Shown: positions 1-64,000 of the stretch, piece by piece | Layout: every line of letters begins with the position of its first letter | Numbering within the stretch: the first letter of the stretch is position 1 | Assembly: GCF_004766315.1 (NCBI RefSeq) | Contig: NZ_PVSN01000014.1 | Location: 1-64,000 of the forward strand | DNA from: Weissella confusa | GTDB lineage: Bacteria > Bacillota > Bacilli > Lactobacillales > Lactobacillaceae | Reading direction: 5' to 3' | DNA: 64,000 nucleotides | Notes under the pieces: model-generated | What the model was told of the DNA's origin: nothing | Databases searched by the model: none | What the model saw: the letters and a program-made list of their open reading frames with translations, nothing else | Position numbers and translations under genes: made by a program

Positions 1-2
1 TT

Positions 3-302
3 AAGGCTCTAAGAGCCAACGGTAAGCCAAAGATGATTCACAGCGACATGGGAAGCCAATACACTTCTAGCCTGTTCGAAGGAACATTACAAAACTCTGG
101 AATAAATCACTCTTACTCCCGTAAGGGTCATCCTTACGATAACGCTCGTATCGAGAGCTTCCATTCGCTCATCAAGCGCGAAATGATTTATCACGAAGAA
201 TACAGGACCATTGATGATGTCCGGGTGTCTGTCGAGTGGTACGTGAACTGGTACAACAACAGTCGCATCAACTCACGGACTGATTGGCTTCAGACCGCCT
301 AG
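3..302 (+). CDS. IS3-family transposase (OrfB), C-terminal part, cut by window edge
   Basis: The reading frame is open from the window edge and ends at TAG 300-302. It encodes the end of an integrase-fold (DDE) transposase: HSDMGSQYTS carries the second catalytic Asp, and the stretch DNARIESFHSLIKRE carries the final Glu of the DDE triad; WYNNSRINS near the C-terminus is typical of IS3/IS150 OrfB. OrfB acts as an OrfAB fusion that cuts and joins IS ends. The final residues (RTDWLQTA) differ from the usual 'SPxxYR' ending, so the tail may be altered. The 5' part lies outside the window, so intactness cannot be judged. Confidence 0.85.
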   Translation, partial: KALRANGKPKMIHSDMGSQYTSSLFEGTLQNSGINHSYSRKGHPYDNARIESFHSLIKREMIYHEEYRTIDDVRVSVEWYVNWYNNSRINSRTDWLQTA

Positions 303-505
303 ACCAATGTCTGGTTTACTTAATCTCGATTATCGGTACCAGCCGGTACGACACAGTTTATAAGCCGTCACTTGTGAATTTCAAAAATTCGCCTTGTGAA
401 GGCTTATTTGTTGCACGATACAACTTGTGAAATCCGGCCGGTTCACAATCTATACCACTCGTTTTCTCTCAACGACAGGGCTGAGCCCTGTTCCGCCTAC
501 AAAAA
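303..505. repeat. IS3 downstream flank with repeated CTTGTGAA motifs
   Basis: Non-coding spacer after the IS3 gene. The octamer CTTGTGAA occurs at 371-378, 393-400 and 424-431; the middle copy lies in the small palindrome GCCTTGTGAAGGC (391-403), and an inverted TTCACAA follows at 442-448. A second hairpin, AGGGCTgAGCCCT, lies near 477-489. The IS3 right end is presumably in here, but I cannot place its terminal inverted repeat. Confidence 0.4.
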
Positions 506-614
506 CACCCAGAAATCACGCCATTTTAGGCTGAAATCCGGGTTTTGAAAATTTTTCGGGGTAGCGGCACCTTGCGGTGCCGAAAAAACTGTCCATAATC
601 TTGACATCAGCGCC
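506..614. repeat. 109-bp direct repeat, copy 1
   Basis: This 109-bp sequence recurs at 2417-2525 in the same orientation with about a dozen differences. Both copies start CACCCAGAAATCACGCC and end CTTGACATCAGCGCC. Both contain a hairpin GGCACC-4 nt-GGTGCC whose stem is identical but whose loop differs (TTGC here, TCTC in copy 2). The right edge is exactly where the ISL3-type transposase loses its normal sequence, which suggests the repeat is the end of a mobile element or a recombination junction. Confidence 0.85.
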
Positions 615-1347
615 GAACCGGTCTACGATCATTTTTGCGTTAGGGAATAATGCCTTAATCATCTTTCGATATGGCGTGAACAGGTCAATCGTGATGGTTT
701 GTACACCACGGCGAGCTTCCACACTGTATTGTTCGAAGTACGCAGCTAATGCACCGTCACCACGATTCCGCATGACATCTAGTACTCGATGCATGGTCGA
801 GTCGATGAGAATCATACTCATACCACTTTCTGAGAATTTACCTGATTTGAAATCGTCGAATGCAATATGCTTTGGCAGGTAGTGGAAATTAGTTTTGTTG
901 TAGCTAAATAAACCATCAGCTTGGCGCATAACGGTGTGAGTTGAGATGTTATTATCCATTGCGATATGTTTTTGACTGACGTTTTCACTGAGTTCCATCG
1001 CTGCAGTCTGCTTCACTTTACGCATAATATGGTCGCCGGGTTTAACGTCGTTAAACTCTGCGATGGCTGTGTGCCCACAGTTCGCACAGATATACTTCTG
1101 CTTTCGGATTTCGAAGTAATTGAAGTGGAAGCCACTGCGAGGGCCAACGTGCCGAACCAGTTTTGTGCCGTTGTTATTCAATGTGAACCCGCATTGATCA
1201 CAACGACGATGATAGGTGAGTTTAAAGTGCCAAACGGTAACGGTCTGTCCTTTAATAACCTCTTCGTGAAATTGTTCTGGCTGTGTATCGCCGAATTCGA
1301 TATTTAAGTCTGTTATTCCAAGCAGTTTTTTTGATACTCTTATCCAT
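516..1347 (-). pseudogene. ISL3-family transposase, frameshifted at the start and truncated
   Basis: Minus-strand gene starting at ATG 1347-1345 behind a Shine-Dalgarno AAAGGAAAAG. The first codons give MDKSIKK; a run of seven A (complement of 1326-1332) then shifts the frame. With six A the protein would continue LLGITDLNIEFGD and run into the long frame that has the zinc-finger pairs CDQC and CANC and the DDE_Tnp_ISL3 start (HIAFDDFKSGK, MILIDS). The usual 'ADRFHIV' block becomes DRFGADVKIM exactly at the edge of the 109-bp repeat, so the last third of the transposase, with the final acidic residue, is gone. It is almost certainly inactive. The frameshift alone could be a sequencing error; the truncation cannot. 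Confidence 0.8.
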
Positions 1348-1804
1348 GGATATTCTTTTCCTTTCTAGGGGGAAATGTCTTTGGCAGTTCAGGGCTCAAG
1401 CTGAACTGCCTTTTATTTTGTACCAGAATAATTAAAAAAGGCACCGATATGACGTTTCAAAATGAAATGTCTATCAGTACCAAAAATTGTAGAACCACAA
1501 AATTGCCGATAAATAATAATGGCCACCGGGCAACTGATCTTTCAGTTTACCTGGTGGCCTATTTGTTTGCGCACTATACGCGTGCGGTGTTTACCAGCTT
1601 ACAGTATACCAATCGCCGATTTCATAATCCTTGTTATCATAAGTAACTGTATATCAACGTTTCAAAGCACAAAAAAACAGGTCATTTTTAAAAATTTTCA
1701 CAAAGTCTTTAAAACGCCTATTTCATCACAACACTTTTAAAGCTTCACAAGTCAATCAATTTGAGGCCACCCTCTTAAACTAAATAATTAAAAAAGCGAC
1801 TTAC
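1348..1804. other. Gene-free spacer left of the SnoaL-like gene
   Basis: AT-rich DNA of about 460 bp with no supportable gene. It presumably holds the remaining terminus of the ISL3 element. The only clear structure is the hairpin at 1521-1559. Short reading frames here lack ribosome-binding sites and overlap that hairpin. Confidence 0.5.
1521..1559. terminator. Terminator-like hairpin
   Basis: GGCCACCGGG (1521-1530) pairs with CCTGGTGGCC (1550-1559), with one G-T type wobble; a T-rich stretch follows on the plus strand and an ATTATTATT stretch on the other. It could stop transcription from either side. Confidence 0.5.
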
Positions 1805-2227
1805 TTAGTCTAATAAACTTGTACCGTAAGAATTATCAATTGCACACACCCAACTATCATCAATCTTTTTAAAAACATAGGTAGCTCTTCTCTCACTAGA
1901 ATATTCAGACGTTTCGAGAGCCTCAGTACTTGCCTGAATAAAAGTTTGAGCGAGAACCAACACAGTATCACCTGCAATTAAAAATCGCATTTCCCCCTCA
2001 ACTGGTTTCAATGAATTTTTAAAATAAGATGCAATTTTTTTAAAAGCTACTGCAATATTTTCGCGCCCTTGTACAAACATGTCTGGTTTAACTACCAATA
2101 CGGCATCTTCAGCATAATATTTTTTTAATTCCGAAAAATTTTCCTGTTGAATTAGATCATCACAAACATCTATAATGTTTTTAACTTCCTTTTCGATTTT
2201 CGAAACATCCACGTCATAGTTAGTCAT
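1805..2227 (-). CDS. SnoaL-like / NTF2-fold protein (DUF4440 type)
   Basis: A 140-residue protein of the small cone-shaped NTF2-like fold: an N-terminal helix followed by FSELKKYYAEDAVLVVKPD, a 'VQGRENIAVAFKK' loop and a C-terminal sheet (ERRATYVFKKIDDSWVCAIDNS). Such proteins are enzymes or ligand-binding domains; the substrate here cannot be read from the sequence. The start at 2227 is chosen because AGGAGGT lies 8 bases upstream; an in-frame ATG further up has no such site. It stands alone between the two 109-bp repeats, among IS and phage debris, and is AT-richer than the chromosomal genes, so it looks acquired. No signal peptide or membrane segment is seen. Confidence 0.75.
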   Translation of the reverse strand: MTNYDVDVSKIEKEVKNIIDVCDDLIQQENFSELKKYYAEDAVLVVKPDMFVQGRENIAVAFKKIASYFKNSLKPVEGEMRFLIAGDTVLVLAQTFIQASTEALETSEYSSERRATYVFKKIDDSWVCAIDNSYGTSLLD

Positions 2228-2416
2228 TATGATGACCTCCTTTAATTTAATGGTTATCACAGTACACTAATTCAATCTATTGCGCAACCTTATGTTCCCT
2301 ATGAGAAATTTGCTCACGCATGTATTGTACTCATGTAAATTAAAAAGTTTTGGTACTTCTGGTGGAAAGGATGACCTAACTTGACCGTCCCCAATCTTAA
2401 TAAAACCCCATCCTCT

Positions 2417-2525
2417 CACCCAGAAATCACGCCGTTTTAAGCTGAAATCCGGGTTTTGAAGGATTTTCGGGGCCCGGCACCTCTCGGTGCCGAAACAACC
2501 TGTCCATAATCTTGACATCAGCGCC
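2417..2525. repeat. 109-bp direct repeat, copy 2
   Basis: Second copy of the sequence at 506-614, same orientation and length. Its right edge abuts a primase gene that has lost its 5' part, just as the right edge of copy 1 abuts a transposase that has lost its 3' part. Confidence 0.85.
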
Positions 2526-2527
2526 AA

Positions 2528-3001
2528 GATAAGTTAGTAGCAGAGTTACCCAAGTTCATCTATTACGCCATTACACAGGCTAAGCAAGCCATTGAGCGCC
2601 GTAAGCTGACCATTACAGACGCAGCTAAGCAACGAACGGCAGACTGGTTGACTAGTGATGATCTACTAAGCCAGTTCATGAAAGAGTATTTTGTGGACAC
2701 CCAAGGTACTAATGGTGTTACGGTTAAATACGCTTACGACATGTTTAAAGCGTTTCTGATGAGCGAAGGTGTACCAGCAAACAAGGTTATGGGTGTGTCA
2801 GAGTTTCGCAAATCGCTAGTTGGTCATAACGTTACATATACCAAGACAGCAGCACCGGCTAATAAAGCAGACGCTGAACTAGTTGATGATTATGCCAAGC
2901 CGTCACGTAACCGAATCAAGGGTAAAGGCATCAAGACTAATGACCAGCAGGTGATGACAAAGCCAGATGATATTTATAAGCATTGGGAGCTGTTAAATTG
3001 A
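2528..3001 (+). pseudogene. Phage/plasmid P4-family primase-helicase, C-terminal fragment
   Basis: An open frame begins directly at the edge of the 109-bp repeat with no start codon or ribosome-binding site and ends at 3001. It reads DKLVAELPKFIYYAITQAKQ..., then DWLTSDDLLSQFMKEYFVDT and a small domain with EFRKSLVGHNV, the layout of the extreme C-terminus of P4/D5-type primase-helicases of phages and phage satellites (a winged-helix-like tail). The ATPase and primase parts are missing, so it is a remnant. A hairpin with a T-run follows. The family call rests on overall pattern; no catalytic motif remains. Confidence 0.6.
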
Positions 3002-3010
3002 TGATTTTAG

Positions 3011-3039
3011 GGCGGTTGACTTAGGTTAGCCGCTTTTTT
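3011..3039 (+). terminator. Terminator after primase fragment
   Basis: Imperfect hairpin GCGGTTGAC / GGTTAGCCGC followed by six T. Confidence 0.6.
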
Positions 3040-3059
3040 GTAGAGATGTTGTATATTTC

Positions 3060-3086
3060 TACACTTTATACACTTTATACACTTTT
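3060..3086. repeat. Three tandem 9-bp repeats
   Basis: TACACTTTA is repeated three times without spacing (3060-3068, 3069-3077, 3078-3086; last base differs) between the primase tail and the ArpU-like gene. Possibly a protein-binding iteron, possibly slippage. Confidence 0.7.
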
Positions 3087-3220
3087 TTTGAAGTAGCGCG
3101 CGTAAATACCGTGTGTGGTGTTGGTTAGTTTTCCCCACGAGTGGACAATTTGGAGTTGTTGAACACGTTGTACAATAATATAGATATAGTTTGCAGACGT
3201 AAAAAGGATGAGGTGGGTAT

Positions 3221-3631
3221 ATGGTAAGTACAGCATTATCTATTGATGATAAGGTAACGGTTAAGCGAGTACGTGCATTCTTTACGGATGATCTACCCAA
3301 ACTACAATTACTTGCACACGTTAGATTGTCTAGTGTGAGTTTGGACGCACTGCCAGCGCATCATAGTAACGAAAATACGGCAATGGATAAGATGACACGG
3401 CAAGTCCAAGCGCAAATGTATATTGAGGATATGGTGGAGGCTTTAAGTGTACTGCCTGACATAGAACGCAAAGTGATTGTATTGAAGTACATACAAGGGT
3501 TACAGTGGTTTGCTGTTAGTGACCGCCTGCATTTGAGTGTGAGAAGGTTACAAGAGATTATGCAGAAGGCGTTGAATGATTTTGGCTTAGCGTATGATGA
3601 AACGTTGCGCTTACTAGATGCAGCTGATTGA
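3221..3631 (+). CDS. ArpU-family phage-type transcriptional regulator
   Basis: A 136-residue protein with a C-terminal sigma-region-4-like helix-turn-helix (LPDIERKVIVLKYIQG, then VSDRLHLSVRRLQEIMQKAL). ArpU-type proteins are late-gene regulators or small terminase-linked activators at the end of the early or replication module of Gram-positive phages and satellites. The ribosome-binding site is GATGAGGTGGG. It follows the primase fragment, as in phage-satellite maps, and supports the reading that this is a decayed satellite or prophage. No integrase or structural gene is present in the window. Confidence 0.65.
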   Translation: MVSTALSIDDKVTVKRVRAFFTDDLPKLQLLAHVRLSSVSLDALPAHHSNENTAMDKMTRQVQAQMYIEDMVEALSVLPDIERKVIVLKYIQGLQWFAVSDRLHLSVRRLQEIMQKALNDFGLAYDETLRLLDAAD

Positions 3632-3962
3632 GGTTTATACCCCCGCCCACGTCGCTTAGGAAGTAACCGAATATCAAATAGTGCCGTCTCTTTAACACGC
3701 TGCAGTTATTATTATTTTTTTAGGTTGAACGGTACGGCGCTGTCAGCAAGTTCATCCCCGATTAGGCACAAAAAAACTGACCACCTAACAATTAGCTAAG
3801 TAGTCAGACATGAAGAGTTGAGCGTTCAATTTTTAGTGTTTTTTTATGTTGAGTGTGGACACTTGTGTGGACACTTGCTAATTTAACAAGTTCAAAAAGC
3901 TATTACACAGGCGTTTTTAGGATATTTGGTTTAGACCCAGTATGCCCAGTTAAATACACATT
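3632..3962. other. Gene-free junction between phage remnant and chromosome
   Basis: About 330 bp without a gene. It has two perfect tandem copies of TGTGGACACTTG (3854-3865, 3866-3877). This may be the attachment-site end of the former element, since ordinary chromosomal genes start immediately to the right; I cannot identify the partner site. Confidence 0.4.
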
Positions 3963-4009
3963 AAAAACGCTACTATGCGAGGGAATTCACCCTGCATAGT
4001 AGCGTTTTT
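3963..4009. terminator. Strong bidirectional terminator
   Basis: Perfect 16-bp stem, 3963-3978 with 3994-4009, flanked by A and T runs. It would end the VIT1-type gene on the minus strand and block read-through from the phage remnant. Confidence 0.85.
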
Positions 4010-4015
4010 CTTTGT

Positions 4016-4501
4016 CTACAAATAATAATTCAACAAGCTACCAACACCGTAAGCCACGATAGCTGCGACGTAACCGACAGAAAGCGTCCGTAGAATTTCT
4101 GTTCGGACTTTCTGCTCTGATAGATTAGCCTTAACCCAGCCTAGCAACGCCAAGGATACACCGACGATGACGAAGGCAATTGGAAAGGCAATCGCTTTAT
4201 CGTGAATGAGCGCGTTCGTAATGAGGTAAGCGCCCAATGGAATTAAGCCGAATACGTTAAACGAAATGAATGTTGCAACACCGTCCGCCAAAGCTTCTCG
4301 TTTGGACTGATTATTATCGGAGGTGGCCGACAGGTAGGCACCGGCCCCCATTGAAAAACCGTCAGCTAACAGGTTGGAAAAACCTAAGATGATGATGACA
4401 ATATTTGAAACGCTACCGCCGACAGATCCAGCGACAACTGCAAAAGTGGTAATGATGCCATCTAACCCACCATAAACGATTGCTGAAACATACTTTTTCA
4501 T
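4016..4501 (-). CDS. VIT1/CCC1-family membrane transporter (short bacterial form)
   Basis: A 161-residue protein of the VIT1/CCC1 family (Fe/Mn transport). The conserved opening YGGLDGIITTFAVVAGSVGG is followed by about five hydrophobic segments and the second motif LLADGFSMGAGAYLSATSD. Compared with plant VIT1 (about 250 residues) it is short in the cytoplasmic metal-binding loop; after the SATSD motif only a short linker (NNQSKREALADG) remains, which is common in small bacterial members. A metal-export or sequestration role at the membrane is inferred from family, not shown. It is monocistronic, with a strong terminator behind it. Confidence 0.85.
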   Translation of the reverse strand: MKKYVSAIVYGGLDGIITTFAVVAGSVGGSVSNIVIIILGFSNLLADGFSMGAGAYLSATSDNNQSKREALADGVATFISFNVFGLIPLGAYLITNALIHDKAIAFPIAFVIVGVSLALLGWVKANLSEQKVRTEILRTLSVGYVAAIVAYGVGSLLNYYL

Positions 4502-4693
4502 ACCAGTTCTCCGAATCTAGTCACGAGTTGTAATGATAGTGTACAAGGCAAAAGTGATTATTTAGCACACATTTTACGTATTGTTGAATTTATTTTTTAA
4601 AAAATAAAAAAATATGCACGACTATTAGAGCTTTACGAACAAAAAATGAGTAAAATGTTGTATACTCTTAAAAACGGGACAAAGAGAGAGTCT

Positions 4694-6010
4694 ATGTTTA
4701 TACAAAATACATTTAGTGATAGCTCGCTGACTGTTTTGTTGGTTTCGCTACTTGTTTTCTACCCGATTTTCGGAAGTATTGTTTGGATTGTGGGCGCGAT
4801 TAAATATCGTAGCATGATTAAAACCAATACGCCGGTCATTCCAGAAGGGATGGTTTTGCCAAAGGTTTCGATTTTGGTTGCGGCACACAACGAAGAACTA
4901 CAAATTGATAATACAATCCGTCGTATGCTTTACGACTTGAACTATCCAAATTATGACTTAATCATTGCGTCGGACGGGTCCACTGACCGAACCAATGAAA
5001 TTGTGTTGGAATGGACGAAGAAAGATCCGCGTGTGCGCCTGGTTGAAATTCAAGAAAACATGGGTAAGGCACACGCGATTACGCAAGCAGCGTTTTATAG
5101 CGATGCTGAATTTTTCTTGGGAATTGATGCTGACAGTTTCATCATTGGGGATGGCCTCAAAGATATGATGGCTTACATGTTGGTGGATACAGACTTTTCA
5201 CCAGCTAACCGTGTTGGTGCCGTTACTGGTGCGCCAACGCCGATGAATCGTTCATCAATGTTGGCGAAGCTGCAATTAGTTGAATATAACTCAATCATCG
5301 AGCTTATCAAGCGTGCGCAATCAACGATTGGTCGTTTGTTTACCGTTTCTGGTGTGGCGGCTTTGTACCGTCGTGACGCGGTTGTTGATGCCGGTTATTG
5401 GGACACGATCATGGCCGCTGAAGATATCGCCATGTCGTGGGACATCCAATCACGCGGTTGGCGTATCGCTTATAGTCCAAGCACGTTCTCATATATGGAT
5501 GTGCCAACGACGGTTAAGCAATTAGTTAATCAACGTATCCGTTGGGCCATTGGTTCGATGGACGTTGTGACGGCATACTGGTTGAAGATTTTGACGCATC
5601 CACGCAAGACGTTCCCAATGATTTTCTTGTTGTTGGATAACATCATTTCAACCATCTGGTCACTATTCTGGGTGGCCTCGATGATTATCACATTCTTCTA
5701 TATTTTCGTAGATTTCTCGTGGGAGAAGTTATACGTCTTCACGACGGTGGCTTCAGCTTTGGTTATTTTCCAATTTATCTTTGGAATGCTGCAATTGAGG
5801 TTGTCGCTTAACTATGGGTCGGAACTTGGGGATGACACCAATAAGTACTTCAGATTTGCTGGTTGGTACGTCTGGGCCTATTGGATTTTGTCACCAGTTA
5901 CGACAGTACTGGCCATTCCACGTTTCATCAATCGTTTGATTGTTGGACGTAGTGGTACTTGGACTTCACCTGAAAGAACGAATCTTGACGGGACGGAGGA
6001 TGGCAAGTGA
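4694..6010 (+). CDS. Processive membrane glycosyltransferase, GT2 family
   Basis: A 438-residue glycosyltransferase of the BcsA/HasA/PgaC type. One N-terminal transmembrane segment (about residues 10-35) precedes a GT-A domain with SDGSTD, the metal-binding DADS, the acceptor-side AAEDIAMSWD and the product-guiding QRIRWAIG (QxxRW) motif; three to four C-terminal membrane segments follow. Such enzymes polymerise a sugar nucleotide and export the chain through their own membrane channel; the sugar cannot be told. The start at 4694 is preferred because 4646 lacks a ribosome-binding site and overlaps a TATACT -10-like element (4661-4666), while GAGAGAG precedes 4694. It is the first gene of a three-gene operon with overlapping ends. 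Confidence 0.85.
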   Translation: MFIQNTFSDSSLTVLLVSLLVFYPIFGSIVWIVGAIKYRSMIKTNTPVIPEGMVLPKVSILVAAHNEELQIDNTIRRMLYDLNYPNYDLIIASDGSTDRTNEIVLEWTKKDPRVRLVEIQENMGKAHAITQAAFYSDAEFFLGIDADSFIIGDGLKDMMAYMLVDTDFSPANRVGAVTGAPTPMNRSSMLAKLQLVEYNSIIELIKRAQSTIGRLFTVSGVAALYRRDAVVDAGYWDTIMAAEDIAMSWDIQSRGWRIAYSPSTFSYMDVPTTVKQLVNQRIRWAIGSMDVVTAYWLKILTHPRKTFPMIFLLLDNIISTIWSLFWVASMIITFFYIFVDFSWEKLYVFTTVASALVIFQFIFGMLQLRLSLNYGSELGDDTNKYFRFAGWYVWAYWILSPVTTVLAIPRFINRLIVGRSGTWTSPERTNLDGTEDGK

Positions 6011-6675
6011 TGGATCAGTGGATTGAAAAATTTAATCAGATTTTGACGATGAATAAGACCATCACCCAAACGACGCAAGAAATGCGTGATGTGTTGGACG
6101 GCCGCGTTCATCGCATTAGCCAAGTCGCTAATCGATTGGCTGATAGCTTGGCGTTGGTGATTGCCATTGTCGCAATGTACCTGTATTGGGGGACTACTCT
6201 GATGCATGCTTTGCTTGGTAAACAAGATAACATGGTCATCATGCTAGCTATTGGTGTCATGGGATTCGGGTTGGGCCTTTATCTGATTGGTCGCCCAATT
6301 GCCCGAATTTACTCGGGGCATGCTCTTGCGAAGCGTGCCAATGAATTGAATGCGTTGATCGATGATATTAAGTTGTCTAACGATTACATCATGGAAATTC
6401 AAGCGATATACGCAAGTGAAGGATTGCCAATGCGTGCAATTACTTCTGAAAAAATTATTGATGCAGTATTGATGAACGTTCGTGTTGGGGCATTTAAGAC
6501 AACGCAAGATATCGTAGATTTCATGCAGTCAGTTGATGATCGCGAAGATTTAATTATCGATACACCGGTTTTCCAATTTTATAAGATTGTGAACCGTTAT
6601 CGATTTAAGCCGAATGAGACGGTTGATGTTATCCGTGATGACATCAGCCGCACGGCGAGGGGGAGAATATGGTAG
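6010..6675 (+). CDS. Unrecognised two-TM protein of the glycosyltransferase operon
   Basis: A 221-residue protein that I do not recognise. An amphipathic N-terminal helix (about 1-45) is followed by two transmembrane segments (about 46-70 and 75-98) and a soluble C-terminal domain of about 120 residues with no known motif. The upstream stop overlaps its ATG (TGATG); a GTG three bases earlier is an alternative start; GGAGG lies at 5995-5999. The tight coupling to the GT2 gene suggests a subunit or regulator of the polysaccharide synthase, which is inference from position only. Confidence 0.8.
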   Translation: MDQWIEKFNQILTMNKTITQTTQEMRDVLDGRVHRISQVANRLADSLALVIAIVAMYLYWGTTLMHALLGKQDNMVIMLAIGVMGFGLGLYLIGRPIARIYSGHALAKRANELNALIDDIKLSNDYIMEIQAIYASEGLPMRAITSEKIIDAVLMNVRVGAFKTTQDIVDFMQSVDDREDLIIDTPVFQFYKIVNRYRFKPNETVDVIRDDISRTARGRIW

Positions 6676-7190
6676 AGAAGAACAACTTTGATAAGACGTT
6701 GGTTTACGACGCTTACCTAGATAAAGATACAAAAGAGACTAGTTTGGAAAAGAAGCGTCGCACGTGGTTGCGTGTGCGCCAAACATTGATGATGGTTCTA
6801 GCTTGGACGATTACGGCAGTGCCATTTTTGATTTTGCTGTTCCAAGTTTACTTGGTATTGACGCCAAATTCTAAGTATCACTTCTTGGCAGTGAGTGGCT
6901 ACTGGCCAGTGTTGATCGCTAATTTAGCAACGGTCATTTTGTCGATGCTTGCGTTGACAATTGGTGTTAGCTTCATTGTTCGCAATCAAATTAATGCCAA
7001 CATGTTCACGTATGATAACGAAGAGCAAGAGTGCGTGGCACACTTGCACGACGTTTACGAGAAGCGTCTCTTTGTAGAAGAAACTTTCCAAGTGAATGGT
7101 GATACCAAGGCACAACACATTGTGGTTAAGCCAACGGATAATCTCTACTACGATGAAATCGACAAGGTTTGGGCATCTGAGGATAACTAA
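6669..7190 (+). CDS. Two-TM protein, PgaD-like by position and topology only
   Basis: A 173-residue protein starting 7 bases inside the preceding gene behind GAGGGGGAG. It has a charged N-terminus, transmembrane segments at about 37-62 and 77-105 and a cytoplasmic C-terminal domain rich in acidic residues. PgaD/IcaD partners of PNAG synthases have the same two-segment plan, but I see no sequence motif to prove kinship. Last gene of the operon, closed by a perfect terminator. Confidence 0.75.
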   Translation: MVEKNNFDKTLVYDAYLDKDTKETSLEKKRRTWLRVRQTLMMVLAWTITAVPFLILLFQVYLVLTPNSKYHFLAVSGYWPVLIANLATVILSMLALTIGVSFIVRNQINANMFTYDNEEQECVAHLHDVYEKRLFVEETFQVNGDTKAQHIVVKPTDNLYYDEIDKVWASEDN

Positions 7191-7227
7191 GCCAAGGAAT
7201 ACAGTCCAAATACAATTTAATGCTTGA

Positions 7228-7264
7228 AAGCGCTTGTGAATAATTGTTTCACAAGCGCTTTTTT
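7228..7264 (+). terminator. Terminator of the glycosyltransferase operon
   Basis: Perfect 13-bp stem AAGCGCTTGTGAA / TTCACAAGCGCTT followed by a T-run. Confidence 0.9.
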
Positions 7265-7315
7265 ATCACGATTTTGGACCGCACCATTTACGGGACACCT
7301 AGTTTTCACAAAACA

Positions 7316-7344
7316 TTCACAACCTTTGTTGTTTGTGATAAACT
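7316..7344 (+). promoter_or_regulatory. Promoter of ldh
   Basis: -35 TTCACA (7316-7321), 17-base spacer, extended -10 TGA-TAAACT (7339-7344), about 45 bases before the start codon. Fits a strong vegetative promoter. Confidence 0.6.
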
Positions 7345-7350
7345 TAATAA

Positions 7351-8343
<993 letters not shown>

Positions 8344-8357
8344 TAAGTAAACATTAG

Positions 8358-8391
8358 AAATGGTGAATCCGCTTGGGCTCGCCATTTTTTT
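8358..8391 (+). terminator. Terminator of ldh
   Basis: Stem AAATGGTGA / TCGCCATTT with one wobble, followed by T7. Confidence 0.8.
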
Positions 8392-8571
8392 GTACCGCTT
8401 GCCGAAATTTCACAAACTCAAAAACTCTAAAATGCTTATCGTTATTAAACTGGGGCTAGTTTCTTATGCTTAATTTCACAAGAAGGTTTATGACTACTCA
8501 TTTCCAAAAAGAAAGCGTACAATACAAATTATTAAGTATGTAAGCAATTATTTGAAGAGGTACAAAAACGC

Positions 8572-10260
8572 ATGTCTGAGATTAAGAAGTACGGTGCCGA
8601 CTTAGTTGTCGACAGTTTGAACAACCACGGCGTTGATTTGGTATTTGGTATTCCAGGTGCCAAGATTGACCGTTTGTTTGAGACTTTGGAGCACCCAGCT
8701 GAAGGCGCAGTTTCACCAAAGTTGGTTGTTACGCGTCACGAACAAAGCGCTGCCTTTATGGCTCAAGGTTTTGCCCGTATTACTGGTAAGACTGGTGTTG
8801 TTATCGCAACGTCAGGTCCTGGAGTTGGAAACTTGGCATCAGGTTTGATGACGGCCAGTGCTGAAAACGATCCCGTTTTGGCCATTGGTGGTCAAGTGCC
8901 ACGTAAGGATTTGTACCGTTTGACGCACCAAAGCACGCCAGCAGCTGCTTTGTTTGAGCCAATTACGAATTACTCTGTTGAAATTCAAGACCCAAACAAC
9001 ATTTCAGAAATCTTGTCTAATGCGATTGCACAAGCTAATGGTCCAAAGCCAGGAGCAGCTTTCGTTTCATTGCCACAAGACGTTGATGATGCGGTTGTTG
9101 ACGCCAAGGCATTGCCACAAGTAGCTCCTGCCCGTATGGGTTCAGCTGCGATTGATGACATTGCTTGGTTGGCTGAGCAAATCAAGCAAGCCGAAATGCC
9201 TGTTTTGTTGGTCGGTGCCCATGGTTTTGACGATGCAACGACGGATGCTTTGCACGACTTGTTAACGCAAACGACTTTGCCAGTTGTTGAGACGTATCAA
9301 GGTGCTGGTGTTATCTCACGTGATTTGGAAGAGAAGACGTTCTTTGGACGTATCGGATTCTTCCGTAACCAAGTGGGTGACCAATTGTTGGCACAATCAG
9401 ACTTGGTTGTGACGGTTGGTTATGATGCCATTGAATACGAGCCACGTAACTGGAACAAGGATGCTAACTTGCGCATCGTTGCTTTGGATACGGCGGCTGT
9501 TCAAATTGATAACAACTTCACGCCAGAGCGTCAATTGGTTGGTGCCTTGGCTGATACGTTGTCAGTTTTGAAGGATAAGGTTGCTGGTTACGAGTTGCCA
9601 GTTGCCTCACAAAACAAGTTGGCTGAATTGAAGGCTGCTTTGCGTGCCGCGGACGAGCCAAAGTACACGCCAGCCGATGCCGGTTTGAACCACCCATTGA
9701 ACGTTATCAAGTCATTGCAAAACCACATGACGGATGAAATGACGTTGACGTCAGATATTGGATCACACTACTTGTGGTTGGGACGTCACTTTAAGTCATA
9801 CGTGCCACGTCACTTCTTGATTTCAAACGGTATGCAAACGCTTGGTGTTGGATTGCCATGGGCCATGGTTGCCGCAATGGTTCGTCCTAACGCTAAGGCT
9901 GTGTCTGTTTCTGGAGACGGTGGATTCTTCTTCTCTGGTGTTGAGTTGGCTACGGCCGTACAAATGAACTTGAACACGGTTCACATTGTTTGGCAAGATA
10001 ACCACCACTATGACATGGTTAAGTTCCAAGAAGAAATGAAGTACGACGGTAAGTCAGCTGGTATTAAGATTGCGGATATCGACATCGTGAAGTTTGCTGA
10101 AGCAGCTGGTGCCAAGGGATTGCGTGTTGACACGCCTGACCAATTGGATGCTGTTTTGGATGAATCATTTGCGGCTGAAGGACCAGTTGTTGTGGAAGTT
10201 CCTGTTGATTACTCACACAACTACGAGTTGATGTCACAATTGATTGAATCAGAAATTTAA
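8572..10260 (+). CDS. alsS: Acetolactate synthase, catabolic type
   Basis: A 562-residue thiamine-diphosphate enzyme that condenses two pyruvates to 2-acetolactate. The N-terminal Pyr domain has the catalytic Glu in TRHEQSAAFMAQG, and the C-terminal PP domain has the ThDP motif SGDGGF followed by WQDNHHYDMV. The spacing resembles the FAD-independent AlsS/BudB of Gram-positive bacteria, and no small regulatory subunit gene or branched-chain pathway gene is nearby. Acetolactate decarboxylase follows after a hairpin, so the pair diverts pyruvate to acetoin, relieving acid stress. Confidence 0.93.
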   Translation: MSEIKKYGADLVVDSLNNHGVDLVFGIPGAKIDRLFETLEHPAEGAVSPKLVVTRHEQSAAFMAQGFARITGKTGVVIATSGPGVGNLASGLMTASAENDPVLAIGGQVPRKDLYRLTHQSTPAAALFEPITNYSVEIQDPNNISEILSNAIAQANGPKPGAAFVSLPQDVDDAVVDAKALPQVAPARMGSAAIDDIAWLAEQIKQAEMPVLLVGAHGFDDATTDALHDLLTQTTLPVVETYQGAGVISRDLEEKTFFGRIGFFRNQVGDQLLAQSDLVVTVGYDAIEYEPRNWNKDANLRIVALDTAAVQIDNNFTPERQLVGALADTLSVLKDKVAGYELPVASQNKLAELKAALRAADEPKYTPADAGLNHPLNVIKSLQNHMTDEMTLTSDIGSHYLWLGRHFKSYVPRHFLISNGMQTLGVGLPWAMVAAMVRPNAKAVSVSGDGGFFFSGVELATAVQMNLNTVHIVWQDNHHYDMVKFQEEMKYDGKSAGIKIADIDIVKFAEAAGAKGLRVDTPDQLDAVLDESFAAEGPVVVEVPVDYSHNYELMSQLIESEI

Positions 10261-10266
10261 TCGTCG

Positions 10267-10294
10267 AAAAGGTGTCCGCTTGGGCACCTTTTTT
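10267..10294 (+). terminator. Hairpin between alsS and alsD
   Basis: AAAAGGTG (10267-10274) pairs with CACCTTTT (10285-10292) and T's follow, in a gap of only 53 bases. It would partly uncouple alsD from alsS unless read-through occurs. Confidence 0.75.
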
Positions 10295-10313
10295 GCAAAA
10301 TAAGGAGGATACA

Positions 10314-11030
10314 ATGGCAGTCGTTTTTCAACGCAGTACATTAGCAGCACTTATGGCCGGTCTTTTGGGCGGTACGATGCGTGCTGGGGATTTGCTTGAG
10401 CATGGTGATACGGGAATTGGTACGTTGCACGGTGTCGATGGTGAAGTCATCATCCTCGATGGTGAAGTGTATCAAGCTGACCAAACGGGAAAGGTTAATC
10501 ACATCACAGATATGGATGCGATGATTCCATTTGCAACGGTGCACAACAATAACGATGCAACTGAAACCGTGACGTTGCAAAACGTCGATATGGATCACAT
10601 TGACGTGATTGATGAGCGTAAATTGGCCAATAACTTTTCGGCCATTGTCTTGCGTGGTGATTTTGAACACGTGAAGGTTCGTGTGGCACCAAAGGCATCT
10701 GAGCCGTTCCCATCATTGCTTGAGCTATCAGAAAATCAACCGGTGTTTGACCGTGACAATGTGTCTGGTACGCTTGTCGGCTACTACTCACCAGAGTTGT
10801 ATCATGGTGTGGTTGCCGCTGGATGGCACGTGCACTTCCTAAGTGATGATCGCGAGTTTGGTGGCCACGTCTTGGAATTTAACGCCAAGGAATTGTCAGG
10901 TGAGCTCACGATCTTCGCTGATTACGAATTGCATTTGCCAATTGAAGACCAAGCCTTTCGTGAACACAACCTTGATATGAATGGCCTAGATGATGCGATT
11001 CACGCAGCTGAGGGTAACAAGAAGGATTAA
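10314..11030 (+). CDS. alsD: Alpha-acetolactate decarboxylase
   Basis: A 238-residue enzyme converting 2-acetolactate to acetoin. The Zn-binding histidines are visible in the block HVHFLSDDREFGGHVLEF, and the conserved Arg lies in the 'VRVAPKASEP' region. The start at 10314 is fixed by AAGGAGG seven bases upstream; an in-frame ATG-like start at 10272 lies inside the preceding terminator. No promoter of its own is obvious in the short gap, so it probably depends on read-through from alsS. Confidence 0.93.
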   Translation: MAVVFQRSTLAALMAGLLGGTMRAGDLLEHGDTGIGTLHGVDGEVIILDGEVYQADQTGKVNHITDMDAMIPFATVHNNNDATETVTLQNVDMDHIDVIDERKLANNFSAIVLRGDFEHVKVRVAPKASEPFPSLLELSENQPVFDRDNVSGTLVGYYSPELYHGVVAAGWHVHFLSDDREFGGHVLEFNAKELSGELTIFADYELHLPIEDQAFREHNLDMNGLDDAIHAAEGNKKD

Positions 11031-11129
11031 TCGAATGGTAGACATATGCGACTAGCATCTGTCTTTTTCTGTTTTGTAGCGTAAAATAGACGTTGAGTGA
11101 ATTTTATATTGGGAGCAAAGAGAGAAATC

Positions 11130-12158
11130 ATGACTGAATTTATGGACGCTGTCGTTACGACAGCTAATGAAAACGCGCCATTGGCTGTAATGAATATTCC
11201 AGTGCCAGAATTGGCCGAGAAGGATGTACTGGTCAAGGTGGCTGCGGTTGCGGTTAACCCAGTTGACGCTAAGCAACGTGATGCTGCCGTTGCAAGCAAT
11301 GCAACACGTGTACTTGGTTTCGATGCAGTTGGTGAAGTGGTTGCTGTGGGTGAAAAGGCAACGAAGTTTAAGGTGGGTGACCGCATTTTCTACGCCGGAC
11401 AATTGGGTCGTGTTGGGTCTAATGCGACGTTCCAAGCGGTTAATGAGGATTTGGCGGCATTGGCACCTGAAAAGATGGCTGATGCAGAAGCTGCTGCATT
11501 GCCTTTGACTTTCCTAACCGCATACGAGCTACTTGCAGATAAGTTTGGCCTTGAGGTAGCTGAGAACGCTGCCTCAGGTAAGGCGTTGCTTGTGATTAAC
11601 GGTGCTGGTGGTGTTGGATCAATCATGATTCAATTGGCCAAGTGGATGGGCATGACTGTGATTGCCTCAGCGTCACGCGAAGAAACGGTGACATGGGTAA
11701 AGTCCCTTGGTGCAGATTATGTAGTTAACCACCGCGATGATTATGTCGCTGAAATGCACATGTTGGGCTTTGATACAGTGCCTTACATTGCCATTTTGCA
11801 CGCACCAGAGCCACACTTTGAACAAGCAGCTGAGCTTATCGGGGCATTTGGACACATCGGGGCGATTGTTGAGTCAGTTGACCCAATGCCAGTTGGGTTG
11901 ATTAAGAACAAAGCAGCTTCATTGGACTGGGAGTTCATGTTCGCAAAGGCTAGCTACAATGTTGATATGGCGTCACAAGGTGATGCGTTGGCACTAGCTG
12001 CGCAATTGGCAGACAAGGGAACGCTCCGTTCAACGTTGACGGAAACGATGAATGGTATGACAGCAGAAAATATTCTCGCTGCGCAAGAAAAGGGTTGCTG
12101 CTGGGGCCGTAAATGGAAAGCTAGCGATTGTATTTTAATAACAAAAAAGGCTTGGTGA
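11130..12158 (+). CDS. Zinc-type alcohol dehydrogenase / quinone oxidoreductase family (MDR), C-terminus frameshifted
   Basis: A medium-chain dehydrogenase/reductase of 342 residues: GroES-like N-domain (DVLVKVAAVAVNPVDAK, FDAVGEV), NADP-binding Rossmann fold (INGAGGVGSIMIQLAKWMG, ASASREE, LGADYVVNH). The structural-zinc Cys cluster is absent, so it belongs to the zinc-free quinone oxidoreductase branch. Near 12092-12094 one extra G shifts the frame; reading one base less gives the family-like ending VAAGAVNGKLAIVF with a stop at 12136-12138. As written, the last residues are unrelated and run into the terminator. The substrate is unknown. The enzyme core is intact, so activity may persist, or the shift may be a read error. 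Confidence 0.8.
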   Translation: MTEFMDAVVTTANENAPLAVMNIPVPELAEKDVLVKVAAVAVNPVDAKQRDAAVASNATRVLGFDAVGEVVAVGEKATKFKVGDRIFYAGQLGRVGSNATFQAVNEDLAALAPEKMADAEAAALPLTFLTAYELLADKFGLEVAENAASGKALLVINGAGGVGSIMIQLAKWMGMTVIASASREETVTWVKSLGADYVVNHRDDYVAEMHMLGFDTVPYIAILHAPEPHFEQAAELIGAFGHIGAIVESVDPMPVGLIKNKAASLDWEFMFAKASYNVDMASQGDALALAAQLADKGTLRSTLTETMNGMTAENILAAQEKGCCWGRKWKASDCILITKKAW

Positions 12159-12174
12159 AAACCGAGCCTTTTTT
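12143..12174 (+). terminator. Terminator of the dehydrogenase gene
   Basis: AAAAAAGGCTTGG pairs with CCGAGCCTTTTTT. The frameshifted coding sequence ends inside it, which supports the shorter restored ending at 12138. Confidence 0.85.
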
Positions 12175-12510
12175 GTTATATGTGTAACAGGCAAAACGGA
12201 ATTATGAAACCGTTGAGAACAAGGCGTCCGGACTATATATTTCATTTATGTATCAAAGGTGTCACACCTAACAGTTTTTTCGCGAAATTAGAAATTTTTA
12301 AGTTGACTAAGAAGTTGTTAAGCCCTTTATATAAGGCTTTGATTCTAATTGTGAACATGTAAAGAAAATGTAACAAAAGTCATAATAAGACAACAATAAA
12401 TGCATTTGAATGTAACTTCTTTCACGTACAATAATTGATGTACTAAAAGTAAAGAAATTATTAAAAGTCTAAAAAGACGAATAGTACTTAATGCAAGGGA
12501 GTATGAACGA
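12175..12510. other. Gene-free upstream region of the LysM-CHAP gene
   Basis: About 335 bp of AT-rich DNA without a credible gene. It holds the promoter at 12405-12432 and, at 12174-12188, TGTTAT-3 nt-TGTAAC, which resembles WalR half-sites but with the wrong spacing. Confidence 0.5.
12405..12432 (+). promoter_or_regulatory. Probable promoter of the LysM-CHAP gene
   Basis: -35 TTTGAA (12405-12410), 16-base spacer, -10 TACAAT (12427-12432); the start codon is 79 bases further. Confidence 0.45.
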
Positions 12511-13587
12511 ATGAATGCATCTGTAAAGAATACATTACTAGTTACGGCCGGTGCCGCAGCGACGTTGGCTGGATCAGCGGTTGCTGTATCAGCTGACTCA
12601 ATCACGGTTAAGGCGGGGGATACGTTGTACGCACTAGCTGCGGCTCACAACACGACGGTTGCAGATTTGGTTTCAGCTAACGGCTTGTCAAATGCCAACA
12701 TGATCTTTGTTGGTCAACAATTGCAATTGCCTGGCTCAAACAATAACAACGCAGCATCAAACAATGCCAACAACAACGCAGCGAACCCAGCAGCAACGGG
12801 AACGTACACGGTTAAGGCAGGGGACTCATTGTGGGTCATTGCGAACAACCACGGTATGAATCTTTCAGAATTGCTTTCATTGAATGGTTTGCAAATGTCA
12901 TCAACAATTCACCCAGGTGATACGTTGAAGTTGTCTGGTCAACCAGCTACTGATAACAACAACCAAACGGCAAACGATAGCCAAGCTGATTCTTCAGCAA
13001 ACACGCAAGCACCTGCATCAAACGGCCAATACACGGTTAAGGCAGGGGATTCATTGTGGGCCATCGCAAACAGCCACGGTATGTCTTTGACTGATTTGTT
13101 GAACTTGAACGGTTTGCAAGCAACGTCAATGATTCACCCAGGCGACATTTTGCGTGTGTCAGGTGATGCTTCATCAGCAAACACTGATAACAACGCATCA
13201 GCTTCACAAAACAATGATGAAGCGAACAACAACGACTACACAAACTCAGGTTCTGTTTCAACGACAAACAACACATACCCATACGGACAATGCACGTGGT
13301 ACGCCAAGGGTCACTTGGACTGGGTTGGTAACTGGTGGGGTAACGCAGCTGACTGGACAACGTCAGCTGTTAACGCCGGTCACCACGTTGATTCAACGCC
13401 AAGCGCAGGATCTGTTATCTGGTTTACACCAGGTGTTGGTGGTGTTTCAGTTTACGGTCACGTTGGTGTCGTAGAATCAGTTAACGCCGATGGTACAATT
13501 ACGATTTCTGAAGGTAACTACGCCCCAGGAATGTTGTACCACCAACGTACGATTTCACCTGCTGGTCACTTGTTCATCCACAAGTAA
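12511..13587 (+). CDS. Secreted peptidoglycan hydrolase with three LysM and a CHAP domain
   Basis: A 358-residue exported protein. A signal peptide (about 1-28, cleavage likely after VSA) is followed by three LysM modules (about 30-73, 98-142, 172-216; each YTVKAGDSLW-like) separated by Asn/Ser-rich linkers and a C-terminal CHAP amidase/endopeptidase domain (about 250-358). The CHAP catalytic Cys lies in YGQCTWYAK and His in YGHVGVVE, with ISEGNY supplying the third polar residue. LysM binds peptidoglycan, CHAP cleaves it, so the protein acts at the cell wall, probably in daughter-cell separation. The ribosome-binding site is AAGGGAG. The repeated linkers are prone to expansion. Confidence 0.92.
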   Translation: MNASVKNTLLVTAGAAATLAGSAVAVSADSITVKAGDTLYALAAAHNTTVADLVSANGLSNANMIFVGQQLQLPGSNNNNAASNNANNNAANPAATGTYTVKAGDSLWVIANNHGMNLSELLSLNGLQMSSTIHPGDTLKLSGQPATDNNNQTANDSQADSSANTQAPASNGQYTVKAGDSLWAIANSHGMSLTDLLNLNGLQATSMIHPGDILRVSGDASSANTDNNASASQNNDEANNNDYTNSGSVSTTNNTYPYGQCTWYAKGHLDWVGNWWGNAADWTTSAVNAGHHVDSTPSAGSVIWFTPGVGGVSVYGHVGVVESVNADGTITISEGNYAPGMLYHQRTISPAGHLFIHK

Positions 13588-13594
13588 ACAGGTT

Positions 13595-13622
13595 AAAAGA
13601 GCTCTTTGGGGGCTCTTTTTTT
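13595..13622 (+). terminator. Terminator of the LysM-CHAP gene
   Basis: AAAAGAGC pairs with GCTCTTTT, then T's. Confidence 0.8.
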
Positions 13623-13641
13623 GTAAAACGAGAGGTTAGTT

Positions 13642-14184
13642 ATGCCATACGAAATTTCAGAGACAAACGTTAGACACCTAAATGATATGGGTAAAGTGGA
13701 TGCTGAATTGCAATTTGCCATGCCGGGCGAGGAAACGTTGTTCCGCATCACAAATTCTTTCTTTGCACAACGTATGCAGGGGGCACGCGTTCAGCAGACA
13801 TTGATGGAAATGATTATGGATAAGTTGCGCCAAAACTTCTGGCCAGTGATTAACCGCGTTGCCGGTGTGCCATACCAAAATGGGGGGATTAATCTGGCGA
13901 CTGGTTTTGATGCGACGGGGTTAAACATTTATTTCTATAATCATGTGTATGGCTTGTCTTTGCCTGGCGACATCACCAAGCAAATCGATATTTTCAATGA
14001 AGTACCGGCTGATCAAGCAATTCTAGGGGATATGTTAGTCTGGGGTGGTAAAATGATGCCAACCAGTGTAGGCATTTACATTGGAGGTGGCCGCTATATC
14101 ACGGCTGACTTGATGACGGGGAAAGTTGTACAGCGCACGATTGATTATAATTGGCAACCTGATATGGTGTTGTCAGTACGTTAA
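13642..14184 (+). CDS. NlpC/P60-like protein without catalytic residues, cytoplasmic
   Basis: A 180-residue protein with no signal peptide. Residues 74-160 follow the NlpC/P60 pattern closely: GVPYQNGG, then FDATGL (89-94) in place of FDCSGL, GDMLVWGG, SVGIYIGGG (142-150) in place of HVGIYIGNG, and RYITA in place of YIHA. Thus the nucleophile Cys is Ala91, the His is Ser142 and the third residue is Thr154: the whole triad is gone while the fold signature is kept. The N-terminal 70 residues are unrecognised. It probably binds a ligand or partner rather than cleaving one; this is inference. It sits between a true wall hydrolase and a small acetyltransferase gene 14 bases downstream. Confidence 0.7.
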   Translation: MPYEISETNVRHLNDMGKVDAELQFAMPGEETLFRITNSFFAQRMQGARVQQTLMEMIMDKLRQNFWPVINRVAGVPYQNGGINLATGFDATGLNIYFYNHVYGLSLPGDITKQIDIFNEVPADQAILGDMLVWGGKMMPTSVGIYIGGGRYITADLMTGKVVQRTIDYNWQPDMVLSVR

Positions 14185-14198
14185 TATGGGGGATTACA

Positions 14199-14477
14199 AT
14201 GGAATTTACGAAGGAACCAGGTCGACTATTTCACGAGACTGATGGGGAGCTAGATGCTGAAATCTTGTTTCCCGAAATTAACGATGGCCAAACATGGTCG
14301 ATTGATCACACGTATGTGAATCCAAGTTTACGCGGCCAGGGAATTGCGGGACAAATGTTAGCGGAGGTTGTTTCGATGGCTGAAGAAGCCGGGGTGACAT
14401 TGCGCCCGGTTTGTTCATATGCCCGAAAGGCGTTCTTTATGAATCCTGAGTATCAGAAAATTCAGGCAAAAGGTTAA
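14199..14477 (+). CDS. Small GNAT-fold N-acetyltransferase (Acetyltransf_CG type)
   Basis: A 92-residue protein containing only the acetyl-CoA core of the GNAT fold: the strand TWSIDHTYVNPSLRGQGIAG carries the pyrophosphate-binding RGQGIA loop, followed by the helix MLAEVVSMAEEAG and the strand LRPVCSYARKAF. Such mini-GNATs (YidJ-like) lack the N-terminal acceptor lid; substrates are unknown. GGGGG precedes the start. It is probably co-transcribed with the NlpC/P60-like gene. Confidence 0.85.
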   Translation: MEFTKEPGRLFHETDGELDAEILFPEINDGQTWSIDHTYVNPSLRGQGIAGQMLAEVVSMAEEAGVTLRPVCSYARKAFFMNPEYQKIQAKG

Positions 14478-14483
14478 GACTTA

Positions 14484-14521
14484 TTTGAAAGCACGCGGTT
14501 TTAGGCCGGTGTGCTTTTTAA
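14484..14521 (+). terminator. Probable terminator
   Basis: AAAGCAC pairs with GTGCTTT around a G/C-rich loop, followed by TTTAATTT. Confidence 0.55.
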
Positions 14522-14577
14522 TTTGAGTCATTTTTCGTTATACTTGAGATAGTTTTAATAAAATGGGGGCAAACTAT

Positions 14578-15120
14578 ATGGAACGTGGATTTGCAGTAGT
14601 TAAAAAATATGCTGATGCCAATTTGAATTTGCCACAGCGTGCAACACGCCGTGCAGCCGGTTATGATTTTGAAGCGGCAGAGGATTTTGTTTTACCATCA
14701 ATTTGGAAGTTACCATTTGTCAAAATTTTGGTGCATTTGACGACGAAGCAAGAATTGACGGCGACCGACTATGAGGAAGCAAACGCGGTTCTAAAGCCCC
14801 TCCTAGTACCGACGGGTATTAAAGCCTACATGGGCGAAAATGAGTACTTAATGATTGCGAATCGTTCATCAAACCCACTAAAGCGTGGCATGATTTTGCC
14901 AAACGGTGTGGGCATTATTGATGCCGATTACGTTGATAATGATAAAAATGAAGGTGAAATTTTTATCCAAATGACTAACTGGGGATTGCGCGATGTTCAC
15001 ATTAAAAAGGGCGAACGCATCGGTCAAGGTATCTTTATGCCATTCCTAGTAACAGATAATGATAAGTTGCAAGAGAAAAAAGAACGCACGGGAGGTTTTG
15101 GTAGCTCCGGCGTTAATTAG
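14578..15120 (+). CDS. dut: dUTP diphosphatase (dUTPase), trimeric type
   Basis: A 180-residue dUTPase hydrolysing dUTP to dUMP and PPi. Trimeric dUTPase motifs are seen in order: AAGYDFEAAEDF (motif 1), NRSSNPLKRGMILPNGVGIIDADY (motifs 2 and 3), KGERIGQGIFMPF (motif 4) and GGFGSSG (motif 5). It carries an extra insert of about 45 residues between motifs 1 and 2, usual for this Lactobacillales form. The start at 14578 has GGGGGC upstream; an ATG at 14563 overlaps that site. First gene of the cluster with radA, the PIN/TRAM gene and perhaps gltX. Confidence 0.9.
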   Translation: MERGFAVVKKYADANLNLPQRATRRAAGYDFEAAEDFVLPSIWKLPFVKILVHLTTKQELTATDYEEANAVLKPLLVPTGIKAYMGENEYLMIANRSSNPLKRGMILPNGVGIIDADYVDNDKNEGEIFIQMTNWGLRDVHIKKGERIGQGIFMPFLVTDNDKLQEKKERTGGFGSSGVN

Positions 15121-15133
15121 AGAGGTGTAGGCT

Positions 15134-16507
15134 ATGGCTAAAACGAAAACACAATTTGTATGTTCGAATTGTGGATATGTATCACAACGCTATATGGGAC
15201 GATGTGCTAACTGTGGGGCCTGGGGCACGTTCGTTGAAGAAGTTGTACAACCAGAAAAGGCAGACCGTAAGTCACGCGTTAACTTGGCTGGTCAAATCGC
15301 TCGCGTTGAACGTTTGGGCGAGGTTAGCATCGAAGAAACGCCACGTGTCGACACGTCGATTGATGAATTCAACCGTGTCTTAGGTGGTGGTGTTGTACCT
15401 GGTTCAATGGTGCTAATCGGTGGTGATCCTGGAATTGGTAAGTCAACATTGCTTCTACAAGTTTCAAGTCAATTGGCAAACCATGGTGGCACGATTTTGT
15501 ACGTCGCTGGTGAAGAAAGTGCGTCACAAATCAAGCTGCGAGCTGAACGTTTGGGCGTGAAGGGGGATGCTGATTTCTTCCTTTATCCTGAAACGGATAT
15601 GACGCAGATTCGCAAGGCGATTGACGAGACGAAGCCAGATTACGTCATCATTGACTCAATTCAAACGATGCAACAACCTGATGTGTCTTCAGCGGTTGGA
15701 TCGGTTGCCCAAATACGTGAAACGACGGCTGAGTTGCTACAAATTGCCAAGACGAATGGGATTACCATCTTCATTGTCGGGCACGTGACGAAGGACGGCG
15801 CTATCGCTGGTCCTAAGATTTTGGAACACATGGTTGATACCGTGTTGTACTTCGAAGGTGATAACCAACGTAGTTTCCGTTTGTTGCGTGCCGTCAAGAA
15901 TCGTTTCGGTTCAACGAATGAGTTGGGTGTCTTTGAAATGAACGAGAGTGGTTTGGCTGAAGTGACCAACCCATCTGGTCTTTTCTTGGAAGAACGTCTA
16001 GATGATGCTAGTGGTTCAGCGGTTGTGATTGCGATGGAAGGATCACGTCCAATTTTGGTTGAAGTTCAAGCATTGGTGACGCCAACGGTCTTTGGTAACG
16101 CACAACGTACCGCTTCAGGTATTGATCGTAATCGTATTTCATTGTTGATGGCAGTCTTGGAAAAGCGTGCCAATTTGCTATTGCAAAATCAAGATGCGTA
16201 CGTTCGTGCTGCTGGAGGCGTAAAATTAGATGAGCCGGCCATTGATTTGGCGATTGCCATTGCAATTGCCTCAAGTTACCGTGACAAGGGTACTCGTCCA
16301 ACGGATGCCTTTGTGGGTGAAATTGGATTGACTGGTGAGATTCGTCGCGTGCCTAATGTTGTTGACCGTATTCTTGAAGCTAAGAAATTGGGCTTTAAGC
16401 GCGTATTTGTCCCAAAGCATGCAGTTGATACGATGAAAGAAATTTCTGGTATTCAAGTTATCGGTGTCGCAACGTTAACGGATGCGCTACGTTTGGCACT
16501 GGATTAG
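15134..16507 (+). CDS. radA: DNA repair protein RadA (Sms)
   Basis: A 457-residue RecA-like branch-migration ATPase. N-terminal C4 zinc finger ([19 protein letters not shown]), Walker [11 protein letters not shown], Walker [10 protein letters not shown], the RadA-specific KNRFG motif, and a C-terminal Lon-protease-like P domain that lacks protease activity in this family. It processes recombination intermediates. It lies 13 bases after dut and abuts the next gene, so the three are co-transcribed. Confidence 0.96.
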
Positions 16508-16518
16508 TGAGGAAGCTT

Positions 16519-17622
16519 ATGCGAAAACGAATTATTCAAGCAGCATTCTTTGTTGCTGGTGGTAGCTTGGCGGTGACGTTAATGCCGATTGTTTGGCGGA
16601 TTATGAATCAACATGATCAAATTTGGCTAAACAATGCCATCGTGAACTTTATTATTGGTGCCGTTATTTTTTGGTTATTGAGTTTGGCACTATGGCGTCC
16701 AGTTGATCAAGGCATTCGCAAGATTGAAGCCTACTTGAATCAACAGTCGCCAGTTGTTTTGTTGATTGGTTCAGTGTCAACCTTGATTGGATTGGCGTTG
16801 GCTGTTTTGGTAACTGTCCCATTGCAACGCACAGGTAATTTCTTTTTAAGTGCAGTTATTCCAGTTTTTGTGATGTTGCTATTTGGGTACCTTGGTTTCC
16901 GTCTTGGAACAACGCGTATTGATGAGTGGCGTACGTTGGTTCCTAACTTCAACAATATGACAAAGCGTGTTCGTCCACGTCGATCAGCAAATCAAAGCGA
17001 TGTGTTGTCTGATGAAGAGACGAACTATCACCACTACAAGATCTTGGACACCAACATCTTGATTGATGGCCGCATTGCTGATTTGGTGCAAACTGGCTTT
17101 ATCGAGGGAACCTTGTTGGTACCGAACTTTGTCTTGTATGAGTTGCAATACATTGCTGATGCTGGTGAATCAATCAAGCGTGTCCGTGGCCGTCGTGGTT
17201 TGGACATTTTGAATGAATTGCGTGAAACGGACGCCATTCCACTTGAAATGTGGGAAGGTGATTACGAAGACATCAAAGAAGTTGATGAAAAGCTGATTCG
17301 CCTTGCACAAGATGTTAACGGTATCTTGGTAACGAACGATTACAACTTGAACAAGGTAACGAAGTTCCAAAACGTTGAAGTCTTGAACATTAATGAGTTG
17401 GCGGGGGCTTTGCGTCCACGTGTGGCGGTTGGTGATCGTTTGACGGTGACATTGGTTAAGAATGGAACTGAGCGCCAACAAGCGGTTGGTTACCTAGATG
17501 ACGGGACGATGGTTGTCGCTGAAGAAGGTCGCGACCACTTACAAGAAACGGTTACTGTTGAAGTAACGTCCGCTCTGCAAACCGATGCTGGACGTATGAT
17601 CTTCGGTATTGTGGTGGATTAA
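16519..17622 (+). CDS. Membrane PIN-TRAM domain protein (YacL family)
   Basis: A 367-residue protein with four N-terminal transmembrane segments (about 8-120), a PIN nuclease domain (about 175-295; acidic residues in KILDTNILIDGR, YELQ and VTNDYNLNK) and a C-terminal TRAM RNA-binding domain (about 305-365). YacL-type proteins are predicted membrane-bound ribonucleases. The start at 16519 has GAGGAAG directly upstream, and that site overlaps the end of radA. The order radA-yacL-gltX is conserved in Bacilli. Confidence 0.9.
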   Translation: MRKRIIQAAFFVAGGSLAVTLMPIVWRIMNQHDQIWLNNAIVNFIIGAVIFWLLSLALWRPVDQGIRKIEAYLNQQSPVVLLIGSVSTLIGLALAVLVTVPLQRTGNFFLSAVIPVFVMLLFGYLGFRLGTTRIDEWRTLVPNFNNMTKRVRPRRSANQSDVLSDEETNYHHYKILDTNILIDGRIADLVQTGFIEGTLLVPNFVLYELQYIADAGESIKRVRGRRGLDILNELRETDAIPLEMWEGDYEDIKEVDEKLIRLAQDVNGILVTNDYNLNKVTKFQNVEVLNINELAGALRPRVAVGDRLTVTLVKNGTERQQAVGYLDDGTMVVAEEGRDHLQETVTVEVTSALQTDAGRMIFGIVVD

Positions 17623-17701
17623 GTAATTAACATTGAAACCCATGAAAAACCGCGGTATATTAGTAAGCGGTATTATAAACAGAAAAGAAGGAATAGACAG
17701 A

Positions 17702-19198
17702 ATGGCTGAGACTACTGAGAAGAAGATTCGTGTTCGATACGCTCCATCTCCAACTGGGCACCTACACATCGGAAACGCACGTACGGCATTGTTTAACTGG
17801 TTGTACGCACGTCACCACAAGGGTGAATTTGTTATCCGTATTGAGGACACTGACCAAGCACGTAACATTGCGGATGGAGAGAAGTCACAGTTGGATAACT
17901 TGGCATGGTTGGGATTGGACTGGGACGAGTCTCCAGCAAACCCAGGAAAGTATGGTCCATACCGTCAATCAGAACGTTTGGACATCTACAAGCCATTGAT
18001 TCAAGATTTGTTGGATCGTGGTTTGGCATACAAGTCATACAAGACATCTGAAGAATTGGAAGCAGAGCGTGAGGCACAAATTGCTGCTAAGCAAGCTCCA
18101 CACTACGTTTACGAATACGAAGGCATGAACGACGAGGAAATCGCCGCTGCCCAAGCTGAAGCAGAAGCTAAGGGCTTGCCAGCCGTTGTTCGTTTCCATG
18201 TGCCTGAAGACAAGCCATACGCATGGGATGACATCGTTAAGGGTCACGTTGAGATTAACTCAAACACTATCGGTGGTGACTGGGTTATCCAAAAGGCTGA
18301 TGGCATGCCAACGTATAACTTCGCCGTTGTTGTTGACGACCACATGATGGAAATCTCACACGTTTTGCGTGGGGATGACCACGTGTCAAACACGCCAAAG
18401 CAATTGATGATTTACGAAGCCTTTGGTTGGGAAGCCCCAATCTTTGGTCACATGACGTTGATCATCAACGCTGAGACGGGTAAGAAGTTGTCAAAGCGTG
18501 ACGAGTCAATCTTGCAATTTATCGAGCAATACCGTGAGTTGGGATACTTGCCAGAGGCAATGTTGAACTTCATCGTATTGTTGGGATGGTCTCCAGTTGG
18601 TGAGAAGGAAATCTTCAACAAGAACCAATTGGTTAAGATGTTTGACGAGGATCGCTTGTCAAAGTCACCAGCCAAGTTCGATAACAAGAAGCTTGAATGG
18701 ATCAACAACCAATGGATTAAGACGGCTGACCAAAACATGGTCTTCGACAAGATGATGCAACAACTTGTTAAGGCTGACTTGGTTAACCCAGCTGAATTGA
18801 CGGCTGAGAAGATGCAATGGTTGCGTTCAGTGATGAACGTTTACATGGATGGTGTATCATACACGTCACAAATTGTGCCTTTGGTAAAGCCTGTCTTCTT
18901 CGAAATGCCTGCAGCTGATGAGATTACTGATTCAGCTAAGGAATGGATGGCTGCTGAAAACGTACCAGCTATGTTGAACTTGTTCATCGAGAAGTTGGAA
19001 GCAATGCCATTGTTCACGGCTGCTGCAATCTTGAACGCAATCCGCGAGATTCAAAACGAAATGGACGTCAAGGCCCGTGCTTTGTGGAACCCATTGCGTA
19101 TTGCAACGACGCGTGAGGAGCAAGGTCCAAACCTTGGTGAATTGCTAGAGTTGCTAGGACGTGAGCAAACGATCGCAAACATCCGCGAATTCTTGTAA
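17702..19198 (+). CDS. gltX: Glutamyl-tRNA synthetase
   Basis: A 498-residue class I synthetase. [23 protein letters not shown] contains the HIGH-type signature and KKLSKRDES the KMSKS-type loop; the anticodon-binding helical domain forms the C-terminal third. Probably non-discriminating, as in other Bacilli lacking GlnRS, but this cannot be read here. The start at 17702 follows AAGGAATAG; an in-frame start at 17633 lacks a site. The 79-base gap after the PIN/TRAM gene may hold its own promoter. Confidence 0.96.
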
Positions 19199-19217
19199 AA
19201 TCAAACAACAAATTAAG

Positions 19218-19247
19218 TCCAGTACCCGTTTGGGTGCTGGATTTTTT
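19218..19247 (+). terminator. Terminator of gltX
   Basis: TCCAGTACCC pairs with GGGTGCTGGA around a 4-base loop, followed by six T. Confidence 0.9.
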
Positions 19248-19388
19248 GTTGTTGGTGTGTGTCCGAACTGGTGCCACTTACCACATATTCAAAAATAATG
19301 CACACAATCGGCGTTACGAGTGTGTTAAAATATTTATTAGTACCATTAGCTGTAGCAGCTAGTGAAGACAAGAGGGAATAGGTAAAAG

Positions 19389-21755
19389 ATGGCTAATCCA
19401 TTACGTAAAATTATTGAGAGTGATAAGGGGACAATGCGTCGCTTGAACCGCCTTGCGGATCAAGTTGAAGCACATGCCGATGAGATGGCAGCCCTTTCTG
19501 ATGAAGAACTACAAGCAAAGACGCCTTACTTGCGTGACTTGTTGAAGCAAGGTAAGACGTTGGACGATATTTTGCCAGAAGCATTCGCGGTTGTCCGTGA
19601 AGGTGCACGCCGTGTCTTGGGATTGTACCCATTCCGTGTGCAAATCATGGGATCTGCTGTGTTGCACGGTGGAAACATCGCCGAAATGCGTACCGGTGAA
19701 GGTAAGACGTTGACGGCCACAATGGCGGTTTATTTGAACGCGTTGCTACAAGAAGGTGTTCACGTTGTCACGGTTAACGAGTACTTGTCTGCTCGTGACG
19801 GTGAGGAAATGGGTGAATTGTACAAGTGGCTTGGTTTGACGGTTGGTATCAACGGTTCAGAGATGTCACCAGATGAGAAGCGTGCCGCGTACAACGCAGA
19901 TATTACGTACACGACTAACTCAGAAATCGGGTTTGACTACTTGCGTGACAACATGGTTGCCCGTAAGGAAGATCGTGTACAACGTCCATTGAACTTCGCA
20001 TTGGTCGACGAAACCGACTCAATCTTGATTGACGAAGCTCGTACGCCATTGATTATTTCTGGTGCACCAGCACAAGAAAGCACGCAATTGTACATTCGTG
20101 CGGACCGCTTCGTTAAGTCATTGACGAAGGAAGAAGACTTTACGGTCGACGAAGAATCAAAGACGGTGTTGTTGCAAGACGAAGGTATCAAGAAGGCTGA
20201 GCGTTACTTCAACCTTGAAAACTTGTACGATTCAGGCAACACGGCTTTGACTCACCACATTGATCAATCATTGCGTGCCAACTACACGATGTTTAACAAC
20301 AAGGACTACGTTGTCCGTGATGGTGAAGTCGTGTTGGTTGATGCGTTCTCAGGACGTATTCAAGAAGGTCGTCGATTCTCTGACGGATTGCACCAAGCCT
20401 TGGAAGCCAAGGAACAAGTTCAAATCCAAGAAGATAACCGTGCGATGGCTTCAATCACGTACCAAAACTTGTTCCGTCGTTACAAGAAGTTGTCAGGTAT
20501 GACTGGAACGGCCAAGACTGAAGCGGAAGAGTTCCGTGAGATCTACAACATGGAAATTGTTGAAATCCCAACGAACCGTCCAATTCAACGTGTCGACGAA
20601 CCAGATTTGTTGTACCCTAACTTGCGCTCAAAGTTCTTGGCCGTTGTTGAATTGGTTAAGGAATTGCACGCCAAGGGTCAACCAATTTTGATTGGTACAG
20701 TTGCCGTTGAGACATCAGAATTGTTGTCACAATTGTTGGACCGTGAAGGCATTCCACACAACGTGTTGAACGCCAAGAACCACGCCAAGGAAGCTGAAAT
20801 TGTTGCCAACGCTGGTCAACGTGGTGCCGTTACAATCGCCACTAACATGGCCGGTCGTGGAACTGACATCAAGCTTGGCCCTGGTGTTTCTGATTTGGGC
20901 GGTTTGGCCGTTATCGGAACTGAGCGTCACGAATCTCGTCGTATCGACAACCAGTTGCGTGGACGTGCTGGTCGTCAAGGTGACAAGGGATACTCACAAT
21001 TCTTCTTGTCATTGGAAGATGATTTGATGATTCGTTTCGGTGGTGAGCGTATCAAGACGATGATGGAACGCATGAATTTGGCTGATGAAGACGCTGTGAT
21101 CAAGAACCGCTTGATTACACGCTCTGTTGAGTCAGCACAAAAGCGTGTCGAAGGTAACAACTACGATTCACGTAAGAACGTTTTGCAATACGATGATGTT
21201 ATGTCGCAACAACGTAACACGTTCTATGCAAACCGTAACCAAGTTATCGATGAAGACAAGTCATTGCGCAATGTTATTTTGCCAATGGTTGAGCGTACTA
21301 TCGGACGTGTTGTTGATCGTCATGCTTTGGGTAAGACTGAAGAATGGGACTTGCAATCAATCGTCGACTTCGCCGGTGCTGTTTTGATTCCCGAGGATTC
21401 AATTACGGTTGCTGACCTTGAAGGCAAGAGCCAACAAGAAATCAAGGATTACTTGTATGGCCGTGCCAAGGAAGTCTACGAAGACAAGCGTTCTGCTTTG
21501 GTTGATGATGAGCAAATGCTACAATTCACGCGTGTTGTTATCTTGCGTGTGGTTGACTCACAATGGACGGACCACATGGACGCCATGAACCAATTGCGTG
21601 ATGCTATCCAATTGCGTGGTTATGGTCAATTGAACCCATTGATTGAGTATCAAAACGAAGGTTTCCGTATGTTTGAAGAAATGATTGCTGGTATTGAGTA
21701 TGATGCAACGCGTCTATTCATGAAGTCAGAAATCCGTCAAAACCTACGTGCCTAA
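19389..21755 (+). CDS. secA: Preprotein translocase ATPase SecA
   Basis: A 788-residue motor of the general secretion pathway. Walker [14 protein letters not shown], Walker B region [19 protein letters not shown] (Thr where Val is usual), preprotein cross-linking domain, NBD2 with [13 protein letters not shown] and [10 protein letters not shown], and the helical scaffold. It ends at EIRQNLRA without the Cys-rich SecB-binding tail, normal for Lactobacillales lacking SecB. It is the only SecA here; an accessory SecA2, expected if the KxYKxGKxW proteins use accessory Sec, is not in this window. Confidence 0.97.
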
Positions 21756-21830
21756 AAATGTTATTGGAGGGGAAAGTTAGTTGCGACTGGCTTTCCTTTT
21801 TCGCATTAGAGAGTTGAGGTTATAGAGAAA

Positions 21831-22946
21831 ATGGAGCTATCAGAAGCACGTCGCTCATTAGCTGAGATGTCAGAAGAGATTACGAAGTTTGGTGAGTCTC
21901 TGGACTTGGATGCTTTGAACGATGAAATCGCGGCCAATGAAGATGAAATGGTCCACCCAGATTTCTGGAATGACAACGTTGCGGCGCAAAAGGTGATTGA
22001 TGCCAACAATATCTTGAAGGGCCGCCGTGATGACTACTTGAACTTGACGGCTGGCGTAGAGAATGTTGAGACGGCGCTTGAACTATTGGCTGAATTGCCT
22101 GATGAAGACATGCAAGCCGAGATGGAAGCGGACTTGCAAAAGTTGTCAGATGATTTGGAAAGTTACCGTTTGGCGCAATTATTGAACGAGCCGTATGACA
22201 AGAACAATGCTATCTTGGAAATTCACCCAGGTTCTGGTGGAACAGAGTCTGCCGACTGGGGTGCCAACTTGCAACGTATGTACACACGTTGGGCTGAGCG
22301 TCACGGCTTTAAGGTCGAAATCATGGATTATCACCCTGGTGATGTGGCCGGTATCGATTCAGCAACATTGATGATTACGGGGCACAACGCTTATGGTTAC
22401 CTACGTTCAGAGCGTGGGGTACACCGTTTTGTCCGTATTTCACCATTTGATTCAGCTGGCCGTCGTCACACGTCATTCGTTTCAATCGACGTGATGCCGG
22501 AACTGGATGACTCGGTTGAAGTTGATATTAACCCAGCTGACGTGAAGATGGACGTGTACCGCGCCTCTGGTGCTGGTGGACAGCACATCAATAAGACGTC
22601 ATCAGCTGTGCGTTTGACACACATTCCAACGGGTATCGTTGTTGCCTCACAACAACAGCGTTCACAGTTCCAAAACAAGGATACGGCCTACGCTATGTTG
22701 CGTGCCAAGTTGTATCAATTGGAAATGGATAAGAAAGAAAAGGAACGTGCATCGATTGCCGGCGAGCAATTGGAAAATGGTTGGGGATCACAAATCCGCT
22801 CGTACGTTTTCCAACCATACCGCATGGTTAAGGATCACCGTACGAACTTTGAATCAGGTAACCCACAAGGTGTAATGGATGGTGATTTGGATCCATTCAT
22901 TAATTCATACCTACGTTGGAAGCTAGCTGAACAAAACCCAGATTAA
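21831..22946 (+). CDS. prfB: Peptide chain release factor 2, continuous frame
   Basis: A 371-residue RF2 recognising UGA and UAA. The SPF recognition tripeptide (RISPFDS) and the catalytic GGQ (SGAGGQHINKTSSA) are present. RF2 genes usually need a +1 frameshift near codon 25 at CTT-TGA-C; here the same place reads GGTGAG-TCT-CTG-GAC (21891-21905), so the Shine-Dalgarno-like relic remains but the stop is gone and the frame is continuous. The start overlaps no other gene. It follows secA, as in most Bacilli. Confidence 0.95.
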   Translation: MELSEARRSLAEMSEEITKFGESLDLDALNDEIAANEDEMVHPDFWNDNVAAQKVIDANNILKGRRDDYLNLTAGVENVETALELLAELPDEDMQAEMEADLQKLSDDLESYRLAQLLNEPYDKNNAILEIHPGSGGTESADWGANLQRMYTRWAERHGFKVEIMDYHPGDVAGIDSATLMITGHNAYGYLRSERGVHRFVRISPFDSAGRRHTSFVSIDVMPELDDSVEVDINPADVKMDVYRASGAGGQHINKTSSAVRLTHIPTGIVVASQQQRSQFQNKDTAYAMLRAKLYQLEMDKKEKERASIAGEQLENGWGSQIRSYVFQPYRMVKDHRTNFESGNPQGVMDGDLDPFINSYLRWKLAEQNPD

Positions 22947-22948
22947 AC

Positions 22949-22984
22949 AAAAGGACCGCCAAACTCGTGTTTGGCGGTCCTTTT
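22949..22984. terminator. Terminator of prfB
   Basis: Perfect stem AAAGGACCGCCAAAC / GTTTGGCGGTCC(TTT), 4-base loop, T-run. Confidence 0.9.
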
Positions 22985-23197
22985 CTGTAGAAATGACGAA
23001 ATTTGGAATTTGTCGAAATGTTTGTGGCGAATTTACGAGTTGTTTAACATGGATTCATGAAGTTGGTGGCAAAGCGACGCTCATCGTGGTATTATTCGTA
23101 CATTGTTTAGCATTTAATCGAGAATGTTCGGGGGAACGGCTGGATTAAGTCAACTTATTACTTGAAAATGACATTTTTAACCATGGGGGGATAAAAA

Positions 23198-24087
23198 ATG
23201 GGAATTGTAAATGCATCAGAAATGATTGTACAAGCACACGCACAAGGATATGCAGTTGCGCATTTCAACACGAACAATTTGGAATGGACGCAAGCAATCT
23301 TGCGTGCGGCTGAAAGCCAAAAGGCGCCGGTGATTATCGCAGCATCAATGGGTGCTATTAAGTACATGGGTGGCACGAAGATGGTCGCCGACATGGTCCG
23401 CGATTTATATGAGAGTATGGCGATTACGGTGCCGTAGCGATTCACTTGGATCACGGTAATTTAGAGATGGCGTACCAAGCCATGAACGATGGTTTCACAT
23501 CAGTTATGTTTGACGGTTCTGATTTGCCATTTGAAGAAAACTTGCGTGAGACCAAGGCTTTGGTGGCGAAGGCTGCTGAATTGGGCGTCAGCGTTGAAGC
23601 AGAAGTTGGGTCAATTGGCGGTGTTGAAGACGGTATTGTTGGACTGGGTGAGATTGCTGACAAGCAGCAAGTTGTTGAGATGGCCAACACGGGAATCGAT
23701 ATGCTAGCTGCTGGCATTGGTAACATTCACGGCGCCTATCCAGAAGACTTTGCTGGCTTAGATTTGGGCGCGTTGACAGAGTTTGAAGCTGCTACTCGCC
23801 ATGAGATGCCGTTTGTCTTGCACGGCGCTTCTGGTTTGCCTGAGGACGAAATTCAGACGGCCATTACACTTGGTGTTGCAAAGATTAACATTAATTCTCA
23901 ATTGCAATGGGCGTTCCACAACGCATTGCGTGATTTCATTGTGTCAGACCGTGATTTGGAAGGCACTAACTATGATCCACGTAAGTTGCTTCGTTCGGGT
24001 GTCGACGCTGCCCAACAAGCTGCCGAAGAAATGATTCAAATGCTTGGGTCAGCTAACAAGGCACAAGTAACACTAACAAAGGCGTAA
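23198..24087 (+). pseudogene. Class II fructose-bisphosphate aldolase family, one-base frameshift
   Basis: Two adjoining frames together form a class II aldolase of about 296 residues. The first (from ATG 23198) gives VAHFNTNNLEWTQAIL and IIAASMGAIKYMGG and stops at 23435-23437 after MAITVP; the second continues at once with the metal-binding block IHLDHGN, then FDGSDLPFEEN, EAEVGSIGG, NIHGAYP and VLHGASGLP. Inserting one G at about 23434 (GCCGTAG to GCCGGTAG) restores VPVAIHLDHGN. All metal and substrate motifs are otherwise intact, so the break is recent or a read error. The substrate may be fructose- or tagatose-bisphosphate. Weissella ferments by phosphoketolase, so loss would be tolerable. 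Confidence 0.85.
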
Positions 24088-24110
24088 TGCCGATTTCTGT
24101 GAGGGGAAAG

Positions 24111-24705
24111 ATGAATAAGCCTAAATTGTTTTTGGACATGGACAATGTCCTTGTTGATACGTTACTTATTTTGAACGCGATTGATATGGCTGGTGAGACG
24201 GTCGCTAAGCCAGATCAGATTCCAGGCATTTTTCGATATTTACCACCGGTGCCAGGGGCGATTGACGCGGTCAATAAGTTGAACGACTATTATGAGCTAT
24301 ACATTTTGTCGACAGCACCTTGGCAAAATGCGAGTGCTTGGCAAGATAAGTTGATTTGGTTGCAACATCATTTCGGTGAAGATGAGAAGAGCCCGTTTTA
24401 CAAGCGGGTGATTATGGCGCACGATAAAAGCTTAGCACGCACACCGGGGGGCTATTTTGGTTGATGATCGACCATACCACGGGGCCAGCGGTTGGGATGA
24501 TGCGACGATGGACAGCCAATGGGTTCAATACGATTATGAACCCAAGATGACTTGGCAAACCGGTTTGGCTGATCTCTTGATTGAGGTGGCCGAAGTGTTA
24601 CAGAACGGCGACGGTATTCGAAATGCTGTTGATACGGTTATGAATGAACATCATATTGCTGTGCACGGCGATACGGAGAAATTCGTTAAAGCCGCATGGG
24701 AATAA
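24111..24705 (+). pseudogene. HAD-family 5'(3')-deoxyribonucleotidase-like, one-base frameshift
   Basis: Starts at 24111 (GAGGGG upstream) with the HAD motif FLDMDNVLVDT, a second motif in ILSTAPW, and a conserved Lys in KRVIMAHDKS. A run of six G at 24446-24451 shifts the frame to a stop at 24462-24464. With five G it reads TPGAILVDDRPYHGASGWDD, the usual DDR motif 3, and continues to 24705, about 197 residues. The gene would then dephosphorylate deoxynucleotides or a related phosphate ester. It follows the aldolase by 23 bases. The homopolymer makes a sequencing error likely. Confidence 0.8.
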
Positions 24706-24784
24706 AGCACAATTAGCATAAAAAGCAGACGTTGAGACTGATGACTGCGTTTTAAAATGTGTCATTGTTCACATTGTTAACTAT

Positions 24785-24821
24785 AAGACGAACGCCTAAA
24801 ATTAGGCGTTCGTCTTTTTTT
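24785..24821. terminator. Strong terminator
   Basis: Perfect 13-bp stem AAGACGAACGCCT / AGGCGTTCGTCTT with T-run, ending the aldolase-nucleotidase unit. Confidence 0.85.
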
Positions 24822-24958
24822 GTTTCAAATACGGAACATCGAGTGTGAATAAATTGTGAATATTGTGTTGCTAAACTTATGTAAGTAGATTAAGGTAATA
24901 TATGTTAATTGATTCACATATTTTAAATAAGATTATTTATTTTTTAGGAGATATTATT

Positions 24959-25474
24959 ATGATTTCATGGCTACGTAACAGCAAGGTTGCAATGTGGGTA
25001 TTGACGATTGCTCGTGTTTACTTGGGATTCCAATGGGTAATGGATGGTTTTGAGAAGGTTACTACTAAGGGTGGCTTCGATGCTTCAGGTATGATTAACA
25101 TGGCAATTGCTAAGCCAGTTATGACACCAGCACAAACGAAGGCTTTCCCATGGTACGACTGGTTCTTGAACCTAGCAACGAACCACGGTCACGCAACTGG
25201 TTTCTTCTCATTCGCCGTTGCATGGGGTGAGTTGTTTGTTGGTTTGGGATTGATCTTTGGTACGTTGACTTTGGTAGCTGCCTTCTTCGGAATGATCATG
25301 AACTTCTCATACTTGGGTGCCGGCGTTGTGTCAGTTAACCCAACGTTCATCTTCATCGAGATGTTCATCTTGATGGGTGGCTTCAACTCAGCACGTATCG
25401 GTTTGGACCACTGGGTAACGCCATTCTTGCGTTCAAAGTTGCCATTCTTGAACAACGATATCGAAGTTCGCTAA
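24959..25474 (+). CDS. DoxX-family membrane protein
   Basis: A 171-residue protein with four hydrophobic segments (about 9-28, 75-98, 100-122, 128-150) and the DoxX-type features TIARVYLGFQWVMDGFEK and AWGELFVGLGLIFG. DoxX proteins are small membrane proteins linked in some bacteria to redox or thiol stress; no function is evident here. AGGAGA precedes ATG 24959. Strong codon bias suggests high expression. Monocistronic. Confidence 0.85.
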   Translation: MISWLRNSKVAMWVLTIARVYLGFQWVMDGFEKVTTKGGFDASGMINMAIAKPVMTPAQTKAFPWYDWFLNLATNHGHATGFFSFAVAWGELFVGLGLIFGTLTLVAAFFGMIMNFSYLGAGVVSVNPTFIFIEMFILMGGFNSARIGLDHWVTPFLRSKLPFLNNDIEVR

Positions 25475-25491
25475 TTTAATGATTAAAGACT

Positions 25492-25528
25492 AAAGGATTC
25501 GGGAAGACATTTTCCGAATCCTTTTTTT
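25492..25528 (+). terminator. Terminator of the DoxX gene
   Basis: AAAGGATTCGG pairs with CCGAATCCTTT, followed by T's. Confidence 0.85.
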
Positions 25529-25652
25529 CATGAACCTAGGGGCTAATTTGGCCGTGAATTTTAAGTTTTGGCCACCTGAGACAGCGTACAACCTTTTACA
25601 ATGCAGTTTATGGTATAAAGAGGGCAAACGCGTTCTAAATGGGGTGACGAAA

Positions 25653-27374
25653 ATGGACAGAAATAAGCTAGCAAAAAAGATACGCAAACAAATGAACCGC
25701 AATCCTGGTTTATCAAGTGGTGAAAAATTTTTTGTCGATAATTTAGAGTTGGCCAAAGAAACAGATAAACTGATAAAAAGATATCATTATGCCATACCGG
25801 CGGCTGACCAAAATGAAGTTAAAAAGACACTGGCATCACCATTGGCAGAAGCTTTGCGTGCCTCTGAGGATGATGTAAACGAGTTGTTGGCTGAGATAAC
25901 CATTCGGCTGACATTAACCTCAAAACCAGAACTGGTTTATGTTTGGGAGAATTCAAAAAATGTTGTGTCATCCCGCCGTGTCTATGGCTTTGCCTATCAG
26001 GTTCGCGATGAAGGGGATGGACTCCAGCTGTTTCGGGATGCGCTCACCGAGGCTAGAGTGCCACGAACTAGAATGACTGCGACACCGCAAGCTAAGTCAG
26101 CTGAACCACAAGATCCAAGTGAGGATGTCGCAGCATTGAAGAGCCAAATTGACCGATTGGAAAAGGCAAATAAAACGTTGAAGGCCAAAAATGTTGCGGC
26201 AAGTGAACGCGTCCAAGAACTTGAGCGTGAACTAAAGCAGGCGAATGCAGTCACGACCCAAGAGACGGCTGCATTATCAAATCAACTGGAGACTGCACAA
26301 GCAACGCAACAAGCGACGCAACAGCTTTCTCACCAACGTCAATTGGATTTGGAACATCAAGCAACCCGACTTGAAGAGCTGAAGAATCAGGTTGCGGAAT
26401 ACGAAAATTTGCATCGCAATGAAAGTGGTCGGATTACTGAGCTTGAAGAAGCGTTGCATGAAGCGAATGAATCATTGGCGCAAATACATGCCACGCAACA
26501 GGCAAAGGCACAAACAGTGCCAGTCAATACGGATTACAAGGATACTGTGATTCGAACATTGGCGGTGCGTATTGCTGAATTGGAGCAACAGCCTGCAATG
26601 CCGGTACAGGAAACGCCGGTTGAGACACCGCAACCGGTACGAATTGTCACGAAACAAGCTGAACCGGTTGTGATGACCAAGACTGTACCAGTGACGGATT
26701 CAGAAGCCCTATCACAGCTGATTGCGCACTTAACCCGTGATAATTTAGCGGCCTACCGCAAGTTGCCGTTGCTTGTCCAAACATATAACGATTTGACGAA
26801 CGATGATGTTGCTTTGTGGATGCCGGTTCAGGGACGCTTCTATGTTGAAGATGATGATCGCTACTTTATTGATACGCAAGGTCACTTGGCTGGCATGGAT
26901 CAAATTGATACCAACGGCCTTGATGAAGCGAGCTTGAATGCGGAAGAGACGTATTCAGCACGAGTTCGAACAGACATGCATGCTGTACAACTGTTGCGCA
27001 GTCTTGGTAAGTTGCCAGAAATAAAGGTTACCGAAGATGAAAAGAGTACCACTGACAGTGAGCTCGAGCGAAGTCTGTTTGGTCAGCGTGTGTTGATTGT
27101 GTCTTGGTTTGGTGCCAGTGCCAAGAATGCCGCCAACAAGATTAATGAAGTTGGCGGACAAGCAACCTGGCTAGATGGTTCTAAGTACACGGAGAGTAAG
27201 GTGATTGATGAAATTCAAGCGAACCGATATGATGTCGGCATCGTCTTGATTAACGGCTCACATCACCATACGGTTAAGGCTGCGTGGGAAGCGCAACGAG
27301 CCGGACAAAATATTCAAGTGACACCAAACGCGGGGATGACGAAAATTATTCGTATCGCAATGGATGCGCTATAA
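25653..27374 (+). CDS. Coiled-coil protein with C-terminal DUF2325 domain
   Basis: A 573-residue protein. The N-terminal 150 residues form a charged helical domain; about 165-340 is a long heptad-rich coiled coil; a Pro/Val/Thr-rich linker follows (about 345-390); about 395-475 is a small unknown domain (LWMPVQGRFYVEDDDRYFID); and the last 95 residues match DUF2325 (RVLIVSWFGASAKNAANKI ... WLDGSKYTESKV ... VLINGSHHHTVKAAWEAQ). DUF2325 has a Rossmann-like pattern of unknown role. The start at 25653 is preferred to 25530, which lies in the preceding terminator. Base use is less biased than in neighbours. Confidence 0.75.
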   Translation: MDRNKLAKKIRKQMNRNPGLSSGEKFFVDNLELAKETDKLIKRYHYAIPAADQNEVKKTLASPLAEALRASEDDVNELLAEITIRLTLTSKPELVYVWENSKNVVSSRRVYGFAYQVRDEGDGLQLFRDALTEARVPRTRMTATPQAKSAEPQDPSEDVAALKSQIDRLEKANKTLKAKNVAASERVQELERELKQANAVTTQETAALSNQLETAQATQQATQQLSHQRQLDLEHQATRLEELKNQVAEYENLHRNESGRITELEEALHEANESLAQIHATQQAKAQTVPVNTDYKDTVIRTLAVRIAELEQQPAMPVQETPVETPQPVRIVTKQAEPVVMTKTVPVTDSEALSQLIAHLTRDNLAAYRKLPLLVQTYNDLTNDDVALWMPVQGRFYVEDDDRYFIDTQGHLAGMDQIDTNGLDEASLNAEETYSARVRTDMHAVQLLRSLGKLPEIKVTEDEKSTTDSELERSLFGQRVLIVSWFGASAKNAANKINEVGGQATWLDGSKYTESKVIDEIQANRYDVGIVLINGSHHHTVKAAWEAQRAGQNIQVTPNAGMTKIIRIAMDAL

Positions 27375-27379
27375 AACAA

Positions 27380-27415
27380 AAAATGCAGTCTACCGATTTT
27401 GGCAGACTGCATTTT
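27380..27415. terminator. Bidirectional terminator between convergent genes
   Basis: AAAATGCAGTCT pairs with AGACTGCATTTT; serves the DUF2325 gene and femX. Confidence 0.85.
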
Positions 27416-27417
27416 GT

Positions 27418-28434
27418 TTATTTGCGAACTAATTCTGTGTAGGCGTCTTCGTCAACAACGACGTCGATTTCACCGATGTATTCACGTGGGTCATCCTTAA
27501 CGAATGTACGCTTGAAGACGAACAAACCATCTTGATCTGACGCTTCTTCAATACCACCCATGTCGTACAATGGAACACCTGAATCCATGGCCCATTGAAT
27601 CATAGCCGTTTGAACAGCGTATGGTGCGTAGTAGATGTTACCGTCGAATGAACCGGCATACATGTACCAAATCTTGTCACCATACTTAAAGCCCATGCCA
27701 GTTGAAAGCAATTCGCCTTCACGTTCGGCAATGTAGATACGCATGATATCATCATCAGCAAAGGCTTCACGCATACGCTCAAAGTATTCCTTTGGGCGGT
27801 GTGAGATACCGTGACGTTGGGCCATACCGGCGTATGTCTCGAAGAAGGCATCAACGGCAGCTTCGTCGTTGGCCCAACGAACAGTCACGCCATCGCGTAC
27901 GGGACGCTTCAACTTTGACTTCGTCTTAGAAGGGTACAAATCCAACGTTTCCTTGGCATCTGGCTTAGCCGTCAAATCAATCACCATGTTCAAACGTGGT
28001 TGGATTGTGGCGTGCATCCCTTGGTCAGCCACGTTACGGTTACGTGTTTCGTAACCGCGGGCACGCAAAGCGTCGTTAAATTCATCTGAGTAAGGCACCT
28101 CAGGATCCATACGAATGACGTACACATCATCATCGGCTACAGCGAGCTTAGCTTCTGCAACCAACTTATCCAACAAATCAAGGTCAGTAACGTCCATCAC
28201 TGGTCCCTTTGATGCGTAGGCAAACTTCTTACCGGTTGGCGTTTGTGTCAACAATAGTGAAATGGCAGCGATGATGTTGCCGTCAGCGTCTTCAACGTAC
28301 GCGTGGCGTGGCTCCCAATTGTTCTTAACGTGTGCCCAGCCCAAGTCTTGTGTCACTTGGCCGAACTTTGAGTTGCGGACAAACGTCGTAAAACGTTCAA
28401 CAGCAGCTGCATCATTCATATCCAAAACTGGCAT
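27418..28434 (-). CDS. femX: UDP-MurNAc-pentapeptide alanyltransferase FemX
   Basis: A 338-residue non-ribosomal peptidyl transferase with two GNAT-like halves. In Weissella viridescens FemX adds the first L-Ala of the interpeptide bridge from Ala-tRNA to the lysine of UDP-MurNAc-pentapeptide. The sequence keeps the family hallmarks FGQVTQDLGWAHVKNNWEP (with the substrate-binding Lys), YASKGPVMDVTDLDLLD, RMDPEV (acidic residue near 108), LYPSKTKSKLKRP, and IWYMYAGSFDGNIYYAPYAVQ. It acts in the cytoplasm on a wall precursor. The site AAGGAAAA precedes ATG 28434. It is divergent from the methyltransferase gene. Confidence 0.93.
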   Translation of the reverse strand: MPVLDMNDAAAVERFTTFVRNSKFGQVTQDLGWAHVKNNWEPRHAYVEDADGNIIAAISLLLTQTPTGKKFAYASKGPVMDVTDLDLLDKLVAEAKLAVADDDVYVIRMDPEVPYSDEFNDALRARGYETRNRNVADQGMHATIQPRLNMVIDLTAKPDAKETLDLYPSKTKSKLKRPVRDGVTVRWANDEAAVDAFFETYAGMAQRHGISHRPKEYFERMREAFADDDIMRIYIAEREGELLSTGMGFKYGDKIWYMYAGSFDGNIYYAPYAVQTAMIQWAMDSGVPLYDMGGIEEASDQDGLFVFKRTFVKDDPREYIGEIDVVVDEDAYTELVRK

Positions 28435-28516
28435 TGTTTTTCCTTCTTTCTAACTGAAAAACAGTCTCATTCAATCTGAGTAAATTATAACATAGGCAAG
28501 TTTACCAGTTTCAGAG

Positions 28517-28522
28517 TATAAT
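28517..28522 (+). promoter_or_regulatory. -10 element placing the start codon at about +1
   Basis: A perfect TATAAT ends 7 bases before the ATG at 28530. A transcript from it would begin at or next to the start codon. No good -35 is seen at 17 bases (AGGCAA). Confidence 0.5.
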
Positions 28523-28529
28523 AACTCTT

Positions 28530-29300
28530 ATGGAAACTATTACATCAGTACAAAATGGCCGTGTTAAGTCATGGCAAAAGTTGCAAACGAAGAAGGGTCG
28601 CCAAGCAAGTAAGACATATTTGCTTGATGGCTGGCATTTGGTCCAAGAGGCCATTCAACACGATGGTAAGTTGCACGCAATTATGGCAACACCAGAACAA
28701 TTGGCAGAACACCAAGATGACTTGCCAATTGGGGTACCGGTATTTGAAATTACGGCCGATATCGCTAAGAAGCTATCAGACTTGGTAACGCCACAAGGTA
28801 TCTTTGCGGAAGTCTCATTGCCAACAGCAACGCGTGAGCCACAATTTATTCACGACGGGGCTTGGTTGTTCTTAGATGCGATTCAAGATCCGGGTAATGT
28901 TGGGACAATGATTCGTACGGCAGACGCAGCTGGCTTTGCCGGTGTTGTGTTTGGGGATGGATCAGTTGATCCTTATTCACCAAAGGCATTGCGTGCTATG
29001 CAAGGATCACAATTCCACATGACGTTGACGACTGGAAACTTGCAAGAGTGGACGGCAGCATTTACGCAAAACGACATGAACGTCTATGGTACACAATTGG
29101 ATCCAGAAGCCGCCGACTTGTTCACTATTCCAGCGCAAACACAATTTGCGTTGATTATGGGAAACGAAGGTCAAGGTATGAATCCTGAATTGGCCAAGAT
29201 GACAACGAAGAATCTTTACATCCCAATTTCTGGCCAAGCTGAATCACTAAACGTTGGTGTGGCAGCTGGTATTGCGATGTTCGCGTTGAAGGCACGCTAA
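28530..29300 (+). CDS. TrmH/SpoU-family RNA 2'-O-methyltransferase
   Basis: A 256-residue SPOUT enzyme: an N-terminal L30e-like substrate domain (VKSWQKLQTKKGRQ, YLLDGWHLVQEA) and a C-terminal knot with the three motifs LDAIQDPGNVGTMIRTADAAG, ALIMGNEGQGM (as FALIMGNEGQGMN) and LYIPISGQAESLNVGVAAGIAMF. Methylates ribose in rRNA or tRNA using SAM; the site is unknown. In Bacilli this gene often precedes pheS. No ribosome-binding site precedes the ATG, and a TATAAT sits 8 bases upstream, so translation may be leaderless. Confidence 0.92.
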   Translation: METITSVQNGRVKSWQKLQTKKGRQASKTYLLDGWHLVQEAIQHDGKLHAIMATPEQLAEHQDDLPIGVPVFEITADIAKKLSDLVTPQGIFAEVSLPTATREPQFIHDGAWLFLDAIQDPGNVGTMIRTADAAGFAGVVFGDGSVDPYSPKALRAMQGSQFHMTLTTGNLQEWTAAFTQNDMNVYGTQLDPEAADLFTIPAQTQFALIMGNEGQGMNPELAKMTTKNLYIPISGQAESLNVGVAAGIAMFALKAR

Positions 29301-29355
29301 AGCCTAGTTTGAGGTTGATAAGGTACTGTTAATCATGCAAAGAGGGGGCTTTTAT

Positions 29356-29835
29356 ATGCAAGATTGGCAACGCGATACCGCGTATTATAATATCGTGAAA
29401 GATTTGTTGGCCCATCCCCAAGTGCAAGAGTTGGCTAATTACACCCAACACCACCACTCGGATCGGCTAACCCATTCAATTGCGGTTTCATATGTAAGCT
29501 ACAAGTGGGCATTACGTCTTGGCTTGAATGCAACTGCGGTCGCACGAGCTGGTATTTTGCACGATCTCTTCTTTTATGATTGGCGTACCACGAAGTTCGA
29601 GCTAGGAACGCATGCGTTTATTCATCCCCGTGTTTCACTAAGAAACGCTGAGAAGATTACGCAGCTATCACCGATGGAAAAGGATATTATCCTGAAGCAT
29701 ATGTGGGGCGCAACGGCTGCGCTACCACATTATCGCGAAAGCTTTTTGCTGGATTTGGTCGATGATTATATGGCGGTCGCTGAGTTTTTCTCACCGGCAT
29801 CAGCCCGCGTCAAGCGACTGTTCCATGCACATTAA
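29356..29835 (+). CDS. HD-domain phosphohydrolase
   Basis: A 159-residue protein with the metal-binding HD pattern: His in RLTHSIAVSYVSY, the HD pair in GILHDLFFYDW, further His at HAFIHPR and a final Asp in DLVDDYMAV. Family members hydrolyse nucleotides or related phosphates; the substrate is unknown. The start at 29356 follows AGAGGGGGC; an in-frame ATG at 29335 lacks a site. It shares the strand and short gap with the methyltransferase gene, so it is probably co-transcribed. Confidence 0.85.
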   Translation: MQDWQRDTAYYNIVKDLLAHPQVQELANYTQHHHSDRLTHSIAVSYVSYKWALRLGLNATAVARAGILHDLFFYDWRTTKFELGTHAFIHPRVSLRNAEKITQLSPMEKDIILKHMWGATAALPHYRESFLLDLVDDYMAVAEFFSPASARVKRLFHAH

Positions 29836-29836
29836 A

Positions 29837-29880
29837 GCATAATAAAAGAGCGCATCCAACGATGCGCTCTTTTATTATGC
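29837..29880. terminator. Bidirectional terminator, 20-bp perfect stem
   Basis: 29837-29856 pairs perfectly with 29861-29880 around CAAC; A/T runs on both arms serve both convergent genes. The last codons of the MFS gene (to 29875) lie inside the stem. Confidence 0.9.
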
Positions 29881-31071
29881 TTTCACACGGCGGCCGTGTA
29901 CCAAGTGGTAAACAACCAAGCCGATTACCGTAATGGCGACCATGACCATAAAGAGGTGACGATAACCAAGGTAAGGTTCGAAAAGTCCGATAATTGAAGG
30001 ACCGAAACCAAGTGATGCTTCATAGGCGATGAAGTAGGTTGCTGTGGCCTGCGTCAAACGATCAGCCGGAATCATTTGTGAGGTGGTTGATTGGACCGCA
30101 GACTGGAAGTTACCGAAACCGACACCGATGAAGATGGCAGCTAGCAACATCATCCAACCGTTTACCATTGTGGCCAATAGTAGCAATCCAATCGCTAGAA
30201 TAACCAATGACGGATAAATGACGTAGTTTTCGTTCTTGCGATCCATCAAGCGACCGACGAGCGGACGAGATAGCAAGATGACGAAAGCGTAAACCAAGAA
30301 GAAGTATGACGCGAACGTCACCAAGTGTAATTGACTTGCGAAGAAGTCCAAGTCGGCTTGCAAAGCAGCGTAACCAATTGTCACGAAACCAAGGGTCAAT
30401 GAAATTGGCAATACACGTGGTTCCATCAAGGTACGAATGTCGAAACGTTGGTTGGCTTGCTTAGCGACCGGCTTGGTTTCAATGTAAACCTTGTCTGACT
30501 TGACGAATAGGGATGCGATTAAAGCGACCAAACCAGTCAAGAACTCAAGCCAGAATAGCGTACTATATGAAGCGTGTTGCGTGATCAACAAAGCCAAGAA
30601 AGGACCGAACGCCGTACCAAGGATTGTGGCCAAAGAGAAATAGGCAATTCCTTCAGCGCGTCGCTCGGTTGGAATGACGTTGATGACAGCTGTGTTTGTC
30701 ACAGTACCGGTAATCCCGACTGACAATCCTTGGATGAAACGGACAACAAGCAAATAAATCAAACTGCCTTGTAGCTGATAGGCCAGTAGCACAGGAACCA
30801 AAATTGCCATACTAATGATGGTCAATTGGCGCGCACTGAACTTGGTGGTTAAGATACCAGCTGAAAAGCGAGCAATCATCGTACCAATAATTGTCATACC
30901 GGTCACCAGACCAGCCATGGCATTGCTGACATGATACGTTGCCACAGTGTAGGGGCCGATAATGACAAAAAGACTATAGAACGTTACCATGCCCAAAATT
31001 TGAATAACAAAGAGCTGGATAAACGTTGCATTAAAGATACGGGAATCTGATTTTTGAGACGTAATAAACAC
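29875..31071 (-). CDS. Major facilitator superfamily transporter (drug exporter type)
   Basis: A 398-residue protein with 12 hydrophobic segments. The loop between TM2 and TM3 has the motif-A-like GTMIARFSAGILTTKFSARQ, and the repeat in the second half is RPLVGRLMDRKNENYVIY. TM5 carries GTAFGPFLALLITQ. These point to the DHA1-like MFS exporters; the substrate is unknown. The start is GTG 31071 with a weak AGAAAG upstream. An HxlR-type regulator is encoded divergently 375 bases away and may control it. Confidence 0.87.
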   Translation of the reverse strand: MFITSQKSDSRIFNATFIQLFVIQILGMVTFYSLFVIIGPYTVATYHVSNAMAGLVTGMTIIGTMIARFSAGILTTKFSARQLTIISMAILVPVLLAYQLQGSLIYLLVVRFIQGLSVGITGTVTNTAVINVIPTERRAEGIAYFSLATILGTAFGPFLALLITQHASYSTLFWLEFLTGLVALIASLFVKSDKVYIETKPVAKQANQRFDIRTLMEPRVLPISLTLGFVTIGYAALQADLDFFASQLHLVTFASYFFLVYAFVILLSRPLVGRLMDRKNENYVIYPSLVILAIGLLLLATMVNGWMMLLAAIFIGVGFGNFQSAVQSTTSQMIPADRLTQATATYFIAYEASLGFGPSIIGLFEPYLGYRHLFMVMVAITVIGLVVYHLVHGRRVKA

Positions 31072-31445
31072 CTAACTTTCTATAAAAAACAAATTTTTAG
31101 TATACACCTCAAAAAAATCGTCTTCATAGTTAATCGTTTTAGAAGGACAATTTTTGTATTGAAAAACGTCAATTCGACAACCGTTTAAAACGTTTAACCC
31201 TATGTAAATCAAGGCTCGTGCATAGTTTGTCTTTATTTCGTGCAGAGTTTATTCGTAAAAAAATCACAATTCTGGTTTTATAATGTAAGTATCAAAAGTG
31301 AGAAAAAAACAGAAACGTGTCGCACAAGTTGTCCTTTTTCCGAGTACGGAAACGTGACTTAATTTGTGAAGAGCGTTACAATTAAATAACTTATAAAATA
31401 TAAATAAAAATCCGATTAGAACTAGAGTATTAGGAGACAGTAATT
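31072..31445. other. Divergent intergenic region MFS/HxlR
   Basis: About 375 bp, AT-rich, without a gene. It must hold promoters for both genes. It has CGTTT-containing repeats (e.g. GTTTAAAACGTTTAAC at 31183-31198) that could be an operator, but they do not match a known consensus. The stretch 31260-31445 is suited to a promoter for the HxlR gene. Confidence 0.45.
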
Positions 31446-31778
31446 ATGGCAGTAGCATCACATGAAGTAGTAGCAAACACATTGTGCGACAAGTTTATCG
31501 CAACGTTTGATATCTTGGGACGTAAGTGGAATGGCTTGATCATCGAAGTATTGTTGAACAACGGCCCACGTCGTTTCAAGGATTTGGCGCAAGCTGTGGC
31601 GAAGTGCTCAGACCGTGTTTTGGTTGAGCGTTTGAAGGAATTGGAAGCAGCTGGAATCGTTGAGCGTCGTACATATGAAGACTCATCATTGATTGAATAC
31701 GCTTTGACTGAGCATGGTGAGTCAATGCGTCCTATGATGGCTGCCATTCACGAATGGTCAGACAACTGGAACGCCTAA
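31446..31778 (+). CDS. HxlR-family winged-helix transcriptional regulator
   Basis: A 110-residue regulator: LCDKFIATFDILGRKWNGLIIEVLLNNGPRRFKDLAQ (wing-helix core beginning with the conserved Cys region), SDRVLVERLKELEAAGIVERR (recognition helix) and YALTEHGESMRPMM. HxlR dimers respond to electrophiles or oxidants in several Bacilli through this Cys; here its role is untested. AGGAGA precedes ATG. It is divergent from the MFS exporter. Confidence 0.9.
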   Translation: MAVASHEVVANTLCDKFIATFDILGRKWNGLIIEVLLNNGPRRFKDLAQAVAKCSDRVLVERLKELEAAGIVERRTYEDSSLIEYALTEHGESMRPMMAAIHEWSDNWNA

Positions 31779-31793
31779 TTAATCAGTGACATT

Positions 31794-31833
31794 AAAACCA
31801 GTGAACAAGGGGGAACGCGTTCGCTGGTTTTTT
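31794..31833 (+). terminator. Terminator of the HxlR gene
   Basis: AAAACCAGTGAAC pairs with GTTCGCTGGTTTT (one wobble), then T's. Confidence 0.8.
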
Positions 31834-31842
31834 GCATACCGG

Positions 31843-31870
31843 TTGCGAATGACTGATAATGTTGTACAAT
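31843..31870 (+). promoter_or_regulatory. Promoter of the pheST T-box transcript
   Basis: -35 TTGCGA (31843-31848), 16-base spacer, -10 TACAAT (31865-31870). Confidence 0.6.
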
Positions 31871-31879
31871 AATATAAGA

Positions 31880-32107
31880 AACTTTGAATGACCTAGTAAG
31901 TTGGTATGTCGTTTTAGAGAGTGGGCGCTGGTGAAAATCCCATCGACATTAAAACTGAATTTCAGTCAGGAGTTCATTGGTTGCAAGGCCTTTGCGGTTC
32001 ATCACCGTTAACGGATGTCCGAGGGCCGTCTTAAGTGACGACTAAAGTAGGGTGGTACCACGTTAATGAGCGTCCCTGTGACAAGTTATTTGTCGCAGGG
32101 ACTTTTT
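31880..32107 (+). promoter_or_regulatory. T-box riboswitch, phenylalanine specifier
   Basis: Leader RNA sensing uncharged tRNA-Phe. Stem I is closed by AATGAC/GTCA-type pairing and holds a specifier loop with AGTA on the 5' side (31895-31898) and GAATTTCA on the 3' side; the specifier is TTC (31961-31963) followed by the usual purine. The T-box AGGGTGGTACCACG lies at 32049-32062 and the competing terminator is GTCCCTGTGACAA / TTGTCGCAGGGAC plus T5 at 32072-32107. High uncharged tRNA-Phe favours read-through into pheST. Confidence 0.95.
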
Positions 32108-32138
32108 ATTTTGATTTTATTTTCTAAGGAGACAAACC

Positions 32139-33179
32139 ATGAGTTTACAAGACGAGCTCACGCAATTGCGCGATCAAGCATTGGGCGAGATTGAAGCAAC
32201 GACTGACTTGAAGGCTTTGAACCAAGTGCGTGTTAACTGGCTTGGTAAAAAGGGACCGTTGACTGAAGTGTTGCGCGGTATGAAGGATTTGACGCCAGAA
32301 GAGCGCCCTGTTGTGGGAGCTTTGGCTAACGAGGTACGCGATGCCTTGACTGAGGCCATTGCGACACGTCAAACGTCATTGGAAGAGGCAGCTTTGAATA
32401 CCCAATTGGCAGCTGAAACGTTGGATGTTACGTTGCCAGGTCGTGCGACTGTACAAGGTCAACCACACGTGTTGCAACAAATCATTGAGTCATTGGAAGA
32501 TCAATTCCTTGGCATGGGTTACCAAGTCATTGAAGGTCCTGAAGTTGAGCAAGATAAGTACAACTTTGAGATGATGAACTTGCCAAAGGATCACCCAGCC
32601 CGTGATATGCAAGATACGTTCTACGTCACGCCTGAAATCTTGATGCGTACGCAAACGTCTCCTGTGCAAGCTCGTACATTGGAGTCACACGACTTTAATG
32701 CTGGACCTTTGAAGATGGTTTCACCAGGTCGCGTTTACCGTCGTGACACAGACGATGCCACGCACTCACACCAATTCCACCAAATGGAAGGATTGGTTAT
32801 CGACAAGCACATCACGATGGGTGACTTGAAGGGAACGCTTTTGGCAGTTGCCCGTAAGTTGTTCGGTGAGGACCACGAAATTCGTTTGCGTCCTTCATAC
32901 TTCCCATTCACGGAGCCTTCAGTTGAAGTTGACGTGTCATGGAACGCTGTGACACCAGACATGGCCCCTGAAGACATCGAGTGGATCGAAGTGCTTGGTG
33001 CTGGTATGGTGCACCCTAACGTTTTGCGCATGGCCGGTGTTGACCCGGAAGTTTACGGCGGATTCGCCTTTGGCTTGGGACCTGACCGTTTTGCAATGTT
33101 GAAGTATGGTGTCGAAGACATCCGTAACTTCTACTTGAACGACGTGCGTTTCTTGACGCAATTTGACCAGAAAGGATAA
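32139..33179 (+). CDS. pheS: Phenylalanyl-tRNA synthetase alpha subunit
   Basis: A 346-residue class II synthetase subunit holding the catalytic site of the alpha2-beta2 enzyme. N-terminal coiled coil (1-90), then class II motifs: [17 protein letters not shown] (motif 1/2 area), [27 protein letters not shown] (motif 2) and [18 protein letters not shown] (motif 3). The site AAGGAGA precedes ATG. It is controlled by the T-box leader and followed by pheT after 9 bases. Confidence 0.97.
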
Positions 33180-33188
33180 GCAAACAAA

Positions 33189-35612
33189 ATGAAGGTTTCT
33201 GTAAATTGGTTGCGTGATTACTTGCCAATCGAGTTGCCAGCTGACGAGTTGGCCGAGAAGATTTCACGTACGACTGTTGAAATTGAAGGACAATACCAAC
33301 CACAAGCAAACATGAAGAATATCGTGATTGCCAAGGTATTGTCAGTTGTGCCTCACCCAGATTCAGACCACATGGTGATTACCCAAGTGGATGCTGGTGA
33401 GGATGAGCCTATCCAAATCGTGACGGGTGCCCCAAACGTTGCCGAGGGTCAAACGGTTATTTTGGCTAAGCACAACTCAATCGTTGGCGGTGGCCAAAAG
33501 ATTAAGAAGGGTAAGCTACGTGGTGAAGTCTCAAACGGTATGTTGACGGCTTTGCAAGAGCTTGGCTTTGACGACAAGGTTGCCCCTAAGGACTTTGAAG
33601 AAGGTATCTGGGTCTTTAACGACGTTGATGCAGCTGAATTGACACCCGGTGAGAATGCCTTGCATGTTTTGGGTATGGATGATGACGTGCTTGAGACGGG
33701 TATTACGCCTAACCGTGCTGACTTGTTCTCAATGAACGGTACAGCTTGGGAAGTTGCAGCCATCTTGTCAGAAGAGCCAACGTTGCCAACGTTCGAATTG
33801 ACGGAAACGTCAGAGAAGACGGCAGACTTGATTTCAGCTACGGCACCAGCTGACTTGGCCCCTAAGTACGCCTTGCGTGTGGTTAAGAACGTTGAAGTCA
33901 AGGATTCACCATTGTGGTTGCAACGCCGTTTGTGGACGATGGGAATTCGTCCAATTTCTAACGTTGTCGACGTGACGAACTTGATGTTGTTGACGTACGG
34001 TCAACCATTGCACGCCTTTGACTTGGATACCTTGCCAAGCAAGGATATTACGGTTCGTACGGCTAAGCCTGCTGAAAAGATTAAGACATTGGACGGCGTT
34101 GAGCGTGAAGCATCAGAAGGTGACATTGTGATTGCCGCTGGTGATGAAGCATTGATGTTTGCTGGTGTTATGGGTGGTGAGTCAACTGAAGTTACTGCTA
34201 AGACGACCAACATCGTTTTGGAAGGGGCTATCTTTGAGCCTAAGGCCATCCGTCACGCTGCTCGTGACCAAAACTTGCACTCAGAAGCATCAACGCGTTT
34301 CGAACGTGGTGTGAACGTTGAAGATACGTTTACGGCATTGGATCACGCGGCAGCTTTGATTGCTGAAATCGCTGGTGGTGATGTGACTGAAGGTCGTGTT
34401 GTTGCACAAGACTTTGATTACGAAGCACCAGTTGTTAAGGTGACGACTGCCCACGTTAACCACGTATTGGGAACGGAAATCACGGATGCTGAAATCTCAG
34501 CTATCTTTGATCGCTTGTTCTTCGACTACGAGTTGAACGATGGTGAATTCACTGTGACTGTGCCAGCCCGTCGTTGGGACATCACGATTGAATCTGACTT
34601 GGTAGAAGAAATCGCCCGTTTGTACGGTTACGACAACTTGCCAGCAACATTGCCAACTGGTGAAACGACACCAGGTAAGTTGACGCCAAAGCAAGCCTTG
34701 ATTCGTGCAACGCGCCACGACTTGGAAGGTTTGGGATTGAACCAAGCGATTTCATACGTGTTGACGACACCTGAGAAGGCTAACAACTTCCAATTGCATG
34801 ATGGGCAACCAATTCAATTGGACTACCCAATGTCACAAGACCGCCAACAAACGCGTGGTAGCTTGTTGACTGGTTTGCTTGATGACGTTGCGTACAACGT
34901 TGCTCGTAAGCAAGCTGATGTGGCTTTGTATGAGCAAGGTCGTGTCTTCGTTTCTAATGGGGATGCCAACCAATTGCCAGCTGAAATCGAGCACGTTGCC
35001 GGTGTTATCACAGGTAACGTCTTGCTACGTACTTGGGCAGAAGGTGCACAAAAGGCTGACTTCTTCGCTTTGAAGGGCATTGTTGAGCGTCTATTGGCTA
35101 ACTACGCTTTGGCTGAAGAGGTGCGCTTTGTGCCAACGACTGAGCGTGCTGAAATGCACCCAGGTCGTACGGCTGACATCTACGTTGGCGAGACGTTGAT
35201 CGGATTTATCGGTCAAGTACACCCATTGACGGCTAAGGCTTACAAGGTTAACGAAACGTACGCCTTTGAGTTGAACTTGGATGCCATCTTCGACTTGCCA
35301 AAGGTGAAGGACGGTTATGAAGTGGTATCACGCTTCCCAGCCGTTTCTCGTGACTTGGCCATCTTGGTTGATCGCGATGTGCCAGCCGCTGAATTGCGCG
35401 CTGCCATCGTCGCCGCTGGTGGTGAGTTGTTGCACGATGTTGAACTATTTGACGTTTACACAGGTGAAAACGTGGCTGATGACAAGAAGTCATTGGCTTA
35501 CGCATTGACATTCGTTGACGTTGAAAAGACGTTAGTTGATGAAGACATTAACGCAGCTGTTGAAAACATTACCGCTGCGTTGGCTGACCAATTTAGCGCC
35601 GAAATTCGTTAA
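33189..35612 (+). CDS. pheT: Phenylalanyl-tRNA synthetase beta subunit
   Basis: An 807-residue beta subunit. Seen in order: tRNA-binding OB fold (about 40-150, PHPDSDHMVITQVDAG), B3/B4 editing domain (about 210-385, GVMGGESTEV), B5 domain (about 405-475), the catalytic-like fold and the C-terminal anticodon-binding FDX-ACB domain (RFPAVSRDLAILVD, about 712-805). Length is standard. It is the second gene of the T-box operon. Confidence 0.97.
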   Translation: MKVSVNWLRDYLPIELPADELAEKISRTTVEIEGQYQPQANMKNIVIAKVLSVVPHPDSDHMVITQVDAGEDEPIQIVTGAPNVAEGQTVILAKHNSIVGGGQKIKKGKLRGEVSNGMLTALQELGFDDKVAPKDFEEGIWVFNDVDAAELTPGENALHVLGMDDDVLETGITPNRADLFSMNGTAWEVAAILSEEPTLPTFELTETSEKTADLISATAPADLAPKYALRVVKNVEVKDSPLWLQRRLWTMGIRPISNVVDVTNLMLLTYGQPLHAFDLDTLPSKDITVRTAKPAEKIKTLDGVEREASEGDIVIAAGDEALMFAGVMGGESTEVTAKTTNIVLEGAIFEPKAIRHAARDQNLHSEASTRFERGVNVEDTFTALDHAAALIAEIAGGDVTEGRVVAQDFDYEAPVVKVTTAHVNHVLGTEITDAEISAIFDRLFFDYELNDGEFTVTVPARRWDITIESDLVEEIARLYGYDNLPATLPTGETTPGKLTPKQALIRATRHDLEGLGLNQAISYVLTTPEKANNFQLHDGQPIQLDYPMSQDRQQTRGSLLTGLLDDVAYNVARKQADVALYEQGRVFVSNGDANQLPAEIEHVAGVITGNVLLRTWAEGAQKADFFALKGIVERLLANYALAEEVRFVPTTERAEMHPGRTADIYVGETLIGFIGQVHPLTAKAYKVNETYAFELNLDAIFDLPKVKDGYEVVSRFPAVSRDLAILVDRDVPAAELRAAIVAAGGELLHDVELFDVYTGENVADDKKSLAYALTFVDVEKTLVDEDINAAVENITAALADQFSAEIR

Positions 35613-35632
35613 AAATTGTCAATCAATTATTT

Positions 35633-35679
35633 AAAAGCCATCCGTTACTGGTATACTAACTAGTAACGGATGGCTTTTT
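35633..35679 (+). terminator. Terminator of pheST
   Basis: Stem AAAGCCATCCGTTACT / AGTAACGGATGGCTTT (16 bp perfect), T-run; an upstream in-frame start for the next gene would fall inside it. Confidence 0.9.
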
Positions 35680-35711
35680 GCTGTCATTGCATTTTAAGGA
35701 GAACGATAGAA

Positions 35712-36902
35712 ATGGAAGATTTAGCCCGCATCAACGGCAAAAAGTCTCGCAAAGGACTTTGGATTTCGTTGGTTGTGATTGTGATTCTGCTTATCGGCGC
35801 TGGTGTTGGTGGGTACCAATACTACACCATTCAAAAGGATAAGACGGATTATTCAGCATTGAATGTTAAGAATAAGAAGGATGTTCAAGTGCAAGTTAAG
35901 TCTGGTGCCACAGCATCAGAAATTACATCTGAATTGAGCAAGGCAAAGGTTTTGCGTTCAGAACGTGCTTTCATGAACTATGTGACGGTGAACAATGTCT
36001 CAGATTTGAAGGCAGGGTACTACTTGTTTAGCCCAGCTGATGATGTGAAGACAATTGTAAAGTCATTGCGTCAAGGTGGAGCTGCTTACCCATTGAACGG
36101 TAAGGATACGATTACCGTTCGCGAAGGTGAGACGATTGAAAACATTGCGACTGAGGTTGGTGAGAAGACAAACTTCACGAAGGATGAGTTCTTGAAGGCC
36201 GTTAACGACCAAGACTTCTTCAACCGCTTGAAGGAAGCTTACCCTGGTTTGTTGGATTCTGAAGTGGATAGCCAACAAGCAGGTGACATCCGTTACAAGT
36301 TGGAGGGATACTTGTACCCAGCAACTTATGACTGGAAGACGGCTAAGACTGTTAACGAGTTGATCAACCAAATGGTTTACCAAGACTACGTGCAAATGAA
36401 GGACAAGTTTGACGCCATTAAGAAGTCAGGCATGACCGTGCACCAAGTGTTGACGTTGGCGTCATTGGTTGAGCGTGAAGGAATTGACGAAGCAAGTCGT
36501 AAGACAATTGCAGGTGTCTTTGAAAACCGTTTGGCTATTAACATGCCATTGCAATCAGATATTGCAACGAAGTACGCGTTGGATACGAACAAGACGAACT
36601 TGACGAACGATGATGTTTCATCAGACAATCCATACAATTTGTATAAGTTCTCAGGTTACGGTCCTGGACCATTCAACAACCCATCATCACAATCAGTTGA
36701 TGCGGTTTTGAACCCTTCTGACCGTGATAAGGGTTACTTGTACTTCGTAGCTAACTTGAAGACTGGTAAGGTTTACTACTCAAAGGACTATGACGAGCAC
36801 TTGGGCAAGTCAGGTGATTTGGAAGCAACAAACCAATCAGTTGGAAATGAAGCAGATGCTAAGAATGCATCAAATTCATCAGCATCTTCATCATCAAAGT
36901 AA
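35712..36902 (+). CDS. mltG: Endolytic transglycosylase MltG (YceG-like)
   Basis: A 396-residue membrane protein with cytoplasmic KKSRK, one transmembrane segment (about 16-38), a LysM-like subdomain (about 60-140) and the YceG domain. The catalytic Glu lies in TLASLVEREG; ENRLAINMPLQSD and YNLYKFSGYGPGPFNNPS (as NPYNLYK...) are also typical. MltG cuts nascent glycan strands and is linked to peripheral wall growth in streptococci. A Ser/Asn tail follows. The start at 35712 follows AAGGAGA. Monocistronic, between two terminators. Confidence 0.94.
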   Translation: MEDLARINGKKSRKGLWISLVVIVILLIGAGVGGYQYYTIQKDKTDYSALNVKNKKDVQVQVKSGATASEITSELSKAKVLRSERAFMNYVTVNNVSDLKAGYYLFSPADDVKTIVKSLRQGGAAYPLNGKDTITVREGETIENIATEVGEKTNFTKDEFLKAVNDQDFFNRLKEAYPGLLDSEVDSQQAGDIRYKLEGYLYPATYDWKTAKTVNELINQMVYQDYVQMKDKFDAIKKSGMTVHQVLTLASLVEREGIDEASRKTIAGVFENRLAINMPLQSDIATKYALDTNKTNLTNDDVSSDNPYNLYKFSGYGPGPFNNPSSQSVDAVLNPSDRDKGYLYFVANLKTGKVYYSKDYDEHLGKSGDLEATNQSVGNEADAKNASNSSASSSSK

Positions 36903-36913
36903 TTACAGATATC

Positions 36914-36949
36914 AAGACATCTTAAGCGTTTGCTTAGGGTGTCTTTTTT
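36914..36949 (+). terminator. Terminator of mltG
   Basis: AAGACATC...GGGTGTCTT hairpin with inner AAGC/GCTT pairs and T7. Confidence 0.8.
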
Positions 36950-37185
36950 ATTGCTTCTTTATGACATAAACGTTGCAATTCCAAGTCGCGAAATGAGTTT
37001 TTTCTGAGTAATATCTTTATACTTTACTTAGAGTAGGAAATATCGGACAAAAGATAGATTTGCGAGATTAAGAGAGTTGGGTGAATCCCAATTATTCCGA
37101 ATAAAAAACGCGGAAACACGGGAAAGAAAGGGCAACTAACATGGCTAAAGATAACGAATAAAATAGTGCAAAGACGCACTACAAG

Positions 37186-40100
37186 ATGTATAAGGCCGGT
37201 AAAAAGTGGATGTTTGCCGGTTTGACAATGGTCTCGATGATTGCTGGTAGTGCCGCAGTTGCCACTGACACCGGTGATCTTAAGACGGGTGTTGCTGAGT
37301 TTGCAGACGATGCAATGGAGGCCGTTAGTAATATGGTGCATCTCGGCTCAGCATCGGCTGATACGGCTGCGACAAGTGCTTATCAATTGGTCGCCGGTTC
37401 TGCAGCGACGGTTGCTGATCCAAATATGAATCTTACAACAACAGATCAGATTGACAGCAACTTTACAGTTTACCAAAATGGTGCCGAAGTTGGACCAACT
37501 ACTAGTGGTGCAACGACTTTGATTCCAGGACCGGGTACGAATGGAACGATTGCGATGAATAAGCAATTTAATATGACACACCCGATTTCGATGACTGGAA
37601 CCGTTACGATTGGTGTCGCTACCCAAAGTAACGGGGCCGGTGGTAATACGACGGATTCGGGAGCTGTGCAAGCTGCCGGTAACGCACTTGGAATTACGTT
37701 TGCGGCTGCCGACCCAGCAAGTTTGGCACAGTTGAATGGAACGGCTGCCGGCCTTGGTGTACAAGCAACCTGGATGGGTTGGTGGATGTGGGACTGTGAT
37801 GGCAAAATCACTACTGGTGATCAACGTGATGGTTACGCGACAAAGTCAATGGCCGTCCAAACAACTGATGCAGCCGGAAGTAACCTGACGACAACTTCTG
37901 TTACACCAATGTCGTTGAGTTACCTGGGTGCCGGAAACTATGCGACAACAGCGGGACAATCATTGGCTGGTAATGCGATTACATGGACGATGGCGTGGAC
38001 ACCAACTACAACGACATCAACATCAGCAACTGGTACGATGACGTACACAATGGTTGCGGCAGATGGTACGAAGTTGGGAACTGTGTCAACGACGCAAACC
38101 CTACCACGTAATCAAGCGTTGGGACTGAACGAAAAGACTGGTTGGGCATGGTCAACCACGAAGGCCGGTGTGCAAGCTGGTAGTTTCACGGCCGCTCAGC
38201 AAACCATGACGGTTAACTATACGGGTATGCCATCATCAATGGCTAGCACGGTATTGACTGGAAACGTTGGTGATTCATTTGGTGTGAACGATACGACCGC
38301 TGCGATTAATATGGCTGCACCAGCAGTTTCAAGTTACGTAGCTAACGCACCAACTACCCGTTTGAATGCCACGGCAACGTCGATGACGCTTATCTACACG
38401 GCCGATGCTGCTGTATTGTCATCAGGCATTGGCACGAACGCAACGAGTGTGGCACCAGAGTCTGCCACTGCTTCAACAGCTGCTTCGATTGCAGCGTCAA
38501 TTGCGGCAACTGCAGTCGGATCGAATGGGTCATATTCATCAGCCGTGACGTCATATCAGACGGCCACGACGTCAGCAACAACAATTATCAATTCAGCTAG
38601 TGCGGCTATCTTGTCAGCATCGACAGCTGCAGCCGTTGCCGCTTCAAATGCCGCATCAGCTGCTAAGGCTGGGGATGCAACCGCCGCCGCTTCATACACT
38701 TCAGCTGCGTTTGCTGCTTCGACAGCAGCATCGACAGCGGCTAGTGCTGCGTCGGTCGCTACGGCTAATTTGAGCACGGCCACTGCTGATTTCAATAAGG
38801 CAACTTCAAGTGCAGCTAGCTCAGCTGCAACATCAGCTGCAAGTACCGCAAGTAGTACATCAACGGCGGTTTCAAGTGCTAGTTCAGCAAGTAGCGTAGC
38901 CACATCAGTTGCAAGTTCAACTGCAACGGTTTTGAGTAGTGTGGCAGCAAGCAGCTCAGCTGTTTCTTCAGCCGTTGCCCAAGCGCAAGTGGTTGTGAAC
39001 AGTTTGTCTGCTTTGTCATCTGCCAACGCTTCAAATGCGGTGATTAGTTCAGCGGTTGCAGCCGCTGCAGGTGATTTAACTAAGGCTAAGTCAGCATCAG
39101 AAGCTGCATCAGCTGCCGTTGTCGCTGCGACGACGGCTAAGACAAACGCCACGTCACTAGCAGGTGTTGCATCGACTGCTAATGCCGATGCTGCAAAGCA
39201 AAGTAGCTTGGCTGCCTCATATGCTGCGGTTGCATCAAGTGTCGCCAGCGCTGGGGATGCTTCAGCTGCATATAATGCAGCCGTCGCCGCATCGACCGCT
39301 GCCGCTAGTGCATCAACCGCCGCTAGTTTGGCTAGTTCTGCTGGCGCTGGTGCGTTAGTACAGTCAACGGCCGCAGCAAGTGCATTGGCGCAAGCCTCTG
39401 CTGCTCAAACGACGGCCGCTAGTGCACTAGCTGATGCACAATCACAATTATCAACTGCGTCATCAGCTGCCACACAAACCGCGGCTGATCAATCAGACGC
39501 AACTTCATACTCAGCTGTTGCTTCAAGCGCAGCAGCCGATGCTAAGACAGCAGCGAACGGCGCAAGTAGCGCAGCGACATCTGCGGCCACAATGGCTGAT
39601 ACAGCTGGATCAAGTGCAGCCGCAGTTGCAACCACAGCCGAGAGTGCAACAGCAGCCGCTGCCAAAGCAAGTTCATTAGCTGCTAGTGGGGATGCGACAG
39701 CTGTTTCAGCCGCAACCACGGCAAGCAGTGCCGCTAGTGCTGCAAATGATTTGGCTTCAACAGCTGCAACAGATGCTTCAAATGCAAGTAGTTACGCCGC
39801 TGATGCATCAAGTGCTTCAGCCGCAGCAAGTTCAGCTGCCTCACAAGCGGCAACGCAAGCTAGTCTTGCATCAAGTGCCGCTGCAGCCGCAAGTTCATTG
39901 GCCGCAGCCGGGTTGTATGACTCAGCGTCAGCTGCCTTGACGACGGCCTCTGAAGCTGCAACCGCAGCTGCAAACTTCAAGAGTACAGCAGCCGCTGAAT
40001 CAACGGCCGCAGCAACAGCGTTGACGAATGCGTCGAGCGCCTCAACGGCTGCTTCAAATGCGTTGACTTCAGCAACTAGTTTGGCGTCACAAGCCGATAT

Positions 40101-43100
40101 GGCTGCCTCAGTGGCTGCTGCAGCAGTTGCAACATCAACTGCAAACGCTGTTGCGGGTACAACAAGTACCGCAGTTACTTCAGCACAAACAGCTAATACT
40201 GACGCATCGGATGCTGCATCAAGCGCTCAGGAAACGGCTGATAACGCCTCAACCGCAGCGCAAGTTGCCGCTGACCAAGCGGCTAAGTATCCTGACAATG
40301 CAGCCGTTGCATCTGCTGCTAGTGCTGCATCAAGTGCGGCCAGTGTTGCTGCAAGTCAAGCAACTGTTGCTTCTGAACAAGCTTCAACCGCAGCCAGTGC
40401 TGCTAAGGAAGCCGCAGATCAATCAGCCGCTGCAGCCAGTGCTGCAAGCACGGCTGCCAGCGAACTTGCCATTGCAAGTAGTGCTGCGGCTGCCGGTGGC
40501 TCAGTTGCCGCAAGTAATGCCGCCACAACAGCTTCAAACGCAGCTAGCGATGCTGCAGTAGCGTCAACTGCTGCTCAAACAGCGTCAACCGCCGCCAGTG
40601 AAGCGGCCGAACAAGCGTCAAATGCAGCCGGTGCTGATCAAGCGGGCCAAGATGCTGAGAATGCAGGTAGTGCTGCAACGTCAGCTTCAAGTTATGCTAG
40701 CGAAGCATCATCAGCTGCTAAGACTGCAACGTCAGCGGCTGCAGTAACGTCATCAGCCAATACAACGGCGACAAGCATTGCTGACGCCTTGGCTTCTTTG
40801 ACGAGTGATTCACAATACGCAAGTAATGCGGTTCTTGAATCAACCGCAGCTGCTGCAAATTCATTGGCAAGTGAAACATCATCAGCTAATACGGCGGCAC
40901 AATCAGCCGCCAGTGAAGCAAATGCGCAAAGCACTGCTGCCTCAAATGCTGCTGACTTGGCATCAAGTTACGCGAGTGATGCTGCCGAATACGCAGCCGC
41001 CGCAAGTAGTGCCGCTGCAGCCGGTTTGACATCATCAGCCGCTGATCTTGCGGCCAAGGCGTCATCAGCTGCTAGTGCTGCGGATGCACAAAATTCAGCA
41101 GCTTCAACGGCTGCAGAATTGGCTAAGTCAGCTGCTGACGTTGCGACGTCGGCAGCAACGGTCGCTTCGAACGCTGCATCAACAGCGCAAATCGTTAATG
41201 ATGCAGCTAAAGCAACAGTAGATTCAATGGCTGCAAATGCTTCAGTAAATGAAGCTAATGAGGCCAGCCAATCAGCTGCAGATGCCGTTACAGCCGCCAA
41301 CCAAGCAACGACTGACGCGTCAGATGCTGCTTCAAATGCGGCAGTGGCTGCATCAACAGCAAATTCATTGGCTGTTAGTGATTCACCATATGCAGATAAC
41401 GCTGATGTCCAATCAGCTGCGAGTGCCGCCCAATCAGCTGCCACAGCCGCTGCAAGCGCCTCATCAGCTGCAAGTAGTGCTGCTGAAGTTGCGAAGGCAC
41501 AAAGCGAAGCCGCAGCATCATTGGCTAATGATGCTGCTAATGCAGCGTCAACGGCATCAGAAGCCGCAAGTCTTGCTGCAGAATTGGCCGCCTCATCTGG
41601 TGCGGATTCTGCGACTGTTTCGTCAGCTGCCAAGGCTGCTAGTGAAGCAGCAGTTGCCGCTGATGCTGCTGCCCAAAGTGCTGCCAAGGCTGCCGCAACT
41701 GCGTCAACCGCCGCCGCAACTGCACAATCGCAAGCTGATCAAGCAACTTCATTGACGGCCGTTGCGAATAAGGAAGCAGCTTCAGCCGACAGTGCTGCTG
41801 CTGCGCAAGATGCCAGTGCCGCCAGTGAGGCTGCAAGCACGGCTGCGTCATTAGTTTCTCAGTATGCTGATAATGCTAAGGTTTCTGAGGCCGCAAGTAC
41901 TGCCGCTAGTGAAGCCGCAGTTGCTAGTTCGGCTGCTGCAGTTGCTAGTTCAGCTAACGCCGTCGCTCAGTCGGATTCATCAGATGCTGCTACGCAAGCT
42001 AAGGCTGCCAGCGACGCAGCATCAGCTGCCCAATCGGCCGCTGCCGCAGCAAGTAGCGCTGCTGCCGCTGGAGATTCAGCTGCCGCGGCGAGTGCCTTCG
42101 CTGCCGCTAGTTCAGCTGCCGCCGCTGCAACCGCAGCGGGTGAGGCCGCAAGCAATGCCGCCAAGGCTGCCAGCGACGCAGCATCAACGGCTTCAACGGC
42201 TAATGAAACGGCAAGTTCAGCTTCTCAAGCAGCGTCAACTGCGATGAGTGCAGCGTCAACTGCCGCAACTGGTGACCAAGCTGGTCAAGATGCCGAAAAT
42301 GCTGCTAGTGATGCAGCTGGTGCATCAAGTGATGCTGCAGGCGCCCAAACAGCAGCGTCAGATGCTAATGACGCCGTCGAACGGGCCACAACAGCAAGTG
42401 AGTCAGTTGATCAAACTAAGACAAATATTGATAAGTTGGCATCTGATGCGTCATATGCATCAGATGCAATAATTAAGAGTGCTGCTAGTGCTGTGGCAAG
42501 TTTAGCAACGGTTGCGTCAGATGCTAAGTCGACGGCTGTTAGCGCTGCTAGCGATGCGGCTAGTTATGCGACTGCTGCATCGACTGCCGCTTCAAACGCG
42601 ACTGCTGTGGCAAGCTTAGCAGCTTCATACGCATCAGAAACTGCGAGTGCTGCATCGGCTGGTGATGCCAGTGCTGCCTCATCATATGCCGCATTAGCAT
42701 CAACCGCTTCAGTTGCCGCTGCTCAGCAAAGCGCCGCTGCAACGACTGCTAGTGAGAATGCTTCGACAGCAGCATCAACGGCTTCAACTGCCGCTGATAC
42801 AGCTAGCTCAGCAGCATCAACGGCAACACTTGCACAAGAAGCTGCACAAGCCGCTGCAGATGAGATTGATACAAATGCTGCTTTGGCAACAACGACAGCC
42901 GCATCTAGTCAAGCTGCTGAAGCGGTAACAAACATCAACAGTCAAGCTGATGTCGCTTCAACTGCTGCAGCCAATGCTACTGAAAATGCCACAAAGGCTG
43001 CCTCACTAGCATCGCAGTATCCAGATGACAGTGCGGTTCAATCCGCTGCATCAATGGCAAGTTCACAAGCCGCAACGGCAAGTAGCGCCGCGACGGTTGC

Positions 43101-45243
43101 TAGTTCTGTGGCTAGCGCTGCCAGTGAAATGAACGCGACTGTTTCAGCTGCTAACTCAGCAGCGAACGCCGCTGCCGATTCAGCAACGGCTGCAAGCACC
43201 GCTGCTAGTGCTGCAACAACAGCAACACAGGCTGCCGCGGATGCAGCCGAAGCTCGAAGCGCAGCCGCTGAATACGCAGATAATGCCACCGCATCAGAAG
43301 CTGCAAACACTGCGGCATCAGAAGCAGCTAAGGCTGCCAGTGCCGAAACATCTGCAAGTAGTGCTGCTGCTGCCGGAGATCAAAGTACCGCTGCATCATA
43401 TGCGGCGATTGCCTCTTCAGCCGCCGCCGCCGCTGCTACAGCTACTGATGCTGTGAATGCCGCAGTTGCTGGACAAGCCGGTGACATGGTTACTGCTGCG
43501 ACAAGTAATGCAGCAGACGCAACGTCTAACGCCGCAACACAAGCAAGTGAAGCAGGTGAGACGGCGGATTCTGCAAACGCGAAGAATGAACAAGCTACTG
43601 CTGATCAAGCCGGCACGCAGTCTGATGCGGCCACTGCAAGTGAGGGCGCAACTAATACAGCAAGTTACGCTTCAGCTGCATCGTCTTCTGCATCAGAAGC
43701 GACGAGTGCTGCTAAGACAGCGTCAGCCGCTACTTCAGCTGCTAAGGCGGCGAGTGAGTTGTACCCTGACAACCAAGTGGCTCAAAGTGGTGCATCAGAG
43801 GCTGCTAAGCAAAATGCCATTGCATCATCAGAAGCTGCGATTGCGCAAAGTGCCGCTAAGGTTGCTTCAAGCGCTAACGTAACGGCTCAATCTGCCAGCG
43901 CTGTGGCGTCATCAGCAGTTGCGGCTGCTAATTCAGCCGCTTCGGTTGCTTCTTCAGCAAATACGGTTGCTTCAAGCGCCGCTGTAGCAGCAAGTTCATA
44001 TGCGAGTGCTGCTGCAAGCGATTCAGCAACTGCATCGTCATTGGCTGAAGCTGCGCAGTCAGCTATGTCAGCAGGTAATCAAGCTGCTGCCGCCTCGTAT
44101 GCGAAGTTGGCAAGTTCGGCGGCCGCTGCCGCCGCAACTGCGAACAGCAACGCGACGCAGGCTAACGCAACAGCAAGTAGTGCAGCTGCAGTTGTTAGCT
44201 CCGCTGCTGATACAGTTGCAGCTGCTAGTTCAGCCGCATCAAGCGCTGCCAGTGCAGTTAATGATGCTGTTGCAACCCAAACGAATTCAAGTGCAGCTGC
44301 TGGTTCTTCAACGGCTGCGAGTGGTGCCAGTGATGCTGCCAAGGCAAATTCAGCAACGAAGTCAGCTGCCGATAAGGCGTCATCAGTTGCTGCATTAACA
44401 GCTGTCGTTTCTAAGGCAGCTGAAACAGCTAAGACGGCTGCTTCAAGCGCTGCTTCAAGTGCGGCTGCAAGTGGTGACCAAAGTGCCGCCGCTTCATATG
44501 CCGCCGCTGCTAAGAGCTTAGGTGATCAAGCAACGTCAGCTGCAGCAACGGCTGCATCATATGCGACGACAGCCAGTGAGGCTCAAACAGCAGCCGATTC
44601 GTTAGCTGCCGTTGCGTCAAGTGCCACGGCTGTCGCTGACCAACTCGCTGCTAAGGCTGCCAGTGCTGCCAAGATAGCTGAGCAGGCCAGCGCCGCCGCT
44701 ACATCAGCAAGCACGGCAGCCGACCAAGCGATGACCGCTGCCACAAGCGCCGCCGAGGTTGCAAGTGAAGCTGCCAGCGCTGCTGATAAGGCCGCAATGG
44801 CTTCAGCTGCGACGGCAGCTGATAATGCAACCTGTCAGACGAATACAACAACAACTAACACGGTTGCTCCAGCAGAAACAACTGGTGCAAATACGGTGGT
44901 TAGAACCGTTGTGGTATCCGATGGTCAAGATGGTGGAACAGTCACGTCAACAGCCTACGATGTAACCGGTGCGATAACAGGCGCTGGTATGGTGACGGGT
45001 GCTGACACAACGCTTGGCTCAACCAGCGGACAAACAACACCATTGTCTTTGCCATATGCCGGTCAACGCATTGTAGATTTGCAGTCAGTGCCAGTTGGTA
45101 TCGATGAAGATAACCCAACAACAGGTACGGGTGACAACAACGAAGCTGATTTTTCTAAGGCTGCAATGGCTGCCGAAATCTCAGCAAGCTTGCTCGCCTT
45201 GGCCTTGGGTGCTTGGTTTGGTCTACGTAAGAAGAATGATTAA
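37186..45243 (+). CDS. Giant Ala/Ser-rich KxYKxGKxW surface protein, early in-frame stop upstream
   Basis: A frame of 2685 codons. A start with a proper site (AAAGAAAGGG, ATG 37141) lies in the same frame and would give MAKDNE-stop-NSAKTHYK before MYKAGKKW: codon 7 is TAA. The signal motif KxYKxGKxW (KMYKAGKKW) is complete only in that longer form; the ATG at 37186 has no ribosome-binding site. Downstream: hydrophobic core (about 8-28), a non-repetitive beta-rich region (about 65-405, with TWMGWWMWDCDGK) resembling lectin-like adhesin heads, then some 2100 residues almost entirely Ala, Ser, Thr and Val (about 425-2548), and a tail with NPTTG (2643-2647), a hydrophobic segment and RKKND. Likely an adhesin anchored to the wall. 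No accessory-Sec genes are in the window. Without suppression or re-initiation it would be silent. Confidence 0.8.
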   Translation: MYKAGKKWMFAGLTMVSMIAGSAAVATDTGDLKTGVAEFADDAMEAVSNMVHLGSASADTAATSAYQLVAGSAATVADPNMNLTTTDQIDSNFTVYQNGAEVGPTTSGATTLIPGPGTNGTIAMNKQFNMTHPISMTGTVTIGVATQSNGAGGNTTDSGAVQAAGNALGITFAAADPASLAQLNGTAAGLGVQATWMGWWMWDCDGKITTGDQRDGYATKSMAVQTTDAAGSNLTTTSVTPMSLSYLGAGNYATTAGQSLAGNAITWTMAWTPTTTTSTSATGTMTYTMVAADGTKLGTVSTTQTLPRNQALGLNEKTGWAWSTTKAGVQAGSFTAAQQTMTVNYTGMPSSMASTVLTGNVGDSFGVNDTTAAINMAAPAVSSYVANAPTTRLNATATSMTLIYTADAAVLSSGIGTNATSVAPESATASTAASIAASIAATAVGSNGSYSSAVTSYQTATTSATTIINSASAAILSASTAAAVAASNAASAAKAGDATAAASYTSAAFAASTAASTAASAASVATANLSTATADFNKATSSAASSAATSAASTASSTSTAVSSASSASSVATSVASSTATVLSSVAASSSAVSSAVAQAQVVVNSLSALSSANASNAVISSAVAAAAGDLTKAKSASEAASAAVVAATTAKTNATSLAGVASTANADAAKQSSLAASYAAVASSVASAGDASAAYNAAVAASTAAASASTAASLASSAGAGALVQSTAAASALAQASAAQTTAASALADAQSQLSTASSAATQTAADQSDATSYSAVASSAAADAKTAANGASSAATSAATMADTAGSSAAAVATTAESATAAAAKASSLAASGDATAVSAATTASSAASAANDLASTAATDASNASSYAADASSASAAASSAASQAATQASLASSAAAAASSLAAAGLYDSASAALTTASEAATAAANFKSTAAAESTAAATALTNASSASTAASNALTSATSLASQADMAASVAAAAVATSTANAVAGTTSTAVTSAQTANTDASDAASSAQETADNASTAAQVAADQAAKYPDNAAVASAASAASSAASVAASQATVASEQASTAASAAKEAADQSAAAASAASTAASELAIASSAAAAGGSVAASNAATTASNAASDAAVASTAAQTASTAASEAAEQASNAAGADQAGQDAENAGSAATSASSYASEASSAAKTATSAAAVTSSANTTATSIADALASLTSDSQYASNAVLESTAAAANSLASETSSANTAAQSAASEANAQSTAASNAADLASSYASDAAEYAAAASSAAAAGLTSSAADLAAKASSAASAADAQNSAASTAAELAKSAADVATSAATVASNAASTAQIVNDAAKATVDSMAANASVNEANEASQSAADAVTAANQATTDASDAASNAAVAASTANSLAVSDSPYADNADVQSAASAAQSAATAAASASSAASSAAEVAKAQSEAAASLANDAANAASTASEAASLAAELAASSGADSATVSSAAKAASEAAVAADAAAQSAAKAAATASTAAATAQSQADQATSLTAVANKEAASADSAAAAQDASAASEAASTAASLVSQYADNAKVSEAASTAASEAAVASSAAAVASSANAVAQSDSSDAATQAKAASDAASAAQSAAAAASSAAAAGDSAAAASAFAAASSAAAAATAAGEAASNAAKAASDAASTASTANETASSASQAASTAMSAASTAATGDQAGQDAENAASDAAGASSDAAGAQTAASDANDAVERATTASESVDQTKTNIDKLASDASYASDAIIKSAASAVASLATVASDAKSTAVSAASDAASYATAASTAASNATAVASLAASYASETASAASAGDASAASSYAALASTASVAAAQQSAAATTASENASTAASTASTAADTASSAASTATLAQEAAQAAADEIDTNAALATTTAASSQAAEAVTNINSQADVASTAAANATENATKAASLASQYPDDSAVQSAASMASSQAATASSAATVASSVASAASEMNATVSAANSAANAAADSATAASTAASAATTATQAAADAAEARSAAAEYADNATASEAANTAASEAAKAASAETSASSAAAAGDQSTAASYAAIASSAAAAAATATDAVNAAVAGQAGDMVTAATSNAADATSNAATQASEAGETADSANAKNEQATADQAGTQSDAATASEGATNTASYASAASSSASEATSAAKTASAATSAAKAASELYPDNQVAQSGASEAAKQNAIASSEAAIAQSAAKVASSANVTAQSASAVASSAVAAANSAASVASSANTVASSAAVAASSYASAAASDSATASSLAEAAQSAMSAGNQAAAASYAKLASSAAAAAATANSNATQANATASSAAAVVSSAADTVAAASSAASSAASAVNDAVATQTNSSAAAGSSTAASGASDAAKANSATKSAADKASSVAALTAVVSKAAETAKTAASSAASSAAASGDQSAAASYAAAAKSLGDQATSAAATAASYATTASEAQTAADSLAAVASSATAVADQLAAKAASAAKIAEQASAAATSASTAADQAMTAATSAAEVASEAASAADKAAMASAATAADNATCQTNTTTTNTVAPAETTGANTVVRTVVVSDGQDGGTVTSTAYDVTGAITGAGMVTGADTTLGSTSGQTTPLSLPYAGQRIVDLQSVPVGIDEDNPTTGTGDNNEADFSKAAMAAEISASLLALALGAWFGLRKKND

Positions 45244-45260
45244 TCGCATGATGTAAATGA

Positions 45261-45304
45261 AAGGGGTGAATCCACTAGTAACTAAGTGAGATTCATCCTT
45301 TTTT
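45261..45304 (+). terminator. Terminator of the giant surface-protein gene
   Basis: AAGGGGTGAATCCACT pairs with AAGTGAGATTCATCCTT (small irregularities), T-run. Confidence 0.8.
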
Positions 45305-45388
45305 CGTGCTTTACAAAGTAAGGTAAAGCTGACCATAATGGCAGATAGAGAAAATTGTTTTCGAAGAGATTTAAAGGAGGCAACCTGA

Positions 45389-47209
45389 GTGGCGACAGCG
45401 CTAGAAACCTTGAAACAAACGTTTGGCTATGAGTCCTTTCGTGATGGTCAAGAAGAAATCATTAATGCCGTAATGAACGGCGAACGAACACTGGGAATTA
45501 TGCCGACGGGTGGCGGAAAGTCACTGACTTACCAAATTCCAGCTTTGATGCTACCAGGGATAACAATTGTCATTTCACCGTTGCTATCATTGATGAAAAA
45601 TCAGGTTGATGAGCTTCACGAGGCTGGTGTGCCAGCGGTGACGTTGAATTCGACACAAAATGACGACGAGTACCGCGCCGCAATGAACAGCTTGTTGAAT
45701 GAAGATGCAAAGTTGCTGTACATGGCACCTGAACGTCTCGGCAGCGAAGGAACGTACAACTTGTTGAACCGCTTGCCGATTTCACTGGTTGTGATTGATG
45801 AAGTACACGTACTTTCGCAATGGGGTCATGATTTTCGACCAAGTTATCTGGCAGCAGTTGGCTTGATTAACAATCTGGAGTCAGCGCCACGTGTGATGGC
45901 GTTAACGGCCACGGCGACTGAGCGTGTTCAGGCCGACTTGGAAGAGATGCTTCACATTCAGCACACCGTCCGAACAAGCGTGGTGCGTGATAACCTAACC
46001 ATTCGTATGGAAAAAGGGTTGAATAAGAAGGGCAAAGAAGACTTCATTAAGACTTATATCAAGGAGCACCGTGGCGAATCGGGGATTATTTATGCCCCAA
46101 CGCGTAAAACGGTTGATGCACTTACTGAATCGCTAACGGCTGTTGGCATCAATGCAGTTGGTTATCACGCAGGGATGTCGGATGAAAAGCGTGCGCAAGC
46201 TCAGGACGATTTCATCTACGATCGCACCGATGTCGTGGTTGCAACTAATGCGTTTGGTATGGGGATCAACAAGTCGAATGTACGCTATGTCATTCACTAT
46301 GGTATTCCGGGTTCAGTTGAAGCGTATTATCAAGAAATTGGTCGTGCGGGTCGTGATGGCTTGCCGTCTGAAGCGATTTTGCTATATGCTGCGGCTGATT
46401 TGCAGACGCAACGTTTCTTTATTGATAATAGTGATAATCAAACGCCAGAATATCAAAACTTGCAGCGTGTAAAATTTCAGGAAATGGCTAACTACGGTGC
46501 CACACAAATGTGTTTGCAACGTTATATTACCCGTTATTTTGGTGAAGATACGCCGGATTGCGGTCGTTGCTCAAACTGCTTGGATACGCGTGAAGCGGTG
46601 GATATCACAACTGATGCACAAAAGGTTTTGAGTCACGTTGTTCGCATGTTGAAGTCACGTGGCGGTGAGAATGGCTTTGGTAAGACGGTTACAGCTGAAA
46701 CGCTTCGTGGTAAGGTGCCTGATAACTTTGCGTGGGCGAACCTGGATCAATTGCCAACGTTTGGCATTTTGCGTGGAACCCCACGCGTGCACATCATTAG
46801 TTTGATTGATTATTTGATTGCAGAAGGGTACCTACGTGTCACTGGCCAATATGCAGGGTTGACGTTAGCGCCTGATGCAATGGCTGTTTTGAAGGGCGAA
46901 CGTAAGGTGATGCGTCGTCAAGACATCCGCTCAATTGGTGATCGTGTGCGAGCTGGCTCACCAAGTACACGTGATGATTTGGACGAGCAACAACGCGGCG
47001 TCTTCGAAGCGTTGCGTCAATGGCGTTTGGAGTTGGCGCGTGTGACGGAAATTCCGCCGTTCATCATTTTTAATGATCGTACTTTGGTGGAATTAGCCAA
47101 ACAACAACCGCTTAACGATGCGGAACTGATGGCTGTTTCAGGAATTGGTGAAGCAAAAGCAGAGCGCTATGGCACTGATGTATTGCGTGTCATTGCTGAA
47201 AGCAAATAG
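45389..47209 (+). CDS. recQ: ATP-dependent DNA helicase RecQ
   Basis: A 606-residue 3'-5' helicase. Walker A in MPTGGGKSLTYQ; motif II DEVHVLSQWGHDFRP (DEVH where DEAH is usual); helicase C domain with NAFGMGINKSNVRYVIHY and QEIGRAGRDG; the RQC zinc site CxxxxxDCGRCSNC (CLQRYITRYFGEDTPDCGRC...); and a C-terminal HRDC domain (QRGVFEALRQWR ... MAVSGIGEAKAERYG). The start is GTG 45389, set by AAAGGAGG. It acts in recombination repair. Confidence 0.95.
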   Translation: MATALETLKQTFGYESFRDGQEEIINAVMNGERTLGIMPTGGGKSLTYQIPALMLPGITIVISPLLSLMKNQVDELHEAGVPAVTLNSTQNDDEYRAAMNSLLNEDAKLLYMAPERLGSEGTYNLLNRLPISLVVIDEVHVLSQWGHDFRPSYLAAVGLINNLESAPRVMALTATATERVQADLEEMLHIQHTVRTSVVRDNLTIRMEKGLNKKGKEDFIKTYIKEHRGESGIIYAPTRKTVDALTESLTAVGINAVGYHAGMSDEKRAQAQDDFIYDRTDVVVATNAFGMGINKSNVRYVIHYGIPGSVEAYYQEIGRAGRDGLPSEAILLYAAADLQTQRFFIDNSDNQTPEYQNLQRVKFQEMANYGATQMCLQRYITRYFGEDTPDCGRCSNCLDTREAVDITTDAQKVLSHVVRMLKSRGGENGFGKTVTAETLRGKVPDNFAWANLDQLPTFGILRGTPRVHIISLIDYLIAEGYLRVTGQYAGLTLAPDAMAVLKGERKVMRRQDIRSIGDRVRAGSPSTRDDLDEQQRGVFEALRQWRLELARVTEIPPFIIFNDRTLVELAKQQPLNDAELMAVSGIGEAKAERYGTDVLRVIAESK

Positions 47210-47210
47210 A

Positions 47211-47269
47211 AAATAAAAAGGGTCGCCTAGACTTTGCAACACGCAAGTCTAGGCGACCCTTTATTTTTA
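47211..47269. terminator. Bidirectional terminator between recQ and greA
   Basis: Very long stem: AGGGTCGCCTAGACTT pairs perfectly with AAGTCTAGGCGACCCT, flanked by A- and T-rich arms. Confidence 0.9.
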
Positions 47270-47273
47270 ATGA

Positions 47274-47759
47274 TTAAGCAACTTCAACAGCGATGATTTC
47301 AACTTCCATTGAAGCACCGTTTGGAAGTGGTACTTCAACTTGGTCGCCGACCTTCTTACCCATCAAAGCAACTGCGATAGGTGATTCGTTAGAAATCTTA
47401 CCCTCAAGTGGGTTAGCTTCAACGGCACCAACAATCGCGTAAGTTTCAGGCTCTTCGTCAGGCAATTCCTTAAACGTAACCTTCTTACCAACTGAAACTT
47501 CATCGTCAGCAATTTCTGATGAGTCGATGATGATGGCGTTATCAAGCATGTTTTGCAACGTGTTGATACGTCCTTCAACGAAGGCTTGTTCGTCCTTAGC
47601 TGATTGGTATTCTGAGTTTTCTGACAAGTCACCGAAGCTACGGGCGATTTGAATACGTCCAGTAATCTCAGCACGCGTCTCAGTAATCAACGTGTTTAGT
47701 TCTTCTTCAATCTTGGCCTTTCCTTCGACCGTCATTGGAAATGTCTTTTCTTCAGCCAT
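47274..47759 (-). CDS. greA: Transcription elongation factor GreA
   Basis: A 161-residue factor that rescues backtracked RNA polymerase. An N-terminal antiparallel coiled coil (1-75) with the acidic tip [15 protein letters not shown] and a C-terminal FKBP-like domain with [28 protein letters not shown] precedes ATG. Monocistronic; convergent with recQ. Confidence 0.97.
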
Positions 47760-47876
47760 GTTTCTGGCCTCCTATGCAAGTAAATTTTATTAGTTTAATA
47801 AGTGTGTATACCCGAAGGTTTCAAATGCTACATTACCACGGGTATACGCGTGTGTAAAGGTTCACAACGCTAAGAG

Positions 47877-50522
47877 TTAGTAATGCAATGAGTGACGTCG
47901 CTTTTCTTTCTCTGACCAACCCAATCCAAGCATAAAGAGCAAGAAGCCTAAGCTAACGATTGCGCTTATCTTGAAGTATGGGGCGGCAAACTTAAACGTG
48001 ACTGTATGCTCACCTGGTTTCAATGGTACACCAATAAAGAACTTTCCGACCGTTACGGTTTCGGTTTCTTTGCCGTCCACCATAACATGCCAACCATCGG
48101 CATTAGGAATGGTGGTCATTAGCAAACCTTGTCCCTTTGGCATATTGATTTTACCGCTGATTTCAGTTTCAGACTCTTTCTTAACTTGCAGACCGTGTTC
48201 CTGAAGTGATTGCGCTTGTGACTTGATCAAATCCTTGTCAGCGCTGTAGAGTGAGACATTTTGTAACCACAAATCATCCTTCTTTAGAACGAACGTTAGG
48301 GTTTGCTTTTGACCCTTTTGATAAGCCGGAAGCGGCACAATAATTGTGTGGCGATGACTTGGCATCGTCGGCAATGCCTTACCGTTCAATTGAATTTCGA
48401 CATTGTCATTATTCACGGCATCACCAAGCGTTAGATAGTAAGGATTATCAGTCGTTGGCGTGTAAGTTAGGGTCAGTGACGCAACTTGTTTTTTGTTTTC
48501 CTTCTTCAGATAGGCGCCGGTAATCGTTGCTGGCGCAGGCACATTAGCAGCGGTTGAGCTATCGAAGTTTTCGCTTTTAAAGATATCGTCGTGTTGGTAA
48601 CCGATTAAGGCGTTCCAAAAATCGTTTTGATTGCGAAGGGGATCGTTGTCTTTGAACGTCACGTTAAGTGCATTTGTGTTCGCAGCAAATGCAATCGGTA
48701 GCGCGTATGGGTTCTCAGACAAAATCGCCGTCCCAGTGTACTTAGTCATTTGATAAGTACCGTTGGTGTCGGTACGCTGGTAGGTTTGCATATTAGTAGG
48801 CGTACCTGGCGTATTTGGTTCTACGCCAGATGGCTGCAATAGGTAACGCATGTCCAGCAAACTATCAGTCAACAAGGTACCACTGCTGTAGGCAATGTAA
48901 TTATCGCCTTCTGGCTGGCCAATCGCTGCCATGAAATCACTTTGTTGGTGTTCCAAGGCAGAACTGAAAGTTGAGGCGCCATTGTAATGTCCTTGTAGCG
49001 GATCACCCTTGGTGCGTTGGAATGATTGGGCAACACGATAGAAATTATCCTGCTCGCTAGGCAAGTGCTTGGTAATCTTGTTTAAGCTCTTGATGTAAGT
49101 TTGATACTCAGTATTTGTCAGGTAGCTGAAATTATTCAACGTCCAAACGGTGCTGACGGTCATTTCACCAATCACAAGTAGACTCAAGATTGCTAACCAC
49201 CAACGCGAACGACGTGATAAGGCATGCAATGCCAAAATCATGATAAAGAACGCATTACCAACTAAGAGTTGGTTAAATGTCAAAAAGTTTAGACTGTCGA
49301 GACGGTAGTAAAGGTACACATCGGTGGCGATTGCCAAGATAACGAGTGTGCCGATTTGTGTCCACGAGAAGCGTAGGGTTGGTGACCAGACCGAGGCTGC
49401 TAACCATAGCACCCAAAAACTAAAGACGTATGAGAAACGGTATGGATACCAAACTGGGAATTGGAACCCGTGCCACATCAAATCCAACGGTGCGTACATC
49501 ATTGAAACAACTAGGAAAGCAGTCACAAGCAGAGCAGTGAGTCGCGTTTGCCAGCGAATCAAACGGTACGTAAAGAAGAACCAGAGAATGATAATTGGCA
49601 AACTACCGATAAAAATATTTGGCAGTCCTGAAGGCATTTGTTCGAAATTAAATGTCCCCAAGAACAGCTTTCCAAGAATATCGGGCGCTTGATATTCGAA
49701 CTTCCAGCTCAGATTATCCAGCATGTGTTGGCCCTTACTGTTGAGCAAAGTATAACCAGTGGGTAACCAAACAATGGTTGAGAGGCCAATGCTAATGATG
49801 CTGCCAAAAATGAACTTGCTAGCGATGGTCCAACGTTCACGCAACGTGTATGGTTGCCAGAATAAACGCCAGAATACGTACAACACTAGGAATAGGCCGA
49901 TCATGTAGGCCATATAGTAGTTAATAATAAAGATGGCTGTGAGTGGGGCGATAAATAGCCACGATGATTTACCATCCAAGTAGCGTTCAAAGCCGGCGAT
50001 GATTAACGGTAGCAAAATCGCTGCGTCCAACCAAAGCAGGTTTAAATCATTCGCGACAAACCAGCCCATCATGGCGTATGTGACACCAAAAAGTGGTAAA
50101 CGCCAACCGTTTTGCCAGCGCATCACGCGCAGCGCATAGCTAAAACTCCAACCGGCCAAGCCGTATTTTAGAACCGTAATCAACAAAATTGCGGTTGGCA
50201 ACATTGTATTCGGAAATGGTAGGAGAAGCAGATTTGTTGGGCTGAATAAATAGTAAGTCCAGTCACCATATGTTTCACCACCCAGCCCCTTGGCGAAGCT
50301 ATAGAAAATATTGGTTGGGTTGTGGAGAATGGTTTGACGGAAATTTTCAAAAAAATCAATATATTGTTGGCCTAAATCGACGGTTAAGATTGAACTTGAA
50401 CCGAACGGTGCCATGTGACGAAAGCCGAAATAGCTAGTCATAATCAAGAGTGGTAGTAAGAAACTAACCCACAATGCTTGTGTTGATGACCGCCATTTCA
50501 ATGGATTAAAACGTGCGAACAT
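47877..50522 (-). CDS. YfhO-family polytopic membrane protein
   Basis: An 881-residue protein with 12-14 transmembrane segments in the first 480 residues, a large extracytoplasmic domain (about 490-845) and one last segment (about 850-870) ending in a basic tail. The layout and the opening TSYFGFRHMAPFGSSSILTVDLGQQYIDFF match YfhO (Bacterial membrane protein family, GT-C-like fold). In Bacillus and Listeria YfhO-type proteins glycosylate lipoteichoic acid; that role is inferred here. GGGGAG precedes ATG 50522. Divergent from the PBP gene. Confidence 0.88.
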   Translation of the reverse strand: MFARFNPLKWRSSTQALWVSFLLPLLIMTSYFGFRHMAPFGSSSILTVDLGQQYIDFFENFRQTILHNPTNIFYSFAKGLGGETYGDWTYYLFSPTNLLLLPFPNTMLPTAILLITVLKYGLAGWSFSYALRVMRWQNGWRLPLFGVTYAMMGWFVANDLNLLWLDAAILLPLIIAGFERYLDGKSSWLFIAPLTAIFIINYYMAYMIGLFLVLYVFWRLFWQPYTLRERWTIASKFIFGSIISIGLSTIVWLPTGYTLLNSKGQHMLDNLSWKFEYQAPDILGKLFLGTFNFEQMPSGLPNIFIGSLPIIILWFFFTYRLIRWQTRLTALLVTAFLVVSMMYAPLDLMWHGFQFPVWYPYRFSYVFSFWVLWLAASVWSPTLRFSWTQIGTLVILAIATDVYLYYRLDSLNFLTFNQLLVGNAFFIMILALHALSRRSRWWLAILSLLVIGEMTVSTVWTLNNFSYLTNTEYQTYIKSLNKITKHLPSEQDNFYRVAQSFQRTKGDPLQGHYNGASTFSSALEHQQSDFMAAIGQPEGDNYIAYSSGTLLTDSLLDMRYLLQPSGVEPNTPGTPTNMQTYQRTDTNGTYQMTKYTGTAILSENPYALPIAFAANTNALNVTFKDNDPLRNQNDFWNALIGYQHDDIFKSENFDSSTAANVPAPATITGAYLKKENKKQVASLTLTYTPTTDNPYYLTLGDAVNNDNVEIQLNGKALPTMPSHRHTIIVPLPAYQKGQKQTLTFVLKKDDLWLQNVSLYSADKDLIKSQAQSLQEHGLQVKKESETEISGKINMPKGQGLLMTTIPNADGWHVMVDGKETETVTVGKFFIGVPLKPGEHTVTFKFAAPYFKISAIVSLGFLLFMLGLGWSEKEKRRHSLHY

Positions 50523-50680
50523 GATTGTTTTCTCCCCGAAATTCAGATAGTTCTATTAAACCATATTCTGCAGTCGTTTATTAGGGTTGCTTTTGGTTAA
50601 AATCCGACAAGGGTTAAGGTTTGTTGGTCCGGTTTTATGCTACAATTAAACAATTAGATTATGGAAGAAAGGGTCAAGTT

Positions 50681-52729
50681 ATGCAGTCACCAAAGCGACG
50701 TGGCAATCGTCGGTCAAAGAATGGATCATTAGCTCGAATTCCAGCACGTTTGAATGTGCTGATGGGTATCGTGGTTTTGATGCTCGGATTATTGGGCTGG
50801 CGATTGGTTACCCTACAAGTTACAGATAGTGAAACGTATAAGGCAGCCGTTAATAATGCTGAATCAAGTACTGAAAAAGTAAACGTGCAACGAGGCATGA
50901 TATACGACAGTACTGGTCAAGTGTTAGTTGCAAACAAGGGATCACAAGCGATTACGTATACGAAGCCAAAGGGTGTTACCGAAGCTGAGATGTACGATAT
51001 TGCCAATGAAGTTGCCAAGTATATTTCAATTGATACTGATCAATTGTCATCCGGAAATTATGCAACGTACTACATTCAAGACGCGAAGCGAGCTGCGAAG
51101 GTCGTTAAGGCAAGTGGTACGAAGACGGTTCCAGGGACAGATGATTATGTTGATGCTTTGAAGTCTTACGTGCAAAAGCATGAGGCTAAGTTCCCATTGA
51201 GCGATAAGCAAAAGAATGCCGCCATGATTTTCCAAAAGATGGCTAATGCGTATTCTTTGTCAACGGTCTACATTAAAGAGACTGGTGTCACGCAAGAAGA
51301 AATCGCCAACATTGGTGAGCGTCAGTCAAAGATGCCTGGTGTGCGTGTCGGTATTTACTACACACGTGACTATCCACAAGGTGATTCGATTAAGGCGCTG
51401 GTTGGTTCAACGTCAACTTCTAAGTCTGGTTTGCCAGAAGATAGTGTTAATAAGTTGCTGACGGAAGGGTATTCACGTGACGATATTGTTGGAACGTCAT
51501 ACCTAGAAAAGCAATATGAAGACACACTAAAGGGTACGAAGGGTCAAGTCGAAGTTCGCACCGACAAGGACGGTAAGACGACTGAAAAGACGACTTACGC
51601 CGGTCAAGCTGGTGACAGTTTGACGTTGACCATTAACTCAAAGTTCCAAAATGATGTGCAAAGCATTTTGGAAAACAACATTCCAGGTGGTATGACGACA
51701 GGTGCGTATGCGGTTGTTATCAATCCAAAGACGGGTGGTGTTTACGCCACGGCCGGTGTTAACCGCGATAACGAAACGGGTAAGACGACGCCGGATGCCC
51801 TTTCGACTGTTAACCAAGCGAACGTTGTGGGATCTGTAGTTAAGCCAGCGATGATTACAACTGGCTTCTTGAACGGCACAATCACAGCTGAAAACAATAC
51901 CATTGTCGACCAACCAATCACGGTTGCCGGTACGGCAACGAAGTCATCATGGTTTAACCGTAACGGAAGCGGTAGCATGCCGTTGACGGCTGACACGGCC
52001 TTGATGGTGTCATCTAACTCATACGTTATGCAATTGATGTTGAAGATGGGTGGTTTGAATTACTATCCAGGTATGAGTTTGGGGGCTTTGCCAACTAGCG
52101 TGTTCCAAACAATGCGTGATGGACTTGCCCGCTTCGGTTTGGGTGTTAAGACTGGTATTGATTTGCCAGGTGAAATTACTGGTGTGAAGGGTTCAACGGC
52201 CCGTGAAGATATTGGTAAGGCGCTGGACGAATCATTTGGACAGTACGACACGTTTACGACAATGCAACTTGCGCAATACGCTGCAACCGTTGCAAACGGT
52301 GGTTACCGCGTTCGTCCGCACATCGTTGCTTCTATTGAACAACGTGACGAATCGAACCGCGTTAAGACGCAGACGACTGTGCCAACAGAAGTGTTGGGAA
52401 CGGTTGGCTGGACTGAAGCTGAGCGTAACTTGATTTGGAAGGGTATGGAAGAAGTTGTTCACAGTAGTTCTGGTTATGCCACTGGTACGCGTATGAAGAA
52501 TGTGCAACCTGGTATTTATGCCAAGACTGGAACGGCCGAAACGACAACGAATGGTGTATCAACTTATACCAGTTCATTGATTTCATTCGTACCTAACTCT
52601 GATGTTGCCGTGGCCATCGTTGTGCCATCGGTTTACGAATCAGACGAAAACGTTAACCAACAAATTGCTATCCAAATCTATGAAGCGTTCTGGAAGGACG
52701 TTCAAGATTCTGGTTCAGCAACAAAGTAA
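50681..52729 (+). CDS. Class B penicillin-binding protein (PBP2B-like transpeptidase)
   Basis: A 682-residue monofunctional transpeptidase: cytoplasmic basic tail, one transmembrane segment (about 25-45), dimerisation domain (VQRGMIYDSTGQVLVANK) and transpeptidase domain with SxxK (GSVVKPAM), SxN (SSNSYVM) and KTG (YAKTGTAETT). There are no PASTA repeats, unlike PBP2X. It probably builds septal or peripheral wall. The start at 50681 follows AAAGGGTC; the upstream start at 50621 has none. Confidence 0.92.
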   Translation: MQSPKRRGNRRSKNGSLARIPARLNVLMGIVVLMLGLLGWRLVTLQVTDSETYKAAVNNAESSTEKVNVQRGMIYDSTGQVLVANKGSQAITYTKPKGVTEAEMYDIANEVAKYISIDTDQLSSGNYATYYIQDAKRAAKVVKASGTKTVPGTDDYVDALKSYVQKHEAKFPLSDKQKNAAMIFQKMANAYSLSTVYIKETGVTQEEIANIGERQSKMPGVRVGIYYTRDYPQGDSIKALVGSTSTSKSGLPEDSVNKLLTEGYSRDDIVGTSYLEKQYEDTLKGTKGQVEVRTDKDGKTTEKTTYAGQAGDSLTLTINSKFQNDVQSILENNIPGGMTTGAYAVVINPKTGGVYATAGVNRDNETGKTTPDALSTVNQANVVGSVVKPAMITTGFLNGTITAENNTIVDQPITVAGTATKSSWFNRNGSGSMPLTADTALMVSSNSYVMQLMLKMGGLNYYPGMSLGALPTSVFQTMRDGLARFGLGVKTGIDLPGEITGVKGSTAREDIGKALDESFGQYDTFTTMQLAQYAATVANGGYRVRPHIVASIEQRDESNRVKTQTTVPTEVLGTVGWTEAERNLIWKGMEEVVHSSSGYATGTRMKNVQPGIYAKTGTAETTTNGVSTYTSSLISFVPNSDVAVAIVVPSVYESDENVNQQIAIQIYEAFWKDVQDSGSATK

Positions 52730-52737
52730 CTATGCTA

Positions 52738-52771
52738 AACTGATACCTATTAATAGGTGTCAGTTTTTTGT
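52738..52771 (+). terminator. Terminator of the PBP gene
   Basis: AACTGATACCTATT pairs with AATAGGTGTCAGTT (nearly perfect), then T's. Confidence 0.8.
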
Positions 52772-52790
52772 TAGGGAAGAGGGTGGCAAA

Positions 52791-53342
52791 ATGATTGATA
52801 AGAATGAAGCGCGTGAGATGGCTAAGGCCAATTTGGCGAAGTTGTCTGACATGCAACGAGCAGCGGTGATGCAACAGTTAACGCGTGCAGTGACTGCGTT
52901 GCCGGCTTGGCAGGAAGCGTCATCGGTCGCTTTAACCTTGTCGCAAGATGTTGAATTGCCAACGCAACTCTTGATTCAGACCGCCTTATTACAAGGTAAA
53001 ACGGTGTATTTGCCAAAGGTCGCACCACAGCGACAACTCACATTTATTCAAATCGATGAGTCAACCGAGTATGAACGCCACAGATTTGGTATGCTAGAAC
53101 CAATTGGGGAACCGCTTGGGGATGTTTCGACGCTCGATTTTATCTTGGTCCCCGGTTTGGCTTTTTCAGCAGCTGGCGATCGACTTGGGTTCGGCGGTGG
53201 TTACTATGACCGTTGGATTCCAAAAACGACCGGCGCAAAAATTGCGGTGACGATTCCAGATAATTACGTACCAACCCCAACTTGGGACATTGAAAAAACA
53301 GATCAACAGGTGGATGAAGTGATTGTTTTGCCACCTGCTTAA
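52791..53342 (+). CDS. 5-formyltetrahydrofolate cyclo-ligase
   Basis: A 183-residue enzyme converting 5-formyl-THF to 5,10-methenyl-THF with ATP. The signature loop RLGFGGGYYDRWIP (glycine-rich phosphate site) is present, as are LVPGLAFSAAGDRLG and the N-terminal DKNEAREMAKANLAKL helix. The start at 52791 follows GGGAAGAGGGTGG. The next gene begins 11 bases on: the order fthC-rhomboid-yqgQ-glcK is conserved in Bacilli. Confidence 0.93.
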   Translation: MIDKNEAREMAKANLAKLSDMQRAAVMQQLTRAVTALPAWQEASSVALTLSQDVELPTQLLIQTALLQGKTVYLPKVAPQRQLTFIQIDESTEYERHRFGMLEPIGEPLGDVSTLDFILVPGLAFSAAGDRLGFGGGYYDRWIPKTTGAKIAVTIPDNYVPTPTWDIEKTDQQVDEVIVLPPA

Positions 53343-53353
53343 GGAAGAAAAGT

Positions 53354-54055
53354 ATGATAGCAGAATTTAAACGCGCTTTTAATGCGACACCCGCAACCAG
53401 TGCCTTGGTGGCATTTATGGTCGTGGTGTACCTCTGGGAAGCTTTGATTTCGCAGAGTTTTACCATTAGCTCCCGTGTTTTATATGAAACAGGTGCGCAG
53501 TTCGGACCAATCGTTCTTCATTATGGTGAATGGTGGCGGTTGCTGACGGCAGGCTTTTTACACGTAACCGCTTCGCACTTAATCTTCAATATGATTACGT
53601 TGTACTTCATCGGACGCTTATTGGAATTGGAAATCGGTCATTGGCGTTTTCTAATTCTTTTCCTCGCAACGGTCATTAGTGGAAACTTGATGAGCTTAGC
53701 GTTTGGTGCGATGAATGTTATTTCAGCTGGTGCATCTGGTGGTGTGTTTGGCTTATTTGGCGCCATTGTTAGACTGGGCTTGATGGACAAACGACGAGCC
53801 TATTGGCGTAGTCAGGCGAAACTGATGACCACCTTTGTGTTGTTGTCAGTCATCTCAGCGCTATTTACGCCAGGGATTGATCTGGCAGCCCACATCGGCG
53901 GACTAGTTGGTGGATTCTTAATTGTGCCGGTACTTATTTCAGGTTTTCACTATTCAGGCCTGTTCAAGATCGGTGGTGGCCGACGAGCACTAGCATTGTT
54001 GGTGTACTTGGTGTTGATTGCCGTATTGGTCGGTATTGCACTGTTACGAAAGTAG
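53354..54055 (+). CDS. Rhomboid-family intramembrane serine protease (GluP-like)
   Basis: A 233-residue protein with six to seven membrane segments. Catalytic Ser in GASGGVFGLFGAIVRLG (TM4) and His in HIGGLVGGF (TM6) form the dyad; EWWRLLTAGFLHVTASHLIFNM is the conserved L1/TM2 region. It cleaves membrane proteins within the bilayer; the substrate is unknown. There is no TPR tail as in Bacillus GluP. AAGGAAG precedes ATG. Confidence 0.93.
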   Translation: MIAEFKRAFNATPATSALVAFMVVVYLWEALISQSFTISSRVLYETGAQFGPIVLHYGEWWRLLTAGFLHVTASHLIFNMITLYFIGRLLELEIGHWRFLILFLATVISGNLMSLAFGAMNVISAGASGGVFGLFGAIVRLGLMDKRRAYWRSQAKLMTTFVLLSVISALFTPGIDLAAHIGGLVGGFLIVPVLISGFHYSGLFKIGGGRRALALLVYLVLIAVLVGIALLRK

Positions 54056-54064
54056 GGGATAGAT

Positions 54065-54274
54065 ATGCAAACATTTTTAGACGTCCTAAACTTGTTGAAG
54101 AAATATGATATCTACATTCACGTTGGAAAACGCCTATGGGATATTGAGTTAGCAGCAATTGAAATCGACAATATGTATAAAGCTGGCCTACTTGATGCGA
54201 AGGAATATGCGCAAATCAAGTTGGTATTAAGGCATGAGCACGAGTTAGAAGAGAAGCAAGAAAGACTGCTATAA
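54065..54274 (+). CDS. YqgQ family protein (DUF910)
   Basis: A 69-residue helical protein with the family pattern FLDVLNLLKKYDIYIHVGKRLWDIELAAIEIDNMY. Function unknown; crystal structures show a three-helix bundle. It lies between the rhomboid gene and glcK as in most Bacilli. GGGGAT precedes ATG. The stop overlaps a TATAAT. Confidence 0.9.
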   Translation: MQTFLDVLNLLKKYDIYIHVGKRLWDIELAAIEIDNMYKAGLLDAKEYAQIKLVLRHEHELEEKQERLL

Positions 54275-54280
54275 TAGTAT

Positions 54281-54294
54281 TGAAAACGTTTTCA
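54281..54294. promoter_or_regulatory. CcpA operator (cre), consensus palindrome
   Basis: TGAAAACGTTTTCA matches the cre consensus TGWAANCGNTNWCA at every position and is a perfect palindrome. It lies 10 bases upstream of the -35 of the glcK promoter, a position that could give activation or repression by CcpA. Confidence 0.85.
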
Positions 54295-54303
54295 ATAAAA
54301 CAC

Positions 54304-54331
54304 TTGTTTTAATTCAGAAATTCGTTATAAT
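54304..54331 (+). promoter_or_regulatory. Promoter of glcK
   Basis: -35 TTGTTT (54304-54309), 16-base spacer, -10 TATAAT (54326-54331), 65 bases before ATG. Confidence 0.6.
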
Positions 54332-54395
54332 AAATAATGTTGAAAGATAAGAAAGCGATTACAAAATATTTTTGTGAGAATGACGAGGAAAAATC

Positions 54396-55373
54396 ATGGC
54401 TAAAGATAAGCTAATTGGTGTTGACCTTGGTGGTACGACTATCAAGTTCGCCATTTTGACTGCTGAAGGAGAAATCCAACAAAAGTGGTCAATCCGTACA
54501 AACATTTTGGATGAAGGGTCACACATCGTACCTGATATCATTGATTCAATTAACCACCACTTGGACTTGTACCAATTGGACAAGGATCGCATCATTGGTA
54601 TCGGAATGGGTACACCAGGAACGGTTGATCTTGAGAACGGTACTGTTAAGGGTGCCTTCAACTTGAACTGGAAGGAAACACAAAACGTTCGTGAGCAAAT
54701 CGAAGCTGGAACTGGTTTGCCATTGACGATGGACAACGACGCCAACGCTGCCGCATTGGGTGAGCAATGGCGTGGTGCCGGAAACAACCAACCAGACGTT
54801 GCCTTCATTACGTTGGGAACTGGTGTTGGTGGTGGATTGATTAACGATGGTAAGTTGATCCACGGTGTTGCTGGAGCCGGTGGTGAGGTCGGTCACATGA
54901 TCGTCGAGCCAGGTGGATACTTGTGCACATGCGGTAACTATGGTTGCTTGGAGCAATACGCTTCAGCTACTGGTGTTGTTCACTTGGCTCAAGACTTTGC
55001 AGAAGCCTACGTTGGTAACTCAAAGTTGAAGGCTATGGTCGACAACGGTGAAGAAGTAACGTCAAAGATTGTCTTTGACTTGGCCAAGGAAGGTGACTAC
55101 TTGGCAAACGAAGTTGTAGACAAGGTTGCTTACTACCTTGGATTGGCTTCAGCTAACATCTCAAACATCTTGAACCCATCTTCTGTTGTTATCGGTGGTG
55201 GTGTTTCAGCCGCAGGAAAGTTCTTGTTGGATCGTGTTGAGAAGAACTTTAAGCAATTTGCCTTCAAGTCAACGCGTGACGTGACTGAAGTTAAGTTGGC
55301 TGAGTTGGGTAACGATGCTGGTGCTTACGGTGCTGCTTCATTGGCCCGTAACTCAGACCGCGTTATTGCCTAA
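54396..55373 (+). CDS. glcK: Glucokinase, ROK family
   Basis: A 325-residue ROK kinase phosphorylating glucose with ATP. GVDLGGTTIKFAIL (phosphate-binding), NDANAAALGEQWRGAG (catalytic Asp), and the ROK zinc site CTCGNYGCLEQYAS are visible. It feeds the phosphoketolase pathway. It has its own promoter and a CcpA site, although it also ends the fthC-rhomboid-yqgQ series. Confidence 0.95.
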   Translation: MAKDKLIGVDLGGTTIKFAILTAEGEIQQKWSIRTNILDEGSHIVPDIIDSINHHLDLYQLDKDRIIGIGMGTPGTVDLENGTVKGAFNLNWKETQNVREQIEAGTGLPLTMDNDANAAALGEQWRGAGNNQPDVAFITLGTGVGGGLINDGKLIHGVAGAGGEVGHMIVEPGGYLCTCGNYGCLEQYASATGVVHLAQDFAEAYVGNSKLKAMVDNGEEVTSKIVFDLAKEGDYLANEVVDKVAYYLGLASANISNILNPSSVVIGGGVSAAGKFLLDRVEKNFKQFAFKSTRDVTEVKLAELGNDAGAYGAASLARNSDRVIA

Positions 55374-55392
55374 TTAAATAGAGCAAAAATAT

Positions 55393-55426
55393 AGACGAGA
55401 ATCAGCGATGGTTCTCGTCTTTTTTT
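55393..55426. terminator. Terminator of glcK
   Basis: GACGAGAA pairs with TTCTCGTC, seven T's after it; a T-rich stretch on the opposite arm makes it a possible stop from the right as well. Confidence 0.85.
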
Positions 55427-55472
55427 GTCGTGGTTTTGGAGTGGCCGTGTGTGTGTCGACGCGTTGCGCCGA

Positions 55473-55682
55473 GGCATGGGATTTGGTTGGGGTGGCGGTG
55501 CTCCGTCCTGCAATATAAGCTGGTGGCGACGGAGTCCCATTCTCACTAAGCCTCAGCGTATTTCCGCGCCTGTCGGCTCGAAATCCACTGCTGCTAAGTG
55601 ATAATTGGTGCTCCTGTCCTCGCTTGGTCACCGGCTAATATCGCAGGAGCTCCGCACCACCACCCCAACCAAATCCCATGCC
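55473..55682. repeat. Rod 1: 28-bp inverted repeat with inner hairpins
   Basis: 55473-55500 pairs with 55655-55682 at 27 of 28 positions. Inside are a 7-bp hairpin CTCCGTC/GACGGAG (55501-55507 with 55528-55534), another GCTCCTG/CAGGAGC (55610-55616 with 55644-55650) and a central TCACT/AGTGA (55543-55547 with 55597-55601). The left arm is G-run rich (GGTTGGGGTGGCGGTG) and could form a two-tier quadruplex. I see no target-site duplication. Confidence 0.85.
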
Positions 55683-55804
55683 AGCAGCTAAGATGTTCTA
55701 TCCTGTCTAAGATAATCATGCACCAGAAACCAAATGGGCGAACAGTTCAACCTGCGGTAAAGTGGTGGATGTAACTCAAACAATCAGAGTATTACTTGGC
55801 TGCT

Positions 55805-55981
55805 GTGCTTGGCCCCGCCACGCGTATAGACACGTGCAGACCTTGACCCGCAGGTGTGGGTTCTTAGCGGGTTTCCGCTTAGAGCAACGGGAGGTAAAGG
55901 AGCACGCGCCAACGGCGTGGACTCCGCTCCCTGCAGGTCATGGTCTGGACGTGTTAGCGTGCCCTAGAAGGGGCCAAGCAC
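55805..55981. repeat. Rod 2: long stem with branched tip
   Basis: Stacked helices: 55805-55816/55970-55981 (12 bp, GCTTGGCCCC core), CACGC/GCGTG (55819-55823 with 55957-55961), ACACGT/ACGTGT (55830-55835 with 55949-55954), CAGACC/GGTCTG (55837-55842 with 55942-55947), then 10 pairs between 55844-55854 and 55930-55940. The tip branches into AGCGG-GTTT-CCGCT (55866-55879) and GGAG/CTCC with CACGC/GCGTG (55899-55925). Confidence 0.8.
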
Positions 55982-56015
55982 TCCGGCCGTCAGGACGGAC
56001 ACTAACCACAAACTA

Positions 56016-56354
56016 AGCTGATCTGTAACAAACTTCCCAGAAAACGATGTAATAGTTGTAACAAACAGCCTGAAAAGTAATGAAAACACGAAAAAAGTTA
56101 TTTTCAGAGTGGGGACTGTTTTTGAAGTAAATGTGAACACCGGAACAGTTGTGCCGAAATGACGCTGTTTATATGCAAATCAAATATGACCAATTTGTGC
56201 GTTACACGTTGTTTAGTCGCTGTTATATAACTGTTACGCCCCGTCGGTATTATTAATCATGTTGCTAGGGCAACGCATAACTAATACAAATTAAATCTTA
56301 TTAAAACAAAGAAACAAACGCTTATATGAGCGACAGATAATTGGGGAGTTAATC
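56016..56354. other. Upstream region of the KxYKxGKxW LysM-CHAP gene
   Basis: AT-rich, no gene. Contains TGTAAT-3 nt-TGTAAC (56048-56062), a possible imperfect terminator for the structured region (CTGAAAAGTAA pairing with TTATTTTCAG, T5 at about 56128), the WalR-type box at 56221-56237, and a TATTAT -10-like element at 56248. Confidence 0.5.
56221..56237 (+). promoter_or_regulatory. WalR-type operator
   Basis: TGTTAT-ATAAC-TGTTAC fits TGTWAH-N5-TGTWAH exactly, 118 bases before the start of a LysM-CHAP wall hydrolase, a classic WalRK target. A TATTAT -10 at 56248 without a good -35 suits an activated promoter. Confidence 0.6.
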
Positions 56355-57197
56355 ATGCAAAACGTAAATTCACGCAAGAAGATGTACAAGTCAGGTAAGA
56401 ACTGGGTAGCCGCAACGGTTGTTGCTGCAGCTGCTGCCATCGTACCAATGATTTCAACTGAATCAGCATACGCTAACGAAGAAGTGGCACAAACGACTTC
56501 ATCATGGCGTGCAAAGACGGTTGATCAAGTGGTTGAAGCCGTTCAAGCCGCAGGTCAAAAGTACACGGTTCAAGCTGGTGATACGTTGTCAATGATTGCT
56601 TCAGCTACTGAATTGACTGCAGAAGAAATCGCTGCAGCAAACAACATCAACGACGCTAACTTCATTGTTATCGGTCAAGAAATCAACTTGACGAAGGAAG
56701 TTGCTGAAGAAGTTGTTGCTTCAGAAGCACCAGTTGCCGAAGAAGCTGCAGTTGAAGTAGCGCCAGTTGTTGAAGAAGCAGCACCTGTTGCTACTGAAGA
56801 AGTTGCCGTTGAAGAGGCACCAGTTGCCCAAGAAGCACAACCAGCAGCGCCTTCATACAACGCTGACTACACTGCTGTACCAGGTAACTCATACTACGCT
56901 GGACAATGCACGTGGTACGTTAAGAACCAATTGCCATGGGTTGGTAACTTCTGGGGTAACGCCGCAGAATGGGCTAACAACGCAACTTACGCTGGCCGTG
57001 TAGTTGACACGAACCCAGCTGTTGGTACGGTTGCTGTTATGATGCCAGGTGTCGCTTACGCTTCATCATACGGACACGTGGCTGTTGTTACGGGTGTTAA
57101 CGGTGACATGATCACAATCTCAGAAATGAACGCTAAGGGTGAATTCGTGGTTTCATCACGTACTATCCCTGCAGCAGGTGTTTTGTTCATCCACTAA
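56355..57197 (+). CDS. LysM-CHAP peptidoglycan hydrolase with KxYKxGKxW signal
   Basis: A 280-residue exported protein. The N-terminus RKKMYKSGKNW is an exact KxYKxGKxW motif followed by a hydrophobic core and cleavage near AYA-NE. Then come a conserved segment SWRAKTVDQVVEAVQAAG (about 50-67), one LysM (about 70-113), an Ala/Val/Glu-Pro linker and a CHAP domain (about 175-280) with Cys in AGQCTWYVK and His in YGHVAVV. It cleaves peptidoglycan at the wall. A similar pre-LysM segment is in the next gene. A WalR-type box lies upstream. GGGGAG precedes ATG. Confidence 0.92.
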   Translation: MQNVNSRKKMYKSGKNWVAATVVAAAAAIVPMISTESAYANEEVAQTTSSWRAKTVDQVVEAVQAAGQKYTVQAGDTLSMIASATELTAEEIAAANNINDANFIVIGQEINLTKEVAEEVVASEAPVAEEAAVEVAPVVEEAAPVATEEVAVEEAPVAQEAQPAAPSYNADYTAVPGNSYYAGQCTWYVKNQLPWVGNFWGNAAEWANNATYAGRVVDTNPAVGTVAVMMPGVAYASSYGHVAVVTGVNGDMITISEMNAKGEFVVSSRTIPAAGVLFIH

Positions 57198-57214
57198 TTT
57201 GAAATGTATTGCAT

Positions 57215-57247
57215 ACGGGACATTGTCATCAATGTCCCGTTTTTTTG
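57215..57247 (+). terminator. Terminator
   Basis: ACGGGACATTG pairs perfectly with CAATGTCCCGT, T7. Confidence 0.9.
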
Positions 57248-57353
57248 TTATCGTGATGTAACTTACTTGATATACGTACTTGCTATTATAGAAAGCATAC
57301 GAGGCTCAGTCGTTGGACTGGCCAAAAACGTACAAAAAGGGAATATAAACAAT

Positions 57354-58160
57354 ATGATTAACTCTAAGATGAATGCTATGGCTAAGGGAATGGGAGCTGC
57401 CGCTTTGGTTGCCGCTGCTGCGATTTTGCCAATGACGAACTCAAACACTGCTGTATCAGCCGACGATAACGCAAAGCCAGCTACGGACGCTGCTTCATGG
57501 CGTGCAAAGACGGTTGACGACGTTAAGGAAGCCGTTAAGACTGCTGGTACGACTTACAAGATTCAAGAAGGTGATACGATTGACACAATCGCACAAGCAA
57601 CTGGCTTGAAGGTTGATGACATCGTAAAGATGAACAACATCACGAACCCTAACTTGATCATCGTTGGTGAAGAGATTCGCTTGAACGGTTCAGTTGCACC
57701 TGCACAATCAAGTGCTGCAGCAGAACCAGCTCAATCACAAGCTTCATCTGCTGCGTCATCAGCACCAGTTGCTTCTGCAGCGCCTGCACAAACGTCAGTT
57801 GCAACTGCACCTGTTTCAACGGGTTCATTCGCTGATGCCGTTAACGCATTGAACGCAATCCGTACGGCTGCTGGTTTGTCACCAGTTTCATACGATGCTT
57901 CATTGTCAGCAACTGCACAATACCGTGCCGACATGATGGCAGGAAACGTTGACGCTGCGCACTTTGCACAATCATACGGTCACGAAGTTGTTGCTATTGG
58001 CTTCGGTGCTGGTTCAGCCGCTGTTAACGCTTGGTATGCTGAAACTGGTATGATCGACAACGGTTCACACCCACACACGCGTTGGGTATTGGGTTCATAC
58101 TCACGTGTTGGTTTCGGTTACAACGCTGCTACTGGTACGTTCGTTGCTGAAGCGCAATAA
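57354..58160 (+). CDS. Secreted LysM-CAP (SCP-like) domain protein
   Basis: A 268-residue exported protein: ordinary signal peptide (about 1-37, cleavage near VSA-DD), the segment SWRAKTVDDVKEAVKTAG shared with the preceding protein, one LysM (about 65-108, IQEGDTIDTIAQATGL), an Ala/Ser/Pro-rich linker and a C-terminal CAP domain (NALNAIRTAAGLSPVSYDASLSA start; GHEVVAIG; WVLGSYSRVGFGY). Bacterial CAP proteins (YkwD-like) are wall-bound and of unknown activity. AAAGGGAA precedes ATG 57354. An imperfect WalR-like box (57257-57273, one mismatch) lies upstream. Confidence 0.9.
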   Translation: MINSKMNAMAKGMGAAALVAAAAILPMTNSNTAVSADDNAKPATDAASWRAKTVDDVKEAVKTAGTTYKIQEGDTIDTIAQATGLKVDDIVKMNNITNPNLIIVGEEIRLNGSVAPAQSSAAAEPAQSQASSAASSAPVASAAPAQTSVATAPVSTGSFADAVNALNAIRTAAGLSPVSYDASLSATAQYRADMMAGNVDAAHFAQSYGHEVVAIGFGAGSAAVNAWYAETGMIDNGSHPHTRWVLGSYSRVGFGYNAATGTFVAEAQ

Positions 58161-58173
58161 TTGAAGAAAAATC

Positions 58174-58207
58174 AAAGTCTGCCTAAGGTTGGCAGACTTT
58201 TTATTTT
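58174..58207 (+). terminator. Terminator of the LysM-CAP gene
   Basis: AAAGTCTGCC pairs with GGCAGACTTT, T-rich tail. Confidence 0.85.
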
Positions 58208-58259
58208 AGGTTTGATAGAATAGTACTTGACTGAAAAACGAAATGGGGAATTTAGTAGT

Positions 58260-58646
58260 ATGTTGCAAGCATTGTTTGTCATTGTATTGCTTTGGATTCT
58301 TTGGACGGTTGGTACATTGGTATGGACGCGCGTAACGTTGAAGCGTGCGGCATCACTTTTGAACTCTGAAGAATTCGAAGCACAAAGTCGCGGTCACCAA
58401 TTGATCGATTTGCGTGAGCCAGCTAAGTTTAAGGCAAAGCACGTGCTTGGTGCACGTAACATTCAATACGCTATGTTGAATGAAAACCACAGTGCTTTGC
58501 GTCAAGACAAGCCAGTCTTTTTGTATGATGAAAACATGCAAATGGCTGCGCGTATGGCGCGTAAGTTGAAGAAGGCGGGATACAACGATATCTACGTCTT
58601 AAAGAACGGTTTTGGTTCTTACACTGGTAAGACTAAGATTAATTAA
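58260..58646 (+). CDS. Membrane-anchored rhodanese-like protein lacking the active cysteine
   Basis: A 128-residue protein: one N-terminal transmembrane segment (about 3-24), then a rhodanese domain with LIDLREPAKFKAKHVLGARNIQY and the loop FLYDENMQMAARMARKLKKAGY. Active rhodaneses have Cys in this loop (YCxxGxR...); here it is Asp/Glu and there is no Cys in the protein, so sulfur transfer is unlikely. YqhL-type proteins of Bacilli share the layout. The start at 58260 follows GGGGAA. Confidence 0.85.
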   Translation: MLQALFVIVLLWILWTVGTLVWTRVTLKRAASLLNSEEFEAQSRGHQLIDLREPAKFKAKHVLGARNIQYAMLNENHSALRQDKPVFLYDENMQMAARMARKLKKAGYNDIYVLKNGFGSYTGKTKIN

Positions 58647-58648
58647 AA

Positions 58649-58704
58649 AAATACCCACTTACATTAACTGACGATGTTACGCCGGCTCATGTAAGTGGGT
58701 ATTT
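58649..58704. terminator. Bidirectional terminator
   Basis: 16-bp perfect stem AAATACCCACTTACAT / ATGTAAGTGGGTATTT between convergent genes. Confidence 0.88.
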
Positions 58705-58719
58705 GTTTATATCTTTAGA

Positions 58720-58902
58720 TTAGAATCGTGCGCCGTGAGAGTGAGCAGCCTTACGAGCAGCCTTGCGCTCAGTCTCCTCAAACTTAGCCTCTTCTTCTTC
58801 CAAAGGCTTAACAGCAACCTTGTGGAACGTGAAGGCCGCAGCGGCAGCAGTTGCTAGCGTACCAGCAACACCAGTCAAGATCCCCAAACCAAACTTCTTC
58901 AT
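58720..58902 (-). CDS. DUF3042 family small membrane protein
   Basis: A 60-residue protein MKKFGLGILTGVAGTLATA..., one transmembrane segment (about 4-25) and a charged helix (EEEEAKFEETERKAARKA). It matches the pattern of DUF3042, found widely in Lactobacillales next to miaA; function unknown. GGAGG precedes ATG. Confidence 0.85.
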   Translation of the reverse strand: MKKFGLGILTGVAGTLATAAAAAFTFHKVAVKPLEEEEAKFEETERKAARKAAHSHGARF

Positions 58903-58978
58903 GATGTGGTTCCTCCATATATTTGTTAAGATAAGTTTAACATATTTTAATTGAGTTTAATAACTGGGGTTTCTTGAA

Positions 58979-59614
58979 ATGCAGATGAACAAATCATTAA
59001 TTATCGCCCATCGGGGTGATCACACGGCTGGCCGCCTTGAAAATTCATTACCAGCTTTTGCTTCTGCAATTCAATTAGGCGCAGATGGCTTAGAGGTTGA
59101 TGTGCAATTATATGAGGGTCGCTTAATCCTAAAACATGATATTGATGACGAGATGCCACCAGTTGTGGATGATTTTGCATCATTTTTGGCGTTGGTAAAA
59201 GAAACGAATTACCAAGGCCTATTGTTGATTGAGTTGAAGGGCAAGCGGGGCGCAACAGAATTGTACCGTGAGTTGCAATCAGCTGAAATAGACGCACCAG
59301 TAATGTTGCAATCATTCCAAGTGAATGCTGTTAAAACGTGGCGCCATCTTGACGCAACGATGCCGTTAGGGCTGTTGCAACATCGGCCTAACCGTTTAAG
59401 TCGTCAACTGTTTCACGACGGTGTAATTCAAAATAACAATTTGGATTACCGTTATTTACCGTTTGTCGTTGCACGTGCTCGGAAAGCGGTCACGTATTGG
59501 TGGACGCCGACAATGGCTTGGGCGTTGCGATTGATGTTCATCGGGCGGGTTGCTGGTGTGATTACGGACAATGTACGTTTGGCCCAACAAATTAGAGATA
59601 GAGATGGAAAGTAG
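58979..59614 (+). CDS. Glycerophosphodiester phosphodiesterase
   Basis: A 211-residue TIM-barrel enzyme hydrolysing glycerophosphodiesters to glycerol-3-phosphate and an alcohol. IIAHRGD (catalytic His), LENSLPAF, GADGLEVDVQL (metal-binding Glu-Asp) and ILKHDIDD (second His) are present. It is shorter than the usual 240-250 residues. It ends 1 base before miaA, so both are co-transcribed; the order DUF3042, GDPD, miaA, glnR, glnA is a familiar Lactobacillales cluster. Confidence 0.88.
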   Translation: MQMNKSLIIAHRGDHTAGRLENSLPAFASAIQLGADGLEVDVQLYEGRLILKHDIDDEMPPVVDDFASFLALVKETNYQGLLLIELKGKRGATELYRELQSAEIDAPVMLQSFQVNAVKTWRHLDATMPLGLLQHRPNRLSRQLFHDGVIQNNNLDYRYLPFVVARARKAVTYWWTPTMAWALRLMFIGRVAGVITDNVRLAQQIRDRDGK

Positions 59615-59615
59615 T

Positions 59616-60539
59616 ATGGATAAGTTGATTGTGATTGTCGGTCCGACTGCGGTTGGGAAAACCGCTTTATCACTAGAACTAGCAAAGAAATTTAACGGTG
59701 AAATTGTATCGGGTGATTCGATGCAAATTTATCGTCAATTAGATATTGGGACAGCCAAGGCGACGTCCGAAGAACAAGCGGTCGCACCACATCATATGAT
59801 TGATATTGCTGACCCTGCTGAACATTATTCAGCGGCGCGCTTTGTGCGTGAAGCACAGGCTGCGATTGCGGATATTACAGCTCGTGGCAAAATGCCAATT
59901 TTGGTTGGTGGTACTGGCTTTTATGTCCAAGCGTTGCTAGGTGACCGTCCGCTGGCTGAGGTGGATGACATTACGGATGAGGCGTTTATCGAGAAGTGGA
60001 CGGCAATTGCTCATGAGCAGGGCGAAGCAGTTGTGCGTGATGCTTTACGTGAATTGGATCCGGTTAGTGAAGCGCGCATTCTGCCAGGACAAATTCGCCG
60101 TCTAGTCAGAGCGCTCTTAGTTAGTGATCACACTGGCAAGCCTTTTTCAGAACAGCAGCCTGAGCCAAAGCGTTTGTATGATGCCTATATCATCGGGTTA
60201 ACGACGGATCGACCAGTTTTGTACGAACGGATTAATACCCGTGTGGATGCGATGATTGCGAATGGCTTGCTTGAAGAAGCGCGGATTGCGGCAACGTTGC
60301 CAGAAGATAGTACGGCTAAGAAAGCAATTGGGTATAAGGAATTGTTTGGTTACTTAGACGGTGTCGAAACACTTGAGCAAGCGAGTGAAGCGTTGAAGCA
60401 AGCCTCACGTCGTTATGCAAAGCGTCAAATGACATGGTTCAATAACCAGTTCACTGACATTCATTGGTATGACTTGGTACAAAACATCGCGACACTAAAG
60501 ACGATTGAAAGTGACGTCGCGGGGTTTGTGTCAGAATAG
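59616..60539 (+). CDS. miaA: tRNA dimethylallyltransferase
   Basis: A 307-residue enzyme transferring dimethylallyl to A37 of tRNAs reading UNN codons. P-loop GPTAVGKTALS, the DSMQIYRQLDIGTAK motif, LVGGTGFYVQALL and the C-terminal ASRRYAKRQMTWFNNQ are diagnostic. The start ATG 59616 is one base after the preceding stop. The stop codon lies within the GlnR operator of the next gene. Confidence 0.95.
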   Translation: MDKLIVIVGPTAVGKTALSLELAKKFNGEIVSGDSMQIYRQLDIGTAKATSEEQAVAPHHMIDIADPAEHYSAARFVREAQAAIADITARGKMPILVGGTGFYVQALLGDRPLAEVDDITDEAFIEKWTAIAHEQGEAVVRDALRELDPVSEARILPGQIRRLVRALLVSDHTGKPFSEQQPEPKRLYDAYIIGLTTDRPVLYERINTRVDAMIANGLLEEARIAATLPEDSTAKKAIGYKELFGYLDGVETLEQASEALKQASRRYAKRQMTWFNNQFTDIHWYDLVQNIATLKTIESDVAGFVSE

Positions 60540-60545
60540 CTGACA
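60529..60545. promoter_or_regulatory. GlnR operator, overlapping miaA stop and glnR -35
   Basis: TGTCA-N7-TGACA fits the GlnR/TnrA consensus TGTNA-N7-TNACA. It covers the -35 CTGACA (60540-60545), so binding would repress glnRA. Confidence 0.85.
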
Positions 60546-60568
60546 TGAATAGAAAAATCTTCTAAAAT
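60540..60568 (+). promoter_or_regulatory. Promoter of glnRA
   Basis: -35 CTGACA (60540-60545), 17-base spacer, -10 TAAAAT (60563-60568). Confidence 0.65.
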
Positions 60569-60603
60569 AGGTGGTAACATGCTACTCATAGGGGGTCGGA
60601 CGT

Positions 60604-60957
60604 ATGGTAAGACGAGAGTTACGTCGCGATTTGGCAGTGTTGCCAATGAGCGTAGTGCGCGAATTGACGGGCTTATCAGATCGTCAGATTCGGTACTATG
60701 ATCAGCAGGGACTCATTGAGCCACATAGAGGGGCCGGTAAGCAGCGACGTTTTTCATTAGATGACGTCGATCGTTTATTGGAGATTGCAGATTATCTAGA
60801 TGCGGGATATTCGATTTCTGAAATTCATGAGGTTGATGCTAAAAAGCAACGTCGTGAAGCAGAAAAGGTTAATCCGGATGAAATTAATATGCGTCACATG
60901 TTGGCTGATGAGTTGCTTAAGATTGGTCGTTTTAATAACGGTCAACGGAAGTTTTAG
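60604..60957 (+). CDS. glnR: Nitrogen-control repressor GlnR (MerR family)
   Basis: A 117-residue regulator with the MerR helix-turn-helix (MSVVRELTGLSDRQIRYYDQQGLIEPHRGAGKQRRF), a dimerisation helix and a C-terminal tail that binds feedback-inhibited glutamine synthetase in Bacilli. GlnR represses glnRA when glutamine is plentiful. GGGGGTC precedes ATG 60604. Its own operator lies upstream. Confidence 0.95.
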   Translation: MVRRELRRDLAVLPMSVVRELTGLSDRQIRYYDQQGLIEPHRGAGKQRRFSLDDVDRLLEIADYLDAGYSISEIHEVDAKKQRREAEKVNPDEINMRHMLADELLKIGRFNNGQRKF

Positions 60958-60993
60958 ATGATGTGTTTTGGGATAAAGTAAAAGGAGATTACA

Positions 60994-62340
60994 ATGGTTC
61001 GCAAGGCTTATACCAAGGATGATATTCGCAACATGATTGCTGAGGAAAACGTGGAATTCCTACGTTTGCAGTTCTCAGATGTTTTCGGCACAATTAAGAA
61101 CGTCGAAGTACCTGTTTCACAACTTGAAAAGGTATTGGACAACAATTTGATGTTTGACGGTTCTTCAATCGAAGGATTCGTTCGTATTGAAGAGTCAGAC
61201 ATGTACTTGTACCCTGACCTTTCAACGTTCATGATTTTCCCATGGGCGACTGACTCACACGGTGGTAAGGTTGCACGTTTGATTGCAGATATTTACACGG
61301 CCGACCGCGAGCCATTTGCAGGGGATCCTCGTAATAACTTGAAGCGTGTTTTGAAGCAAATGGAAGACGCTGGTTTCAAGAACTTTAACATTGGGACTGA
61401 GCCAGAATTCTTCTTGTTCAAGCTTGATGAGCACGGTAACCCAACGATGAACCTAAACGATAAGGGTGGCTACTTCGATTTGGCCCCACTTGATTTGGGT
61501 GAAAACACACGTCGTGAAATTGTTTTGGAAATGGAAAAGATGGGCTTTGAAGTGGAAGCAGCCCACCACGAAGTTGCCCCTGGACAACACGAAGTTGACT
61601 TTAAGTATGCCGATGCGTTGGATGCAGCTGATAACATTCAAACGTTCAAGTTGATTGTTAAGACGATTGCACGTAAGCACGGTTTGTACGCAACGTTTAT
61701 GCCAAAGCCAATTTCTGGTATCAACGGTAACGGTATGCACACGAACATGTCATTGTTCAATGAAGCTGGTAACGTCTTCTACTACGAAGCTGGTGATTTG
61801 CAATTGTCAAAGACGGCTTACAACTTCTTGGGTGGTGTCTTGGCGCACGCAGCTAACTTTACGGCAATCACAAACCCAACGGTTAACTCATACAAGCGTT
61901 TGACGCCTGGATTCGAAGCACCGGTTTACGTGGCTTGGTCTGGTTCAAACCGTTCACCAATGGTCCGCGTCCCAGCTTCACGTGGTAACTCAACGCGTTT
62001 GGAATTGCGTTCAGTTGACCCAACTGCTAACCCATACTTGGCCTTTGCTGTTATCTTGGCAGCTGGTTTGGATGGTGTGGCCGGTGAAATGGAGCCAAAC
62101 CACGCGGTTGATCGTAACATCTACTTGATGGACGAGGCTGAGCGTAAGAAGGCGGGTATCACTGATTTGCCTGATACATTGTTGGCAGCCGTGAACGATT
62201 TGGATACGGATGAAGTTATTAAGGCAGCCCTTGGTTCACACATGGCACGCACATTCGTGGATGCTAAGCGTTTGGAATACCAAGCATATCGCCAAGAAGT
62301 TTCACAATGGGAATTGGAAACTTATTTGGAGCAATACTAA
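60994..62340 (+). CDS. glnA: Glutamine synthetase type I (alpha)
   Basis: A 448-residue enzyme making glutamine from glutamate, ammonia and [21 protein letters not shown] (Asp latch region), [33 protein letters not shown] and [15 protein letters not shown] are the conserved blocks. The length is that of the GSI-alpha class, which lacks the adenylylation Tyr and is controlled by GlnR and feedback. AAGGAGA precedes ATG; 36 bases after glnR. Confidence 0.97.
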
Positions 62341-62365
62341 AATTTCGTAAAAACTTCTTAAAAAC

Positions 62366-62396
62366 AACGCCGTCCAGTCCGTGGTCGGCGTTTTTC
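62366..62396 (+). terminator. Terminator of glnRA
   Basis: AACGCCG pairs with CGGCGTT, T5. Confidence 0.75.
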
Positions 62397-62482
62397 TTTA
62401 AGTTTAGGTTGTATGATATATATATTATGTAGATATAATAAGTTGAGAAGTTAGATTGCAACCACAAACAGGAGGGGCTGAG

Positions 62483-63355
62483 ATGGAGAACACGCCATAC
62501 TTGACGACGGATTTACCGTCAAATCAATCCGTATTAAATGGAAAATTACAAGCAAAATTAAACTACATTGGTGATATTCAAACTGCTGTGGCAGAGGGGA
62601 ATGATCGCCGTGTTTATGAATTACTAGATAGCCAAAAGTACAACACGCAAATTCGCCAAGCACCACAAGCCGAGTCAAATCGTGCTTTGTCAGTTTTGGT
62701 TGATGATATGCAAGATGAGTTGAGTCACCATTTGGGACAAAAGTTGATTGCGTACCTATCAGAAAAGTTCCCCTTCTTTTACTATGAAGAGTCACAACTT
62801 GGCGTCTTCCAACTGTTCTTTGGAAACTGGTGGGATCGTCGCCACTTCGGTATTTTGGATCCACTATCAGTAAAGTTCATTTTTAACGATGAAGAATACG
62901 AAAAGTTGGCTCGTGCCGTTGAATTGGCTGAGTCAGGTCAACGTTTTAATGCGCAAGTTATTGAAGATACGACGCGTGCTAATGAAGCTTTGCAAAAGAT
63001 TGTTAACGACCAAAATGCACGTGATGCCGAGCGTACACAATTGATGGCGCAATTGGCTGCCACAGAAGAACGTAGCGGTTTGTTTAACAGGAGTGCCCAA
63101 GCAGAGCAACGCGAAGTTTTGCGTAGCCGTTTGGCGCAATTGGATGCTGCTGATGCGAAGGCTGCGACGGTTCCTGATTTGATTGCTGAGAACAATGCGC
63201 AAATCTTGAACTACTCAAAGGAAGATACGATTTTGATTTATGAGCAACGTGCGATTAATGATGCATTTGGTTCATTTACTGATTTCCAAAATGCCGTCGG
63301 CTCATTGTATGTAGACTATGTCTCATCATTGGTTGCCGAACAGGGAGGTGAGTAA
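62483..63355 (+). CDS. Unrecognised soluble protein
   Basis: A 290-residue protein I do not recognise. N-terminal 150 residues are mixed helix/strand with aromatic stretches (FPFFYYEES, FFGNWWDRRHFG); about 155-250 is strongly coiled coil (ERTQLMAQLAATEERS, QREVLRSRLAQLDAAD); the end is helical. It has no signal peptide or membrane segment. AGGAGGGG precedes ATG 62483. The next gene starts 2 bases after its stop, so the two form an operon. Confidence 0.75.
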   Translation: MENTPYLTTDLPSNQSVLNGKLQAKLNYIGDIQTAVAEGNDRRVYELLDSQKYNTQIRQAPQAESNRALSVLVDDMQDELSHHLGQKLIAYLSEKFPFFYYEESQLGVFQLFFGNWWDRRHFGILDPLSVKFIFNDEEYEKLARAVELAESGQRFNAQVIEDTTRANEALQKIVNDQNARDAERTQLMAQLAATEERSGLFNRSAQAEQREVLRSRLAQLDAADAKAATVPDLIAENNAQILNYSKEDTILIYEQRAINDAFGSFTDFQNAVGSLYVDYVSSLVAEQGGE

Positions 63356-63357
63356 GC

Positions 63358-64000
63358 ATGACAGAACACCTACGTGAACGCGTTGTTTCATACGTTGATT
63401 TGTTGAGTGATGATATTGGTCAAATTCAACAAACCTTAGCGCAAGTTCGTGAGCTTGCTGAAACGAACGATCCAAAGAAAGTCCACTTGTTGGCACAACG
63501 CCTAACCAATGCGCACCTTGATACAGAATGGGTGACAGTACCACGTCAATATGCGAAGGCAGATTGGTACTTGATGGCGATGGATCGTTTCCTTTCATTT
63601 GCGGGGATGCCAGCCTATGATGTTTTGACGCCAGCTGAGCGTGAAGAGTTGACGTTGGTGATGACTGATTTGGATGTGCCAGCGACCTTTGAATTCGTTG
63701 TAAACGACGATAACAACGGTGGGGCTTACTTTGTTGAGCTAGGTACTGAGGCGCGTCTATTCTACTGGTCACTAGAACGTAAGCAAATTTTGTTTAACGC
63801 AGAAGCTATTACTGATTTGATGGTTGAAAACTTCCGTAAGAAGACGACGGCAGCCCGCATTCGCACGCTAGCAACGTTGTTAACGGAATTTGGTCGTTAC
63901 ATGGAGCGCGAGTTCGGTTACCAAGTGGACTACAACATTCTTGAAACCCGCGATGATTTCTTGTATCCATTGGTACAAACTGAAATGCCAGCGGGAATGT
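63358..64000 (+). CDS. Unrecognised protein, partner of the preceding gene, cut by window edge
   Basis: An open frame from ATG 63358 (GGGAGGTGAG upstream) to the window end, at least 214 codons: MTEHLRERVVSYVDLLSDD, a helical N-terminus, then RLFYWSLERKQ and TKLTEFGRY-like (LLTEFGRYMEREFGYQ) stretches. No known motif is visible. The tight spacing suggests translational coupling with the coiled-coil protein before it. Confidence 0.75.
   Translation, partial: MTEHLRERVVSYVDLLSDDIGQIQQTLAQVRELAETNDPKKVHLLAQRLTNAHLDTEWVTVPRQYAKADWYLMAMDRFLSFAGMPAYDVLTPAEREELTLVMTDLDVPATFEFVVNDDNNGGAYFVELGTEARLFYWSLERKQILFNAEAITDLMVENFRKKTTAARIRTLATLLTEFGRYMEREFGYQVDYNILETRDDFLYPLVQTEMPAGM

Follow-up and report, generated by a model that had tools for sequence, protein, structure and literature searches.

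A dispersed and apparently mobile family of gene-free hairpin elements in the Weissella confusa group

What is the GC-rich block which lies between glcK and a LysM gene in Weissella confusa? It is found in a stretch of 64,000 nucleotides, which we call the window. An earlier note had described it as a block without a credible gene, folded into two branched rods, and had suggested a large structured RNA, possibly a new class of non-coding RNA. According to a model of its ends the block covers positions 55439–56016, 578 bp in all (Table 1). It is indeed rich in GC: 56.4% G+C, versus 46.2% in the window and 44.6% and 39.2% in the 500 bp on either side. As judged by eye, the open reading frames inside it are short and chance-like, in agreement with the reported lack of a gene. 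The pairing of 55473–55500 with 55655–55682 at 27 of 28 positions is exactly as claimed, and the second rod, in which approximately 55805–55854 pairs with 55930–55981, appears in the MFE fold with its two side hairpins at the tip. The nested complementarity was considered to be beyond chance: the RNA fold has -289.1 kcal/mol (z = -11.4) and none of 100 shuffles is equally good. For the minus strand, folded with DNA parameters, z is -10.9, again with none of 100 shuffles equally good. The features which the note did not contain are the GTGTC with its hairpin at either end, a middle stem (about 55683–55801) and the other copies. The element is followed by two adjacent genes of secreted proteins (56355–57197 and 57204–58160), which by eye have LysM-like N-terminal halves; the C-terminal end of the latter resembles a CAP/SCP domain.

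Table 1. Features of the element in the window and of the host sequence adjoining it
Feature	Position	Strand	Basis
Intrinsic terminator of glcK (host sequence adjoining the element): hairpin AGACGAGAA...TTCTCGTCT and T tract	55393..55426	+	sequence
Left end, with a GT-rich outer repeat followed by GTGTC	55439..55457	+	end-model match 55439-55475; alignment A1
Left end hairpin TCGACGC-GTT-GCGCCGA	55456..55472	+	sequence; compensated over 59 ends
Type A arm (first branched rod)	55474..55681	+	alignment A3 and its fold
Middle stem M (AGCAGC...)	55683..55801	+	matched wholly or partly in 38/44 elements; fold
Type D arm, read inwards from the right end: the second branched rod with its two side hairpins	55805..55981	-	alignment A2, pair counts
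Right end hairpin, TCCGGCCGTCAGGACGGA on the + strand	55982..55999	-	sequence; end-model match 55979-56016
Right end: GACAC and outer repeat TAACCACAAACTAA	55998..56016	-	sequence; alignment; end model

At permissive thresholds, a search of positions 54000–58000 against Rfam gave seven hits (E up to 10), of which not one comes near its gathering score; RNase P, tmRNA, SRP, 6S, ROOL, GOLLD and OLE are not among them. The earlier failure to match a known family is borne out by this search, which gave chance hits only. The block has no match in plasmids or in phages. A literature search, with most subscription papers outside its reach, found no earlier description of the element.

The block is not alone in its genome. 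We have found 13 loci of the element in its own genome (G000) and 11 in another genome of the same species (G060), while one relative (G013) has 21 paired elements and 23 single ends. BLAST with the block gives 19 matching places in G000, itself and matches between inverted arms included, and 20 in G060. Of 60 genomes five have a match, its own included, all within the genus; none of the 33 genomes outside the genus has one. The exact end pattern was found in 25 stretches of a named genome collection, which may omit records very near to the genome of the window: 23 come from records named Weissella confusa and the other two, from actinobacterial MAGs, are taken as chance. A covariance model of the end, searched over 28 genomes of the genus with E up to 0.05, found ends in six of them: 19 in G000, 20 in G060, 65 in G013, 18 in G003, 23 in G023 and four in G021. 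These six do not include G004 and G006, which have one weak hit each; the remaining 20 have no ends. Two records, JAAOED and JQAY, carry the same name, Weissella confusa DSM 20196, but do not agree in their elements or at orthologous sites; therefore one of them is probably mislabelled.

Pairing was based on 150 of the 151 ends counted. Of these, 88 could be joined with a neighbour into 44 pairs, every one of them convergent, and 62 are unpaired. The span is 536–620 bp in 32 pairs; eleven are shorter and a single one reaches 1,017 bp. Since the latter has no open reading frame over 82 aa, no autonomous version has been seen. The block thus belongs to a dispersed, apparently mobile family of gene-free elements of about 0.55 kb in the Weissella confusa group. 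Having copies elsewhere in the genome, it is no RNA gene confined to one locus. The proposal of one new non-coding RNA gene is not supported; the block is a multi-copy element with inverted ends, polymorphic in its insertion.

Both ends have the same plan: a GT-rich tract, GTGTC, a hairpin of 7 bp with a loop of 3–4 nt and then usually GAG. In alignment A1, which contains 59 of the 66 ends collected, GTGTC is near-invariant and the outer repeats are degenerate. In the end hairpins 90.3% of the cells are paired and 78 cells have a double change; the covariation is 0.401, versus 0.120 in the shuffled control and no more than 0.189 with sliding. Since these ends were gathered by sequence patterns, known types are favoured in the sample. 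A further and more diverged end type (GTGTTGTGCTAGCGCACAA or GTGTCGTGCTAGCGCACGAG) is found in G023, G013 and G021 (L056 1553-, L052 1615-, L075 1406-); therefore more arm types probably exist.

Each half of the element carries a long rod, and these rods, which fall into six types (A, B, B2, C, D and E), are placed around the middle stem; 18 of the 88 half-elements could not be typed and are outside the counts. In the 30 elements with both arms typed the combinations are BD (7), CE (7), CD (6), AD (4), BE (2) and AE, AC, AB and B2E (1 each). Two arms of the same class are never found together (0 of 30, versus 9.2 expected; none of 100,000 shuffles is as low, a significance overstated by copies which share sites and descent). 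Exactly one D or E arm is present in 28 of the 30. Arms C and D/E are homologous when each is read from its end inwards, so they have opposite polarity inside one element. At the seven shared sites with both arms typed in at least two genomes the arms differ at four; among the three which agree, one has an arm that is a D/E hybrid (L151). Conserved loop motifs of the arms include GCTAA, CCTTTACC and TCTATACG. Some arms of G013 are peculiar: L147 and L149 each have one arm with an extra insert of about 72 nt starting TCACGCGGCTCTTATTCCTTCACAGGA, with arm lengths of 252 and 249 nt versus the usual length of about 180, and in L046 (about 937–1010) long runs of G and C, perhaps an assembly artefact, stand in place of one arm.

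The elements are placed in a particular surrounding. In the window the glcK terminator, scored at -17.5 kcal/mol, is directed towards the element. An energy-based scan found that 42 of the 44 elements have a terminator-like hairpin and T tract which points at an end. By flanks, the same scan gives 49 of 88, versus 2 of 88 further out, 4.4 in shuffled sequences and 15 pointing away. When shared sites are collapsed, 24 of the 26 distinct sites adjoin an intrinsic terminator, versus one of 26 further out. The first T of the terminator is 15–41 nt from GTGTC, with one case at 70. A permissive scan, positive in 81 of 88 flanks, was rejected: it gave 63.7 in shuffled sequences, 43 pointing away and 26 further out. 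Since genes often end in terminators, part of this placement may reflect tolerance of the place, not targeting. At 23 inspected loci of G000 and G060 the flanking open reading frames of at least 80 aa look ordinary and none is transposase-like, as judged by eye without a domain search.

Have these elements moved? We have aligned 14 sites with their counterparts, using 20 fetched counterparts which are a subset of all hits: by eye, six are cleanly empty elsewhere, five have scars of the ends and three are ambiguous. The cleanly empty sites point to fresh insertion, as far as an alignment of sites can tell. The glcK-LysM site itself is variable: G060 has the same element, G013 another pair of arms, G003 and G023 only a scar (GTGTG...CACAC) and G021 neither element nor scar. 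Other sites are in different states of decay: at L134 there is a full element in G060 versus a scar in G000, and at L042 a longer partial copy in G000 versus a collapsed copy in G060. L032 and L062 have an end repeat lying within another, which suggests re-entry into a scar. The earlier note had allowed that scattered copies with target-site duplications, together with a lack of covariation, would make the block a mobile inverted repeat. The copies are scattered and covariation is present; no constant duplication was seen by eye at the 14 aligned sites.

A partner enzyme was sought with two domains. Y1_Tnp (PF01797) has no match in G000, G060, G003 and G013, the genome richest in elements, and one match each in G023 and G021; a RAYT/Y1 enzyme as partner is not supported, as the domain is absent in four of the six genomes with elements. 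A reverse transcriptase is not supported either, since PF00078 has no match in any of the six.

Is the pairing a property of RNA or of DNA? Compensation is strong in the arms as well as in the end hairpins. In the C/D/E arms (alignment A2: 41 of 47, omitting three D, two E and one C) 98.0% of the cells are paired, 29 of 51 pairs have double changes and the covariation is 0.430, versus 0.149 when shuffled. The 14 B/B2 arms have 93.2% of cells paired, double changes in 32 of 66 pairs and a covariation of 0.303 versus 0.119; their basal stem varies between copies, yet it mostly remains paired. The 13 A arms (alignment A3: nine extracted, four with borders set by hand) have double changes in 16 of 76 pairs, a count without a shuffle control. 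Conservation is about equal in paired and unpaired columns, which means that the loops, too, are held back from drifting.

An RNA strand is expected to favour G-U over A-C. Among the variable wobble cells we have found 30 G-T in 16 pairs and 43 A-C in 33 pairs, setting aside pairs whose commonest form is non-Watson-Crick and, in alignment A4, two B2 arms. By arm type, the G-T/A-C cells are D 6/5, E 4/4, C 9/5, A 7/9 and B 4/14. There is thus no excess of G-U, even though the arm structures were predicted as RNA, a bias towards G-U. The count of pairs leans to A-C (16 versus 33, two-sided P 0.02; the test has 73 cells, many from related copies). The opposite strand may therefore be weakly preferred, as is seen in arms A and B. 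Because G-U is not in excess among the variable wobbles, we infer that the arms pair as DNA, either in a cruciform or in a single strand, or that they arise from a process of DNA copying. The idea of a large structured RNA stands as far as the large structure and its compensatory changes are concerned; the variable wobbles give no support to its assignment to one RNA strand.

The explanation which we favour, as the probable one, is a non-autonomous mobile DNA which acts through hairpins in its own DNA and is similar in plan to REPINs. Two inverted ends, each with its GT-rich repeat, GTGTC and short hairpin, enclose two unlike long arms and the middle stem. An enzyme supplied in trans would recognise the ends when these are folded, in a single strand or a cruciform, and the element would be inserted just behind an intrinsic terminator, outside genes. 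The core would then often be deleted, since long palindromes are unstable, leaving GTGTG...CACAC scars, and a scarred site might be refilled with another combination of arms. The same sites are in fact occupied in several genomes with different arms, which could also be explained by passive DNA: hairpins would be fixed hot spots behind terminators, and their arms would be copied between sites by gene conversion or template switching in the absence of transposition. Replication template switching also gives compensated stems, and core deletions are common. However several sites filled in G013 have cleanly empty counterparts in other genomes, a sign of new insertions, and template switching should wipe out the conserved internal loops, so we consider such a passive origin quite improbable.

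We also find it unlikely that the unit encodes a large structured RNA, as a gene which is mobile or present in several copies and whose folded transcript might act as a regulator or bind a protein. The very stable fold, the strong covariation and the conserved loop motifs would agree with such a gene, but the variable pairs lack a G-U excess, homologous arms lie in opposite polarity inside one element, arms differ at four of seven comparable sites and Rfam has no match. Least probable of all, to the point that we give it little weight, is the reading as a true REPIN, mobilised by a RAYT (Y1) transposase. The plan of inverted hairpin units around a spacer is alike (PMC3116915) and Y1_Tnp occurs once each in two genomes. 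However it was not found in the other four, the motif beside the hairpin is GTGTC instead of GTAG and the elements are far larger than REP doublets. The structure of the block is real, unusual and unnamed in Rfam, and the unit is most likely a mobile DNA hairpin rather than a demonstrated class of non-coding RNA.

Possible relatives are found outside the genus. A model of the C/D/E apex matched 14 of 397 Lactobacillaceae genomes, ten of them in five other genera, with E from 3e-6 to 8e-4 per genome; given 397 genomes, the weakest values are within reach of chance. Among 12 such loci which were fetched, one of them through the hairpin pattern itself, 11 have a CTAAG/CTTAG hairpin with a single mismatch, A.A or T.T, a recovery which is partly circular as the model contains this hairpin, and in the same 11 the outer stem differs but is paired. 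Independently of the apex hairpin, most of these loci resemble each other in a closing stem tipped by two or three hairpins and in a second hairpin, TTGGAAAC...GTTTCAAG or TTTGAG...CTCAAAG. Only four of ten wider loci have a strong terminator within 400 nt, which weakens the generality of that placement. Rfam gave one weak miRNA hit for L203–L207 and no hit for eight of the loci L220–L229; plasmids searched with L204, L207, L225 and L227 and phages searched with L226 gave no match. A strict hairpin pattern occurs in three of 395 genomes of the order, its own included. From their sequences, a relationship of these loci with the Weissella element is a possible lead. It would be in line with a more doubtful proposal, a superfamily of hairpin DNA across Lactobacillaceae, with a CTAAG hairpin of fixed A.A mismatch, selected as folded DNA and moved by an enzyme which reads its shape; the Weissella form would add insertion at terminators and the rule of unlike arms. 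The GC-rich, phage-like viral contigs L217–L219 have several intergenic GGCAGCTCTAAG-GGGCAAAGCCCC-TAAGAGCTGGCC hairpins with the same single CTAAG/CTAAG mismatch; this likeness may be convergent.

These elements are a warning that covariation by itself is no proof of a structured RNA. Natural families with abundant compensatory change and no G-U excess would make selection on folded DNA directly testable, and they point to a mobility system, perhaps directed by terminators, in a genus associated with food.

How does the element compare with known systems? Group IIC introns land directly behind intrinsic terminators, a site which the element shares. Its identity as a group II intron is not supported: there is no Rfam intron hit in 54000–58000 and no PF00078 match in the six genomes with elements. 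The double-hairpin elements of organelles are GC-rich paired hairpins which are said to be mobile; they are alike in this description and differ in being mitochondrial. Prokaryotic MITEs (PMC10969869) are folded, have many copies, no gene and terminal inverted repeats. The element shares these features, its inverted repeats being degenerate in their outer part; it differs from MITEs by its GC-rich arms and its compensated hairpin ends. By eye, no constant target duplication was seen at the 14 aligned sites. A parent transposon with the same ends was not found among the 44 end pairs, 43 of which are no longer than 620 bp. The pneumococcal BOX elements, likewise from a Gram-positive bacterium, are dispersed repeats which are modular and fold strongly, organised as boxA-boxB(n)-boxC (PMC3049150); compared by description, the Weissella element differs in having two unlike arms around a middle stem. 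In plan the element is similar to REPINs. These are REP doublets, inverted hairpin units which enclose a spacer and are associated with RAYT (PMC3116915); they have a short tag and a hairpin at both ends, in inverted orientation, and are dispersed, extragenic and non-autonomous (PMC3116915, PMC3733652). The Weissella element has such an inverted doublet of tagged hairpins, convergent in 44 of 44 cases and with compensated ends. We have not filed it as a REPIN because the tests for a GTAG tag and for a RAYT failed: the tag of the GTAG superfamily is absent beside the hairpin, where the 59 aligned ends have GTGTC, and the Y1 transposase was not found in four of six genomes with elements. It also stands apart from REPINs by its length of about 550 bp, its two long branched arms and its placement at terminators.
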